Shown: piece after piece, positions 1 through 64,000 of the stretch
Position numbering within the stretch: position 1 is the stretch's first letter
Layout: each line of letters opens with the position of its first letter
Assembly: GCA_943787295.1 (NCBI GenBank)
Contig: CALSLW010000002.1
Coordinates: 586,189 to 650,188 of the forward strand
Direction: 5' to 3'
DNA: 64,000 nt
Source of the DNA: an uncultured Flavobacteriaceae bacterium
Lineage (GTDB): Bacteria > Bacteroidota > Bacteroidia > Flavobacteriales > Flavobacteriaceae
The notes under the pieces: model-generated
The model's input: only the letters and a program-made list of their open reading frames with translations
What the model was told of the DNA's origin: nothing
Database searches by the model: none
Made by a program: the position numbers and the translations under genes

Positions 1-60
1 CGTTGGAGTTTGATTACAACTGATAAAAACGCCTAGTCCTAATAATAATAACTTCTTCAT
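1..60 (-). CDS. N-terminus of a lipoprotein, truncated by window start (MKKLLLLGLGVFISCNQTPT...)
   Basis: Reverse complement of 1-60 reads ATG AAG AAG TTA..., with hydrophobic stretch and lipobox FISC. Confidence 0.7.
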   Translation of the reverse strand, partial: MKKLLLLGLGVFISCNQTPT

Positions 61-164
61 TTTAATTGATTTATGGTTAATAATATCTCTAAATTATAAA
101 GAATTAGTGAAAAAGAAAAACTATCAACTTGGGAGGGCTTGTCTCAAGATTAGATTATTTTGAT

Positions 165-242
165 TAATGGAAACAAAATAATAGGCACATCCTCTTCTTT
201 GAGTTCAGGAACTTCCATTCCTCATAAATAGGTTAGACTTAT
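165..242 (-). pseudogene. Remnant of tyrosine recombinase C-terminal tail
   Basis: Minus-strand translation LTYL*GMEVPELKEEDVPII matches the tail LTYLRGLEVPELKEEDMPMI* of the recombinase remnant at 2154-2516. Confidence 0.6.
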
Positions 243-378
243 TTTTTTAGAGGATAACTTTTCTAAGTCCAATCTCTTAGAGTTGAGAAAGTGAGACAAA
301 ATCTTAAGCGCACCTATACTAAATACTATCAGGGATTAATTTGTATATTAATGCTTGTTAACCATTAAATATTTTAGA

Positions 379-1401
379 GTGAAAAATTATTTTCTTGTAT
401 TAGCATCATTCTTAACGATTAGTTGTAATCAAAAAAAGATTAATCCTTTAATTGAAATTTATAACGAAAAAATAATTTCTATAATTGACATTTATTCAGA
501 ATTAGAGATTTTAGCTGACTCTTTATTACTTCCAGAAGGCCCAGTATGGAATAAAAAATCAAATGAGTTGCTATTTGTAGATAACCTTCAAAACAAAGTT
601 TTAAGCTGGAGCTCCCGTGATGGTATCAAGGATTATATTCAAGAGGCAGGTAATACTGGCTATGCCCCCAACTTGGGCAATGGGCTTTTAGGGCCAAATG
701 GGCTTGCACTTGATAATAATAATGACTTATACATATGTCAAATTGGAGACAGGAGAGTTGCAAAAATAAATATTAACTCTTCAAATAAGAAAAGCTTTAT
801 AAATGTAGTTGATAATTACAAAGGCAAAAGACTTAATAGTCCTAATGATATTATAGTTGCAAAAAATGGAGACATATATTTTACAGACCCAGCTTTTGCT
901 TTTTTTGACCCCCAAAAGTTTGAATTTGTGGATAGTGAATTAAGAGAGTTAAATTTTAACGGTGTTTTTAAATTTAATAAGGATAATAACGTTTTAGTTG
1001 CTGTGGATGAAGGCTCAGGTGTTCCAAATGGCTTGGGCTTATCACCAGATGAAAAATTTCTTTATGTTAATAAGATGGGGCAACCTTTTTCTAATACTGA
1101 TTCGGAAATACTAAAAATTAATTTAGCTAATAATGAATCTGAAACCCTATTTAGAGGTAATGATTTAGTTGCTAAATATAACAATGGGACAGACTTTGAT
1201 GGAATGGACGTTCACTCAAGTGGATATATATTTACAGCAGGGCCAGGAGGATTATTAATAATATCTCCTGAAGGTGAATTAATGGCAAGAATAAAATCTG
1301 GTCAAATTACAAACTGCACATTTAATGACGATGAATCTTACTTGTACATAACAGGTTTCCTAAATAATCCAAAACTGTTTAGAATAAAGTTGAAATCATA
1401 A
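379..1401 (+). CDS. SMP-30/gluconolactonase-like beta-propeller lipoprotein
   Basis: LLPEGPVWNKKSNELLFVDNLQNKV, GPNGLALDNNNDLYICQ, SPNDIIVAKNGDIYFTDP motifs. GTG at 379 gives a lipoprotein signal (VKNYFLVLASFLTISCNQ); the track's TTG start at 355 is less likely. Confidence 0.8.
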   Translation: MKNYFLVLASFLTISCNQKKINPLIEIYNEKIISIIDIYSELEILADSLLLPEGPVWNKKSNELLFVDNLQNKVLSWSSRDGIKDYIQEAGNTGYAPNLGNGLLGPNGLALDNNNDLYICQIGDRRVAKININSSNKKSFINVVDNYKGKRLNSPNDIIVAKNGDIYFTDPAFAFFDPQKFEFVDSELRELNFNGVFKFNKDNNVLVAVDEGSGVPNGLGLSPDEKFLYVNKMGQPFSNTDSEILKINLANNESETLFRGNDLVAKYNNGTDFDGMDVHSSGYIFTAGPGGLLIISPEGELMARIKSGQITNCTFNDDESYLYITGFLNNPKLFRIKLKS

Positions 1402-1431
1402 ATTAAATGTGTAAATGCATAAAAAACTAAT

Positions 1432-2151
1432 ATGATTAATCGTAGTGACTTTAAAAAATATTTTTTAGATTTTTTAATTGTTTTTTTAGGTATTTTATCA
1501 TCCTTTGGAATTGACAATTACATAAAAAATGTTCAAAGGGAAAATCAAAAAAACATTCTTTTAGATGAATTACACCTCTCAATTAATGATGATATAATTC
1601 AGTTAAAAATTGTAAATGATGCTCTAGATGATTGTTTAAAGTCAATAGAAATATTATTTGAACAATCAGAGAATAAAGCATTAAATGATTCAATATTAGC
1701 ATACCATATTTCCAATGTTTCTGCAAAAACGGCAATATCATTTTTTCCACAAAAGGGAGTCTATAATCAACTCATAAACACAAATTTATTTGAATTAATT
1801 GACGACAATGTTTTTAGAAGAAAAATTTCTGACTTATATGAACATTTGGAAGATAGAAAAAATGCTGCAGATTTAAAATTTGATTTTTTTATTGAAAGTT
1901 TTGACAAAGCATTATTGGATAAAATCAATTACAGGATAAAAATTGAGGAATTAGATAATTCAGTTAGTATAAATACTATTATTTACGATTATAAATTACC
2001 CAAAAACTTATTTAAAGATTCTGAATTTTTAGGCTACTTGAGTAATGCTGAAAAAAGAGTTTATATGTACAAAGAGTTGATGAAAAAATATTCTCAAAGT
2101 ATGAAGGAAATTTCCTCACATTTAGAAGATTTACAAAATAATTATAATTAA
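1432..2151 (+). CDS. Hypothetical single-TM protein, DUF6090-like architecture
   Basis: Intact ORF; N-terminal TM (FLIVFLGILSSFGIDNY) followed by a charged helical region. Confidence 0.55.
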   Translation: MINRSDFKKYFLDFLIVFLGILSSFGIDNYIKNVQRENQKNILLDELHLSINDDIIQLKIVNDALDDCLKSIEILFEQSENKALNDSILAYHISNVSAKTAISFFPQKGVYNQLINTNLFELIDDNVFRRKISDLYEHLEDRKNAADLKFDFFIESFDKALLDKINYRIKIEELDNSVSINTIIYDYKLPKNLFKDSEFLGYLSNAEKRVYMYKELMKKYSQSMKEISSHLEDLQNNYN

Positions 2152-2153
2152 TA

Positions 2154-2516
2154 TTATCTAAATCATTGGCATATCCTCCTCTTTCAATTCAGGCACTTCT
2201 AATCCTCTTAAGTACGTTAAACTTACTTTAATAGAAGAGTGCCCCATAGCTTTCTGTAGCTTGGTTATACTTCCTGTTCTTTTGAAGATTTCTAACGCTC
2301 CTGTGTGCCTAAACGAGTATATTGTTACATACCTTGAATGTCAGGATTGAGCCTCTTAAAACGCCTCCAAAGCAGCGAGAAATAGCCTTTATTGTAGGGT
2401 GAAATATTGTTTGAAAAGATGTTGAGGTTCGATTCTTTTCGAATTAGTATTTCTCTAATGTAATTAGGAACAGATATTTGGAATAAAGCACCCTTATGGT
2501 TTTCCCAAATGGACAA
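2154..2516 (-). pseudogene. Tyrosine recombinase/phage integrase C-terminal remnant, frameshifted
   Basis: Minus-strand frame reads YSFRHTGALEIFKRTGSITKLQKAMGHSSIKVSLTYLRGLEVPELKEEDMPMI* (H-x-x-R-like, GH, Y catalytic layout). The upstream part is in another frame (ORF 2325-2516, ...WRRFKRLNPDIQ). Confidence 0.75.
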
Positions 2517-2892
2517 TTATGTTGAGGAGTTTGGTGAATCCTACATGGGAAGAGTTCTTAGTAGACAAGAAGGAACTAACGAAGATTATAAATGGACTCA
2601 TATATGGGATATTAAAGTAAGTGATCCAAATCAGTTTAAAATTGCTCATGAAAAAATTATAAAAAAGTTTAAAAAACAATTCGAAGGTAGATGGGTAGCA
2701 TTCGGCACATACGACATTAATTACCCTAATGGAGCCACACACTGGGTTGGTGTTTCAGGTAAAGATAATCATGAACATATAATGCTTTATGATGAATTAC
2801 AAAAGCAGAGCGAGTTTATTAAACTTATTGGAGAAAGAGGAAAAACTGAAGATGTCAGGGACTACATGGTTACAAACTTAAAGTCTTATTAA
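2509..2892 (+). CDS. Hypothetical protein (127 aa), possibly 5' truncated
   Basis: Intact ORF followed by a terminator; starts inside the recombinase remnant. Confidence 0.5.
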   Translation: MDNYVEEFGESYMGRVLSRQEGTNEDYKWTHIWDIKVSDPNQFKIAHEKIIKKFKKQFEGRWVAFGTYDINYPNGATHWVGVSGKDNHEHIMLYDELQKQSEFIKLIGERGKTEDVRDYMVTNLKSY

Positions 2893-2899
2893 TCAATTT

Positions 2900-2927
2900 A
2901 ACCCTCCCTCGCGGAGGGTTTTTTTTT
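2900..2927 (+). terminator. Rho-independent terminator
   Basis: ACCCTCC ctcgc GGAGGGT followed by a T-run. Confidence 0.8.
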
Positions 2928-3145
2928 AGCCAACAAGCAAATAATTAGACAAAAAAAGGCCCCATTTAAGTACAAAACATTTTCGCAGGGTTGCCCACAA
3001 TTAAAATCAACTTGAAACCTTTGCTATGATTGATCTAAAGCACAATTCACGATGGAGTAAAATGATGAGATATTTTTGACCAATAATATTAGTATGATGG
3101 GTAATTACAATAGTATAATTATATCTTAAGTTTTCTAATAACAAT

Positions 3146-5779
3146 CTAAAACTTTAATATTTTGAATGTTGATTTTCGATTTAACTGATATTCAGCTTCA
3201 GAACAATTAGCATCACCTTTACAAATATTATCTTTATTTTCTTCTCCAATTGCCTGAATAAGTAATCTATTTGAATTAATACCTTTATTTACTAGCCATT
3301 GTTTAGTGACATTTGCCCTTTTGAGAGATAATTTTTTATTGTATTCTTTTGATGCTCTAGAATCAGCATAAGAGCGAATTTGCAATATCATATCTGGATA
3401 TTTAAACAAAGCAACTAGTACTTTATTTAGCGACAAAACAGAATTTTTTTTAAGTGTTGATTTATTCAATTCAAAATAAATTGGTTCGACACCTAAAACA
3501 CATATCAAATCATCAGGTAAACAATTCGATGTCCATTTCAAATCAATATTTTCATAAACTTTCCCTTTTTGAGTAAAGTCGATTTCAATTTCACGAGTGT
3601 TATAACTAATACCATTAGAAACTCTCAAATAATATGAATCAGAACAATTTACATCTTCATCAATTTTATAATTACCATTTTCATCTACGGTATAATTGGA
3701 AATAATATTTTTATTAGAATTTAAAAGTTGAACCTTTGCTCCGATTAGTAATTCTCTCGTAAAAGTATCATATACTTTTCCTTCTAGAATAAATTCACAA
3801 ATATTTTCTTCCAAACCATTATTCGAATAATTGGTATTATTATTTTTTACAATTTTGTATACTTGGTCTGACGAACTACCATTCAATCCATCACGATTAG
3901 ACGAGATATATCCAAAGTTTTTCATTTGATTATATACATATCCAAAATCATCAAAAGCAGAATTTACTGGTATCCCTAAATTAATACTTGATTGGGGATA
4001 GCCTCGGTTATTAAGCTTTGATGAAAATACATCAAATCCTCCCAATCCTAATTTTCCGTCACTTGAAAAGTATAAATTATTTTCCTTATCAAGAAAAGGA
4101 AATGATTCTCTAAACTCAGTATTCACATTAGGACCTACATTGATGGGCTGGCTGTATTCCCCATTTTCAAAAATATAAACAAACCATATATCAGATTTAC
4201 CGTATGATCCTGGCATATCAGATGAAAAGTACAACTTATCATTATCTGGACTTAATGCTGGATGAGCAGTTGAGTATTGATCCCCATTAAATGGCAATTC
4301 TTCTATTGATCCCCAAGAATCATTTTGTTTGGTAGCCTTATATATTTTCAATTTTACTTCTTTATCACGTGCTGATTTCAATCTGCCTTTAAAGTAATTA
4401 TTTCGTGTAAAGTACATTGTATTTCCATCCTTACTTATAGTGGCTGTTGATTCGTGATATTTTGTGTTAATGTCTCCTTTCAATGGTTCTCTATCATATA
4501 AATTTCCTGCTGAATCAATTTTTGCAATAAATAAATCAAGAAAAGGTTCGTCAGACCACTTAAATTTTTTGTTCCCTGTTGCCTCTTTACTAGAAGCAAA
4601 AATAATTCTATCATCGTCATAAAAATTTGGCCCAAAATCAGAGTTAATAGAGTTAATTTTTGTTTCATACAGACTGTATCTGCTACTATTTTTTAAAACA
4701 GAGTCTAGATAATTTGAACTTATATTTATGTATTGATTCGATAATGGACTATTTTTTATTTCAATATATTTTTTCATAAAAAGATCTGAAATATCATATG
4801 CTTGAATGCTTTTGAATGAAATTGACGCTCTAAAATACATTTCTGGATCTAGCCCTTGTGGATAGTCATCTATTAATTTATTAAACCAATTTGATGCCAA
4901 ATCATACTGACTGTTATTAAAATAAGCCATTGCTAAATACTCATAAATTTCTTTACTCTGTTTTCCAGATCTAGCTAATTTTAAATACTTTGAAATTGCA
5001 GCAGAAAAATTGTAATCCTCATAATTACTTTTAGCTATGAAAATATTGTTTTCTCTAGGTTTTAGTTTTTGCTCAACAATGTTGGATAATGAATCAACTT
5101 TATTGTTTTTTTCTGGTTTTAACTTTGGGAAATAAACAGTGCTTTTGTTTTCTAGCCTAAATCCAGTAGGAATCTTAATCACAGCGGTGTCTTGATCTAA
5201 AGTTTTTACTTGGCTCCTATACTCTTCTCTAATTTTATCCGGTTTAGTTGTCTTCTCTAGAGCAGGCTTAATCTTTTCAATAACACTTATAGGTTTATTT
5301 AATGGGATTGTATCGATTGTTGAATCAAGATTATTCTTTTTAAGGCTTGCTTTTTTTAGGGATATTTTATTTTCTTTAGGAATTTTTTTGATTGTTTTAC
5401 TTGGACGCTTTTCTTCCTTTTTTAATGGATTTTTTTTGCCACTGATTGATTGGTTTGAATGATGTAACCAAAAATCATTCTGCTTTAAATTATTGGCTTT
5501 TATAAATTCATCTATTTCTAATCTTGATGATTTTTGGGTTAAGGAAACCCTGAAGAATCCGTTAGTTCTTTTGAGTATTTTTGCGTCTTTAAATCCTTCT
5601 TTTTTTAATTTCTGGTGAAGATTGAACGCGTTACTATAATATTTATAGGACCCTACAACAAGGTAAATGTTTTCATTTATGTATTTTTCCTGACAATTGA
5701 TTGTATTGAAAGAAAAAAGTATTCCCAAAAATAAAATTTTTGAGATCAAGTTTTTTCTATGTCCTTTCATCACACTCAT
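3146..5779 (-). CDS. OmpA family protein with N-terminal SPOR-like and PD40/WD40-like repeats
   Basis: N-term NIYLVVGSYKYYSNAFNLHQKLKKEGFKDAKIL (SPOR-like); LSPDNDKLYFSSDMPGSYGKSDIW and GLGGFDVF PD40 motifs; OmpA C-term LQIRSYADSRASKEYNKKLSLKRANVTKQWLVNKGI. Confidence 0.88.
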   Translation of the reverse strand: MSVMKGHRKNLISKILFLGILFSFNTINCQEKYINENIYLVVGSYKYYSNAFNLHQKLKKEGFKDAKILKRTNGFFRVSLTQKSSRLEIDEFIKANNLKQNDFWLHHSNQSISGKKNPLKKEEKRPSKTIKKIPKENKISLKKASLKKNNLDSTIDTIPLNKPISVIEKIKPALEKTTKPDKIREEYRSQVKTLDQDTAVIKIPTGFRLENKSTVYFPKLKPEKNNKVDSLSNIVEQKLKPRENNIFIAKSNYEDYNFSAAISKYLKLARSGKQSKEIYEYLAMAYFNNSQYDLASNWFNKLIDDYPQGLDPEMYFRASISFKSIQAYDISDLFMKKYIEIKNSPLSNQYINISSNYLDSVLKNSSRYSLYETKINSINSDFGPNFYDDDRIIFASSKEATGNKKFKWSDEPFLDLFIAKIDSAGNLYDREPLKGDINTKYHESTATISKDGNTMYFTRNNYFKGRLKSARDKEVKLKIYKATKQNDSWGSIEELPFNGDQYSTAHPALSPDNDKLYFSSDMPGSYGKSDIWFVYIFENGEYSQPINVGPNVNTEFRESFPFLDKENNLYFSSDGKLGLGGFDVFSSKLNNRGYPQSSINLGIPVNSAFDDFGYVYNQMKNFGYISSNRDGLNGSSSDQVYKIVKNNNTNYSNNGLEENICEFILEGKVYDTFTRELLIGAKVQLLNSNKNIISNYTVDENGNYKIDEDVNCSDSYYLRVSNGISYNTREIEIDFTQKGKVYENIDLKWTSNCLPDDLICVLGVEPIYFELNKSTLKKNSVLSLNKVLVALFKYPDMILQIRSYADSRASKEYNKKLSLKRANVTKQWLVNKGINSNRLLIQAIGEENKDNICKGDANCSEAEYQLNRKSTFKILKF

Positions 5780-5780
5780 A

Positions 5781-6728
5781 TTAAAAAAACCTTGGAGTCA
5801 ATATTTTCTTATTCGCCCCTATATCAATTCTAAAAAAAACTTCAAATGATCCAGTAGCATATTTTTTTATTTCAGTTGTAGAAAAATCATAACTGAATCC
5901 TATCATCGCCCCATTTGAAACTTGTATTCCAGCAAGGGCGGTAATTGCTGAATCTAATCTATTCGCTACTCCAAAGGAAAAATTATCATTTAACAAAAAG
6001 TTAAATGATAAATCCCATTGTATAGGGCTTCCTTTAACAACTTTAATTAGCGATGCAGGCTTAAATTTTAAGGATGGTAATACATCAAAAACGTATCCTC
6101 CTATAAGGTAAACATGAATTTTGTCAGATAAACTTGAAAAAAAACTTGACTCACTTTCCACTAAATCAAAGTATTGCTTTTTTAAAAGATTGGGGGCAGA
6201 TAGGCCAAGATAAAATTTTTCAGTATTGAAATACGCACCAACACCAATTTGAGGTTGAAACTGATTATCAATAGCATAACCAATATATGGATCTGTTTCA
6301 TCATGGATGTTCAATCGATTAAAGTTTATATCAAAAGAGTTTAATCCTACTTTTAAACCAAAAGTTAGCTTTGAAAACATAAAACTTAAAGAATATGCAT
6401 AATCAATCGCAATATTCGTTTCAGTTGTAGGACCGATTTGATCATTTATGATAGAAAGTCCCAAACCAACCTTTTCTGCTTCACCTATCGGGGTGTCAAA
6501 AGTTAAAACTGCCGTGGTAGGTGCTCCTTCGATATCTATCCACTGGGATCTTGCTAAAGCCTTTAAGCTCATTATCCCTCTATTACCAGCATAAGCAGGA
6601 TTAAAAACCTGTGTCATGTACATATATTGAGTGTACTGAGCTTCTTGTTGAGAATATATGATACATGGAAGCATTCCTAATGAAAGGAGTACAATTTTTC
6701 TTATATGTACAATTAAACTTTTAATCAT
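5781..6728 (-). CDS. PorP/SprF family type IX secretion system membrane protein
   Basis: SQQEAQYTQYMYMTQVFNPAYAGNRGIMSLKALARSQWIDIEGAPTT signature; ATG overlaps the stop of the giant gene by 8 nt. Confidence 0.92.
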   Translation of the reverse strand: MIKSLIVHIRKIVLLSLGMLPCIIYSQQEAQYTQYMYMTQVFNPAYAGNRGIMSLKALARSQWIDIEGAPTTAVLTFDTPIGEAEKVGLGLSIINDQIGPTTETNIAIDYAYSLSFMFSKLTFGLKVGLNSFDINFNRLNIHDETDPYIGYAIDNQFQPQIGVGAYFNTEKFYLGLSAPNLLKKQYFDLVESESSFFSSLSDKIHVYLIGGYVFDVLPSLKFKPASLIKVVKGSPIQWDLSFNFLLNDNFSFGVANRLDSAITALAGIQVSNGAMIGFSYDFSTTEIKKYATGSFEVFFRIDIGANKKILTPRFF

Positions 6729-7050
6729 TTTGTAAATATAAATACCCTGTATACTGCTTCTTTCCTGGATTATCCTCTCCTGGGAAAGTTAGAACATAAT
6801 AATATGTGCCTGATGGTAATTTTTCATCTTTACTAATTGTTACCCGCCCTTTAGAATACCCTTTGAAGGCCTCTGAATTTCCTCGCCCAGGATAACTATC
6901 AACTTCGAAAACAATCACACCCCATCGATTATATATTTGTAAGATGTTATTTGGATAATCTTCTATACCTGATATGATAAAATAATCATTTTTATTGTCA
7001 TTATTGGGAGTAACTAGTTCAAAAATTTCAATGTTAGAAATGAATTCACC
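6721..7050 (-). other. T9SS type B / gliding-motility-associated C-terminal sorting domain
   Basis: TPNNDxxND...IYNRWGVIVFE...GTYYYVL...YTGYLYL. Confidence 0.9.
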
Positions 7051-10000
7051 CTGTAAACTAATTTCGGTTGGATCGTCAACAATATTGTCATCTTGGTCAT
7101 CTCCATCGTCACTATAATCATAAACTTCATCGTCGTAATTAAATGCTGATCCCGATACCCTCACGCTGTTAATAATTTCACCTGAAAGAATATCAGATTG
7201 TGTAATGAAATAATTAGCTCTAAATAATAACATTCCACCAGGAGCTATTGAGTTTTCTGATGATCCTTCCGATGAAGATACCAAGTATGGATTAGTTGTA
7301 AGATAAATTGTTGTTCCATATCCATTTGACATAAAGTCTTGAATTACAAGATTGTCGATTCTAACATTTCCTGTATTTTCAATCATAATATCAAATATTA
7401 TCTCGTCTCCTACTATAGAAATATAATCATCTGATGTTGAGGTAACCGTTTTTGTAACTTCAAGAGATGGGTTAGGAGAAATTAAAACTACGGTTGGATC
7501 ATCTAATATGTTTCCATCATTATCATCACCATCATCCGAAACATCGGATGTTTGAATCGTACCATCTACATTTTCTGCAGTTGCTAAAATAGAATTTACT
7601 ATTCTCCCAGTATCGGCTGCTGTTTGTTCAATTGTGTAGAAAGCAATATATGATGCAAATTCTCCTATTTTAAGTTCTCCCTCTAATGAACCTAAGGATG
7701 AACCTGTGAAAAATGGGCCATTACTTAAGCTTAATAGATTGCCATTACCATCTGTCATTGTATCAACCAATGACAAATTAGTTAAGATTGTATTACCCGT
7801 ATTTTCAATTGATATTTCGAATAAAATCATATCCCCCGTATCAATAAAATCATCATTGTTATTTTCAATTGATGCTACTTTAGTTACTTCAAGTGATGGT
7901 ACTTCTTGCAGATAAACAACCGTAGGATCATCCAAAGTATTGCCATCAGTGTCATCTCCATCATCACTAATATCTATTATTCTAGCCAATTGATTTGGAC
8001 CTGTTGCAGATGCCTCTACTGTATTAATTATTTGTCCCGAAATAATGTCTATATCCTTGATGATATAGAATCCAATGTAAGTGGCGGTTTCTCCTTTAAT
8101 CAAAATACCTTCTGAAGATCCTTCTGAAGATCCGGAGAAGAAAGGTCCATTACTTAAAGTAAGTATATTGTCGTTTCCATCTGTTAGCGTGTCGACTATT
8201 TGAAGATCACTCAAAGTTGAATTTCCTCTATTTTCAACAGTAATTGTATATGTAATTATGTCTCCAGCCCCAATCTCATTATCTCCATTATCAGTAACCT
8301 CAGCTGTTTTAGTTACTTCCATAGCAACATTAGAAACTGTGAAAATCTCTGTTAAATCATCTTGAGTATTTCCATCTGTGTCATCGCCATCATCACTTAC
8401 ATCTGAAACGTCACCTATGTTTCCTGGACTATTTCCTCTAAATACAATAGTGTTTCTAATAACTCCTGAATCTGCAGCTCTTTGGCCAATAATATAGCTT
8501 GCTGTATATGTTGCTGTTTCTGATGGTTGAAGAATTCCTTCGGGTGAATTTAGAGATGCTATATCAAAGTTTGGTTGAGTCGTTAAAATTATTTCTCTTC
8601 CACTACCATCTGTGAGGGTATCGATATATGATAATCCACTTACAACTATATTCCCTTTATTTTCTACTGTAATTATATAGTCAATTCTGTCGCCCAAATC
8701 ATTAATATCATTTCCATTAGTATCTGTTATGGTAGCTAATTTTGTAACCTCTATCTCTGGAAGGGATAAAATTTCAATAACTGTTGGATCATCTGTGGTA
8801 TTTCCATCAGTATCATCTCCATCATCACTAATGTCCGAGACGTCATTGGTATTTCCTGGACTTGATGCATTTACTGTTACACTATTAACAACTCTACCTG
8901 TTCCAGCATCACTATTCGAAATCACATAAGTTGCAGAGTAAGTAGCACTTTCACTGGGGTTCAATGAGCCTGGGGAGGATCCCTGGGTAGAAGAAACAAA
9001 GAGTGGCCCAGAAGATAACTGAAGAACATTATTATTACCGTCTTTTAGAGTGTCAATTAGTGTAATTGATGAAAGTTGTGTAGAGCCTGTATTGTTTATA
9101 GTAATCGTGTAAACAATGGTGTCACCAGCGTTTACACTTCCGTCTCCATTATCAATGGTGTAAGCTGTTTTAGTTGCTTCAATTGATTTATTTATATCAA
9201 AAATAACAACAGTTGGATCGTTTGTAGTATTGCCGTCGGTATCATCACCATCATCACTTATATCGGAAACATCGTTACTATTACCAGGACTGCTTCCTGT
9301 AACCGTAACAGAATTATTTACACCACCTGAATTTACATCTTGCTGTGTGATTTGATAAGTTGCGTTGTAAGTTGAGACCTCTCCTGTTAAAATTGTACCC
9401 TCTGCAGAAGCATTGGAATTTGACACAAAATTAGGTCCAGTAGTGAGGTTTAAAGAATTTCCATTTCCATCCGTTAAAGTATCAACTAAACTTAATGTAT
9501 TGATAGTAACGTTACCAGTGTTTTGAATTGTTATGGTATAATTGATTGTATCCCCTGCACCATTTGACCCATCTCCATCATCAGTGATTGTATACGTTTT
9601 AGTAACCTCTATTATTCCCAACGGAGCTATTAAAACTATGGTGGAATCATTAGTGGTGTTTCCATCAGTGTCGTCACCATCATCACTTTGGTCACTTACA
9701 TCATTAGTGTTTCCAGGGCTACTACCTGTTACTGTTACAGTATTTTCAATTTGCCCACTCAAGGAAGCTGCATTAGAAATTAGATAGCTTGCGCTGTAAG
9801 TTGAAACCTCATTTGGAACAATTGATCCTTGAGGTGAGCCATTAGAGTTCGATACAAACGTTGGTCCAGAGGTAAGAGTTAAAACATTTCCATTACCATC
9901 GGTTAATAAATCTACAAGACTCAATGAGGTAATACTAGAATTCCCGGTATTCGCGACTGTGATAGTATAATTGATGGTATCGCCCTCCCCGTTTATTCCA

Positions 10001-12081
10001 TCTCCATTATCTGCAACAGTTGCTGTTTTGGTTACTTCAAGTTCTGGTACAAGAGAGGTATATATCACTGTAGGATCATCTGATGTATTTCCATCAGAGT
10101 CATATCCATCATCGGAAGTGTCGGTTATGTCATTGGTATTCCCTGGGCTACTCCCAGTTACCACTACCGTATTTTGAATCAACCCTGAATCTGCTGCAGC
10201 ATTAGTGATTTCATAACTTGCCGAATAAGTAGCGATTTCACCTGCGACTAATGTTCCTTGTAAAGACCCTGATGAAGAAGTAACATAGTCTGGTCCTTGA
10301 TCTAGGGTTAATGAAATGCCATTATTGTCAGTTAAGTTATCTACTATAGTAATTCCTGTAATAGTTTGTCCGCCGATGTTTTCAATGGTTATCGTGTAGT
10401 TTATGATGTCTCCTGCTCCATTAGTTCCATCTCCATTATCTGCTATAGTTGCTGTTTTGGTAACTTCTAATGAACCTCCTGATGTTGTGGTTATTACAGT
10501 TGAGTCACTTGAAGTGTTTCCATCACTATCATCTCCATCGTCACTGATATCGAATACATTGTTTGAATTCCCAGGGCTGCTTGCAGTAACTTCAACCGAG
10601 TTAATTATTGATTGAGTGTTTGCAGCAAGTTGAGAAATAGTATAGGTGGCTGAATAGGTTGCAACTTCTCCCACTGCAAGGTTTCCTTGAGCAGAACTGG
10701 CATCTGAAGAATTAAAGACTGGTCCCACTGAAAGCGCTAATGGATTTCCATCACCATCGGTTAGATTATCTACTAAAGAAAGGCTAGATAAACTTACATT
10801 TCCTGTATTTTGAACTATAATGGTGTATACAATTACATCACCACTATCATTGGTGTTGTTTGAATTGCTATCGATAACCACTGCCGTTTTTGTTGCCTCT
10901 AATAGTGGGTTATTGTGTAGTAAGGTTTCGGTAATATCATTAGTCGTATTTCCATCTGAATCAATTCCATCATCACTTTGATCAGAAACAGAAGAAGTAT
11001 TTAATGGATCAGAAGCAACAGCGGTAACTGTATTTATAACTCTTCCCGAATCAACGTCACTTTGAACAATTGTGTAGGTAGCAGTGTAGGTTGCTATTTC
11101 ATTAATTTTTAAATTTCCAACCGTAGATCCTAAACTAGAATCGTTAAAGCTTATTGGAGCAGAATAACTTAATGTATTGTTGTTTCCATCGGATAATATA
11201 TCTATTAAACTAAGGTTAGATAAAACAACATTTCCAGTGTTTTGAACTGTAATGGTATACACAATTGAATCTCCAAGGTCGTTATTTCCATTGTTGTTTG
11301 TATCGATTACATTGGATCTCTTTGTGACTTCTAAACCTGGGTTGATATCAAAATAAGTTACCGTTGGGTCATTTTCGGTATTGCCGTCAGCATCATTTCC
11401 ATCATCACTCTGATCGGTTACATCATTACTTTGCCCAGGACTACTTGCAACCACATTTACGGTATTGGAAACTAAGCCTGTGTTAACATGACTTTGGTTT
11501 ACAATCAAGTATGCATTGTAAGTTGCCTGTTCTCCTGGAGTCAGTATACCGTTTATGGAGTTTTGTGAAGATCCTCCATAGGTAGGGTCGTTTGAAAGGT
11601 TTATGGTGTTTCCGTTTCCATCATGAAGGATATCAGTAATTGTTATCCCATCTAGGGTCACATTACCTGTATTTCTAACACTAATAGAGTAATTTATTAC
11701 ATCTCCCACACCTGTTAATCCATCACCATTATCGGTTACTTGACTGATTTTAGTTACTTCGATTGAAGGGGATGATGTTATTGTTATAACCGTGGGATCA
11801 TTTGTCGTATTTCCATCATTGTCGTCACCATCGTCAGATACATCACTTATGCTTGTATTACCAAAGGAAGCTGACGCAATTACCTGGTTACTAAAGCCTC
11901 CTGCATCGACAACTGATTGTTCTATGATGTAATATGCTAAATAGTTTGCTGTCTCACTAGCTTTTAAACTTCCCGCTGCAGATCCTAAATTGGCACCTGT
12001 GAAAGTTGGCCCTGAAATTAAATTTAGTTGAGTCCCATTGTTATCCATAAATTGATCAACTACGGTTACTCCTTCCAACAT
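6721..12081 (-). CDS. C-terminal fragment of the giant repeat adhesin; ends in T9SS type B (gliding-motility-associated) sorting domain
   Basis: Tandem ~130-aa repeats ([12 protein letters not shown]...[15 protein letters not shown]...[16 protein letters not shown]). C-term [38 protein letters not shown]...[10 protein letters not shown]...[10 protein letters not shown]. Confidence 0.92.
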   Translation of the reverse strand: [1786 protein letters not shown]

Positions 12082-12181
12082 CGCATTACCTGTGTTCGTA
12101 AGTTTTATATCATATCTAACGAAATCTCCTTTCCCTAATATACCGTCTCCATTATCTGTGATTGTAGCTGTTTTTGTAGCT

Positions 12182-12946
12182 TCAATCCCAGGGAATTTTA
12201 TCTATAAATGTAATTGTAGGATCATCGATGGTGTTACCGTCAGAGTCATCACCATCATCAGAAGTGTCTGTTACATCATTGGTATTCCCTGGAGAAGATG
12301 CCGTAACAACAACAGTGTTAGATGTTCCTCCTGCATCAACTGCAGCCTGTGTTATAGTATATGATGCTATATAAGTAGCTACTTCGCCTAGAGTCAAGGT
12401 CCCTTGACTTGATCCTGCACTAGAAGAAGTAAAGGTTGGACCGCTTGTTAAGGACAATGATCCACCGCTTCCATCGCTAAGCGTATCTACTAAGGTTAAG
12501 TTTGATAAACTCGTGTTACCCTTATTCTCTACCGTTATGGTATATACTATCGTATCTGCTAAATCTACAATACCATTACTATTATTGTCTATTGTTGTTG
12601 CTGTCTTGGTGGCCTCTATCTCAGGAAGTGGAGTAATCTCAACAACTGTTACATCATCTTCAGTATTGCCATCACTATCGTCCCCATCATCTGAAGTGTC
12701 TGTTACATTATTAGTCTGTCCTGGACTACTCGCCGTAGCTAATACACTGTTGTTTACACTCGAAGTCAACGCTGCTGCTGAACTAATAATATAATAACCA
12801 CTATAGGTCGCTATCTCATCTGGCTTCAATGTGCCAGGTGAAGAACCTAATGTAGTTGATGAGAACGATGGACCGTTGGTTAGTGTAAGCGATCCGCCAC
12901 TACCATCTGTTAAAGTATCTACTAAAGTTAGACCTGTTAACGTCAC
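12182..12946 (-). CDS. Fragment of the giant repeat adhesin gene
   Basis: Same repeats. An extra base in the GGG run at 12191-12193 creates the stop ...FIDKIPWD*; removing it restores [46 protein letters not shown], which continues into ORF 6721-12081. Confidence 0.8.
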   Translation of the reverse strand: [254 protein letters not shown]

Positions 12947-13013
12947 ATTGCCCTTGTTCTCTACTGTAATGGTATAATTGATTGCGTCAGACGCTCCTGT
13001 ATCACCATCACCA

Positions 13014-15548
13014 TTATCGGTTACTCGCTGCAGTCTTAGTCACCTCTATTGAACTAGACGCTGTTATGTCTGTTACTGTTGGATCATCTGTAGTGTTACC
13101 ATCATTATCATCACCATCATCACTCATGTCGCTTACATCATTACTATTGCCCGGACTACTAGCAGTCGCTGATGCCTGGTTCGATAAGCCTCCTGCATCT
13201 ACTGCAGCTTGGGTAATGATATAAAGTGCACTATAACTAGCTGTCTCTCCTACTTTGAGCGTTCCTTGTGCTGAACCTTGTGAAGACCCTGAGAACGATG
13301 GACCACTGTTTAAACTAAGTGTTGTACCCGAAGCATCGCTCAATACATCAGCTACTGTTAAACTAGATAAGGTTACATTTCCGTTGTTAACCACAGAGAT
13401 CGTATACTGAACTACATCGCCCTTACCTACTACTCCATCTCCATTATCAGTAATCGCTGATGTCTTAGTAACCTCTAGCGATGGACTATTATCTATACTT
13501 GTATCGGTAGTGTCATCCTCCGTATTACCATCACTATCATCTCCATCATCTGAAGTGTCCGTTACATTGTTACTCTGACCTGGACTACTTCCAGTTACTA
13601 AAACACTGTTGCTAACACCACCTGTATCCAAGGCTGCCTGGGTAATGGTATAACTCGCCGTATAGGTCGCCGTCTCTCCAACCATTAACGTGCCTTGTGC
13701 TGAAGAAGCTGTTGAACTAGTAAAGATTGGTCCACTTGTTAAACTAAGCGGTGAACCATCTCCATCCAATAAAGTGTCGGTTAAGCTTACTCCGCTTAGG
13801 GTTACATTACCCTTATTCTCCACTGTAATGGTGTAAACTATCGTATCCCCTAAATCTGTCGAACCACTTGTGTTATTGTCGATGACTGATGCTGTCTTAG
13901 TTGCTTCTAGTTCGGATGAACGACTAAGAACTACTACTGTATTATCATCTTGGGTTTCTCCATCACTATCGTCACCGTTATCACTACGATCTGTAACATC
14001 ATTCGTGTTTTGTGGAGAGGATGCCGTTGCCATTACCGTATTCACAACACTTCCACTATCCACCGCATCTTGTGTGATAGTATAGGTTGCTGTATAACTC
14101 GCTATCTCACCAACAATTAATGTGCCTTGAGCCGATGAAGCTGTCGAACTATTAAACGTTGGACCACTTGATAAGGATAATGATCCTCCGTCTCCATCGG
14201 TTAAAGTGTCTGCTAAACTAAGTCCTGATAAAGTTACATTACCCTTGTTCTCTACTGTAATGGTGTAAACTATCGTATCCCCTAAATCATTGATGCCATT
14301 ACCATTATTTTGGATAACAACCGCTGTCTTAGTTGTCTCTAGTATTGGATTTGGATTAATTGCCAAGATAGTCGCATCATCAGTAGTATTACCGTCAGTA
14401 TCGTCTCCATCATCTGATACATCGCTAAGACCGCCTGGATTAACTGTGCTACTAGCTGTTACTGTTACACTGTTGATTAATCCTCCTGCATCTACCACAG
14501 CCTGTGTAATAACAAATGTGGCTGCATAGTGCGCTGTCTCATTTGGCTTAATCGTTCCTTCTGAAGATCCTAAATCTCCAAAGTTAAATGTAGGTCCACT
14601 ACTCAGTGTTAATGTATTTGATAATGCATCTGTAAAGGTATCCACTAGTAAAGGATCTGTAATATTTACATTACCCTGGTTCTCGATCTTTATCGTATAA
14701 TTAACCGTATCTCCTACGCCTAAAACTCCATCTCCATTATCAGTAACCGTTCCTTCTTTTGTTACCTCCATTTGAGGACTAGACGTAATATTAACTACCG
14801 TTGGATCATCAGTTGTATTACCATCACCGTCGTTGCCGTTATCCGATACATCGGTAACATCATTACTGTTACCTGGAGTACTGGCTATTGCCTGGGCTGT
14901 ATTGTTTACACTTGGCGTATTCTCCACTGCCGAACTAATTGTATAAGTAGCAGTATAAGTAGCAATCTCCCCTGAGATTAAAGTGCCTTGTGCTGATGAA
15001 CCACTATTAGAAACAAACCTTGGGCCACTATCTAAACTTAAAGGTCCTCCATTACCATCAGTCAATGTATCACTTACAGTTATACTACTTAGGGTAATGT
15101 TTCCTGTGTTGTGTACCGCTATGTTGTAAACAATAACATCTCCCTGATCAGTCTTGCCATTACTATTGGTGTCATTAACTATAGCTGTCTTAGTAACCTC
15201 TATAGATGAATCTGAACTCGTTAAAACTACTGTCTGATCGTTTGTCGTATTACCATCACTATCATCACCATCATCCGATACATCAGTAACATCATTTGTG
15301 TTGCCTGGAGTACTAGCCGTTGCAGATACACTGTTATTTACCGATCCCGTATTAGCCGCATTCTGACTTATCGTATAAGTCGCTGTATAAGTAGATACCT
15401 CGCCTATAGCTAAACTACCTTCTGCTGAAGAAGCACTGTTTGAGTTAAAGGTCGGACCTGATGATAAACTTAATGAACCACCTGATCCGTCAGTTAGAGT
15501 ATCTGTTAAGGATAAACCTGATAAGGGTAACACTACCCGTATTGGCAA
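13014..15548 (-). CDS. Fragment of the giant repeat adhesin gene (inside duplicated copy A)
   Basis: Near-identical to 17805-20339 in the intact ORF. An extra base near 13019-13026 and another at about 15525 break the frame. Confidence 0.8.
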   Translation of the reverse strand: [844 protein letters not shown]

Positions 15549-16240
15549 CAGTTATCGTATAAAACAATTACATCCCCGCTGATCATTATTCCCATTACCA
15601 TTAGTGTCTACTACGGATGCCGTCTTGGTGACTTCAACGCCTCCACTAGATTGTGTATTGACTATTGTTGGATCATCTACGGTATTGCCATCACTGTCAT
15701 CTCCGTCGTCACTGAAGTCTCTGTAACATTTATTGCTCTGCCCTGGGGTAGTAGCAGTACCCGTAACTATGATTGCTGATCGATCCCGTACTAGGCTGCG
15801 TTCTGAGCATTATCGTGTATAGGTTGCGGTGATAGGTTGCTACTGCCTCCTGATTTGCTAGACTCTGCGCGTTGTGAACCGAACCTGATCGAGGACACTT
15901 GTGAAACGTAGGTCCGCTGCATCCAACGATAACTGCATGTACCGTTGCCGTCAGGTAAGAACATCACTTATTGTTACATCCTGTAAGATCGATGTGTCTC
16001 CTGTATTGTTTACCGTGATAGGATATACAACAGTGTCATTAACGTCATTTGTAGCACCATTAGTACCGTCTCCATTATCTATTACAGTTCGCTAGTCTTG
16101 GTTACTCTCCATCGAAGGATCTGGGTATCATTGATCCACATCTGTCGGATCATCCTCAGTATTACCATCACTGTCATCCCCGTCATCACTCTGATCAAAT
16201 ACATCATTGCTGTTACCTGGACTACTCGCCGTTGCTGTAG

Positions 16241-17011
16241 CTATGTTGGAGATTTCAGTGCTACTAAAGGAAGAAGGAACAATATAATAAGCTTGGTAAG
16301 CTGGCTGTTTCTCCTGCTAATAATGACTCCTAGCCCTGACCCCTGATCAGAACCAGAGAAGTAAGGTCCGTTACTCATTACTAAACTGTCCCCATTACCA
16401 TCAGTTAGACTATCGGTAACCGTTAGACTTGAGAGTGTTACATTACCCTTGTTCTCAACAGTGATTACATAGTTAATTACATCTCCTGGGCCTGTATAAC
16501 CATCTCCATTATCAGTCACTGAAGCTGTCTTGGTAACCTCTAACACTGGGACAGGATCAATCGTTACTACAGTTTGATCATCCTCAGTATTACCATCACC
16601 GTCATTACCATTATCTGATATATCAGTAACATTATTGTTATTACCAGGACTACTTGCAGTAACCGTTACTCGGTTGTTTATTGAAGGTGTATTGGCTGCT
16701 GCATTGGATATAGTATAAGTGGCTGTGTAAGTTAAAACTCCTGTCGCTTGAAGAGTAGCCGCAGATGACCCTGTAGTAGCATTAGTTAATGAAGGCCCTG
16801 ATGTGAGTGATAAATTACCTCCATCACCATCAGTCAATACATCGCTTAGTGATATATTAGAAAGTGTTATGCCTCCAGTATTCTCTACCGTTATGGTGTA
16901 CACTATAATATCACCAGCTCCAGTATTACCATCCCCGTTATCTATTACTGCTGCTGTTTTTGTAGCTTCTATTTCTAGGTTCAGCAGTAGCCAAAACAAC
17001 TGTATGGTCAT
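16241..17011 (-). CDS. Fragment of the giant repeat adhesin gene (copy A)
   Basis: Same repeats as 20981-21745, bounded by indel-rich sequence. Confidence 0.7.
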   Translation of the reverse strand: [256 protein letters not shown]

Positions 17012-17108
17012 TTAATCGTGTTCCCATCATTATCATCGCCATTGTCACTTATATCAATGACATCATCGTTGTTGCCAGGACTACTAGAAGTTACTAACAA
17101 CACGGTTT

Positions 17109-20100
17109 TTAATACTCCTCCTGCTCAGCTGCAGCATCTGCCTCGATTGTATATGATGCTGTATAGGTAGCTGTTTCTCCAACTCTTAATGTTCCCTCTG
17201 AAGACCCTGAGCTCGCTGATGTAAAGACTGGTCCACTCGATAGGGAAAGTATATTTCCTGCATTATCAGTCAAAGTATCCGTTAGTGATACTCCTGTGAG
17301 AGTTACGTTTCCAGTGTTTTCTATTGTGATTGTATACACAATTATATCACCCTGATCGTTTGAAGAATTAGAGTTTGAATCAATAACTACTGCTGTCTTA
17401 GTTGCCTCAACTCCTGGATTTGGACTAATCTCAACAACTGTTACATCATCTTCAGTATTGCCATCACTATCGTCCCCATCATCTGAAGTGTCTGTTACAT
17501 TATTAGTCTGTCCTGGACTACTCGCCGTAGCTAATACACTGTTGTTTACACTCGAAGTCAACGCTGCTGCTGAACTAATAATATAATAACCACTATAGGT
17601 CGCTATCTCATCTGGCTTCAATGTGCCAGGTGAAGAACCTAATGTAGTTGATGAGAACGATGGACCGTTGGTTAGTGTAAGCGATCCGCCACTACCATCT
17701 GTTAAAGTATCTACTAAAGTTAGACCTGTTAACGTCACATTGCCCTTGTTCTCTACTGTAATGGTATAATTGATTGCGTCAGACGCTCCTGTATCACCAT
17801 CACCATTATCCGTAACTGCTGCAGTCTTAGTCACCTCTATTGAACTAGACGCTGTTATGTCTGTTACTGTTGGATCATCTGTAGTGTTACCATCATTATC
17901 ATCACCATCATCACTCATGTCGCTTACATCATTACTATTGCCCGGACTACTAGCAGTCGCTGATGCCTGGTTCGATAAGCCTCCTGCATCTACTGCAGCT
18001 TGGGTAATGATATAAAGTGCACTATAACTAGCTGTCTCTCCTACTTTGAGCGTTCCTTGTGCTGAACCTTGTGAAGACCCTGAGAACGATGGACCACTGT
18101 TTAAACTAAGTGTTGTACCCGAAGCATCGCTCAATACATCAGCTACTGTTAAACTAGATAAGGTTACATTTCCGTTGTTAACCACAGAGATCGTATACTG
18201 AACTACATCGCCCTTACCTACTACTCCATCTCCATTATCAGTAATCGCTGATGTCTTAGTAACCTCTAGCGATGGACTATTATCTATACTTGTATCGGTA
18301 GTGTCATCCTCCGTATTACCATCACTATCATCTCCATCATCTGAAGTGTCCGTTACATTGTTACTCTGACCTGGACTACTTCCAGTTACTAAAACACTGT
18401 TGCTAACACCACCTGTATCCAAGGCTGCCTGGGTAATGGTATAACTCGCCGTATAGGTCGCCGTCTCTCCAACCATTAACGTGCCTTGTGCTGAAGAAGC
18501 TGTTGAACTAGTAAAGATTGGTCCACTTGTTAAACTAAGCGGTGAACCATCTCCATCCAATAAAGTGTCGGTTAAGCTTACTCCGCTTAGGGTTACATTA
18601 CCCTTATTCTCCACTGTAATGGTGTAAACTATCGTATCCCCTAAATCTGTCGAACCACTTGTGTTATTGTCGATGACTGATGCTGTCTTAGTTGCTTCTA
18701 GTTCGGATGAACGACTAAGAACTACTACTGTATTATCATCTTGGGTTTCTCCATCACTATCGTCACCGTTATCACTACGATCTGTAACATCATTCGTGTT
18801 TTGTGGAGAGGATGCCGTTGCCATTACCGTATTCACAACACTTCCACTATCCACCGCATCTTGTGTGATAGTATAGGTTGCTGTATAACTCGCTATCTCA
18901 CCAACAATTAATGTGCCTTGAGCCGATGAAGCTGTCGAACTATTAAACGTTGGACCACTTGATAAGGATAATGATCCTCCGTCTCCATCGGTTAAAGTGT
19001 CTGCTAAACTAAGTCCTGATAAAGTTACATTACCCTTGTTCTCTACTGTAATGGTGTAAACTATCGTATCCCCTAAATCATTGATGCCATTACCATTATT
19101 TTGGATAACAACCGCTGTCTTAGTTGTCTCTAGTATTGGATTTGGATTAATTGCCAAGATAGTCGCATCATCAGTAGTATTACCGTCAGTATCGTCTCCA
19201 TCATCTGATACATCGCTAAGACCGCCTGGATTAACTGTGCTACTAGCTGTTACTGTTACACTGTTGATTAATCCTCCTGCATCTACCACAGCCTGTGTAA
19301 TAACAAATGTGGCTGCATAGTGCGCTGTCTCATTTGGCTTAATCGTTCCTTCTGAAGATCCTAAATCTCCAAAGTTAAATGTAGGTCCACTACTCAGTGT
19401 TAATGTATTTGATAATGCATCTGTAAAGGTATCCACTAGTAAAGGATCTGTAATATTTACATTACCCTGGTTCTCGATCTTTATCGTATAATTAACCGTA
19501 TCTCCTACGCCTAAAACTCCATCTCCATTATCAGTAACCGTTCCTTCTTTTGTTACCTCCATTTGAGGACTAGACGTAATATTAACTACCGTTGGATCAT
19601 CAGTTGTATTACCATCACCGTCGTTGCCGTTATCCGATACATCGGTAACATCATTACTGTTACCTGGAGTACTGGCTATTGCCTGGGCTGTATTGTTTAC
19701 ACTTGGCGTATTCTCCACTGCCGAACTAATTGTATAAGTAGCAGTATAAGTAGCAATCTCCCCTGAGATTAAAGTGCCTTGTGCTGATGAACCACTATTA
19801 GAAACAAACCTTGGGCCACTATCTAAACTTAAAGGTCCTCCATTACCATCAGTCAATGTATCACTTACAGTTATACTACTTAGGGTAATGTTTCCTGTGT
19901 TGTGTACCGCTATGTTGTAAACAATAACATCTCCCTGATCAGTCTTGCCATTACTATTGGTGTCATTAACTATAGCTGTCTTAGTAACCTCTATAGATGA
20001 ATCTGAACTCGTTAAAACTACTGTCTGATCGTTTGTCGTATTACCATCACTATCATCACCATCATCCGATACATCAGTAACATCATTTGTGTTGCCTGGA

Positions 20101-23100
20101 GTACTAGCCGTTGCAGATACACTGTTATTTACCGATCCCGTATTAGCCGCATTCTGACTTATCGTATAAGTCGCTGTATAAGTAGATACCTCGCCTATAG
20201 CTAAACTACCTTCTGCTGAAGAAGCACTGTTTGAGTTAAAGGTCGGACCTGATGATAAACTTAATGAACCACCTGATCCGTCAGTTAGAGTATCTGTTAA
20301 GGATAAACCTGATAAGGTAACACTACCCGTATTGGCAACAGTTATCGTATAAACAATTACATCCCCCTGATCATTATTCCCATTACCATTAGTGTCTACT
20401 ACGGATGCAGTCTTGGTGACTTCAACGCCTCCACTAGATTGTGTATTGACTATTGTTGGATCATCTACGGTATTGCCATCACTGTCATCTCCGTCATCAG
20501 AAGTGTCTGTAACATTATTGCTCTGACCTGGGGAAGAAGCAGTACCCGTAACAATGTTACTTATCGATCCCGTACTGGCTGCGTTTTGGATTATGGTATA
20601 GGTTGCGGTATAGGTTGCTATTTCTCCTGAAGCTAGACTGCCTTGTGAAGAACCTGATGAGGCACTTGTGAAAGTAGGCCCTGCATCCAACGAAAGTGCT
20701 GTACCGTTTCCGTCGGTAAGAACATCACTTATTGTTACTCCTGTAAGTGATGTGTCTCCTGTATTGTTTACCGTAATGGTATAAACAATAACATCAGAAG
20801 CACCATTAGTACCGTCTCCATTATCTATTACAGTTGCTGTCTTGGTTATCTCCATCGAAGTATTAGGAATAATATCCACAACAGTCGGATCATCCTCAGT
20901 ATTACCATCACTGTCATCCCCGTCATCACTCTGATCAAATACATCATTGCTGTTACCTGGACTACTCGCCGTTGCTGTAGCTATGTTAGAGATTTGCCCA
21001 GTAGCAGCAGAAGCATCTGTAATAATATAATATGCTCTGTAAGTTGATATCTCACCAGCCAACAATGTTCCTAAGCCCGAACCTTGATCAGAACCAGAGA
21101 AGTAAGGCCCATTCCCCATAACAAGTGAATCTCCATTCCCGTCTGTTAAACTATCGGTAACCGTTAGACTTGAGAGTGTTACATTACCTTTATTCTCGAT
21201 GGTAATTACATAGTTAATTACATCTCCCGATCCAATAATTCCATCTCCATCATCAGTTACTGAGGATGTTTTTGTTACCTCTATTATAGGAGTTGGATCT
21301 ATGATTACAACAGTTTGATCATCCTCAGTATTACCATCACCGTCATTACCATTGTCTGATATATCAGTAACATTATTGTTATTACCAGGACTACTTGCAG
21401 TAACCGTTACTCGGTTGTTTATTGAAGGTGTATTGGCTGCTGCATTGGATATAGTATAAGTGGCTGTGTAAGTTAAAACTCCTGTCGCTTGAAGAGTAGC
21501 CGCAGATGACCCTGTAGTAGCATTAGTTAATGAAGGCCCTGATGTGAGTGATAAATTACCTCCATCACCATCAGTCAATACATCGCTTAGTGATATATTA
21601 GAAAGTGTTATGCCTCCAGTATTCTCTACCGTTATGGTGTACACTATAATATCACCAGCTCCAGTATTACCATCCCCGTTATCTATTACTGCTGCTGTTT
21701 TTGTAGCTTCTATTTTAGGTTCAGCAGTAGCCAAAACAACTGTATGGTCATTTAATGTGTTCCCATCATTATCATCGCCATTGTCACTTATATCAATGAC
21801 ATCATCGTTGTTGCCAGGACTACTAGAAGTTACTAAAACACGGTTTTTAATACTTCCTGTAGCTGCAGCATCTGCCTCGATTGTATATGATGCTGTATAG
21901 GTAGCTGTTTCTCCAACTCTTAATGTTCCCTCTGAAGACCCTGAGCTCGCTGATGTAAAGACTGGTCCACTCGATAGGGAAAGTATATTTCCTGCATTAT
22001 CAGTCAAAGTATCCGTTAGTGATACTCCTGTGAGAGTTACGTTTCCAGTGTTTTCTATTGTGATTGTATACACAATTATATCACCCTGATCGTTTGAAGA
22101 ATTAGAGTTTGAATCAATAACTACTGCTGTCTTAGTTGCCTCAACTCCTGGATTTGGACTAATCCCCACTACAGTAACATCATCTTCAGTATTACCATCA
22201 CTATCATCACCATCATCGGAAGTATCCGTTACATTGTTACTCTGTCCTGGACTACTCGCTGTCGCTAACACACTGTTATTTATACTCGAGGTCAAGGCTG
22301 CATTTGCACTTATAATATAATAACCACTATAGGTCGCTATCTCATCTGGCTTCAATGTGCCAGGTGAAGAACCTAATGTAGTTGATGAGAACGATGGACC
22401 GTTGGTTAGTGTAAGCGATCCGCCACTACCATCTGTTAAAGTATCTACTAAAGTTAGACCTGTTAGCGTTACATTACCCTTATTCTCTACTGTTATAGTA
22501 TAGTTAATAACATCTCCCGCTCCTGTATCACCATCACCATTATCCGTAACTGCTGCAGTCTTAGTCACCTCTATTGAACTAGACGCTGTTATGTCTGTTA
22601 CTGTTGGATCATCTGTAGTATTACCATCATTATCATCACCATCATCACTCATGTCGCTTACATCATTACTATTGCCCGGACTACTAGCAGTCGCTGATGC
22701 CTGGTTTGATAATCCTCCTGCATCTACTGCGGCTTGATTAATGATAAAGTATGCTATATAGTTAGCCGTCTCACCTACTTTGAGCGTTCCTTGTGCTGAG
22801 CCTTGTGATGATCCAGAGAATGATGGGCCAAAACTCAGTGATAGGACTCCAGAATTTGAATCACTCAATACATCAGCTACTGTTAAACTAGATAAGGTTA
22901 CATTTCCGTTGTTAACCACAGAGATCGTATACTGAACTACATCGCCCTTACCTACTACTCCATCTCCATTATCAGTAATCGCTGATGTCTTAGTAACCTC
23001 TAGCGATGGACTATTATCTATACTTGTATCGGTAGTGTCATCCTCCGTATTACCATCACTATCATCTCCATCATCTGAAGTGTCCGTTACATTGTTACTC

Positions 23101-26100
23101 TGACCTGGACTACTTCCTGTTACTAAAACACTGTTGCTAACGCCTCCTGTATCCAAGGCTGCCTGGGTAATGGTATAACTCGCCGTATAGGTCGCTGTCT
23201 CGCCTACCGTTAACGTGCCTTGAGCTGAAGAAGCTGTCGAACTATTAAAGGTTGGTCCTGCTGTTAAACTAAGCGGTGAACCATCTCCATCCAATAAAGT
23301 GTCGGTTAAGCTTACTCCGCTTAGGGTTACATTACCCTTATTCTCCACTGTAATGGTGTAAACTATCGTATCCCCTAAATCTGTCGAACCACTTGTGTTA
23401 TTGTCGATGACTGATGCTGTCTTAGTTGCTTCGATAATTGAGCTTTGATCTATCTCAACTACTGTCTTATCGTCAGTCGTATTTCCATCACTGTCATCAC
23501 CGTCATCTGAAGTATCGGAAACGTTATTACTATTACCAGGACTACTAGCGACGGCATAAACTGAATTTAGTACATCTCCAGAATCGACACTTTGTTGATC
23601 AATAACAAAAGTTGCAGAATAAGTTGCCGACTCACCCACCAATAATGTCCCTTCAGCAGAGCTTAAGGATGAGGAAACAAAGTCAGGTCCAGATGTAAGT
23701 GTTAATAGTTCAAGATTTTTATCTGTTATAGTATCTGTAATAGTTAAACTACTTAGTGTGACATTTCCAATGTTGTTTACTGTAATTTGATAAACAATTG
23801 CATCCCCTAAATCGGTAAGAGAATTAGAATTATTGTCTGTTACAATTGCTGTTTTTGTTATATCAATAATAGGAGAAAAATCCATTTCAACAACTGTTGG
23901 GTCATCGGTTGTGTTTCCGTCACTATCATCTCCATCATCTGAGGTATCAGAAACATCATTTATTTGGCCAGGACTACTCGCAATGATTTGAACTTGATTA
24001 TAAATTGCCCCTGAGTTTGCAGCTGCTTGTTGAATTACATAACTAGCGCTATATGTTGCAATTTCGCCTATGTTAAGTGTCCCAGATGATGATCCTTGTG
24101 AGGCTGAAACAAAATTTGGACCATTTGTTAGTGTTAAGGTATTTGACGAATTATCAGTTAGTATATCGGTCAATGTTATTGAAGACAAAGTAGTAGCTCC
24201 ATTATTTGTAACTGTGATTACATAATTTATAGTATCTCCGACATTGATAAATCCATCTCCTTCATCAAAAACAGAGGCTGTTTTTTCAACATTAATTTTT
24301 GCTTGTGATGTAATAATTACTTCAGTAGGATCATCTGTTGTATTTCCATCTAAATCATTTCCATCATCACTTACATCGATAACATCATTAGTTCCAAATT
24401 CACTGCTTCCAGTTGCTGTGGCAACATTTGAAATACTTCCAGAATCATATGCTTGTTGTGTAACAATGAAGAAAGCAACATAAGTTCCAATTTCACCATT
24501 AAGTAAGTCTCCTTCTGTTGATCCTTGACTACCTGATACATAATAGGGCCCATCAGATAATGCAATCACATTTCCATCACCATCTTTTAATACATCTTCT
24601 ATTGTAATTCCATTTAAAGGAGCATTACCTGTATTTTCAACTGCAATACTAAACCTAACGGTGTCTCCAACGTCAATTTCACCATCACCTCCATCAACAA
24701 CAGTAAATGTTTTGGTGACTTCTATTTTAGTTTGGGGTGTCATGACTGTAATTGTTGGATCGTCGACAGTATTCCCATCTGAATCATCTCCATCATCTGA
24801 GGTATCTGAAACATTACCTGTCTGGCCAATGGCATCAGCTGTTACAGTTACAGTATTACTGATAAATTGAGCATCATAAGCTGTTTGATCAATTATAAAT
24901 TGTGCTGTATAAATAGCTGTTTCTCCAATTAATAGCGTTCCTAAAGCAGATCCTGCAGATGTACTTATCCTGGCTGGATTTGCTGTCAAGGATAATTGAA
25001 ATCCTGTTGAAGTAGTTATAATATCGTTAAATGATATATTATCAACCTGGGTATCTCCCGTATTTACAACAGTTATTGTATAAGTTACTATATCGTCTTT
25101 ATCTGTTCTTCCATCAGAATTTGTGTCATTTACCTGTGCTGTTTTAGTAACTTCTATAGATGGATTTGTAACAAAATCGGTAATAGTAGCGTCATCCTGT
25201 GTGTTTCCATCAGTATCGTCCCCATCATCCGAAGTATCAGTAACATTATTAGAATTTCCTGGTGATGAAATAGTAGCCAAGACTGAGTTTCTAACTCCAG
25301 CTGCATCTATTGCTAATTGTTCAATAATATAATTTCCAATGTATGTTTCTGTTTCCCCATAAACTAGTAATCCTTGCGCATTTCCATGAGTAGAGCTGGA
25401 ATAATTGGGCCCTGAAGATAGGTTTAAGACATCGGAGGTGAGATTAGTGAAAGTTTCTGCTAAATTAAGTCCTGTCAAATCCTGGCTCCCTGTATTTTCA
25501 ATTCTTATTGTATAGTTTATCCTATCTCCTAAATCAATAACTCCATTTCCATTTAAATCATTTGTGGTATATGTTTTGGTAACTTCTATAGATGGTAATT
25601 CGGGAATATCAATCACGGTTGGATCATCTTCACTATTGCCATCATTATCATCACCATCATCAGAAGTCTCCGTAACATTATTTGATAATCCACCAGCACT
25701 TCCTACGGCGTAAATTGAATTTGAAACTAACCCGCTATTTGCTGTTGCATTTGTTATGGTATATACTGCAGTGTATGTAGCAACTTCTGATAATTGTAAA
25801 ATTCCATCTGCAGAACCAAGCGAGCTTTCTATAAGTGTGGGCCCGCTGTCTAAATTCAAAGACACTCCATTACCATCAACCATTGTGTCTGTCAAGGTGA
25901 TATTATTGATAAGTAAGTTCCCTACATTTTCAAGTCTTATTGTAAAGGTTATCCTATCACCTGGAGAAATCATTCCATCTCCATTATCAAACGTTATTGT
26001 CCCTGTTTTTGTTAATTCCATTTCGGGATCTGGAACTAAATCAATTATTGTTGGATCATTTTCTGTATTCCCATCAGTATCATCACCATCATCTGCCAAA

Positions 26101-29100
26101 TCAACAATATCATTTGAGTTACCTGGGCTTGAGGTTGTAACAGTTGCTATGTTACTAATAAATGCTGTTGAAGCGGAAGCACCTGAAATTGTGTATGATG
26201 CCGTGTAAGTCATAACTTCATTAGGCCTAATTACCCCTTGTTGTCCTGAAACACTTCCTATTGTATAAGCCTTTCCACCCATACCGCTATGAGCCGAACA
26301 ATAGTAATTTAGGGCTGGTGTACTTTCTACAACATAAATTTCAGTGTAAGCTCCAGCATTACCTGGAGTTCCAGCCATGGTTACACTTGTTGTATATGAA
26401 GAACCTGAATTATGGGTTCCGTCTGAGGTTGTGCTTAAATTTAAAGGATGAGAGCTATTTGAAGCATTTGACTGATTGAATCTATAGGTATACCCTTTTT
26501 GAAGAACGAGTTCTTTTTGGGCTACTCCGTCAATAAAATATTTATTTGATCCATCTACTTGAGCCACTGTAACAGTTAAGTTTACAGTAGTTGGACTCAA
26601 GGTCTGGGAATAATATGATGGCCCATTTAATTGGGAGGACAAATCAGTACCAATTCCATCCGAGAGGTAGTCAACTAAAGTAGGTGTTGTAAGGTTTACA
26701 TTTCCTTTATTATGAATATATATATTATAATTAATAATATCTCCCAAATCATTTTGCCCATTTCCATTTACATCTGTAACTGTAGCAACTTTAGTTACCT
26801 CCATGGATGGTAATGCATTAAAGTTTGTTTGAGTGGGATCATCTGTTGTATTTCCATCATTATCATCACCATCATCAGAAACATCTGATGCATCATTAGA
26901 TCTACTTGGACTACTACCCGTTAAAGAAACAACGTTTGAAATAGAGCCTGAATCAAAGTCGGATTGTGTGATTAAATATTTTGCAGTGTAGCGGTCAATA
27001 TTATCTACGCCTATTAAATTATCCGTGTCAATTGTATTGGTAACCGTGTAAGTTGTCAATGGACCTTGAAGAGGTACGCCATTCACCCATCTCCATCCTC
27101 CTTGTGGTTCACTAAAGTCATATGCATCAGGGTCCTGAGAAAGACCAATCCAATGTGGGTTACTATTAATAAAATCATCCCAATCTGGCTCTTGGTCTCT
27201 AATCCAACCCCACTCGTGGGATGAATCTACAACAAGAAGATATCCACCCAAAGACTCAGCAGTAGCTTTAGCAACATCCCAGGTTACATCTGAACTTGAC
27301 ACAAAATAGGTATGTCCTTCAAAAGTACCATTTAGTCTAATAAAACCTGCCTGAGAAGTTCTTCCATCATCAAATTCTATTAAGTACTTATAAGATCCTG
27401 AGTTAGGCCTGTCAGCAGTTCTAACATCATTGGATGAAATATAAAAATAACCTCTTGAATTTGAGTTACCTGTATCGTTAGGTTCATTATTTACCCAAAT
27501 ATCACTTCCTAATTTTTCTTCTTTTTTACCATCAAGCCATTTCCACCCACCAGCAGGTTCAGAGAAATCAGGATCTGTATTATCTTGATATAGTCCAACC
27601 CAATACCAGGAATTTGGTAAAACTGAATTTAGAAATTCTCGTTCTCCAGGAGTAGTTATATTAGCAAGATATCCGCCGATTGAGATTGCAACATCTCTTT
27701 GATTTGTCCAAGATACTGTATTGTTATTTCGCATATAACTATGTCCATCATATGCACCAACATAAGAATAACCAGCTTGAACTGTTCTTCCATCATTGAA
27801 TTCGATAAGTCCCGCAACAGCACTTGAATTAGGTAAAGATCTGTAAAAGCCAGTTCTTTTATATTGTGCATAATCATAGCCAGCATCACTTTTTGGATAT
27901 GTACGTTCCCATTTACCATTTGCTGTAGAGGTGAAATCTACTGCTCCGACACCCAAATTTGTTGTAATTGTTTTGGTGGTTGACTGATATGTTAAAGGAA
28001 CCGTTAGAGAAAGGGTATTACCATTTCCATCAGTTAAAATATCTTCAATGGTAGGATTTTCAACAGGGACATTACCCTTGTTTTGAACACTGACATAATA
28101 ATCAACTATATCTCCCACCCCATTTACTCCATCACCGTTATCGGTAATGGAAGCTATTTTGGTGATTTCAATTACTGGATTCACAGTTGCAAGTATTGTT
28201 TCTACTTGCGAATTATTGTTGACATTATTTGAATTTGTTGAAGAACTTCCTGTGACGACTACATTATTTATTACACTCCCGGCGTTCAAATCAGATTGAG
28301 TTATTGTATATGAAGTGGTATAAGTTGTTGACCCTCTGATTAACAATGTAGTTGATGATGAACCCGAAGAGGAATTTAATGAAGAAAGAGGTTCATTCAA
28401 CGTAAGAGTATTCCCGTTAGCATCAGAAATAGTATCAACTAAAATTAAAGACGAGATTTTCATGTCTCCAACATTTGATACAAGTATTTCGTATACAATT
28501 ATATCTCCTACATCATTAATAGTATTGCCATTAACATCTTGTACCTCTGCTGTTTTGGTTACTCTAATCTTTGGATTTACATCAAACGCTGTGTCTGTTA
28601 TATCATCTGTTGTATTTCCATCGGTATCATCTCCATTATCAGAGGTGTCAGATACATTGTTTGAATTTGTTGGAGAAGAGGCAACAGCAGATATAGTGTT
28701 ATAAACACCTCCCGCATCAATTGATTGCTGAGTAATTGTAAAAGTTGCTTCATAGGTTTCTGTTTCTCCAACTGCTATTGTGCCAGAGGTAGTACTTGCA
28801 TCCGTCGAGGAGGAATACGACGGTCCAGATGAGAGGGTTAAACTCTCTCCAAAATAGGTTGTCATTGTATCTGTAAACGTTAAACCACTGAGTTCAACAT
28901 TTCCGGTATTTTCTGCCGAAATTGTATAAATTATAATATCCCCTAAATCTACTTTAGTGTTCCCGTTAACATCCGTTGTAGTAAACTGTTTTGTTAATTC
29001 TAGCCCAGGAGTTGCATCGGTTAAATCTGTGGAGATTTCATTTGTTGCTGTCACGTTATTTGAGAGTCCGGAGCTACTTCCCAAAATCAATATGGTATTT

Positions 29101-32100
29101 GAAACACCGCCTGAATCAACGTCTGATTGGGTAATGGTGTAGGAGGCTGTAAAACTAACAACCCCTGCTACATCTAAAGATACTGATGTTGAACCCGAAG
29201 TGGCACTCAAAAATGATATTGGGTGATTATAACTCAGACTTGCCGAATTATAATCAGTTAATGTATCATCTAATGTTAATGAGTTAACTGTTGTATAGCC
29301 AGTGTTTGATACCACAATTGTGTAGGTAATAATATCTCCAACATCGTTTACCTCTGAATTATTTACATCCTGAACAGTTGCTGTTTTAATTACCTCAATT
29401 GTAGATGTTGATGCCAAAGAAATTATTGTTGGGTTCTTTTCGCCATTGGTAAGATCGCCATCATCAGAGGTCTTAGAAACAACCGTAGAACCATCAGGAT
29501 CAATTCCAGTAAACGTAGCTGTATTTGATAAGAACTTACTGTCAACGTCATCTTGAGTAATTGTATAGCTTGCAACATAGGTGTCAACTGATCTTGCTTC
29601 TAGTATTTCATTATTATCTATTGTGGTGGTTACTGTGTCTACATCAACAAGGTAAGATGGTGTTTTGGAATTATATGTATATATCAATCTTGTTGGAGAA
29701 TTGCCTTTTTCTAATTGTGCTCCCCAAAACCTTCCACCATAACTTCCATTATAAAGCGGTGTAAATCCTACACGATAATTCCCTGCTGTTCCTGATGTAA
29801 ATGTATAATGATACCTAGCCCAGCCATTATTATTATTATTATCACTTCGAACCCAACTTGTTATTGGCTGGTATGAGGAGAAAGTATCTGATCCGAACCA
29901 GGGCCTATAGACAAACCTTATTTTGTCGTAGTTATTTGATGAATTTACATACGAAGATGAATAAGCAGCTGCATAAACTGAAACTGTATACTCTGTATTT
30001 GCCTCAAGTACTACATCTTGAAAAACATAACGATCAGCTACTGCATTATTATGTATTCTTGAATACATATGAACTCTTCGATCTGTACCAGCATATACGT
30101 AGGGTGATCTTGTGGTTCCTAAACCATTTGTGGTGAAAACGTGATCTACCTCACTGTAAGCCCTACCGCTTGATGTATCAAAATAGTATTCTATTCCTGG
30201 GGGATAACCCCATTCATTTTCAGGATAGCCAGTGATGCTACCTTGTTCATTCCATTCATTATCAGTATCATCAATGCGATTTGAGTAAGTAAATAAATTA
30301 TTGGTCGGCTCTTGAGTTGTGATGGTTGCAGTAGTAGAGACATAGGCAACAGTCGAATTTAATGAGCGGGGATTGCCTAGACCATCCGTTAGAGAATCTA
30401 AAATTGTCGATGAAGTTAATTTAGTATTCCCTGTGTTTGTTACAACAATAGTATATTCAATTATATCTCCAACACCATTAAGACCATCGCCATTTACATC
30501 GCTTACCGTAGCAGTTTTAACAATAGTTACAGATGAAATTTTACTAATCTCTACAATTGTCGGATCATCCTCGGTATTCCCATCTGTATCATCTCCATCA
30601 TCTGAAGTATCTGAAACAATTCCACTAGATCCGTTAGCCGAAACATAAAACTGATTAATAAGCATTCCATCATCAACATCTTCTTGTGCAATTGTATGCT
30701 CAAATTCGTATTCTACCTTTGCCCCAGGAGATAATACAGTAGACTCCCCTGGCATTGGAACATAACTGCCATCCAAAGCTTTCCATCCTCCTCTTTGTTG
30801 ATCAGCTTGATAAGCTGTGTTATTTTCTTGATAAACTCCCGTCCATATCCAATTATTTGTAGGAATAACACTTCTTATATAATCCCATTCCTCTTTGGTA
30901 TTAGGTACCCATAGATACCCTCCAGCTGCCTGTGCGTTATTTCGATGAGTAGTCCAGTCCCAACCAGTTGTCTCAATATAATATCGATGACCATTGTAAG
31001 TATAAGGCCCATAATTATCGAAATGCGAAGAGGTTGGCCTATTATCAAAATTGGTAAAGTTTTCAGGTTCAACCTCTATCATTGACCAATAGCCATTACC
31101 TATTGGATAATCTGAAATATCATTGTCATGCTGAACCCTTAAAGCATCTAGACCATTTCGATTTGGAAGACCACTAGGCCAATCTACATATGCAAGAGTA
31201 TTGGTTTCGATATTTACTGGTAATGGATCACTTGGTGCTGAATCTGTATTTGACCAGGTATACACATATCTTGTAGGTATAGGCCCTTCTTCTAGTTGTG
31301 CTCCCCAGAATCTTCCTCCATTACTTCCAGCGTAGGGAGGATCGATCCCAACTCTATAAGTTCCTGCGGCACTTGTTGTAAAAGTGTATGAGTATCGTTT
31401 CAAATTCCATGCTCCATAAGTTTCAAATGTGATGTAGTCGGAAAAAGTATCTGATCCACCAGGGGGTCTATAAACAAACCTCATCTGGTGATTTATTACT
31501 GCATTATCATGATTAGAATCCCATGCAGATGCGTAAACGGATACGGTATATTGAGTGTTTGCTTTCAGGGTAACATCTTGATAAAAATATCTCCCCTCTA
31601 TATTGTTATCATGAATTCTTGCGTGTTCTCCAGATCTGCTATCGCCTGAATTATTATTATTTTTAGTTAAACCAGCACCATTTGTGGGAAAATTGTAATC
31701 AACATTGCCATAACTATCACCACTCGCAGTGCTAAAATAATAGGGTTCATTTTTTGGATGCCCATATGAGTTTAGGGCACTTCCCCAAACATCACCCTCT
31801 TCAGACCAATCATAATCAGTATCATCCATATGCTGAGAATACGTAAATAAGTTTGAATTATCTCCAAGAGTAAATGAAGCTGTATCTGTAATTTGCTCAC
31901 GAATCTGTCCTGTAGAGTCCTCCAGAGTATCTGTAATTGTAAAACTTTTTAAATTAGTACGCCCTGTGTTTTCAATTGTAATTTTATAGGTAATAACATC
32001 ACCAACATCATTTAACGAATTTGAATTTTCATCACTAATCAAAGCTATCTTTGTTACAGTCAACTCATCTAATGCATTTAATGACACTATTGTTGGATCA

Positions 32101-35100
32101 TCTTCGGTATTCCCATCGTTATTGTCATCATCGGCACTAACATCAAAAATTTCCCCTGAGATACCCCCTGGTGAAGTAAATGAGCCTGTAATGGTAACTT
32201 GATTTGAGAGCTCTAGTGCGTTATCCAACATTTCTTGAGTAATCGTAAGTTGGCCTGTGTAAATTGCGCTTCCACCTGATGGCAATGGGGCTGATCTAGG
32301 ATCAGCAAATCCTGTCGATGTTGCAGTGGATGAAACACGGTTATTATAGGTATATGTTAGCCTTGTAGGGGTACCACCTTTTTCTAATTGTGCTCCCCAA
32401 ATTCTTGTATAACTATTAGTAAAATAAGGGGCTGAAAAACCAACACGATATGATCCTGCGTTACCTGTTGTGAATGTATGATGATATCTGGTCCAGCCAG
32501 AATCATTGTTAGCGTTTTGAGTTGATACAGGTCCAGTTACACGATTGTAATCTCCATATATATCTACTCCACCAGGGGGTCTATGGACAAATCTTAATTT
32601 TTCGTGATCATTAGTAGTATCGAAATAGGTGTTGTTTGGTGCAGCTGCATATACTGATACAGTATATTCGGTATTTGCTTCTAGACTAACATCTTCGAAA
32701 ACATAATAAGTTGCAACGTTTTGGTTACTAATTCTTGAATACTTACTAACTTTTGGATCTGTACTACTATATTGGTAAGGTGATCTTGTAGTTCCAAAAC
32801 CATTAGTAGTAAAAACGTAATCTACCTCGCTATAAGACACTCCGCTTGATGTATCAAAATAGTAGTCTACTCCAGGAGGATAACCCCATTCGGCCTCTGG
32901 ATATCCATTATTACCATTTTGTTCATTCCACTGGTAGTCACTATCATCAACACGATTTGAGTAATAAAATAAATTTTCTGTTGATGTGATTACTGTCTGT
33001 GTTGAGGATGAGGACCAATCAAGTGTTAAGTTTTTAGTTTCACTACCGTAGGTATATTGATCATCAACTGATGTAAAAGTGATGGGTAAACCCCCAGTAT
33101 TTGTTACAACTACTGTATAATTTATAACATCACCAACATCATTAAGCCCATTAGAATTAGTGTCAGACACAATGGCGGATTTAACAACAATTAAGGCAGG
33201 ATTATAACATCCAACATCATAATTTGAATCCCTATAATCAAAAGTAGAATCAGCATTTAAATCTTGGGGTGTAGTATAACCATCTGTTCCGCTTGTTACT
33301 TTTCCTTTACTGTCTTGGGTAACTGGACTACCTCCTAGGATCCCATCTGAATCAGGGTCAGTATAGCCCGCCTCTTCACTATCGCTACACCCATCATTAT
33401 CTGAATCTAATTCAAAGGCATCGATTGTACCATCAGAATCAGAGTCAATCAAGATGTTTGATTCTGTTGCATCAGAAGCACCATTTAAATCTGAATCAAC
33501 AAAGCCTTCATCTAAACCATTAATAATTCCATCAAAATTTGTGTCTAATGCTTCATTTCCTGATTCTATAACATCATAAATTCCGTCATTATCAGAATCT
33601 AGATCAAGTCCGTTTGGAATACCATCACTATCAACGTCATTATTACATGAGATAGGATCGCTCATTGTAATTGCATCTAATTGAATTGAAGAGTTGACTC
33701 CAGGGGAGTAGGCCGAAAATAAAATTGCTACTCTAGTCGTCTGACTGTCAGTTGTAAAGCTAACTGTGTTTGAGGTCCAATCTGCAGTTGGAGTTGAAAT
33801 GTTATTTACAGCATAGTTTGTATTCATTGACTGAATCTGCAATAGAGTTGCTCCACCACCTGCGTGAGTTGCTACAAACCTTCCTCCCTCTTTATGGAAA
33901 TATTCTATGTTATATGTTCTGTTTGGGTATACATTTTCAATAACCATAATACGGTCATAGTTTGGATTTGTTCCCAATGTTGATTCATTCCAATATGAAG
34001 CATCGTTAGCCGATGCATCATTAGTTAAAAGTTCAATAAAATAAAATCCTTGATATGGAGTAAAAGTAGTTCCTTGTGGTCCTTGACTTGAAGACCATAC
34101 CTCACCATCTCCATTGACAGAGGTAAAAGGAGGTGCTGTTGATGTATTTGGAAAGGGACTATTTCTATTTGCTGGTGATCCAGGAGGAAATGTTCCAGTA
34201 TAACTCTCAAATGAAGTTCCATCAAGTAAAAATGTTAAACATTGCTCATCCTGATCTAAAATTCCATCATCGTCATCATCAATGTCTGTAGAATCAGGAA
34301 TTCCATCTCCATCAGAATCAGTTCCTAAAACAAGAATAGTAGGATCATCTGAAGTATTCCCATCCGTGTCAGTTCCATTATCACTTATATCTTTAACATC
34401 TTTTTCTTCAGGAACGGGGTTTCTGTCACTGGTACCTTCAAAAGTGATTTGGTTTCTTATACCTCCAGAATCTATATCGGCTTGAGTAATTGTGTAAGAT
34501 GAGGTATAAGTAGCGATCTCACCTATAGTCAATGTTCCTAAGCTTGAACCTGCAGTTGAAGAGCTAAATGTTACAGTGGACGACATTGTTCTAGGTAACA
34601 AATAGTTATCTGTAAGTGTATCTACAAATGTTAAGTTTTTAATTAAATCTTGGGAAGATATATTCTCAACTGTAATGGTAAACACGGCAATGTCCCCAAC
34701 ATCAGGACCATCTTGATAACCTGTATATGTTGCAGTTTTAGTTACTTCAATTTCAGGAAGATCGCCAAAATAGGATAGTGTAGGGTCATCCTCAGTATTT
34801 CCATCATTATCATCACCGTCATCACTTCTATCTTGCTCTTTTACTACTGGATTCCCCTCGACATAAGTATAGCTTGTAGCCGTTGCTGTATTTGAAATCC
34901 CTCCACTAGGAATATCAGCGTTTTGGATTGTGTAGGTTGCAGTATAAGTGGCAATTTCCCCTGAAATAAGTGTTCCAGGATTTGAACCATTAGAATTAGA
35001 ATTAAATGCCAATCTATTTGGGGAAGAAAAAGCATCTAATGACAAAGAATTACCATCAAAATCTGAAATTGCATCTGTTATGAAAATAAAATTTTGAGTA

Positions 35101-38100
35101 ATATTTCCATCATTCTCTAATCTAAATGTGTAAACTAACTGATCCCCAGAAGAAATTAAACCATCACCATCATTATCTATATTTACATATGTTTTGGTGA
35201 GATCTAAAGATGAATTTGCAGCAATTAATACATCAGTTGTATCAGAAACAGTATTTGAATCAGTATCATCGCCGTCGTCACTAATATCACTTACATAGAT
35301 TGTTCCCGCGATATTACTTGCTTGAACAAAAGCACTATTTATTACTCCTCCATTATCCAAAGCAGCCTGAGTAATTGTATAGGCAGCTGTATATGTTTTA
35401 GTTGCGCCTGGAGCAATTGTATTGGAATCACTTGAAGTAGGGGAAGCATTAAGAGATAATGAATTTCCGTTGGCATCAGTAAGAGTATCAATAATTGAAA
35501 AATTAGTTAGTGATTCTGTCCCCTTATTCTCAACAACTATTGTATAATTTATTATGTCTCCTATACCTGTTTCTCCATCTGAATTCACATCATTAACAAC
35601 TGCTGTTTTTGTAGCTTCTAACTCTAAAGAACCTGAAAATATATCTATTGTAGGGTCATCTGAAGTATTACCATCTGAATCATCACCATCGTCACTAATA
35701 TCTGATATTGTTCCAAATAGCGAAGAGGCAGTTACTGATACTGTATTTGAGGTACCTCCCCCATCAATGGAGGCTTGATTAATTACAAAAGTTGCTCTAT
35801 ACTCAGCAGTCTCATTTACTCTCAAAGACCCTTGGTCTGATCCAAGGCTGGAAGTAATAAAAGTAGGTGTGGATGTGAGTGTAAGTGAACTTCCGCTTAC
35901 AGTTATAAGCTCGTCTTCAAGAGTAACGGATGCTAGGTTGAGATTACCAGTATTTTCAACAATAATTGTGTAAGTTATTGTATCTCCAAGTCCAACAGCC
36001 CCATCTCCTTCGTCTGTAATTGTAGATGTTTTTGTGATCTCTATTCCTGGTGTTCTTTCTATCGGTGTTTCAGTCCTATCATCCTCAGTGTTTTCATCAA
36101 AATCATCTCCATCATCACTTAAATCTGATACAGATTGATCAGAGGGAGATAATGCAGTAACTGATACTTGATTTGATACTCCACCAGCATCAACATCACT
36201 TTGTCTAATGATATATGTCCCTACAAAAGTTGCTATTTCGTTTGGCTTTAAAATTCCAAAAGAAGATCCTTGGTTTGAATTTACAAAACTTGGTCCAGTA
36301 TCTAGGACCATAGTAGATGTAACAGAAATGTCTGCCAAATCATCAACAAGGGCAATATTATCCAATGTTACATTACTTTTATTCTGAACAAGAATAGTAT
36401 AATCAATTCTATCAGATAAGGATACTAAACCATCAGAATCATTATCAGTAAATGTTGCTGTTTTAGTTGCCTCAATCAAAAGTTCTGCAGCTACAATAAC
36501 ATCAGTTGGATCACTAGTTTGATTACCATCATCATCATCTCCATCATCACTCGCATCAGTAACATCTGTTGAAGAGCTACCAGGGTTTCGTCCAGATGCT
36601 ACAACTGTATTTCTAAAACCACCCGAATCAATAGCTTCTTGTGTAATTGTATAAGAGGCAACGTAAGTTGCTATTTCACCAACAATAAGATTACCCTCCG
36701 AAGAACCATTTGATGAACTTAAAAAAACCGGCCCAGCATCTAATGATATCGAAGCTCCTGCTAATCCAACAAAAGTGTCATTTAATGAAATTGTGTTAAC
36801 ATTAACATTCCCTTTATTTTCTACTGTGATTGTATAAACTGCAACATCCCCAACTTGTGGATTACTATTAGATGAGACTGAAACAGTTTTGGTAACCTCA
36901 AGTATGGGGTTGTAATCCAGTCTAACTTCCGTTGGGTCATTTTCGAAATTTCCATCTAGATCGTCACCGTTGTCACTTGTATCATTGACTGAAACACCAT
37001 TAAATGCATCAGCTGTAACTACTACTTGATTACTAACAAAATTTGTAGCAACATCATTTGCGTCAACAGTATAACTAGCTGTATAGGTGGCCAATTCTCC
37101 TGCCTGTAGACTCCCTTGAGGTGATGATCCTGAAGATGAATTATATGTTGGCCCAGCATCCAATGTTAGAGCTGTTCCATCTCCTCTTGTGAATGAATCT
37201 GAAAGTGAAATATTCGAAAGAGAAGAATTTCCTGTATTTAAAACCGTAATAGTAAATACAGTTATATCTCCAACACCAGGCAGAGTGTCACCATTATCTA
37301 CAAGTACTCCTGTTTTAGTTACTTTAATCCCCGGATCAACGGTAAAGACTGTCCTTGTTTTATCATCAACCAAATTCCCATCACTATCATTTCCATCATC
37401 ACTAACATCAGAAATATCATTTGTGTTTCCTGGACTACTTGCAGTAACAGTAACGGTATTTAAAATACATCCCGAATCAATTTCTAATGCCCCTATAGTG
37501 TAGGTAGCAGTGTAGGTAGCTATTTCTCCTGGAATTAAACTCCCTTGAGAAGACGACCCACTGTTTGAATTCCATGTCGGTCCTGAGTCTAGAGAAAGAA
37601 CTTGAGATTCATCACAATTGGTCAATAAATCTACTAGAGTAATATTCGAAAATTCAATTTGACCTGTGTTTTGAATTTTTATAGTGTAAATAATAATATC
37701 ATTTTCACCAGGCTCACCGTCTCCATCATCAATTCTAGTGAATGTTTTTGTTGCCTCAACTTGCTTATCAATTGTAAGAAAAGTAAATGTAGCATCATCC
37801 AAAGTATTTCCATCATCTTCAATTCCATCATCTGAGATGTCAGAAACATCATTTGAATTTCCAGGAGAACTTGCTGTTGCTTCAATAGAATTATAAACAA
37901 AACCTGAGTTAGCTGCATTTACCGATATCGTATAAGCTGCAGTGTAAATAGCGATTTCCCCAACTTGCAATGTCCCTGCGGAGGATCCTAATGAAGAAGA
38001 TGAAAAAACTGGAGGATTATCAAGTGATAAATTATTCCCATTCCCATCTCGAAAGGTGTCACTTAATGTCAAATTTGACAAGGTAACATTTCCATCATTT

Positions 38101-39152
38101 ACAATTCTAATTGTATAATTGATAATGTCATTTGGATCATTTAAACCATTCCCATTCACATCCTGGACAGAAGCACTTTTAGTTACCTCCAATGATGGAG
38201 TTGTTGTTATTGTTGACTCGGTACAATCGTTAGTCGTATTTCCATCAGTATCTATTCCGTTGTCAGCAGTATCAGTAAATTGCCTTTCAGAATGAACTCC
38301 ATTTACTTGAACGTCTAAACAATTTCTTAGTCCACCTGAATCGACAGCTCCCTGTTGGACATTATATACTGCTTTATAAGTAGCTGTTTCACCTACGAGT
38401 AATTCTCCATTGGTAGAACCTTGGTCAGATGAAACAAAAATTGGTCCTGGAGGGGTAAATGGAGCTACTAGTGCTAAAGTATTATTATTGTAATCTTGAA
38501 GAATATCAAATAATGCTATCGACTCTAAATCTTCTTCTCCATTATTGTAAACTGTAATTATGTATTCTAATTGGTCTCCCAAACCTATTGAACCATCACC
38601 ATCATTATCAATATAGTTTTCAAGTTTAGTTCCTTCTACATTCGTTACAATATTTCCTATTATTATTTGTGTTGGATCATTATTAATATTGCCGTCAGAA
38701 TCATCACCATCATTTGAGATATCAACAACATTATTTGTATTCCCAGGGGTACTACCAGTTCCTGTAACAGTTAAACTAATCCCCCCTGCACTAACGCCAG
38801 CAGAATCGAAGGTATAAGTTGCAACGTAAGTGGAAATTTCGCCAGCTGTTAGACTTCCTTGAGGTGAAGAGCCAGAATTACCAACAAAAGTAATCATAGA
38901 ACTTAGTGATAAAGCTGTACCGTCTATTCCAATAAGGGTATTAGTTATTGTGAAGTTTGAAATAGTAATGTTGCTGATATTCTCAACCTTCGTTGTAAAA
39001 ACAACAATGTCTCCTGAACCTACAGAATTATCGCTATCATTTACTATATCTGAGTGAGTTGTTATGTCAAGAATTGTACTTTGAGACCATGAAAAACTAA
39101 TAAAAGAGAATATGAAAAAAAAAAGAATTCTATATTTTATCAATTTTGACAT
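17109..39152 (-). CDS. Giant T9SS-secreted DUF7507/DUF11-like multi-repeat adhesin, N-terminal 7347 aa
   Basis: Signal peptide [25 protein letters not shown]; tens of EVTKTA...[32 protein letters not shown]...[16 protein letters not shown] repeats; inserted TSP3, CTL-like, CBM-like and cupredoxin-like modules. Confidence 0.93.
   Translation of the reverse strand: [7347 protein letters not shown]
17426..22164. repeat. Higher-order tandem repeat copy B (period 4734 bp)
   Basis: Open in one frame; offset to copy C is 4734 (17587 to 22321, and 18661 to 23395). Confidence 0.9.
22165..23430. repeat. Partial higher-order repeat copy C, mosaic identity to B
   Basis: Identical stretches (e.g. 22321-22460 vs 17587-17726) alternate with synonymously diverged stretches; homology lost after about 23430. 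Confidence 0.8.
26250..26600 (-). other. Cupredoxin/plastocyanin-like module of marine-phage structural protein type
   Basis: [99 protein letters not shown]. Confidence 0.7.
27056..27345 (-). other. C-type-lectin-like domain
   Basis: [42 protein letters not shown]...[29 protein letters not shown]. Confidence 0.75.
27368..27780 (-). other. C-type-lectin-like domain
   Basis: [54 protein letters not shown]...[26 protein letters not shown]...KYLIEF. Confidence 0.8.
29660..30310 (-). other. CBM/jelly-roll-like module, copy 3 of 3
   Basis: [19 protein letters not shown]...[30 protein letters not shown]...[21 protein letters not shown]...GNYRVGF...[21 protein letters not shown]. Confidence 0.65.
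30735..31025 (-). other. C-type-lectin-like domain
   Basis: [55 protein letters not shown]...[18 protein letters not shown]. Confidence 0.75.
31225..31860 (-). other. CBM/jelly-roll-like module, copy 2 of 3
   Basis: [20 protein letters not shown]...[22 protein letters not shown]...[37 protein letters not shown]. Confidence 0.65.
32330..32975 (-). other. CBM/jelly-roll-like module, copy 1 of 3
   Basis: [30 protein letters not shown]...[22 protein letters not shown]...[37 protein letters not shown]. Confidence 0.65.
33210..33655 (-). other. Thrombospondin type-3 / Ca-binding Asp-rich repeats
   Basis: [27 protein letters not shown]...[35 protein letters not shown]. Confidence 0.8.
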
Positions 39153-39679
39153 TTTATTGTTTAATTCAGTAATTAAATTTATTGAAATACTATCGCTTTA
39201 CTTTGATTTAGCCATTGGTTTATTACTTTTGCAGTATAAATGCAGTGAATGATGCCTGTTTTTTTTTAATCCACTTGACCAAAAATCTTATTTAATTAAC
39301 TCCTCTTAAATCTTAAAAAGATCGTTAGAGTTTTTATTTATTAAACGATAGGTAAGGAGTAAGGGGTTTCGAGATTGAGTTTTCTTTTTGCAGTTCTAAA
39401 CTCACAATAATTCACACTGATTCATCTTCCATTCCATATTTGACTGACCAGACGCTAACCAAACTTCACCAATTAGAATTAGACCGAAGAAAAAATATAG
39501 TGCATTCTTTAGCATTATTAAATATATTAAATTTCTGAGGATTTCTTTGTCTGAGTTAATTCATTAAAAGATGAAGTTGTGCTGCATCTTTGAATAATAG
39601 GGGGAGCTAGCGCAACCGCTACACTTCATTAACATTTTAACCCTGCACGATGAGTGAGGGGTTTTTTCTTGCCCATAAT

Positions 39680-39780
39680 TTTTAAAGAGATTTCTCGACT
39701 TCGCTCGAAATGGACATAGGGTAGTCACTTCGACCGCATAGATTCACTTCGACCGTAGCGGAGAAGTCCAAGACTTGATC
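39680..39780. repeat. Dispersed intergenic repeat (TTTCTCGACTTCGCTCGAAATG type)
   Basis: TCTCGACTTCGCTCGA plus two copies of TCACTTCGACCG; resembles intergenic elements common in Flavobacteriaceae. Confidence 0.45.
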
Positions 39781-40071
39781 GATTTTTAAACTTTACATAA
39801 CGATTTATAAACACAGACTAATCTTATCGATTGTAGTTTTATAGAGGACTATAAATCAATACTACGTTATTTATTTTAGTCAAAAATTGTCTCTAAAAGG
39901 GTGGTCTTATCAGCTACCCTTTTTGTATGCTATAAGACTGCGAATTTTGATGTAATCCAAAAGCCATTTCCTATTTTACTGTCTGCTGTTTATTCGCATG
40001 TACCCTATTTTGTAAATAAAACTTTACATTTTGATTTTTTTAGCTTACTTTTGTCAAGTAAACTTTACAAT

Positions 40072-40464
40072 ATGAAAGCAGAAAGAAAAAAACGCATTTT
40101 GCAATTAGCCCTTTGGACGTGGACATGGGTAGCGACCCTTGCCCTTGCTACATTTGGTCCCATCTTCTTATGGAAGGAGAATAAAACCCTAACAATCACT
40201 GCCATTATAGTAAACTTGATTAATGGAGGGTTAATGGTTTTAGCCAATGTGAAAATGTTTCGCCAATATGATGAACTTGAACAAAAAATCCATGCCGAAG
40301 CCATGGGATTAACCCTAGGAGCAACGGTTGTAGTTGGCTTGACTTATTCGCTGCTAGATCAGACTAATTTAATTCAAAGTGATGCAGAAATAAGTGTATT
40401 GATCTTCTTTGTAGGGATTACTTATTTGGTAACTCTTCTCATCAACAGAAAAAAATATTTGTGA
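40072..40464 (+). CDS. Four-TM membrane protein of unknown function, co-transcribed with XRE regulator
   Basis: MKAERKKRILQLALWTWTWVATLALATFGPIF... with hydrophobic segments. Start moved to 40072 because upstream codons overlap promoter-like DNA. Confidence 0.75.
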   Translation: MKAERKKRILQLALWTWTWVATLALATFGPIFLWKENKTLTITAIIVNLINGGLMVLANVKMFRQYDELEQKIHAEAMGLTLGATVVVGLTYSLLDQTNLIQSDAEISVLIFFVGITYLVTLLINRKKYL

Positions 40465-40652
40465 AAAATAAAGTACGTCAATTGCGCAAAGAGAAAGGTT
40501 TAACACAAGAACAACTCGCAGAAATTATAGGCGTTTCACGCCAAACAATTAACGCTATCGAAAAAGAAAAGTTTGATCCTAGTTTACCCACTGCTTTTAA
40601 AATGGCGAGAATATTTGGAACCCCAATAGAAAGCTTCTTTTATTATGATTAA
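40461..40652 (+). CDS. XRE/Cro-CI family transcriptional regulator
   Basis: VRQLRKEKGLTQEQLAEIIGVSRQTINAIEKEKFDPSLPTAFKMARIFGTPIESFF; GTG start overlaps the previous stop (GTGA). Confidence 0.9.
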   Translation: MKNKVRQLRKEKGLTQEQLAEIIGVSRQTINAIEKEKFDPSLPTAFKMARIFGTPIESFFYYD

Positions 40653-40718
40653 AAGAGTCGGTATTTAACACCGGATTTGTATCTTGATTTTGAATAAGAT
40701 TAAGGAAAAAATATATCT

Positions 40719-41759
40719 ATGATACTTAAAGACGAGCCGCGCTTAGACCCTGCCCTTAAAACAGTTTTAAAAAAAATTGGTCTAGACGGGGAAGCACTAG
40801 ATCCAGCTGTTAAATTAACAGATTCCAAAGAAACTAAACTGGCTTATCTCAGTGCGACAGAACCCTTATATCAAGCACTTTCAGATATTGTTTTTAAGCC
40901 TTTGGCTTCGCCTAAAAACATAAAAGAGGAGACTCAAATCATTAAAGGAGAGGATGAAAATAACATCACACTTTATATTAGTCGGCCTAAAACAGCTACT
41001 CAATCACTTCCGGCAGTTTTGCATCTTCACGGCGGTGGAATGTCCCTTTTAGCTGCGGCAGATCCCAACTATGTTCACTGGAGGCAAAACTTAGCCGCAA
41101 AAGGCCTTATTGTGATAGGAGTAGAATTTAGAAATATCGCTGGTGTAAATGGAAATTATGCTTTCCCCGCGGGACTTAACGATTGTTACAGTGCTTTAAA
41201 ATGGCTCTATCAACAAAAGAAAGCACTGGGCATTTCTAACATCATTGTATATGGAGAATCTGGAGGAGGAAATCTAACTCTTGCTACCACTTTAAAAGCA
41301 AAAAAGGATAATGCATTGCATCTAATAGATGGCGTTTTTGCGCAATGTCCGTATATCTCAAATCACTATGGAAACCCAGTAGAAAGCAATCTTTACTCTT
41401 TAATAGAAAATGACAAATACCTTATCAACAACGCGTCAATGAACATTATGGCCGCTTTATATGATGGCGTCTCAAGCAAAAATCCTTTAGCTTGGCCTTA
41501 TCATGCAACGCAAGAGGATTTAAGTGATTTACCCCCGCATGTTATTTATGTGAATGAACTCGACCCATTAAGAGACGAGGGGATTGTTTATCACAATAAA
41601 TTAGAGAAGGCCAAAGTAAAAAGTGATTTAACGATACTAAAAGGCACTGTTCATGCAGCAGAAGGGCTTTTCCCCGAACAACTGCCAAAAATTCATCAAC
41701 AGGTACAAGAAGACATCAAGCACTTTGCAGAAAATGTAAACAGTAGGTTTTCTGTTTAA
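40719..41759 (+). CDS. Alpha/beta hydrolase (HSL/fold-3 type esterase)
   Basis: LPAVLHLHGGGMSL oxyanion motif; VYGESGGGNL nucleophile elbow; C-terminal His region GTVHAAEG. Confidence 0.85.
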   Translation: MILKDEPRLDPALKTVLKKIGLDGEALDPAVKLTDSKETKLAYLSATEPLYQALSDIVFKPLASPKNIKEETQIIKGEDENNITLYISRPKTATQSLPAVLHLHGGGMSLLAAADPNYVHWRQNLAAKGLIVIGVEFRNIAGVNGNYAFPAGLNDCYSALKWLYQQKKALGISNIIVYGESGGGNLTLATTLKAKKDNALHLIDGVFAQCPYISNHYGNPVESNLYSLIENDKYLINNASMNIMAALYDGVSSKNPLAWPYHATQEDLSDLPPHVIYVNELDPLRDEGIVYHNKLEKAKVKSDLTILKGTVHAAEGLFPEQLPKIHQQVQEDIKHFAENVNSRFSV

Positions 41760-41976
41760 TTCCAATAAACCTCAAGGTACAAAAGCTTGTATTCACTATT
41801 TATTTCCTTCCCAGACAAATCAAATTTTTCCATTGTTATTGCTAAATTTCCATTAAATTTGCATCGTACAATAAGAGAATAACAACAGCTGTATTTTGTC
41901 AATATTGTAATTTTTGACTCAAATCAATGTAACCAACCATTGTTAACTTCTGTAATCCCTTATAAATAGTACAATA

Positions 41977-42053
41977 GGTCCTATAGCTCAGTTGGTTAGA
42001 GTAGCTGACTCATAATCAGTTGGTCCCTGGTTCGAGCCCAGGTGGGACCACCA
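41977..42053 (+). tRNA. tRNA with CAT anticodon (Met or Ile2), CCA encoded
   Basis: GGTCCTA acceptor pairs with TGGGACC; anticodon loop CTCATAA; T-arm CCTGG TTCGAGC CCAGG; ends ACCA. Confidence 0.93.
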
Positions 42054-42061
42054 ACAAAATT

Positions 42062-42092
42062 AAGCCTTCACGTAAAGTGGGGGCTTTTTTTA
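42062..42092 (+). terminator. Terminator downstream of tRNA
   Basis: AAGCCttCACgtaaaGTGggGGCTT followed by T-run. Confidence 0.7.
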
Positions 42093-42196
42093 TTTATAAA
42101 AGTCATAAAAAAGTCATATCAGCACTATATTTCATTTGTCGATTAACACCAGTAAAACCCTCTAAATCTTTAAAAGACGTCAGATAATGAAAACAA

Positions 42197-42449
42197 GCTA
42201 CCGTTTCAAGTCCCTTTAATACTTTTAGCATACTGGCACTCTAAGGCAGAAACTCCAAAATCATTTGATGTTTTATGTTTTGTTTTATTTGTTCCCACAA
42301 TAATTTATTTTGTGACTCTAGGATAGAGATCAAACAATTCCTTTTTATAGTATCAGGGTTTGTCAGATTATTAATTAGTAATAGTGCTATACCTTACTTA
42401 AAATCTTATTGATTTTGTAATTATACAACTCAAATAACATTGGATATTT
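42197..42449. repeat. 253-bp near-identical direct repeat, copy 1 (contains orphan 3' end of the DoxX-like gene)
   Basis: Matches 45108-45360 at offset 2911 with only a few substitutions. Confidence 0.92.
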
Positions 42450-42595
42450 TTCAACATATATTTTCAATTGTGATAATTCCTTAATATTTTTTTCTTTTTC
42501 ATAATTTGAAATTAAACAGTCTAGAGGTTTAAAGGTTTTCATTTTTTTATCGGCAATGAACTCGTAATAATTTAATAATGTTTTACAAGTCCAAT

Positions 42596-44032
42596 CTATT
42601 GTTGAGGACCATACATATTAACGAACAAAGCGTGTATGTTAGGGTAGTAAGTAAGGACATCATCTGCATTTTGGAGTGGAGAAGCAGAGGATAAACCGGT
42701 GGGTTGTGATCCATTTGCAAAACCATGATAAGCTGTACTTAACACAGCAAAAAACTCTGCAACATTATATAATTGATAAGGTGCACAATTTTGACCATTT
42801 GCATCACAAGTATTTTGAAAACCTGGTACATATCCAAATTGTGTCTGCCATTGAGTTCTTGCAGTGTCAAAGGATTGTTGTACGATATCTCGATCTGTTT
42901 CATTAAGAAAGTTTGCATCAAATCCATGTGCATATTCATGAAAAAGAGTTGGTGCAGGAGTATCTGGAAATATGATAACACCAACTGAATTATCATATAA
43001 AGCATAACCGTCAGCGTAAATTTGTTGATAAGCTTGTGGCCAAATAGTTGATTTCAAATTCTCTTGTTGACTTTGATAAACTTGGATAATAGAACTTGAT
43101 GAAGCTGCGGAAATACAACTATTCCATAAACTTTGCATCTGACTTTCTTGTACAGAGACTGAATAATCTGAATTACCATTATAGACCCATAAATTAGTAC
43201 CCTCTATTTGTAATGTACGGGGTCGATCAATAAAATTAATTGTTATCAAGTCCGTAGAATTGGGGTCAATATCATTAAAATTGCTCTGAATTGTCTGACC
43301 GATTTTTGATACTATATTAACTTGGGGATTACTAGATTCATAAAAATCCCAGTAAGAATTTTCACTCTCAAGGGGCAATATAGTTATGTTAATAAGACCA
43401 TCTTTTGAGGATGTTATTGTTAAATTAAATTCCCCTTGACCATTAACATTTATATAACCAGGAGCATTATCTTGATTGTAGGTATTTCCAGTTGTAGAAG
43501 ATGTTGAACTATCAATTTCACTAAAAGCTGCAGTCACTGTTTTTGCTTCGTTAATTGACACCTCTATTGGATTTTGAGTAGAAGAAACATTTCCAGACCA
43601 AGATGAAAATGACCAACCATCTGAAGCATTTGCCGTTAATCGAATCACACTCCCTGAAGTATATTCAGTAGTTGTTTTACCTGCAGATATAATTTCTTCA
43701 GACACTGTTCCAGAACCTGTTATTGAAACAGTTAAAGGGTATTTCCTTTTTTCAAAATTAGCAGTAATGGTTTGATTTGAATTAACGGTAATGGAAAGCG
43801 GATTATCCGTTGAACCATTTGACCAGTTGACAAATACGTATTCAGAATCAGGAGTTGCGGTAATTGATACAGATTGACCTTGATTGTATGAACCCCCAGG
43901 AGAACTAACACTTCCACCTGTTCCAGAACTTACAGTTAATGTGTAACTAATAACAGGATCTGTAACTGCAGGACTTTCTTTTCCACAGGAAAGAATAGAT
44001 AACAGTATAAGTGAACTTAATATAAATCTCAT
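42596..44032 (-). CDS. Lipoprotein with two InlB-type B-repeats and a metallopeptidase-like HExxH domain
   Basis: LSILSCGKES lipobox; SSGTGGSVSSPGGSYNQGQSVSITATPDSEYVFVNWSNGST and SGTVSEEIISAGKTTTEYTSGSVIRLTANASDGWSFSSWSGN; LFHEYAHGFDANF. Confidence 0.78.
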   Translation of the reverse strand: MRFILSSLILLSILSCGKESPAVTDPVISYTLTVSSGTGGSVSSPGGSYNQGQSVSITATPDSEYVFVNWSNGSTDNPLSITVNSNQTITANFEKRKYPLTVSITGSGTVSEEIISAGKTTTEYTSGSVIRLTANASDGWSFSSWSGNVSSTQNPIEVSINEAKTVTAAFSEIDSSTSSTTGNTYNQDNAPGYINVNGQGEFNLTITSSKDGLINITILPLESENSYWDFYESSNPQVNIVSKIGQTIQSNFNDIDPNSTDLITINFIDRPRTLQIEGTNLWVYNGNSDYSVSVQESQMQSLWNSCISAASSSSIIQVYQSQQENLKSTIWPQAYQQIYADGYALYDNSVGVIIFPDTPAPTLFHEYAHGFDANFLNETDRDIVQQSFDTARTQWQTQFGYVPGFQNTCDANGQNCAPYQLYNVAEFFAVLSTAYHGFANGSQPTGLSSASPLQNADDVLTYYPNIHALFVNMYGPQQ

Positions 44033-44171
44033 AGGATAATTTAATCACTTAAATATAGTTAAAAATTTGATCCCTTTATATCTAACAGAAGTTAACAGGG
44101 TTTTTTGGGTTCCTTGATGTTTTCTGATTTTTTCCTGATATAGATATAGATGTTTTTTTAAATAATAATAC

Positions 44172-44417
44172 TCAAAAACCAAAATCAATTGGTTCGTTTA
44201 GACTATGGCTCGCTGTTTGAATTTTTGGACAAACATAAGGCATGAGTTTAATCAACAATTCTATCCTTTCCTTAGGGTCAAGTTTTTCAAAATGAGACTG
44301 CACCTGAGAAATTTCATCAAACACTAATTCTTTCAATACCGCTCTGACTTCTTTAGTCAATCGATTTGGAGTTCCTTTTTTTCTGCCTCCGTATTTTACT
44401 GCTGCAACTGTTTCCAT
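44172..44417 (-). CDS. Small basic protein of mobile-element type
   Basis: METVAAVKYGGRKKGTPNRLTKEVRAVLKEL...; adjacent to RHH-like ORF. Confidence 0.55.
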   Translation of the reverse strand: METVAAVKYGGRKKGTPNRLTKEVRAVLKELVFDEISQVQSHFEKLDPKERIELLIKLMPYVCPKIQTASHSLNEPIDFGF

Positions 44418-44437
44418 CTACTTTCTACTATTTTAGA

Positions 44438-44581
44438 TTAATTACTTTGTTCTAACTCGTTTAATAATCTTGACCTGCAATAAGCCGAAACAGATAAATT
44501 GTCTGACAATGCCAAAGCAGTTAATTTCTGTTTGTCCGAAGGCTTAATTCTCAAATTAATTATCTCATCTAAATATTCCAT
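44438..44581 (-). CDS. 47-aa RHH/MobC-like protein
   Basis: MEYLDEIINLRIKPSDKQKLTALALSDNLSVSAYCRSRLLNELEQSN* read by eye; below the 60-aa cutoff of the track. Confidence 0.5.
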   Translation of the reverse strand: MEYLDEIINLRIKPSDKQKLTALALSDNLSVSAYCRSRLLNELEQSN

Positions 44582-44693
44582 GTGTTGGGTTTTTATATAT
44601 AACAGCTAAAGCTAGGCCTTGTTATTGACTAATCATAGGGTGTGTTACATACGGATGCATACTGCTGTATATGTGTTACATAAATCTTGAGCA

Positions 44694-44725
44694 AGGTTCG
44701 GGAGAAACTGGGACTCGAACCCTTT
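44694..44725 (-). pseudogene. Possible tRNA 3'-half fragment (att scar)
   Basis: Reverse complement GGGTTCGAGTCCCAGTTTCTCCC has a T-loop TTCGAGT and CCC stem; the 5' T-stem half is only partly complementary. Confidence 0.4.
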
Positions 44726-44784
44726 TTTATAGTGTCAGATTCTGTCAGATTAACATAACACAGATAGATTTAGTTATCTTTGAC

Positions 44785-45237
44785 ATGATGAGAGAATCAC
44801 TAAAAAACATAACGGTATATTCCCTGAGCCTTTTGTATATAGGGGTGGGGATTAAACATTTTACCGACATGGATTTTTTCCTTGTTATCGTTCCTCCCTA
44901 TATCCCATATCCCGAATTAATGGTTTATATATCAGGTCTATTTGAAATTGTTTTGGGGGCTTTGTTAATTCCAAGGAAAACTCGAAAATACGGAGCTTTG
45001 GGGTTGCTTGCTTTATTGATTGCCGTTTTCCCTGCAAACATTTATTTATTTACCTCTGAGATAGCACAAAACACATTCGGAATCTCAAGACAGGATGCAT
45101 TAATTAGGCTACCGTTTCAAGTCCCTTTAATACTTTTAGCATACTGGCACTCTAAGGCAGAAACTCCAAAATCATTTGATGTTTTATGTTTTGTTTTATT
45201 TGTTCCCACAATAATTTATTTTGTGACCCTAGGATAG
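44785..45237 (+). CDS. DoxX-like small membrane protein
   Basis: SLLYIGVGIKHFTDMDFFLVIVPPYIPYPELMVYISGLFEIVLGALLIPRKTRKYGALGLLALLIAVFPANIYL. Start moved to 44785 because upstream codons translate the tRNA-like scar. Confidence 0.75.
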   Translation: MMRESLKNITVYSLSLLYIGVGIKHFTDMDFFLVIVPPYIPYPELMVYISGLFEIVLGALLIPRKTRKYGALGLLALLIAVFPANIYLFTSEIAQNTFGISRQDALIRLPFQVPLILLAYWHSKAETPKSFDVLCFVLFVPTIIYFVTLG

Positions 45238-45360
45238 AGATCAAACAATTCCTTTTTATAGTATAAGGGTTTGTCAGATTATTAATTAGTAATAGTGCTA
45301 TACTTTACTTAAAATCTTATTGATTTTGTAGTCATACAACTCAAATAACATTGGATATTC
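45108..45360. repeat. 253-bp direct repeat, copy 2
   Basis: See 42197-42449. Confidence 0.92.
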
Positions 45361-45560
45361 TTGAATAAACTTCTTCAATCTTAACAATTGATCTACATTC
45401 TTTTGACTTTTATAAAAAGTAATCAAAAAATCTAAAGGTGGGTGATTAAATCTTTCATGATCAATAACAGTATTTGCTATTCCCGTTTTACAATCACTAT
45501 ATGAGATTTGCCTGATATTATAAACTATTACATCTACTAAAATAAATAAGATAATTGTCT

Positions 45561-46730
45561 TTAGTTAATTAAATGAGGGTACTCTTCTTCTCGATGCTGA
45601 AAACGGAGAATTACTTCCTTGACCACTACTCCTTCCAAAACATTAATTGCATTATTAATAGTAGCATTGTTCTCCCAACTTTTCTTCCCAGCTAATACCT
45701 CGGTTAAGTATACAATTAATGCAGCAGAAATCGAGCGAGATGCACTCTCCCAAAAATAACTAGGAGTATGATCTACGGCATAATAATCTATTGTACCAAC
45801 CTTAAAGATTGGGTGTTTAAAAGTTGTGGGTTTAGCGAAATAAAATCCCATCCCTTCATCGCAGCTTACATCAATGATTAAACTTCCATCTTTTAAACTA
45901 TCCAACTCATCTTCAATCACAAAATCAATTGGGTCATCAGTATTTTGATATGTTCCATTAATAATTATTTCCGCAGTACTTATCAAATCCATCAATGGAC
46001 GTTGAGACCCATCGTGCTCAATTATCTTTAAACGTGGTTCATTCGAGCAACCTTTCTCTATACGAACGTATTCTACATCCAATATTTCTTCCCGAACTTC
46101 ATGATCTGGACGTTGTATACAAATAGTAATATCTCGAAATCCATGTGCTTTTAAGGCGTAGATTGCTCCCCTGCTTACCGCACCAAAACTAAAAATAATC
46201 ACCTTTCGTTGTTTACCATAATGACCGTCAATCCCTTTCAATTGTAGTGCATGTATAACGGCACTATAACCCGCCATCTCATTGTTTTTATAAAAAGTAT
46301 GTCTCCCCATTTCACCATTAGATTTCCACACAAACATATCTTCAAAAGCAATAAGAGTTAACTTTCTATCAATAGCTACTTGTGTCATTTTTTCTTGTTG
46401 AACACAATGTGTATAGCCCCATAAAACACCTCCTTTCTTCAATGTTTTTAAATCGGATACTACTGGTTTAGTGATAATTACAATCCCAATATCTGATAAT
46501 AGAGAGGTTCTAGAAGAGACCCCACCCGTTCGTTGAGATAATTCCTCATCAGATATATTGAAGGGTAAACCATATCCTTTTTCAAAGATGAGTTTTTCTA
46601 GAATATTGGAAGGTATACGATCCAAATGTTCTGGATGAATAGGTACTCGTCTTTCATCTTCTTTCATTGACGTACCAATAACGCCTATTAGGGGTATTTC
46701 CATGGGATAGTTATTATAGTTAAAACACAA
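45561..46730 (-). CDS. Alanine dehydrogenase / N5-(carboxyethyl)ornithine synthase-like NAD(P) enzyme
   Basis: IGVIGTSMKEDERRVPIHPEHLDRIP N-terminus; KVIIFSFGAVSRGAIYALKAHGFRDITIC Rossmann-type segment. Confidence 0.7.
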   Translation of the reverse strand: MCFNYNNYPMEIPLIGVIGTSMKEDERRVPIHPEHLDRIPSNILEKLIFEKGYGLPFNISDEELSQRTGGVSSRTSLLSDIGIVIITKPVVSDLKTLKKGGVLWGYTHCVQQEKMTQVAIDRKLTLIAFEDMFVWKSNGEMGRHTFYKNNEMAGYSAVIHALQLKGIDGHYGKQRKVIIFSFGAVSRGAIYALKAHGFRDITICIQRPDHEVREEILDVEYVRIEKGCSNEPRLKIIEHDGSQRPLMDLISTAEIIINGTYQNTDDPIDFVIEDELDSLKDGSLIIDVSCDEGMGFYFAKPTTFKHPIFKVGTIDYYAVDHTPSYFWESASRSISAALIVYLTEVLAGKKSWENNATINNAINVLEGVVVKEVILRFQHREEEYPHLIN

Positions 46731-47057
46731 GGATATTAGAATCCCTGAGTTTGATCCGTGAGGTTAACAAAAAACGAACAATTGCATCCAGAATCGGTAA
46801 TGATTCTTTATGGATAAATGAAAAGGATGAAAGAGGACAATATGTACCTACATTTGTAAGGTACATCTATTAAATTGAATAAAGGATATAGACCTTCCTA
46901 AAACACAAAATTATAGACATAAAATCCCTCTACAATAATTGAAGAGGATTTTGGGAAAAAAGTATTTCCCCAGTTACAAGAAACCTCAACCTGTAAATAC
47001 TGATATACTAATCAAATCAAAATATTTAAAGAAAGTATATCAACCCTTCACCTATCT

Positions 47058-47270
47058 TCATTCTGATACACTTTGATTATTTAACCTCTTAACTGAAGAA
47101 TTCCCTTTCAAACTATTCTCCCACTCTAATAAATCCTTTTCTGTGATGTATTTTGAATGAGTTGATACTTCTATCATCTTCAATCCTCTATTTCTTCTCC
47201 AATCTTCTATGGTTACTCTATCTACTCCATAGAGTTCCATTAAATCCTTTTTACTCAATCTTTTTTCCAT
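47058..47270 (-). CDS. Excisionase/MerR-like helix-turn-helix protein (copy 1)
   Basis: RLSKKDLMELYGVDRVTIEDWRRNRGLKMIEVSTHSKYITEKDLLEWENSL; paralogue at 50294-50476. Confidence 0.75.
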   Translation of the reverse strand: MEKRLSKKDLMELYGVDRVTIEDWRRNRGLKMIEVSTHSKYITEKDLLEWENSLKGNSSVKRLNNQSVSE

Positions 47271-47445
47271 AAACTTTAATCTCCTCTTTTTCTAAAAGTT
47301 CTCTAAACTTCTTATCATACATTTCTCTATCTCCTGATATTCTGTACTTCTCAAGTTTATGAGATAAATTTTTAATCAAGACAGACTTCTTCTTTAATAG
47401 TTCTACCATATGTCTTGCTTGTTCATCCGTTATCTTTTCTTTCAT
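47251..47445 (-). CDS. 64-aa charged helical protein (copy 1), overlaps the HTH gene
   Basis: MKEKITDEQARHMVELLKKKSVLIKNLSHKLEKYRISGDREMYDKKFRELLEKEEIKVYGKKIE; paralogue at 50457-50651 conserved at protein level. Confidence 0.75.
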   Translation of the reverse strand: MKEKITDEQARHMVELLKKKSVLIKNLSHKLEKYRISGDREMYDKKFRELLEKEEIKVYGKKIE

Positions 47446-47483
47446 ATTATTTCCTTTCAGAGTATTTTTAAAAACAGTAATAA

Positions 47484-47515
47484 CCTCGTACTTGAAATAC
47501 TTAATCAGTTCGAGG
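47484..47515. promoter_or_regulatory. Conserved hairpin upstream of xis-like operon (copy 1)
   Basis: CCTCGtACTtg...tCAGTtCGAGG; same arms at 50688-50719. Confidence 0.6.
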
Positions 47516-47947
47516 TTGATACTCTTTATTTTAAACTTTTCTTTTATTTAAAACTAACTACTACTTCACAATTAGATATAGTGAGTCCATTAAGGGAAAT
47601 TCCCTTTTAAAAAACTATTTCCATTTTTCAGTTGAATCTAACAGACACTCAAACAAGAATTCAACCTATCTGCATTTTTACGAGTTCAGACCTTTCTTCT
47701 TTACCTCTCGGAACACTAATGACTGGTTTTACCTATCGGTGAGTGTTGGTCATTATTGGGTACTTCCCCCATGTGTCAGGTGTAGTATCTCGGTAGATTA
47801 AGTATTTCTTAAAGTAATCTACAACTCAGTAGAACAATTGGTTCTATATATAAGTATTAGAAACTTTAGAAAACGTAAAAAAATGTGAGAAAAAAGATGA
47901 AAATAACTTCTGCCAAATCTAACAGAAGTTGTTAATACTCTATTTTA

Positions 47948-47996
47948 GTACCCATAAACTTTTGATAGTACCCAAGAGGTACTTAATTTAGTACCC
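47948..47996. repeat. GTACCC iterons (copy 1)
   Basis: GTACCC at 47948, 47968 and 47991, with inverted GGTACT partner: AGTACCcaagaGGTACT. Confidence 0.7.
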
Positions 47997-48057
47997 AAGG
48001 GTGCTAATATTTATTATAGATTATTGAATATCAATATATAATAATATGGTATTGGTA

Positions 48058-48071
48058 CTGGAGGCACCACA
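48058..48071. repeat. Degenerate att core related to tRNA 3' end
   Basis: CTGGAGGCACCACA vs CAGGTGGGACCACC (10/14, ungapped); starts at the C of GTAC, 64 nt after third iteron. Confidence 0.55.
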
Positions 48072-48133
48072 TTTTAACTCCGTAAGCCATTGATTTACAG
48101 GGTCATATTGTTATAATTGTAAGACTGAAGAGT

Positions 48134-48214
48134 ATGGAAAATAAAATAATACATCAAGTCGTTGTTTTGATAATTATTGTCATTGCTATTATTCTTTCAA
48201 AATTCGTAATTTAA
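48134..48214 (+). CDS. 26-aa single-TM microprotein upstream of SulP
   Basis: MENKIIHQVVVLIIIVIAIILSKFVI*; ends 5 nt before the SulP ATG. Confidence 0.45.
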   Translation: MENKIIHQVVVLIIIVIAIILSKFVI

Positions 48215-48219
48215 TACCC

Positions 48220-50043
48220 ATGAAAAACTTTTTTGAATTTGATTTTAGTAACATCCGTGGAGACCTCTTTGGAGGGCTGACTGCGGGGATTGTAGCATTA
48301 CCGCTCGCACTTGCTTTTGGTGTGAGTTCTGGACTTGGTCCAAGTGCAGGACTCTATGGAGCTATCTTTGTTAGTTTCTTTGCTGCACTCTTTGGAGGCA
48401 CGCCAACACAAATATCAGGACCTACTGCGCCCATGACGGCGGTGTCCCTTGTTTTTATTGCTGAAATGCTTGCTAGGTTTGATGGCAGTATAGAGGCTGC
48501 CCTGCCGACCATTCTATCGGTATTCTTACTTGCAGGACTTATTCAAATCCTCTTAGGGATTATTGGTATCGGCAAATACATACGTTATATTCCCTACCCT
48601 GTCGTCTCTGGCTTTATGACTGCCATAGGCGTTATTATCTTAGTTACACAAATAGCCCCAACCATGGGATATTACGTAAAAGAAGATACAAGCTTTGTAG
48701 AGAAGTTTAAACCCCAGGCAGAAGAAATCATATTAGAGAATATCTTGAAAGAAGAGATGGGAGAAGGGATACTCGTTTTAGAAAACTTTGAAACTACCAT
48801 CGATCGTGCTGAAAAGGTATCAGAACAAGATATAATGATGGAGGCTAAAACCTTAGCAGGTCGAAAATCTTCTGGCGTCTTGGGCACAATAAAAATACTA
48901 CCTCGTATTCTAGGTAACATCAATTACCTTGAGCTCTGTCTTGCACTTTTAACCATTGTAATAATCTATGGATTTAAATGGGTTACCTCTACAGTACCAA
49001 GTACGCTTGTGGCGCTGTTTGTCGTCTCATTTGGAGCGTACGCTTTAGGTTTAGACTATCGTCCAATAGATTCTATACCCAGTGGGTTACCAATACCGCA
49101 GTGGGGATTATTTGTCTCCTTTGGGATAGAGACCGTAACTCTTTATATTTTTACTGCAATTACCTTAGCCCTGTTGGGGGCAATCGATTCGCTTTTAACT
49201 TCTGTTGTGGCCGATAACATGACTAAGACTATCCACAATCCAAACAAGGAACTTGTAGGACAAGGAATAGGAAATGCTTTTGGAGCACTCTTTGGGGGTA
49301 TCCCTGGAGCAGGTGCCACTATTCGTACCGTAGTAAATATTAACTCAGGAGGGAAGACACGCCTTTCGGGAATGGTTGCTGGTCTATTGTTACTATTCAT
49401 TCTCTTGGGCATTGGACCAATCGCTTCTCAAATACCTGCAGCTGTACTAGCTGGGATTTTAATTACAGTTGGAATAGGAGTAATGGACTACAAAGGATTA
49501 AAGGCTATTCCTTACATGCCAAGATCTGAAGTCTTCATTTTAATTGTCGTGTTAGTTTTATCGTCTGTTTGGAATCTGGTTTATGCCGTGGGGATTGGTC
49601 TTGTGATTGCCTCGCTAATGTTCATGAAGATGATTGGAGACAAGGCTGCAGAGAGCTTTAATATACAGCCGCTAAAGAAGGAAGGCGTCTGGAAGGATGA
49701 AAAGAGAATTAAGAAGGGAGACAAGGTTTTTCTAAAGCATTTAGAGGGACCTCTGTTTTTTGGTTCTACCTCGAAGTTTACTGAAGTGGCCAAGCAAATT
49801 CCGAAGGACAGTGAAAAAGTCGTTTTTCGAATGGATCGAGTTCCCTATATCGATCAGTCTGGACTCTACGCTTTAGAATCTGTTATCCTCGGTTTTATTC
49901 AAGACAATATAGAGGTAGAAATTGTAGGCCTTCAGAAGCAGCCTCAATACATGATGGAGAGGATTGACATTATCCCTGACCTTATTCCAAGACATAACTT
50001 ATTCAAATCAATCGAAGACTACATCAACACAAAAGACGATTAA
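48220..50043 (+). CDS. SulP family inorganic anion transporter with STAS domain
   Basis: RGDLFGGLTAGIVALPLALAFGVSSGLGPSAGLYGAI..., FGGTPTQISGPTAPMT, C-terminal STAS (VVFRMDRVPYIDQSGLYALESVI). Confidence 0.95.
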   Translation: MKNFFEFDFSNIRGDLFGGLTAGIVALPLALAFGVSSGLGPSAGLYGAIFVSFFAALFGGTPTQISGPTAPMTAVSLVFIAEMLARFDGSIEAALPTILSVFLLAGLIQILLGIIGIGKYIRYIPYPVVSGFMTAIGVIILVTQIAPTMGYYVKEDTSFVEKFKPQAEEIILENILKEEMGEGILVLENFETTIDRAEKVSEQDIMMEAKTLAGRKSSGVLGTIKILPRILGNINYLELCLALLTIVIIYGFKWVTSTVPSTLVALFVVSFGAYALGLDYRPIDSIPSGLPIPQWGLFVSFGIETVTLYIFTAITLALLGAIDSLLTSVVADNMTKTIHNPNKELVGQGIGNAFGALFGGIPGAGATIRTVVNINSGGKTRLSGMVAGLLLLFILLGIGPIASQIPAAVLAGILITVGIGVMDYKGLKAIPYMPRSEVFILIVVLVLSSVWNLVYAVGIGLVIASLMFMKMIGDKAAESFNIQPLKKEGVWKDEKRIKKGDKVFLKHLEGPLFFGSTSKFTEVAKQIPKDSEKVVFRMDRVPYIDQSGLYALESVILGFIQDNIEVEIVGLQKQPQYMMERIDIIPDLIPRHNLFKSIEDYINTKDD

Positions 50044-50293
50044 ATGTTAGCTGCTCAACTCTGAAATAACTTCTGTTAGATTTAACATAAGTTACCCTAT
50101 AATTTTCCTTAGGAAGAAAAAATTAACCCCGATATAAAATCCACTCCGAAAAGGGTTTAGGGGAAAAGTATTTTCTCAGTTAAAAGAAACCTCATCTTTG
50201 AAATACTGATATACTAATCAATTCAGAAGATTTGAAGAGAGTCTATCAAATCTTCTTATTCCTTCATTCTGATACACTTTGATTATTAAACCT

Positions 50294-50476
50294 CTAAACT
50301 GAAGAATCTTCTTTTAAACTTCTTTCCCACTTCAATAACTCCTTCTCAGTGATGTATTTTGAATGAGAGGATACTTCTATCATATTTAATCCTCTGTTTA
50401 TTCTCCAATCTTCTATGGTTACTCTATCCACTCCATAGAGTTCCATTAAATCCTTTTTACTCAATCTTCTTTCCAT
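50294..50476 (-). CDS. Excisionase/MerR-like helix-turn-helix protein (copy 2)
   Basis: MERRLSKKDLMELYGVDRVTIEDWRINRGLNMIEVSSHSKYITEKELLKWERSL. Confidence 0.75.
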   Translation of the reverse strand: MERRLSKKDLMELYGVDRVTIEDWRINRGLNMIEVSSHSKYITEKELLKWERSLKEDSSV

Positions 50477-50651
50477 ATACTTTTATCTCTTCTTTCTCTA
50501 ATAGTTCTTTAAACTTCTTGTTATAGGTTTCTCTATCTCCACTTGTTCTATACTTCTCTAACTTATCTGAGAAATTCTTTACTAAGATGGATTTCTTCTT
50601 TAATAGTTTTACCATATGTCGTGCTTCTTCCTTACTTATATTTTCTATCAT
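50457..50651 (-). CDS. 64-aa charged helical protein (copy 2)
   Basis: MIENISKEEARHMVKLLKKKSILVKNFSDKLEKYRTSGDRETYNKKFKELLEKEEIKVYGKKIE. Confidence 0.75.
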   Translation of the reverse strand: MIENISKEEARHMVKLLKKKSILVKNFSDKLEKYRTSGDRETYNKKFKELLEKEEIKVYGKKIE

Positions 50652-50687
50652 ATTATTTCCTTTCAGATTTAATTAAAAATGTAATAA

Positions 50688-50719
50688 CCTCGTACTTGTA
50701 ATACTATATCAGTTCGAGG
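50688..50719. promoter_or_regulatory. Conserved hairpin upstream of xis-like operon (copy 2)
   Basis: CCTCGTACTTGTAATACTATATCAGTTCGAGG. Confidence 0.6.
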
Positions 50720-51084
50720 TTGATACTCTTTATTTTAAACTTTTAATAATCGTTCAGTATAAATTAGATACACCAAACCCCTTAGAGTTTTCAAACTCTC
50801 TATAAACTTGAATCTTACACTTCTTCTGACCAGTTCATTGTTCCCCATATCAGATTTATAATAAAATCATTTTTGTAACTACCGGTGAAACCTCAACTAT
50901 TATTTATAATCTACTAACCGATGTCTTTCCCACTAACTAACTTTCGCCCCTCATGGGTGAACTCCTCTTTACCCCATGTTGGAGAGAAGGTTACACTTAT
51001 AAGTATAGAAAGTTTTAGAAAACGATAAAAAATGATTGAAAATAGTTCAGAATTAACTTCTGTTAGATTTAACAGAGGTTGTTA

Positions 51085-51141
51085 GTACCCCACCAAATAA
51101 CTTAGTACCCAAAAGGGACTAAAACAGTACCCTGGGGTACT
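51085..51141. repeat. GTACCC iterons and AGTACCC-TG-GGGTACT palindrome (copy 2)
   Basis: GTACCC at 51085, 51105 and 51127; palindrome 51126-51141. Confidence 0.75.
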
Positions 51142-51194
51142 ATAGGTTCATTTATATATACTGTAAATCAGGTAGTTATAAATAGTAATGAGTA

Positions 51195-51208
51195 CAGGTG
51201 GGACCACC
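51195..51208. repeat. attR-like copy of tRNA 3' end
   Basis: CAGGTGGGACCACC is identical to 42039-42052 in the tRNA. Confidence 0.85.
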
Positions 51209-51214
51209 CATAGA

Positions 51215-51258
51215 TAAAGGCGTTAGAAGAGATTTTCTTCTTTCGCCTTTTCTTTTTT
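51215..51258 (+). terminator. Strong hairpin terminator downstream of attR
   Basis: AAAGGCGttAGAAGAgattttTCTTCTttCGCCTTT followed by T-rich run. Confidence 0.8.
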
Positions 51259-51421
51259 GTCCCCAGATTTGTCCCTTGTTTTTTCTCTGTCGATGACTAA
51301 CCCCTGATTTTGTGTAGATCTTTGAAGTATCTTTGAGACTAGTAATACCAATGGTTTGGAGCGTTTTGAACAGAAAACAGACGACTCTCCTTAATATCTG
51401 CTATTGATTAAACTAAAAACT

Positions 51422-51808
51422 ATGGATGTAAGACAACAATGGGCACAATTTTTAGACGCATATGACTGGAACTACTTTATAACTTGTAGAACACCATACA
51501 AGATCTACACTCGCACAGTATCTTCTTGGATAGATAAGCTTTATGGCAACTCTTTAAAAGTAGATAAGGTTTTCTATGTAGCAGAAAGAGATAAAGGAGA
51601 TTACAGTAATAATCATGTTCATATGCTTATTGGTACTAACTCGAGCATAACTTATCCAGAGTTAAGACACGCACTAGGCAATATCAGCGTTGGAGACTAT
51701 CAAGAAGTTTATGATAGAGCATTAGTTTGTAAGTATGTCACAAAGCATATTGATAGAGGAGTTGATTACGAGCTTACTTTCAGGCATAACATTCCTTCAA
51801 ACAAATAA
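51422..51808 (+). CDS. Small HUH endonuclease / rolling-circle Rep-like protein
   Basis: WNYFITCRT (motif 1-like), NNHVHMLIG (HUH), ALVCKYVTKHI (YxxK); ATG at 51422 preferred over the track's TTG. Confidence 0.6.
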   Translation: MDVRQQWAQFLDAYDWNYFITCRTPYKIYTRTVSSWIDKLYGNSLKVDKVFYVAERDKGDYSNNHVHMLIGTNSSITYPELRHALGNISVGDYQEVYDRALVCKYVTKHIDRGVDYELTFRHNIPSNK

Positions 51809-51953
51809 CGCCAAAAACTTCAATTACTTCAGATCATCTTGGTAGGGGCAGGGGTTTTAGAAAACAGTTTTTCTATTGGATAGTGAACGTAAGATTTGAT
51901 ATGTAACCCATTATCTATATCTTAGAAGTATTATTAACCATAAATCAATTAAA

Positions 51954-52706
51954 ATGAAAAAAATATTATTACTTATAGTTTGTTCTGTTTTTTCAATCAG
52001 TTGTGATTCAAATTCAGTTAGCATGACTAACTATGAAAAAAACGTTGGAACAGCAAAGAAGTTTTACCAATCATTTTCAGATAAAAATTTACAAGAAATG
52101 AGAGGTTTTGTAACTGAAGACTATACTTGGTCACCACCACCTACAGGGGTTGATTCACTTGATATTGACACATGGTATCAAGCTATGAAAGGGTTTAATA
52201 GTGCATATGATAACATAGAACTCACTAAGCAACTTTATTTTGCAGGATTAGACGAAAAACAAAAACCAAATGGAGACGTAAGAGTTTATGGGACTTGGAC
52301 ATCACTAAATGCTAAAACCAAAAAGCCAGTTGAGATGGACTATTATGCTGTCCTTTTCTTTAATGATGATGGAAAAATTCACCATCAAACTGAATGGTAT
52401 AATACAACTGATTTAGATAAAAATTCCTTAGTTGATGTGGTTGCTTTAATTCCCTTGAAAAAAGGATATAAAGTTTGGTATAAAGGATTTATGAGTGATA
52501 AAAAAAATAGAGAGCGTTTTTGTGATGAATCTAGAACATTAGTTCAACGAGATGTAAAAAATCCAAATATGGTTTCGGTTTATTTGTTTGATGTAGATAT
52601 GTCAGAACTAGGAGCAATGATGGCAGATCCAAATTTTGAAAAATTTGCTATATCACTAGGTGAGGATTTGGCAAATAAGAAAGTATATATTTTAAAATCA
52701 TTGTAA
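51954..52706 (+). CDS. Lipoprotein with NTF2/SnoaL-like domain
   Basis: FSISCDSNS lipobox; NVGTAKKFYQSFSDKNLQEMRGFVTEDYTWSPPP...MDYYAVLFFNDDGKIHHQTEWYNTTDL. Confidence 0.65.
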   Translation: MKKILLLIVCSVFSISCDSNSVSMTNYEKNVGTAKKFYQSFSDKNLQEMRGFVTEDYTWSPPPTGVDSLDIDTWYQAMKGFNSAYDNIELTKQLYFAGLDEKQKPNGDVRVYGTWTSLNAKTKKPVEMDYYAVLFFNDDGKIHHQTEWYNTTDLDKNSLVDVVALIPLKKGYKVWYKGFMSDKKNRERFCDESRTLVQRDVKNPNMVSVYLFDVDMSELGAMMADPNFEKFAISLGEDLANKKVYILKSL

Positions 52707-52715
52707 AAATCAACT

Positions 52716-52739
52716 AACCCTCCCAAGTGGAGGGTTTTT
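52716..52739 (+). terminator. Rho-independent terminator
   Basis: AACCCTCCcaagtGGAGGGTTTTT. Confidence 0.85.
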
Positions 52740-52818
52740 CTTTAGAAACAGTGGCTGGGTTTTGACATGTATTCCATTCTCTCTACATTAGTAGCTTATT
52801 AACCGTAAATCAATTAAA

Positions 52819-53220
52819 ATGAAATCAAAGTTTATTTTCCCTGTAATTAGTATTATTCAAATTTTCATGGGAGTTGGACTATTATTGGGCGTTTTTTTAG
52901 ATCCAGTAGGACTTATGCAGCCCTTTTTTAAAGGTGAAATATCTGCTGATTTAATTTTCTTTTCGCAGGGAATAATTGATGTTACTGCAATGCATATGAT
53001 TGGAGTAGGTCTATTTATTTTTTCTTTATGGAGGTTAAAATTTGATAATGAGTCAAACAAAAAAATATTCTTGGCTTATTCTGTATTTGCAGGCACAGTC
53101 TTACTAGTGGCTCTTTTTAATCACCTATTTAGAGGTGGGGGGCCACCGATTCCTATTTTAATTCTCATAGTATCAGCTACAGCATTAGGATTATACGGCT
53201 CAAGAAAAGCGATTGATTAG
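52819..53220 (+). CDS. Small four-TM membrane protein (unknown function)
   Basis: Multiple hydrophobic segments; intact ORF with leader. Confidence 0.65.
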   Translation: MKSKFIFPVISIIQIFMGVGLLLGVFLDPVGLMQPFFKGEISADLIFFSQGIIDVTAMHMIGVGLFIFSLWRLKFDNESNKKIFLAYSVFAGTVLLVALFNHLFRGGGPPIPILILIVSATALGLYGSRKAID

Positions 53221-53260
53221 GTTGTATGCATAACATTTACGTTAACGTAAGTATTTTATT

Positions 53261-53285
53261 AACCCTCCTAATCGGAGGGTTTTTA
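53261..53285 (+). terminator. Rho-independent terminator
   Basis: AACCCTCCtaatcGGAGGGTTTTTA. Confidence 0.85.
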
Positions 53286-53458
53286 TTATTGACTAAAGCG
53301 TATAATTAAAAAATCTAAAAACTTTCTAACCTATCTGATTACCTGACGGTGGGGTGGGTTTTGCAGAATGGTTTTTTCTCATAATCTGCTGCGTAAGATT
53401 AGATATGTAATCTAATCTTTCTATCTTGATAGCATTATTCATTACTAATCTATTAACA

Positions 53459-54517
53459 ATGAAGAAAAGCTTTTTTACGATATTAATTTTTTCATCATTC
53501 TTGTTGTTTGCACATGATGACTCCGAGATATTCAATCTTGATAATTTTAAACTTGAAAGCGGAGTGACCCTGCCAAATGCAAAACTTTCTTACGTAACCC
53601 ACGGTAAATTGAATGAAAGAAAAGATAATCTTATTCTGGTACCATCAGCATATCTAGGTGATCACCATGGATTTGATTACCTTATAAAGCCTGGTAAAGC
53701 ATTAGATCCTGAAAAATATTTCATTGTCGCAACAGATATGTTTCAAAATGGACTTTCAAGTTCTCCAAGTAATACTGAATCACCATATAATGGTCCAAAT
53801 TTTCCATTAATTAACATAAGAGATAATGTTAATGCAGGTTACAGGTTAATCACAGAAGTTTTTAAAGTAAAAAAAATTAAAGCTGTTGTAGGTTTTTCTA
53901 TGGGTGCACAACAAGCCTTTCAGTGGGGTGTTAGTTATCCAAAATTTACACAAAAAATTGTTGGTATTGCTGGATCAGCAGTTGAATATCCTCATGGTAA
54001 AGTTAGGCTTGAAGGTTTTATTTCTGCAATAGAAGCAGATTCATCATTTAAAAATGGAAATTATACCACACAACCTGAAAAAGGACTAAGAGCTGGAGGT
54101 GCTCATTGGTCAAGTTGGGGTTGGTCTCAAGAATGGTTCCGCAAAGAGCTGTATAAAGAAATGGGGCTAGAAAATATTGATGAGGTAATTAATTGGTTTG
54201 AAGAATTTGTGTTAACATGGGATGCAAATAACCTAATAGCTTTAGCTAGAACTTGGCAAAATAATAATATAGGAAATACACCTGGATTTAAAGGTGATTA
54301 TAAAAAAGCTCTTGGATCAATTAAAGCAGATGTGTTATATATGCCAAGTGAGACAGATATGTATTTTCATATTGATGCTTTAAAAAATGAAGCAAAATTT
54401 ATTCCTAAAGTTAATCTCAAAATAATTCCATCTTTATGGGGTCATATAGCTGGAGCTGGTTTTGCTAAAGAAGATGCTGATTTTATAAATAAACAAATCA
54501 TAGAGTTCTTTAAATAA
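53459..54517 (+). CDS. MetX/homoserine acetyltransferase-like alpha/beta hydrolase with signal peptide
   Basis: MKKSFFTILIFSSFLLFAHDD signal; LSYVTHGKLNERKDNLILVPSAYLGDHHG; AVVGFSMGAQQAFQWGVSYP nucleophile elbow. Confidence 0.82.
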   Translation: MKKSFFTILIFSSFLLFAHDDSEIFNLDNFKLESGVTLPNAKLSYVTHGKLNERKDNLILVPSAYLGDHHGFDYLIKPGKALDPEKYFIVATDMFQNGLSSSPSNTESPYNGPNFPLINIRDNVNAGYRLITEVFKVKKIKAVVGFSMGAQQAFQWGVSYPKFTQKIVGIAGSAVEYPHGKVRLEGFISAIEADSSFKNGNYTTQPEKGLRAGGAHWSSWGWSQEWFRKELYKEMGLENIDEVINWFEEFVLTWDANNLIALARTWQNNNIGNTPGFKGDYKKALGSIKADVLYMPSETDMYFHIDALKNEAKFIPKVNLKIIPSLWGHIAGAGFAKEDADFINKQIIEFFK

Positions 54518-54603
54518 TCCAATTTTAAATTAGTAGAGGTGAGTTTTACAGAACGGTTTTTTTAAGAATCAATTGGGTGTATATTTAGATATTACCCAAA
54601 TTC

Positions 54604-54681
54604 AAAAAGCGTCCAAAAACAGCTAAAAATGACCAAAAATGAGTCAAAATTGATCAAATATGGCCAAAAAGTACCAAAAAA
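54604..54681. repeat. Helically phased A-tract array (8 tracts)
   Basis: A-tract starts at 54604, 54615, 54625, 54635, 54646, 54656, 54666 and 54676 (steps 11,10,10,11,10,10,10). Confidence 0.8.
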
Positions 54682-55023
54682 TGGTATTTTTTGATATTGA
54701 TTGGAGGCTGGGGTTTCTAAAATCACTTTTCTTTATCATCCATAACACACAGAATAGTATATAGCCCCAACATTTTAAGTATGAAATATTTTCGCAAGTT
54801 TGGGCACAATTGAAATCCACTAAAAGCTTATATTTTTCCTGGTCTTAGGGGTATTTGCGATGGAGTAAAGCGGGGTGTTATGTTTGAGGTGTTGGAAGTA
54901 TGATGTGTATTTAACCTAAACTTTATTACATTTACTTTGAGTAAAGAATAAATTAGTAAATATTAGTAATCTTTATTCTTCTATGATTGGACTTGTGTGC
55001 AAATAGTATGCAAGTGAAAAAAC

Positions 55024-55060
55024 AACAAAGGGACTACATTGCTGTAATCCCTTTGTTTTT
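55024..55060. terminator. Bidirectional hairpin terminator
   Basis: AACAAAGGGAcTACAttgcTGTAaTCCCTTTGTTTTT. Confidence 0.8.
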
Positions 55061-55063
55061 CAG

Positions 55064-55095
55064 TGACCTCGGCAGGATTCAAACCTGCAACCTTT
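55064..55095 (-). pseudogene. tRNA 3'-half fragment (variable loop, T-arm, acceptor 3' strand)
   Basis: Reverse complement AAAGGTT GCAGG TTTGAAT CCTGC CGAGGTCA; perfect T-arm, but D/anticodon arms absent (AT-rich DNA instead). Confidence 0.7.
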
Positions 55096-55190
55096 GTATT
55101 TGTAATAAGCAATTTTAATCTTTGTAATATAATTAATCAGTTTATAACATATAATCTATTATCAAAAATCGACAAAGACGTCTTAAGTTT

Positions 55191-55706
55191 ATGATTATGG
55201 ATAGATTAAATTTCATTCAAAAGTTCAGTTCCTTCTTAGGAATATCAATTGTTTCGACTACACTATTAGAGTCTTGTACTTCTAATCCTGAGGAAGAGGA
55301 AATTGTTTTAACCGAAGAAGAAATTCTTTATAATTCCTTAAAGGAAAAAACGAGTGAACATGGTAAGTTTTTAGATGGAAGAATACTCTATATAGATGTA
55401 ACCCACGAAGATTTTTCTGATTTAAATACAGTCGGGGAATTTATTAATGATTCTGACAATTATATTCTAATCCTTCGCAAGACAGAAGATGTTTTTCAGG
55501 TTTTCAGTAACTGTTGTCCCCATTTAGGAACAACTAATCAATGGTCTTACAATCAAGGATCGTTTCGATGTGCCAATCATGGGAATTCTTATGGTACAGG
55601 AACTCAAAATATCGCTCGTTGTGGATCTAGAAGTACTTCTGGTAATTTAAAACAATACCAAACAATGATCAATCAGGATATCTTAACCATTGATTTCGAT
55701 TCTTAA
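55191..55706 (+). CDS. Rieske [2Fe-2S] domain protein
   Basis: NCCPHLGTTNQWSYNQGSFRCANHGNSYGTG (C-x-H ... C-x2-H). Confidence 0.8.
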   Translation: MIMDRLNFIQKFSSFLGISIVSTTLLESCTSNPEEEEIVLTEEEILYNSLKEKTSEHGKFLDGRILYIDVTHEDFSDLNTVGEFINDSDNYILILRKTEDVFQVFSNCCPHLGTTNQWSYNQGSFRCANHGNSYGTGTQNIARCGSRSTSGNLKQYQTMINQDILTIDFDS

Positions 55707-56443
55707 TTTACTTGAAAGGAATATACAATCGTAAAAGAACTACTTGTTTGATCAGATGTTTTTACTCTCCAGTAATAAGTGTTTCCACTCTCTACGTTAA
55801 CACTTAGACTTGATTCTGTCAAACTTGTATGATCACTAGAAGGGGATTGTAACCCATCCACTGAATCAAAATAAACCGTATAGGTCAACTCATCTCCTTG
55901 ATCTGGATCATTTCCTTCCCAGTCTAATAAAACAGTCCCATCAGATGGATTTACCGTAGAACCAGAAGAGGGACTTATAATTGTTGCGGAAAAAGGTACG
56001 TGATTTTCCTCTCCTTCACCTTCTAAATAAAATTGCCAAGTATCTGAGTTGGTTGTTACATTAGATACGTTAGACTTTGAAACCACTCTCCAACTATAGG
56101 AAACTCCTTTGGTCAATCCAACTTGTTTAGAAGTCGCTGATATTCCTGATTCTGTTTGTGAAGCATTCGTGTCTTGATTTATAATAATCAAATCATAAGC
56201 ATCAGTATCTGTTGATCCCTGCCAAGAGAAATTCACCAAACTCGTTTGATCACTTTGTTCTACTCCATCGTAACAAACCTCGTTATTACTCGGTGTACTT
56301 AAGGAAGATTTACCGGGATTAGGCACTGTTGGTGTTGGTGTAGTTACAACAGGAGGTGATGTTGTACCACCCCCATCATCTCCTTTACTACAACTAACAA
56401 ACAATACTCCTATAAAACTTAAAATTAAAAGACACTTTTTCAT
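55703..56443 (-). CDS. Lipoprotein with two fibronectin type III-like domains
   Basis: VLFVSCSKGDDGG lipobox; VNFSWQGSTDTDAYDLII...VSYSWRVVSKSN and VLLDWEGNDPDQGDELTYTVYFDS...NTYYWRVKTSD. Confidence 0.75.
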   Translation of the reverse strand: MKKCLLILSFIGVLFVSCSKGDDGGGTTSPPVVTTPTPTVPNPGKSSLSTPSNNEVCYDGVEQSDQTSLVNFSWQGSTDTDAYDLIIINQDTNASQTESGISATSKQVGLTKGVSYSWRVVSKSNVSNVTTNSDTWQFYLEGEGEENHVPFSATIISPSSGSTVNPSDGTVLLDWEGNDPDQGDELTYTVYFDSVDGLQSPSSDHTSLTESSLSVNVESGNTYYWRVKTSDQTSSSFTIVYSFQVN

Positions 56444-58551
56444 TATTTCTTCTGAATTTTAAATGTTTGGTCGACAGTCTTCCCTTTTACCTTAAATAAA
56501 TAAATGTCCTGACTCAAGGAGGAAACATCAATTTGTACCCTACGAGAAGACGAAATGGATTTTTTCAAAGTTTTGATTAAAACACCAGTTCTTGAATGTA
56601 TACCTATACTTGTTTCAACATCTTTTCCTGGAATTACAAGATTTAATTCATCAACCATTGGATTAGGATAGAACTCCACCTTTTCTGAAATAAAAACCTC
56701 CTCTTCATGAACTCCTTGACAATCTTGAGGAGTGCTTATTTTAACTTTATTGTATCCTGGGTTAAGTTTTATCTTAAAACGCTGACTCTTTTCTACCCTA
56801 ATTTCATCATTAACTTCAATTAAATACATCTCTGAACCAGAAGCTTTCACTGAAATTGTTTTGTCCTTATAATCAACAGAAGTTTTAGCAGAATATTCTC
56901 CGGGTTCGATAATCCCTATTTCATAGGTCTGAAGATAATTTTCCTCTCCTTGAACAGTAATGTTTAAAGTATAGGTCCCCACAGCTAAATCTGCTATTTG
57001 GACTTGATGTGAGTTTTCTGAATTTAAAAGATAGGACGCATTAGTCTCTGGAATAGCAACAGTATAAACATGACTTGTGTTTTGAACAGAGACATTAATT
57101 TGTCCATTGGTTTTTCCTGCACAACTCACTCCATTACTTTGGATGGAGTAATTATCTGGTGGTAAGGAGAAAATCGCACAACCCGTGGTGTCCACAAGGG
57201 TGCCTAAGGGAGTAGAATCACATTGATCCTGATCATCACTCACTCCGTCACCATCACTGTCGATGTAACGGGATTGAATGATTGGTATTTGATCAAACTC
57301 TTTAAAAAGAGCGTTTTTTGCAGTCTCTTGATTTCCTCCTAACCACTGTTTTATAACTGAAAAATATATCTGTCTAAAATCAAATTCTGAAGACAAATTA
57401 TCTTGCCAAACTGCGTTCTGAGGAATATTCGGATTTTCTCCAGAAATATTAAAGTCTACTTTATTTCCAAAAACAAATAATGGAGCAGCCGTGCCATGAT
57501 CTGTTCCATTTGATCCATTAGAAGTAATCGTTCTTCCAAATTCTGAAAAAGTCATTACTAATACATCTTCAGATTGAGCATTCTTATCTAAATCATCAAA
57601 TAAAGATCCTATAGAATTATTTAAATCTTTCATTAAATTAGAATGTTCTCCTTTGGTTGTGTCATTTGTTAAAATTTGATTATCGTGGGTGTCAAAACCT
57701 CCAATGCTTGCTATATAAATTTTTGACTCTAATCCTCCTTTAATTAAGCTTGAAGCAACCTTAAGTTGATTTCCAAGATCAGATGGTGGATAATTATTAT
57801 AATTATTCCCTTTTTCAAAACAATCTTTCAAAATTGCACCATATTGGTTTGATTGTCTTGAAATAATTTGAATAAACTTCAACTTTTTACCGATAGGATC
57901 CTCTGGATACGAATTATCAAAATCACCCAATATTTGATTGTAATTCCAGGGTTGATTAGAGGTGTAACTTGTTACACTTTTTAAACCTGTGGTAAGTAAT
58001 GAAGAACTATTTAATTCAACTGCAAGAGGATGAGGAAAGTCATTAGTTGGATATTCCTCTGGATAAGAAGGATGTAAATCCTCTAAATACCTTCCAATCC
58101 ATCCACTGGTTAGGTACTGATCAGAATCAGAAGCTGATTGCCAGATATCCATTGACCTAAAATGAGAAAAATCAGGGGTATCATATCCCACATTTTGAAT
58201 AATTTTCATTCTATTTTCATCGAAAAGAGTTTTAAATCTAGTCAGTTCAGGGTGTAGCCCTAAATCATTTGTTCCTAAATCAATAATTCTATTTTCGGGT
58301 AATATTACGTGGGGTCTAGCATTAACTAAATTCGAATATTGATCCATTGGAATCAATGTATTCAATCCATCGTTTCCTCCATCTAATCTTATTAATATTA
58401 GTTTCTTCGTTGAATTAGAATTATATAACAACTCTTGAAATTCAAGATTTGCAAATCCCATTGAATTATATATCATTGGGACTGCAGCTACATGAGCTAG
58501 GTTATGTAAAAAATCTCTTCTTTTCATATTAGTATAGGTTGTATTCTCCAA
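56443..58551 (-). CDS. DUF1501 family protein with TSP3 repeat and T9SS type A C-terminal sorting domain
   Basis: RRDFLHNLAHVAAVPMI; LILIRLDGGNDGLNTLIPMDQY; VMTFSEFGRTITSNGSNGTDHGTAAPLFVFG; FYPNPMVDELNL...QTFKIQKK. Confidence 0.92.
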   Translation of the reverse strand: MENTTYTNMKRRDFLHNLAHVAAVPMIYNSMGFANLEFQELLYNSNSTKKLILIRLDGGNDGLNTLIPMDQYSNLVNARPHVILPENRIIDLGTNDLGLHPELTRFKTLFDENRMKIIQNVGYDTPDFSHFRSMDIWQSASDSDQYLTSGWIGRYLEDLHPSYPEEYPTNDFPHPLAVELNSSSLLTTGLKSVTSYTSNQPWNYNQILGDFDNSYPEDPIGKKLKFIQIISRQSNQYGAILKDCFEKGNNYNNYPPSDLGNQLKVASSLIKGGLESKIYIASIGGFDTHDNQILTNDTTKGEHSNLMKDLNNSIGSLFDDLDKNAQSEDVLVMTFSEFGRTITSNGSNGTDHGTAAPLFVFGNKVDFNISGENPNIPQNAVWQDNLSSEFDFRQIYFSVIKQWLGGNQETAKNALFKEFDQIPIIQSRYIDSDGDGVSDDQDQCDSTPLGTLVDTTGCAIFSLPPDNYSIQSNGVSCAGKTNGQINVSVQNTSHVYTVAIPETNASYLLNSENSHQVQIADLAVGTYTLNITVQGEENYLQTYEIGIIEPGEYSAKTSVDYKDKTISVKASGSEMYLIEVNDEIRVEKSQRFKIKLNPGYNKVKISTPQDCQGVHEEEVFISEKVEFYPNPMVDELNLVIPGKDVETSIGIHSRTGVLIKTLKKSISSSRRVQIDVSSLSQDIYLFKVKGKTVDQTFKIQKK

Positions 58552-60331
58552 GAGAAAAAACTTGGAACATTATATTTTCAAAAATACCTTGAATCTCCCA
58601 TTTAGCATCATCATTTCCATTTTTGAAATCTCTAACTAATTCTGTCCAGTGCATCTTATCTGCACCATTAAATGAAGTCGATATTATTCTTCCTTTATCT
58701 TGTTCTGAAATACCTCTTGAGAGTAATCTCGCTGTCATTTCATCTAGAAGATCATCAACATCCTCATGGTTATCATAAGTGAATAAATAATCCATTTTAT
58801 CACATGTTATATTATAGTTATCTTCCAACCATAACCCCCATTTACAAGCAGCTTCTACTGTATCTATTTTGTTTTTAAGGGTAACACTATTAATCCAAAA
58901 TAAATCATAAACAGGTTTTTGATAAAATGGTGGCCATCCAGAAACACTTGGGGGAAGACCAAGATTCATTGCTTGGTTATTTAATGTCCATTCGAATGAA
59001 TTTAGAATATAAAATTTTAATGTGTCTGGATTTGATAACCTATCTGGAATTGAAAAACTCCCATTGTTTTCTTGTTCCTGCTGATAGTTTCTTATTACTC
59101 CGTTTAAAATATCTAATTCTTTGAAGATTCCAAAAACATAATCAAAGGGAGACTTTATTATACTGTAAAAGTTTGATTCATCAAAAAAATGTTTACTTTT
59201 TAAAAGAACTTTTAACGTATCTGCTAAACTATAGTTAGAGTTTTCGAAAACTTCTGACAATGGAACAATAATATTTTGTTCTATCTCCTCAGTAACTACT
59301 GGATTTACAAAAAACTGATATAATCTTCTAGAGATATAGAGTTTAGTTTGTTCAGGATAAAATAACATCTCTACAAATTCCCTCAATTCTTCAATCATTC
59401 CATCTGGAGTATCTCTCCCTGGGATTTTTCTATTTCCATAAAATGATGAAAACTGTTTATCCCCAGTATCATGATTCCACCTATCTACATTATATGTTAT
59501 TTCTCTATTTTCATGTACAGATTCCCATCTTACACTATATCCAACCAATAATCTCGCTGCTTCACTTACATCATCTTCCGTAAACATAGAAAAAGGTCTT
59601 TTACCTACAGTAAAGAGTTCTTGAACCTCTCTTGCGTAATTTTCATCAGGTGTATCCTTATTACTAGATGCAAGATTAAGGTATATTAACATCGATGGAT
59701 TAACAGTTATATTAAAAACAAATTCTTTATAACTAGTAAAACAGGAGTCAAAAATAAGCTTGTAATAACTCCACAATCCCTTGTTATCTGCACCTTGTCC
59801 ACCATCTGTTGGAACTAAATTATGTAGAAATAAAAAAATCTTCCAATGAATTGAAGTATCTTGATTATAAATATTCATAAACATATGTTTTTGAATACAT
59901 TGCCTTCTTACCCAATCACCATTTTCCCACTCATCATTTTCGTTCCTTTGAGTGGAAGCATTGTTGACAAATGTCTCTCCAGGTAAAACATCATCTCGAC
60001 CATAAATTGTATTCCATTCTTCATTACTTCTTTCATAGTAGTAATTATTTGTTGGTTCCTCAAGAGTTTCAGATGAAAAAATCTTCTCAAAAATTTGATC
60101 AAAATTCAATTCCTCTAAGTCATCTAAGTGTCTTTTACTAACACCAACCAAAGACCTTCTTAAAAGATGACATTTCTCTCGATAACTCAAATCACTGTCA
60201 TAAGGGTCTAAACTATATGTTGAAACCCTTTTTCTAGTATTCTCTTTTTGATTTAATAGTTTTTCAAAATCAATATCTTCTTTGAAAAATTGTTTTACTA
60301 GATCAATTGCTGGCTTAGTTTCTTTTGTCAT
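58529..60331 (-). CDS. DUF1800 family protein
   Basis: CHLLRRSLVGVSKRHLDDL; NYAREVQELFTVG; MNLGLPPSVSGWPPF. Confidence 0.92.
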   Translation of the reverse strand: MTKETKPAIDLVKQFFKEDIDFEKLLNQKENTRKRVSTYSLDPYDSDLSYREKCHLLRRSLVGVSKRHLDDLEELNFDQIFEKIFSSETLEEPTNNYYYERSNEEWNTIYGRDDVLPGETFVNNASTQRNENDEWENGDWVRRQCIQKHMFMNIYNQDTSIHWKIFLFLHNLVPTDGGQGADNKGLWSYYKLIFDSCFTSYKEFVFNITVNPSMLIYLNLASSNKDTPDENYAREVQELFTVGKRPFSMFTEDDVSEAARLLVGYSVRWESVHENREITYNVDRWNHDTGDKQFSSFYGNRKIPGRDTPDGMIEELREFVEMLFYPEQTKLYISRRLYQFFVNPVVTEEIEQNIIVPLSEVFENSNYSLADTLKVLLKSKHFFDESNFYSIIKSPFDYVFGIFKELDILNGVIRNYQQEQENNGSFSIPDRLSNPDTLKFYILNSFEWTLNNQAMNLGLPPSVSGWPPFYQKPVYDLFWINSVTLKNKIDTVEAACKWGLWLEDNYNITCDKMDYLFTYDNHEDVDDLLDEMTARLLSRGISEQDKGRIISTSFNGADKMHWTELVRDFKNGNDDAKWEIQGIFENIMFQVFSLGEYNLY

Positions 60332-60496
60332 CTGGAACTTTTAGCATTTAAAAAATGAGTACTTAATATTATCTTCAATATAATAATAAAATAGCCAACA
60401 ATCTTAGTTCGTCTTTTTTCACTATTTATACAAACTCTGACTTCCTACACCAAGGCATCAAGCGTCTCCTTCATAAGATCCCTTACCTCAGCTTTT

Positions 60497-60589
60497 ATGC
60501 CGAAGGGGTATCAAACAAAAAAATGTCCTAAGTGTTTTGGTGGTATTATTAAGGAGGATGAACAAGGGATAATCATTATTGCAGATTAG
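60497..60589 (+). CDS. 30-aa CxxC peptide ORF (possible fragment)
   Basis: MPKGYQTKKCPKCFGGIIKEDEQGIIIIAD*. Confidence 0.25.
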   Translation: MPKGYQTKKCPKCFGGIIKEDEQGIIIIAD

Positions 60590-60632
60590 CGTTATCGAAC
60601 CAGAGTTCTATTGTTTTCTATAATAGGTTGTA

Positions 60633-61415
60633 AGGAATGGGCACATTAGCAGAGCCAAAGAAATCATCCCTTACTTGGATCGTCGATTTCAGTACGATAT
60701 TATTTTAAGTGGACCAAAAAATAACCTAGACTTAGGATACCCTGTCAAACACCATTTTAGGGGATTAACTCTTCATTATGATAAATCTGGAGCGATTCAT
60801 TGGAGAAAGACTTTGTTTAAGAATAACCTGTTTCAATTTATTCGTGATGTATTTTCCCTTCAATTACAAGAGTATGATTTAGTCATCACCGATTTTGAAC
60901 CTGTTTCCGCTTGGGCATGTAAACTAAGAGGGGTACTTTCTATTGGGATTAGCAATCAAGTTTCTTTGTGGCAAAAAAAAGTACCTAAACCCAAGAAAAA
61001 GTTTCGCAATTCATTAAATTATCTTCAAAAATTTGCTCCAACTGATATTGCCTATGGGTTTCATTATCAAAAGTTCAGCAAAAACATATTTCTTCCAATC
61101 ATAAGAACCAAATTAAGGGAGATCAATACTTCGAATGGTGGTGGAATAGTGGTCTATCTACCGGCCTATGACCTCAAAAATATTTTGGACATTTTATCCT
61201 TATTTCCTCAGGTAAAATGGAATGTCTTTTCAAAAGAAGTAAAAGAAAAAATAATCAAGGGGTCAATAAAATACAATCCAATAAACGAAGAACATTTTAT
61301 CAATGCGATGGAACAATGTGATGGAGTAATTACAAATGCAGGATTTGCTACCACTTCAGAAGCATTGTTTCTTGGAAAACCCTTACTCACGATTCCAATG
61401 CTGGGTCATGTCTAG
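60633..61415 (+). pseudogene. Glycosyltransferase (UDP-GlcNAc:LPS transferase-like), truncated at both ends
   Basis: In-frame NGHISRAKEIIPYLDRRFQYD upstream of the called start, with stop just before it; ends IPMLGHV* where the family would continue past GFATTSEALFLGKPLLTIP. Confidence 0.65.
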
Positions 61416-61495
61416 AAAGCAATACTGCATTTCTACCGCGCACTTGTTCTATAAATCATTTAGAGTGTAAATTTATTAATGCTTAAATAAAAATC

Positions 61496-61756
61496 ATGAA
61501 AACTAATTTTTTATTTGAACTTGAATTTGCAAAAGCCTACCCTGCTTTCACAAGTAACTTGAGCAAGGTTGCGCCTAATTTGACTTCCAGAGAAATTAAG
61601 ATTAGTATGTATTTAAGATTGAACTATGATTCAAAACAAATACAAAGCCAATTAGAAATTTCTCATAGCACATACTTTAATGCTTGCTCTAGTATAAGAA
61701 AAAAACTCAAGCTCAAAAGAAATGAAAATCTTACCAATAAATTATTAGCTCTTTAA
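61496..61756 (+). CDS. LuxR/GerE-like HTH DNA-binding protein
   Basis: LTSREIKISMYLRLNYDSKQIQSQLEISHSTYFNACSSIRKKLKL. Confidence 0.65.
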   Translation: MKTNFLFELEFAKAYPAFTSNLSKVAPNLTSREIKISMYLRLNYDSKQIQSQLEISHSTYFNACSSIRKKLKLKRNENLTNKLLAL

Positions 61757-61938
61757 ATGACCTGATTAGATAAGTCTAATTATTTCATTAAAGTATTATT
61801 AAACAAAGCTGCAACTAATTCAGCTTACCAGTGGAAATGGTTTATGAAAGTTTCTCATAGTATTTGCTCCAATTTAATATCAAGTTTAAGGCATAATAAG
61901 GGGCTTAGTCGAAATGTAACCTTTTTAAATTTTGTTTT

Positions 61939-62701
61939 ATGTCCTTAATCAGCAATATCCAACATTATAAATCAAAAAATAGGATTCTTTTTTGTGTACT
62001 GTTTTATTATTTCAAGCTTTAGTCTATCTGCCCAAACCTCTACTACAGTAACCCTAACTGATACAGACACAGACAATCTTTTGTCAGCATCTGATACGGT
62101 TACAATAACTGCAACCTTTAGTGAAGCGATGATAGCAACTCCTACTATTACTATTTCAAATTCTCAGAATACACCAGTAGATCAGCGTGAAATGTATTCT
62201 GCTGGTTACGGTTTTGGCGGGGGTACTGATTATGATGAAACAGCTTATTCAGACCCTAGTGGGGATTGGAAAAAAATTTATAATTCGAATTCTTTTTATG
62301 ATTTAACAGAGGACCTTATGACTATTAGTTCAAGCGGTAATAAACTAATTTACGCTAGAGATGAAAGAATAAATGGAAGTATGAATGGTAGTGTTGTGAT
62401 TTTAGATAAAGAAAATGGTCAATACTCTCTTACGACAACTTTAACATCTGGTTTTACTGATTTACATCATAAATTTGGTCAATCGTTTGTGCTTAGCAAA
62501 GACGAACAAACATTGGTCATTTTAGATGCTAGGGGAAGAATGTGGGTCTATGACATTAATCCTAATACAAATGCTGTATCATTAATTCAATATGATTATT
62601 CTAATGATATTAACGGTTTAAATAATGGTAATAATGATGGTAGCACCACACCGCAGATGTCAATGAGTGACGATAAAACAATTATAGTTTTAAAACGATA
62701 G
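61939..62701 (+). pseudogene. Secreted Ig-like/beta-propeller protein, frameshifted at 5' end and truncated
   Basis: TVTLTDTDTDNLLSASDTVTITATFSEAMIATPTITISN; ATG at 61939 (MSLISNIQHYKSKNRILFCVLFYYFKL*) is out of frame with FIISSFSLSAQTSTTVT. Confidence 0.5.
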
Positions 62702-62928
62702 AAAATGTTTTCTATTAAAATAGATTTAGATCTCACTATTCTGAGTTTAGCTATTGTTTTTCCTTTAGTTTTTTCAATCACAAGCGGTAAAGTAATTTAC
62801 AGTTAGTTCTCACTTTCTCTACTTAATCAAATGTCCTTAATAAAACAAGCTTTTCAAGCTGGTATACGACCTCAAGTCGAAGAAAAACCATAGTATTGTA
62901 AAAAAGAAAAAGAATTTTTTTGCTTGCA

Positions 62929-64000
62929 ATGAAAAAAAAAGGTTTCACCATTCTCTTATTATTTTCCTTTTTCACCTATGCTCAGGACAGTTTTCGTCCG
63001 CCCTTAGTCGATGAAAAGGAGTTCGATATTGATGGGCGATTAGAAGAAGACATTTGGAAAACAGCAACCCAAGTCCCTTTTGACATAGAGTTTAATCCAG
63101 CGAATAATCAACCAGCTCAAAAAGAGACCACTGCTTATATCGCTTATTCCAGTACCCATGTTTTTATAGGGGTCTATGCAAAGCATGACCCAAAAGCCAT
63201 TCGAGCATCAATACGCCCTCGCGATGATCGAAACATTTGGAATGACGATGTGGTATTAGTGCGATTAGATCCTTACGCCGATGCGAGATTTAACATTGGT
63301 TTAGCGGTAAATGCATTGGGGAGTCAATTTGATGTAAAACAAATCAATGCATTAAGTGACGAACAACGCTATGACAGTTCTTTTAATGTAAATTTTGAAT
63401 CCAAAGGGGTTATCGTTGAAGATGGATATCAAGTTGAAATGAAAATCCCCTTTGCAGAAATTCCCTTCCCTAATGGGACAGACCAAATGTGGCGCGTAAA
63501 TTTTTATCGCCGCTATGTTGAAAATGGGAATGACATAGAGGTAAGCAGCCAAATTCGCGACCGCAACAACAGTTGTATCGTTTGTCAAACCACCGATCGC
63601 CTTTTCTTTAAAAATATCAAAATTGAGAAACGAAAAGAGTTATTACCCTATCTATCGAGTAATATTCAAGGCGAAAGACAAACGCCAACAGCCTCAATCG
63701 ATTATAGAAATTTGAAAGCAAAGATTGGCCTTGGCCTTAATCTCGACCTCAATAAAAACACCAGTTGGGAAGTCACGATAAACCCAGATTTTTCTCAAGT
63801 CGAGGCAGATGTTACTCAGATTGACGTCAACTCTTCTTTCTCACTACAATACCCAGAACGTCGCCCGTTTTTTAATCGCGGGACAGACCTGGTCAATTTC
63901 GCCGATGGCGCTTTTTATTCTCGTTCGATTGTCAACCCTTCTGTGGCATCAAAAATCCTTAGCCAAGGGCGAAAATCCCGCCTCTTTTTATTAAATGCAT
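62929..64000 (+). CDS. DUF5916 / carbohydrate-binding family 9-like outer-membrane protein, truncated by window end
   Basis: Read by eye: MKKKGFTILLLFSFFTYAQDSFRPPLVDEKEFDIDGRLEEDIWKTATQVPFDIEFNP...WNDDVVLVRLDPYADARFNIGLAVN...NPDFSQVEADVTQIDVNSSFSLQYPERRPFF; no stop to 64000. Confidence 0.88.
   Translation, partial: MKKKGFTILLLFSFFTYAQDSFRPPLVDEKEFDIDGRLEEDIWKTATQVPFDIEFNPANNQPAQKETTAYIAYSSTHVFIGVYAKHDPKAIRASIRPRDDRNIWNDDVVLVRLDPYADARFNIGLAVNALGSQFDVKQINALSDEQRYDSSFNVNFESKGVIVEDGYQVEMKIPFAEIPFPNGTDQMWRVNFYRRYVENGNDIEVSSQIRDRNNSCIVCQTTDRLFFKNIKIEKRKELLPYLSSNIQGERQTPTASIDYRNLKAKIGLGLNLDLNKNTSWEVTINPDFSQVEADVTQIDVNSSFSLQYPERRPFFNRGTDLVNFADGAFYSRSIVNPSVASKILSQGRKSRLFLLNA

Follow-up and report, generated by a model that had tools for sequence, protein, structure and literature searches.

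CIMEs are att-ended units that have lost their integration and transfer genes and keep attL and attR, and their accretion in tandem is established (PMC5704250). Tandem islands are also found at the ssrA gene of Dehalococcoides, some of them without integration genes and with discordant cargo and integration modules, and a fosmid related to these islands carries parB and mom in its integration module (PMC3146451). Tycheposons are tRNA-bordered elements of aquatic bacteria that harbor a tyrosine recombinase and cargo genes (PMC10872708). A literature search with the terms tried returned no paper on islands of the kind described below.

The island considered here lies in a window of 64,000 nucleotides (the whole stretch of DNA analysed; contig CALSLW010000002.1, positions 586,189 to 650,188, assembly GCA_943787295.1) from an uncultured Flavobacteriaceae bacterium, whose draft genome is 89% complete. 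A SulP transporter gene is flanked in it by two copies of a module, termed module 1 (W1, left of SulP) and module 2 (W2, right of SulP), and a third copy is located elsewhere in the same genome (C1:1088294). The modules are probably the right, att-proximal control ends of small tRNA-inserted integrative elements of NS5-group marine Flavobacteriaceae, and the window island is probably a composite produced by one crossover. The grounds for this reading, all taken from the DNA itself, are the order and conservation of the parts, the cores at tRNA ends, the matching arm words at both ends of integrase-bearing relatives, purifying selection and the structured leader of types B and C. In the following, L-numbers denote contig loci and G-numbers genomes, and the distribution of the module refers to a sampled set of genomes and contigs. 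The features of the island are listed in window coordinates, with the strand given for stranded features.

41977-42053, plus strand: tRNA-Met (CAT) gene found by ARAGORN; its 3' end forms the island's left att side
42054-42199: Met-type left end with a terminator hairpin, without arm repeats or integrase; matches L037, L046, L019, L023 and L063
46919-47030, minus strand: left segment of module 1, recurring at 50118-50230 and, in L008, at several cassette ends
47058-47270, minus strand: 70-aa HTH gene of module 1, encoding a putative excisionase (RDF); PF12728, phrog_66, dN/dS 0.13
47251-47445, minus strand: 64-aa gene of module 1, whose product is predicted to fold as a two-helix hairpin (AlphaFold pLDDT 85.6)
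47446-47865, minus strand: type-A leader of module 1, non-coding; 94-100% identical within type A, 49% to type B
47905-47930: 26-bp palindrome of module 1; copies that have a different right end cease to align locally at 47930-47931
47947-48008: GTACC arm repeats of module 1, with the word of the two GGGTACT repeats beside Met-type integrases
48055-48070: tRNA-Phe-type att core, GTACTGGAGGCACCAC
48071-48124: Phe-type element left end with a terminator-like hairpin, without arms; resembles the sequence 3' of tRNA-Phe in L016
48220-50043, plus strand: SulP transporter cargo gene (PF00916, E 1e-74, and STAS)
50068-50093: 26-bp palindrome that closes the SulP cargo; homology to L045, L048 and L008 begins here
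50118-50230, minus strand: left segment of module 2, a sequence repeat of that of module 1
50294-50476, minus strand: HTH gene of module 2, 60 aa, with an in-frame TAG relative to module 1
50457-50651, minus strand: 64-aa gene of module 2, 78% amino acid identity to that of module 1
50652-51010, minus strand: type-B leader of module 2, with a structured RNA domain at 50806-50995 (covariance model, covariation)
51055-51080: 26-bp palindrome of module 2
51082-51144: GTACC arm repeats of module 2
51192-51207: att core of tRNA-Met type at the island's right end

Comparison of the Two Modules

Sequence comparison within the window bore out the direct-orientation pair on either side of SulP that a sequence-only reading had proposed. 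As that reading had listed, W1 and W2 alike contain the left segment, the HTH gene and the 64-aa ORF with their 20-nt overlap, a CCTCG hairpin, the TTTAGAAAACG block, the palindrome, the GTACC repeats and GTAC followed by an att core; the overlap of the two genes is kept in all 22 of the 22 copies. The identity amounts to 84.8% over 604 nt (46941-47540 against 50148-50744). The claim that the modules align over their full length failed, as about 300 nt in the middle are unrelated; leader identity between W1 and W2 is 49%, whereas the W1 leader reaches 95-100% with further type-A copies. Nor are the proteins more conserved than the DNA when measured by identity, which reaches 78% and 85% for amino acids against about 85% for nucleotides. 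Selection in place of a fresh duplication, which had also been postulated, is supported: the median of pairwise dN/dS comes to 0.16 in the 64-aa gene and to 0.13 in the HTH gene, which speaks for purifying selection on both. Between W1 and W2, dN and dS are 0.154 and 1.061 for the 64-aa gene, and 0.078 and 0.489 for the HTH gene.

The HTH protein of W1 matches PF12728 (HTH_17) with an E-value of 4e-6 and 27.4 bits, over the Pfam cut-off of 27, that of W2 scores 19.6 bits, under the cut-off, and both match the excisionase family phrog_66 (E 9e-6 and 5e-4, respectively). No NCBIfam family was found for either the HTH or the 64-aa protein, and profile searches of Pfam, PHROG and NCBIfam returned no known family for the latter. 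The AlphaFold model of the HTH protein is of low confidence (pLDDT 62). In the proposed mechanism, the HTH protein would act as a recombination directionality factor (excisionase) with the 64-aa protein as its partner, while the leader would gate the expression of both genes, and the integrase would excise the element only with the operon on. Repressors and packaging proteins also occur among HTH_17 proteins, which was counted against the excisionase reading.

Plan of the Elements

Read from the tRNA, an intact element is composed of a tRNA gene, an integrase gene, a ParB-methylase gene, cargo, oppositely oriented HTH and 64-aa genes, the palindrome, arm repeats and a tRNA 3' end. The succession of integrase, ParB-methylase, cargo and module is seen in C1, L033, L037, L038, L042 and L043, and the module at the right end runs from the left segment through the HTH gene, the 64-aa gene, the leader, the palindrome and the arm repeats to the tRNA 3' end. 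The island on C1 that bears the third copy begins at tRNA-Phe and encodes a tyrosine integrase and a ParB-methylase; an integrase is also present in the relatives L034 and L047. The right side can be read in 21 copies of the module, and 20 of these close with the 3' end of tRNA-Phe, -Met or -Pro. The suggested link of an excision or regulatory module to tRNA ends is thereby upheld, together with the HTH_17 and phrog_66 matches and the arm words of integrase-bearing relatives; L039 is the lone readable copy without a tRNA 3' end. A comparison with integron-like cassettes was dropped because the units end at tRNA cores.

Arms are found at both ends in all eight integrase-bearing relatives examined. 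In units with a Met-type integrase, two GGGTACT repeats lie between the tRNA and the integrase, and the right end bears GTACC repeats; Phe-type integrase units have two TTGTTCC repeats at the left and GGAACA repeats at the right. In L034, a Phe core is combined with arms of the GTACC word and with an integrase that shares 58% identity with the Met type, and therefore the arms track the integrase and the core tracks the tRNA. The window island is bounded by a direct repeat of the tRNA 3' end (42034-42052 and 51190-51208, 89% over 19 nt). Examined for the features that characterize CIMEs, it has no integrase and keeps tRNA-end cores; left arm words are absent from both of its units, right arms are present, and a ParB-methylase gene is likewise absent.

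Several further features were observed in the window and its relatives. The island cargo includes a NikA-like mobilization protein (44438-44581, PF21983 above the cut-off, with a relative in L045) and an 81-aa ORF (44172-44417, with a relative in L044), and a 300-nt direct repeat (42197-42496 and 45108-45407, 92% identical) lies over the 3' end of a DoxX/MauE-like gene. Just outside the island, a 134-aa ORF (51404-51808) with an HVHML motif and a weak REP_ORF2-G2P match (E 0.024) is possibly HUH-like. Elsewhere, the window holds a 7347-aa ORF of repeated text (17109-39152), blocks of which are echoed almost verbatim, as judged by eye, in shorter ORFs at 12182-17011, a possible recent duplication or misassembly. 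The Met-type L037 and the Phe-type L038 apparently carry the same two-ORF cargo (8458-9428 in both, tRNA-first coordinates), with ORFs of 199 and 124 aa whose first 25 residues are identical.

The Palindrome

The palindrome, AACTTCTGTTA-N4-TAACAGAAGTT, occupies three sites in the window, compared with no matches in 100 shuffles, and seven sites in the source genome, all within two islands. It also lies within the methylase gene at codons 116-124, and codons 114-125 contain no synonymous difference among six copies against 25% gene-wide, a figure drawn from few sequences and accompanied by another zero-synonymous window at codons 89-98 in the same six copies. Alignments of copies with different right sides end at its right edge, those of copies with different cargo begin at its left edge, and the flanking sequences are mixed and matched across it among copies. 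The palindrome appears to mark recombination breakpoints, and it is predicted to be a binding site of a ParB-type protein as well as a breakpoint. A XerCD/dif reading, suggested by the length and a possible 11-6-11 layout, was set aside as less likely: no site with up to 3 mismatches was found outside the islands of the source genome, and the half-sites are unlike the typical half-sites of dif. It was not rejected outright, as no chromosomal dif was identified. Viral contigs yielded no exact matches to the palindrome, the type-A word or the hairpin-2 pattern, and the 64-aa protein had no match in viral contigs or phages; a viral origin of the module was rejected on these grounds.

The SulP Unit and the Composite Island

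The SulP region (48125-50053) shares 94.7% nucleotide identity with a gene on contig C1 of the relative G314. No palindrome sites were found on that contig, those of G314 being on C2, and therefore the SulP gene looks captured from a chromosome. A larger segment, 48043-50744, which covers SulP, the palindrome, the left segment and both genes, shares 96.9% identity with L036. There, the neighbor of the SulP unit across an assembly gap is coaX, and the tRNA itself falls in the gap. Judging by this neighbor, which adjoins tRNA-Phe in L016, L034, L038 and L047, the SulP unit appears to sit at the tRNA-Phe locus in that other genome.

An att core does follow GTAC in both modules, as had been described, but the two cores differ, with a tRNA-Phe 3' end in W1 and a tRNA-Met 3' end in W2, and W1 thus represents a tRNA-Phe core inside a tRNA-Met island. 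Matching att ends around the SulP unit, as its excision had been envisaged, are not found either, the left end being Phe-type and the right end Met-type. W1 through 48070 is 90.2% identical to the Phe-core L034, and W2 through 51208 is 95.1% identical to the Met-core L046. From order and similarity, we infer that one crossover between the modules of two elements explains the arrangement best. A Phe-type SulP unit would have joined a resident Met-type element, and the crossover, near the shared hairpin block (47540/50744), would have left one module on each side of SulP. As the W1 body is itself similar to Phe-type copies, additional exchanges have likely taken place, which was counted against this simple scheme.

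An origin of the composite by ordinary accretion, with a pair of site-specific integrations at tRNA-Met and no recombination between modules, is unlikely. Such accretion is established for CIMEs (PMC5704250), and L033 contains a tandem unit without an integrase behind an integrase-bearing one; however, accretion predicts a Met-type right end on unit 1 and a Phe-type right end on the SulP unit, and the reverse is seen. In a draft genome, a pair of similar copies in direct orientation might also call to mind a fresh tandem duplication or an assembly artefact, an origin that is barely credible here: fresh duplication is refuted by the dS of about 0.5 to 1 between the copies, the leaders of W1 and W2 are unrelated, and an independent genome (L036) has the same SulP gene, palindrome and module order. 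Returning to the preferred single crossover, the independent mobility of the SulP unit is doubtful, as it has no integrase or left arms and combines a Phe-type left end with a Met-type right end. With the integrase and left arms missing in both units, the composite probably cannot move without help from another element, for example the tRNA-Phe island on C1. The arrangement suggests how recombination between control modules can carry a transporter gene from one tRNA locus to another.

Leader RNA

The leaders sort into discrete types A, B, C and D while the proteins stay similar. Type A displays no covariation because it hardly varies. Types B and C have a common fold of 90 pairs, 8 of which show two-sided changes (seven sequences). 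In an 11-sequence alignment, 97.6% of the cells pair and two-sided changes occur in 20 of 48 pairs, with the reservation that the alignment was fitted to the covariance model, which favors a paired result; this level of two-sided changes was equalled in none of 500 shuffles, and slid structures collapse. The same alignment contains 88 G-U cells against 1 A-C cell, and therefore the fold is that of the operon strand.

The module 2 leader scores 219.8 bits with covariance model R1, whose own alignment includes this sequence. Further matches were obtained at C1:669398 of the source genome (133 bits), in G307 (48 bits) and at G311:C1 (187 bits), the last being a remnant fused to methylase sequence. 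In G046, a genome of another family, the hairpin-2 model gave 52.5 bits (E 1.2e-6) and the longer covariance model 108.7 bits. A search of window 46900-51300 against Rfam, taken up to E 5, gave no family apart from two lncRNA hits of chance level within SulP, and no type-B leader DNA was found in phages or plasmids. The RNA precedes the 64-aa and HTH genes in type B/C module copies; in L104, it lies ahead of an 86-aa ORF and an HTH_17 gene (24.0 bits, under the Pfam cut-off of 27), in L099 ahead of short ORFs, and in L097 with ORFs of 42, 58 and 73 aa after an integrase gene. That other small genes, with no HTH_17 gene, follow the RNA in L097 and L099 was counted against the excision-control reading; by eye only, these small ORFs look ribbon-helix-helix-like. 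The divergent copy at L097:8398-8616, elsewhere in the source genome, is situated beside integrase and AAA_25 genes.

By these comparisons, the module 2 leader is a structured RNA without an Rfam match, common to other elements ahead of small genes. A broader proposal is advanced tentatively, with somewhat less than even confidence: the type-B/C leader may be an undescribed RNA family of varied Flavobacteriales integrative elements, which would stand before operons of small, putative DNA-binding proteins, control excision and be swappable for the unrelated type-A leader in homologous operons.

The operon and its leader might instead form an immunity or expression switch of the repressor type, with leader alleles acting like incompatibility types. 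The discreteness of the leader types beside similar proteins would suit such a switch, as would the co-occurrence of A and B leaders in the window, in L033 and in the G314 loci L037/L045. It is nonetheless improbable, given the excisionase-type family matches of the HTH protein, the constant place beside the att arms, and two type-A copies in the source genome (W1 and L008), by which the types are not exclusive. Far less probable still is a role in redirecting packaging, as part of a phage satellite, in which the HTH protein would resemble a terminase small subunit; the PDB profile matches that point to it, to RppC with E 0.051 and to a terminase small subunit with E 0.51, are at chance level and reflect a common HTH fold, and the viral contigs and phages lack the matches already mentioned. 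Control of excision by an att-proximal module is preferred to both.

Distribution

Besides its 3 places in the source genome, the module was found in 18 other contigs, and nearly all of these bear the label Flavobacteriaceae or uncultured Bacteroidetes. The 64-aa gene is present in 5 of 19 same-genus genomes, the source genome included, and at E 1e-6 the HTH protein matched the source genome alone among 298 genomes drawn from the order. One module-bearing record belongs to Candidatus Arcticimaribacter forsetii, which places the module hosts in the NS5 marine group, Arcticimaribacter being named in a paper on that group. A short module-bearing contig labelled Saprospiraceae (L049) is possibly misbinned. 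This uncultured marine flavobacterial group thus gains a concrete mobile-island family, and a compact structured RNA, with alignment and model, is now offered for direct tests of excision-gene control.

Comparison with Known Systems

With the structured leaders of Rfam, the present leader shares the conservation, the covariation and the place before a small operon, although no Rfam family matches here. With phrog_66/HTH_17 excisionases, the HTH protein shares a profile match, whereas the overlapping 64-aa partner and the structured leader belong to the present modules. Tycheposons resemble these elements in their tRNA borders, tyrosine recombinase and cargo, a likeness at the level of a general description. 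The Dehalococcoides ssrA islands are similar in being tandem, with some lacking integration genes; they rely on serine recombinases at ssrA, whereas the islands described here use a tyrosine integrase, insert at tRNA-Met or tRNA-Phe, and encode their ParB domain as a fusion with a methylase. CIMEs share with the window island the att-ended units without integrase in tandem at a tRNA gene. In contrast with them, the units here keep a selected excisionase-type module, and their order in the window points to a crossover between modules rather than to site-specific accretion.
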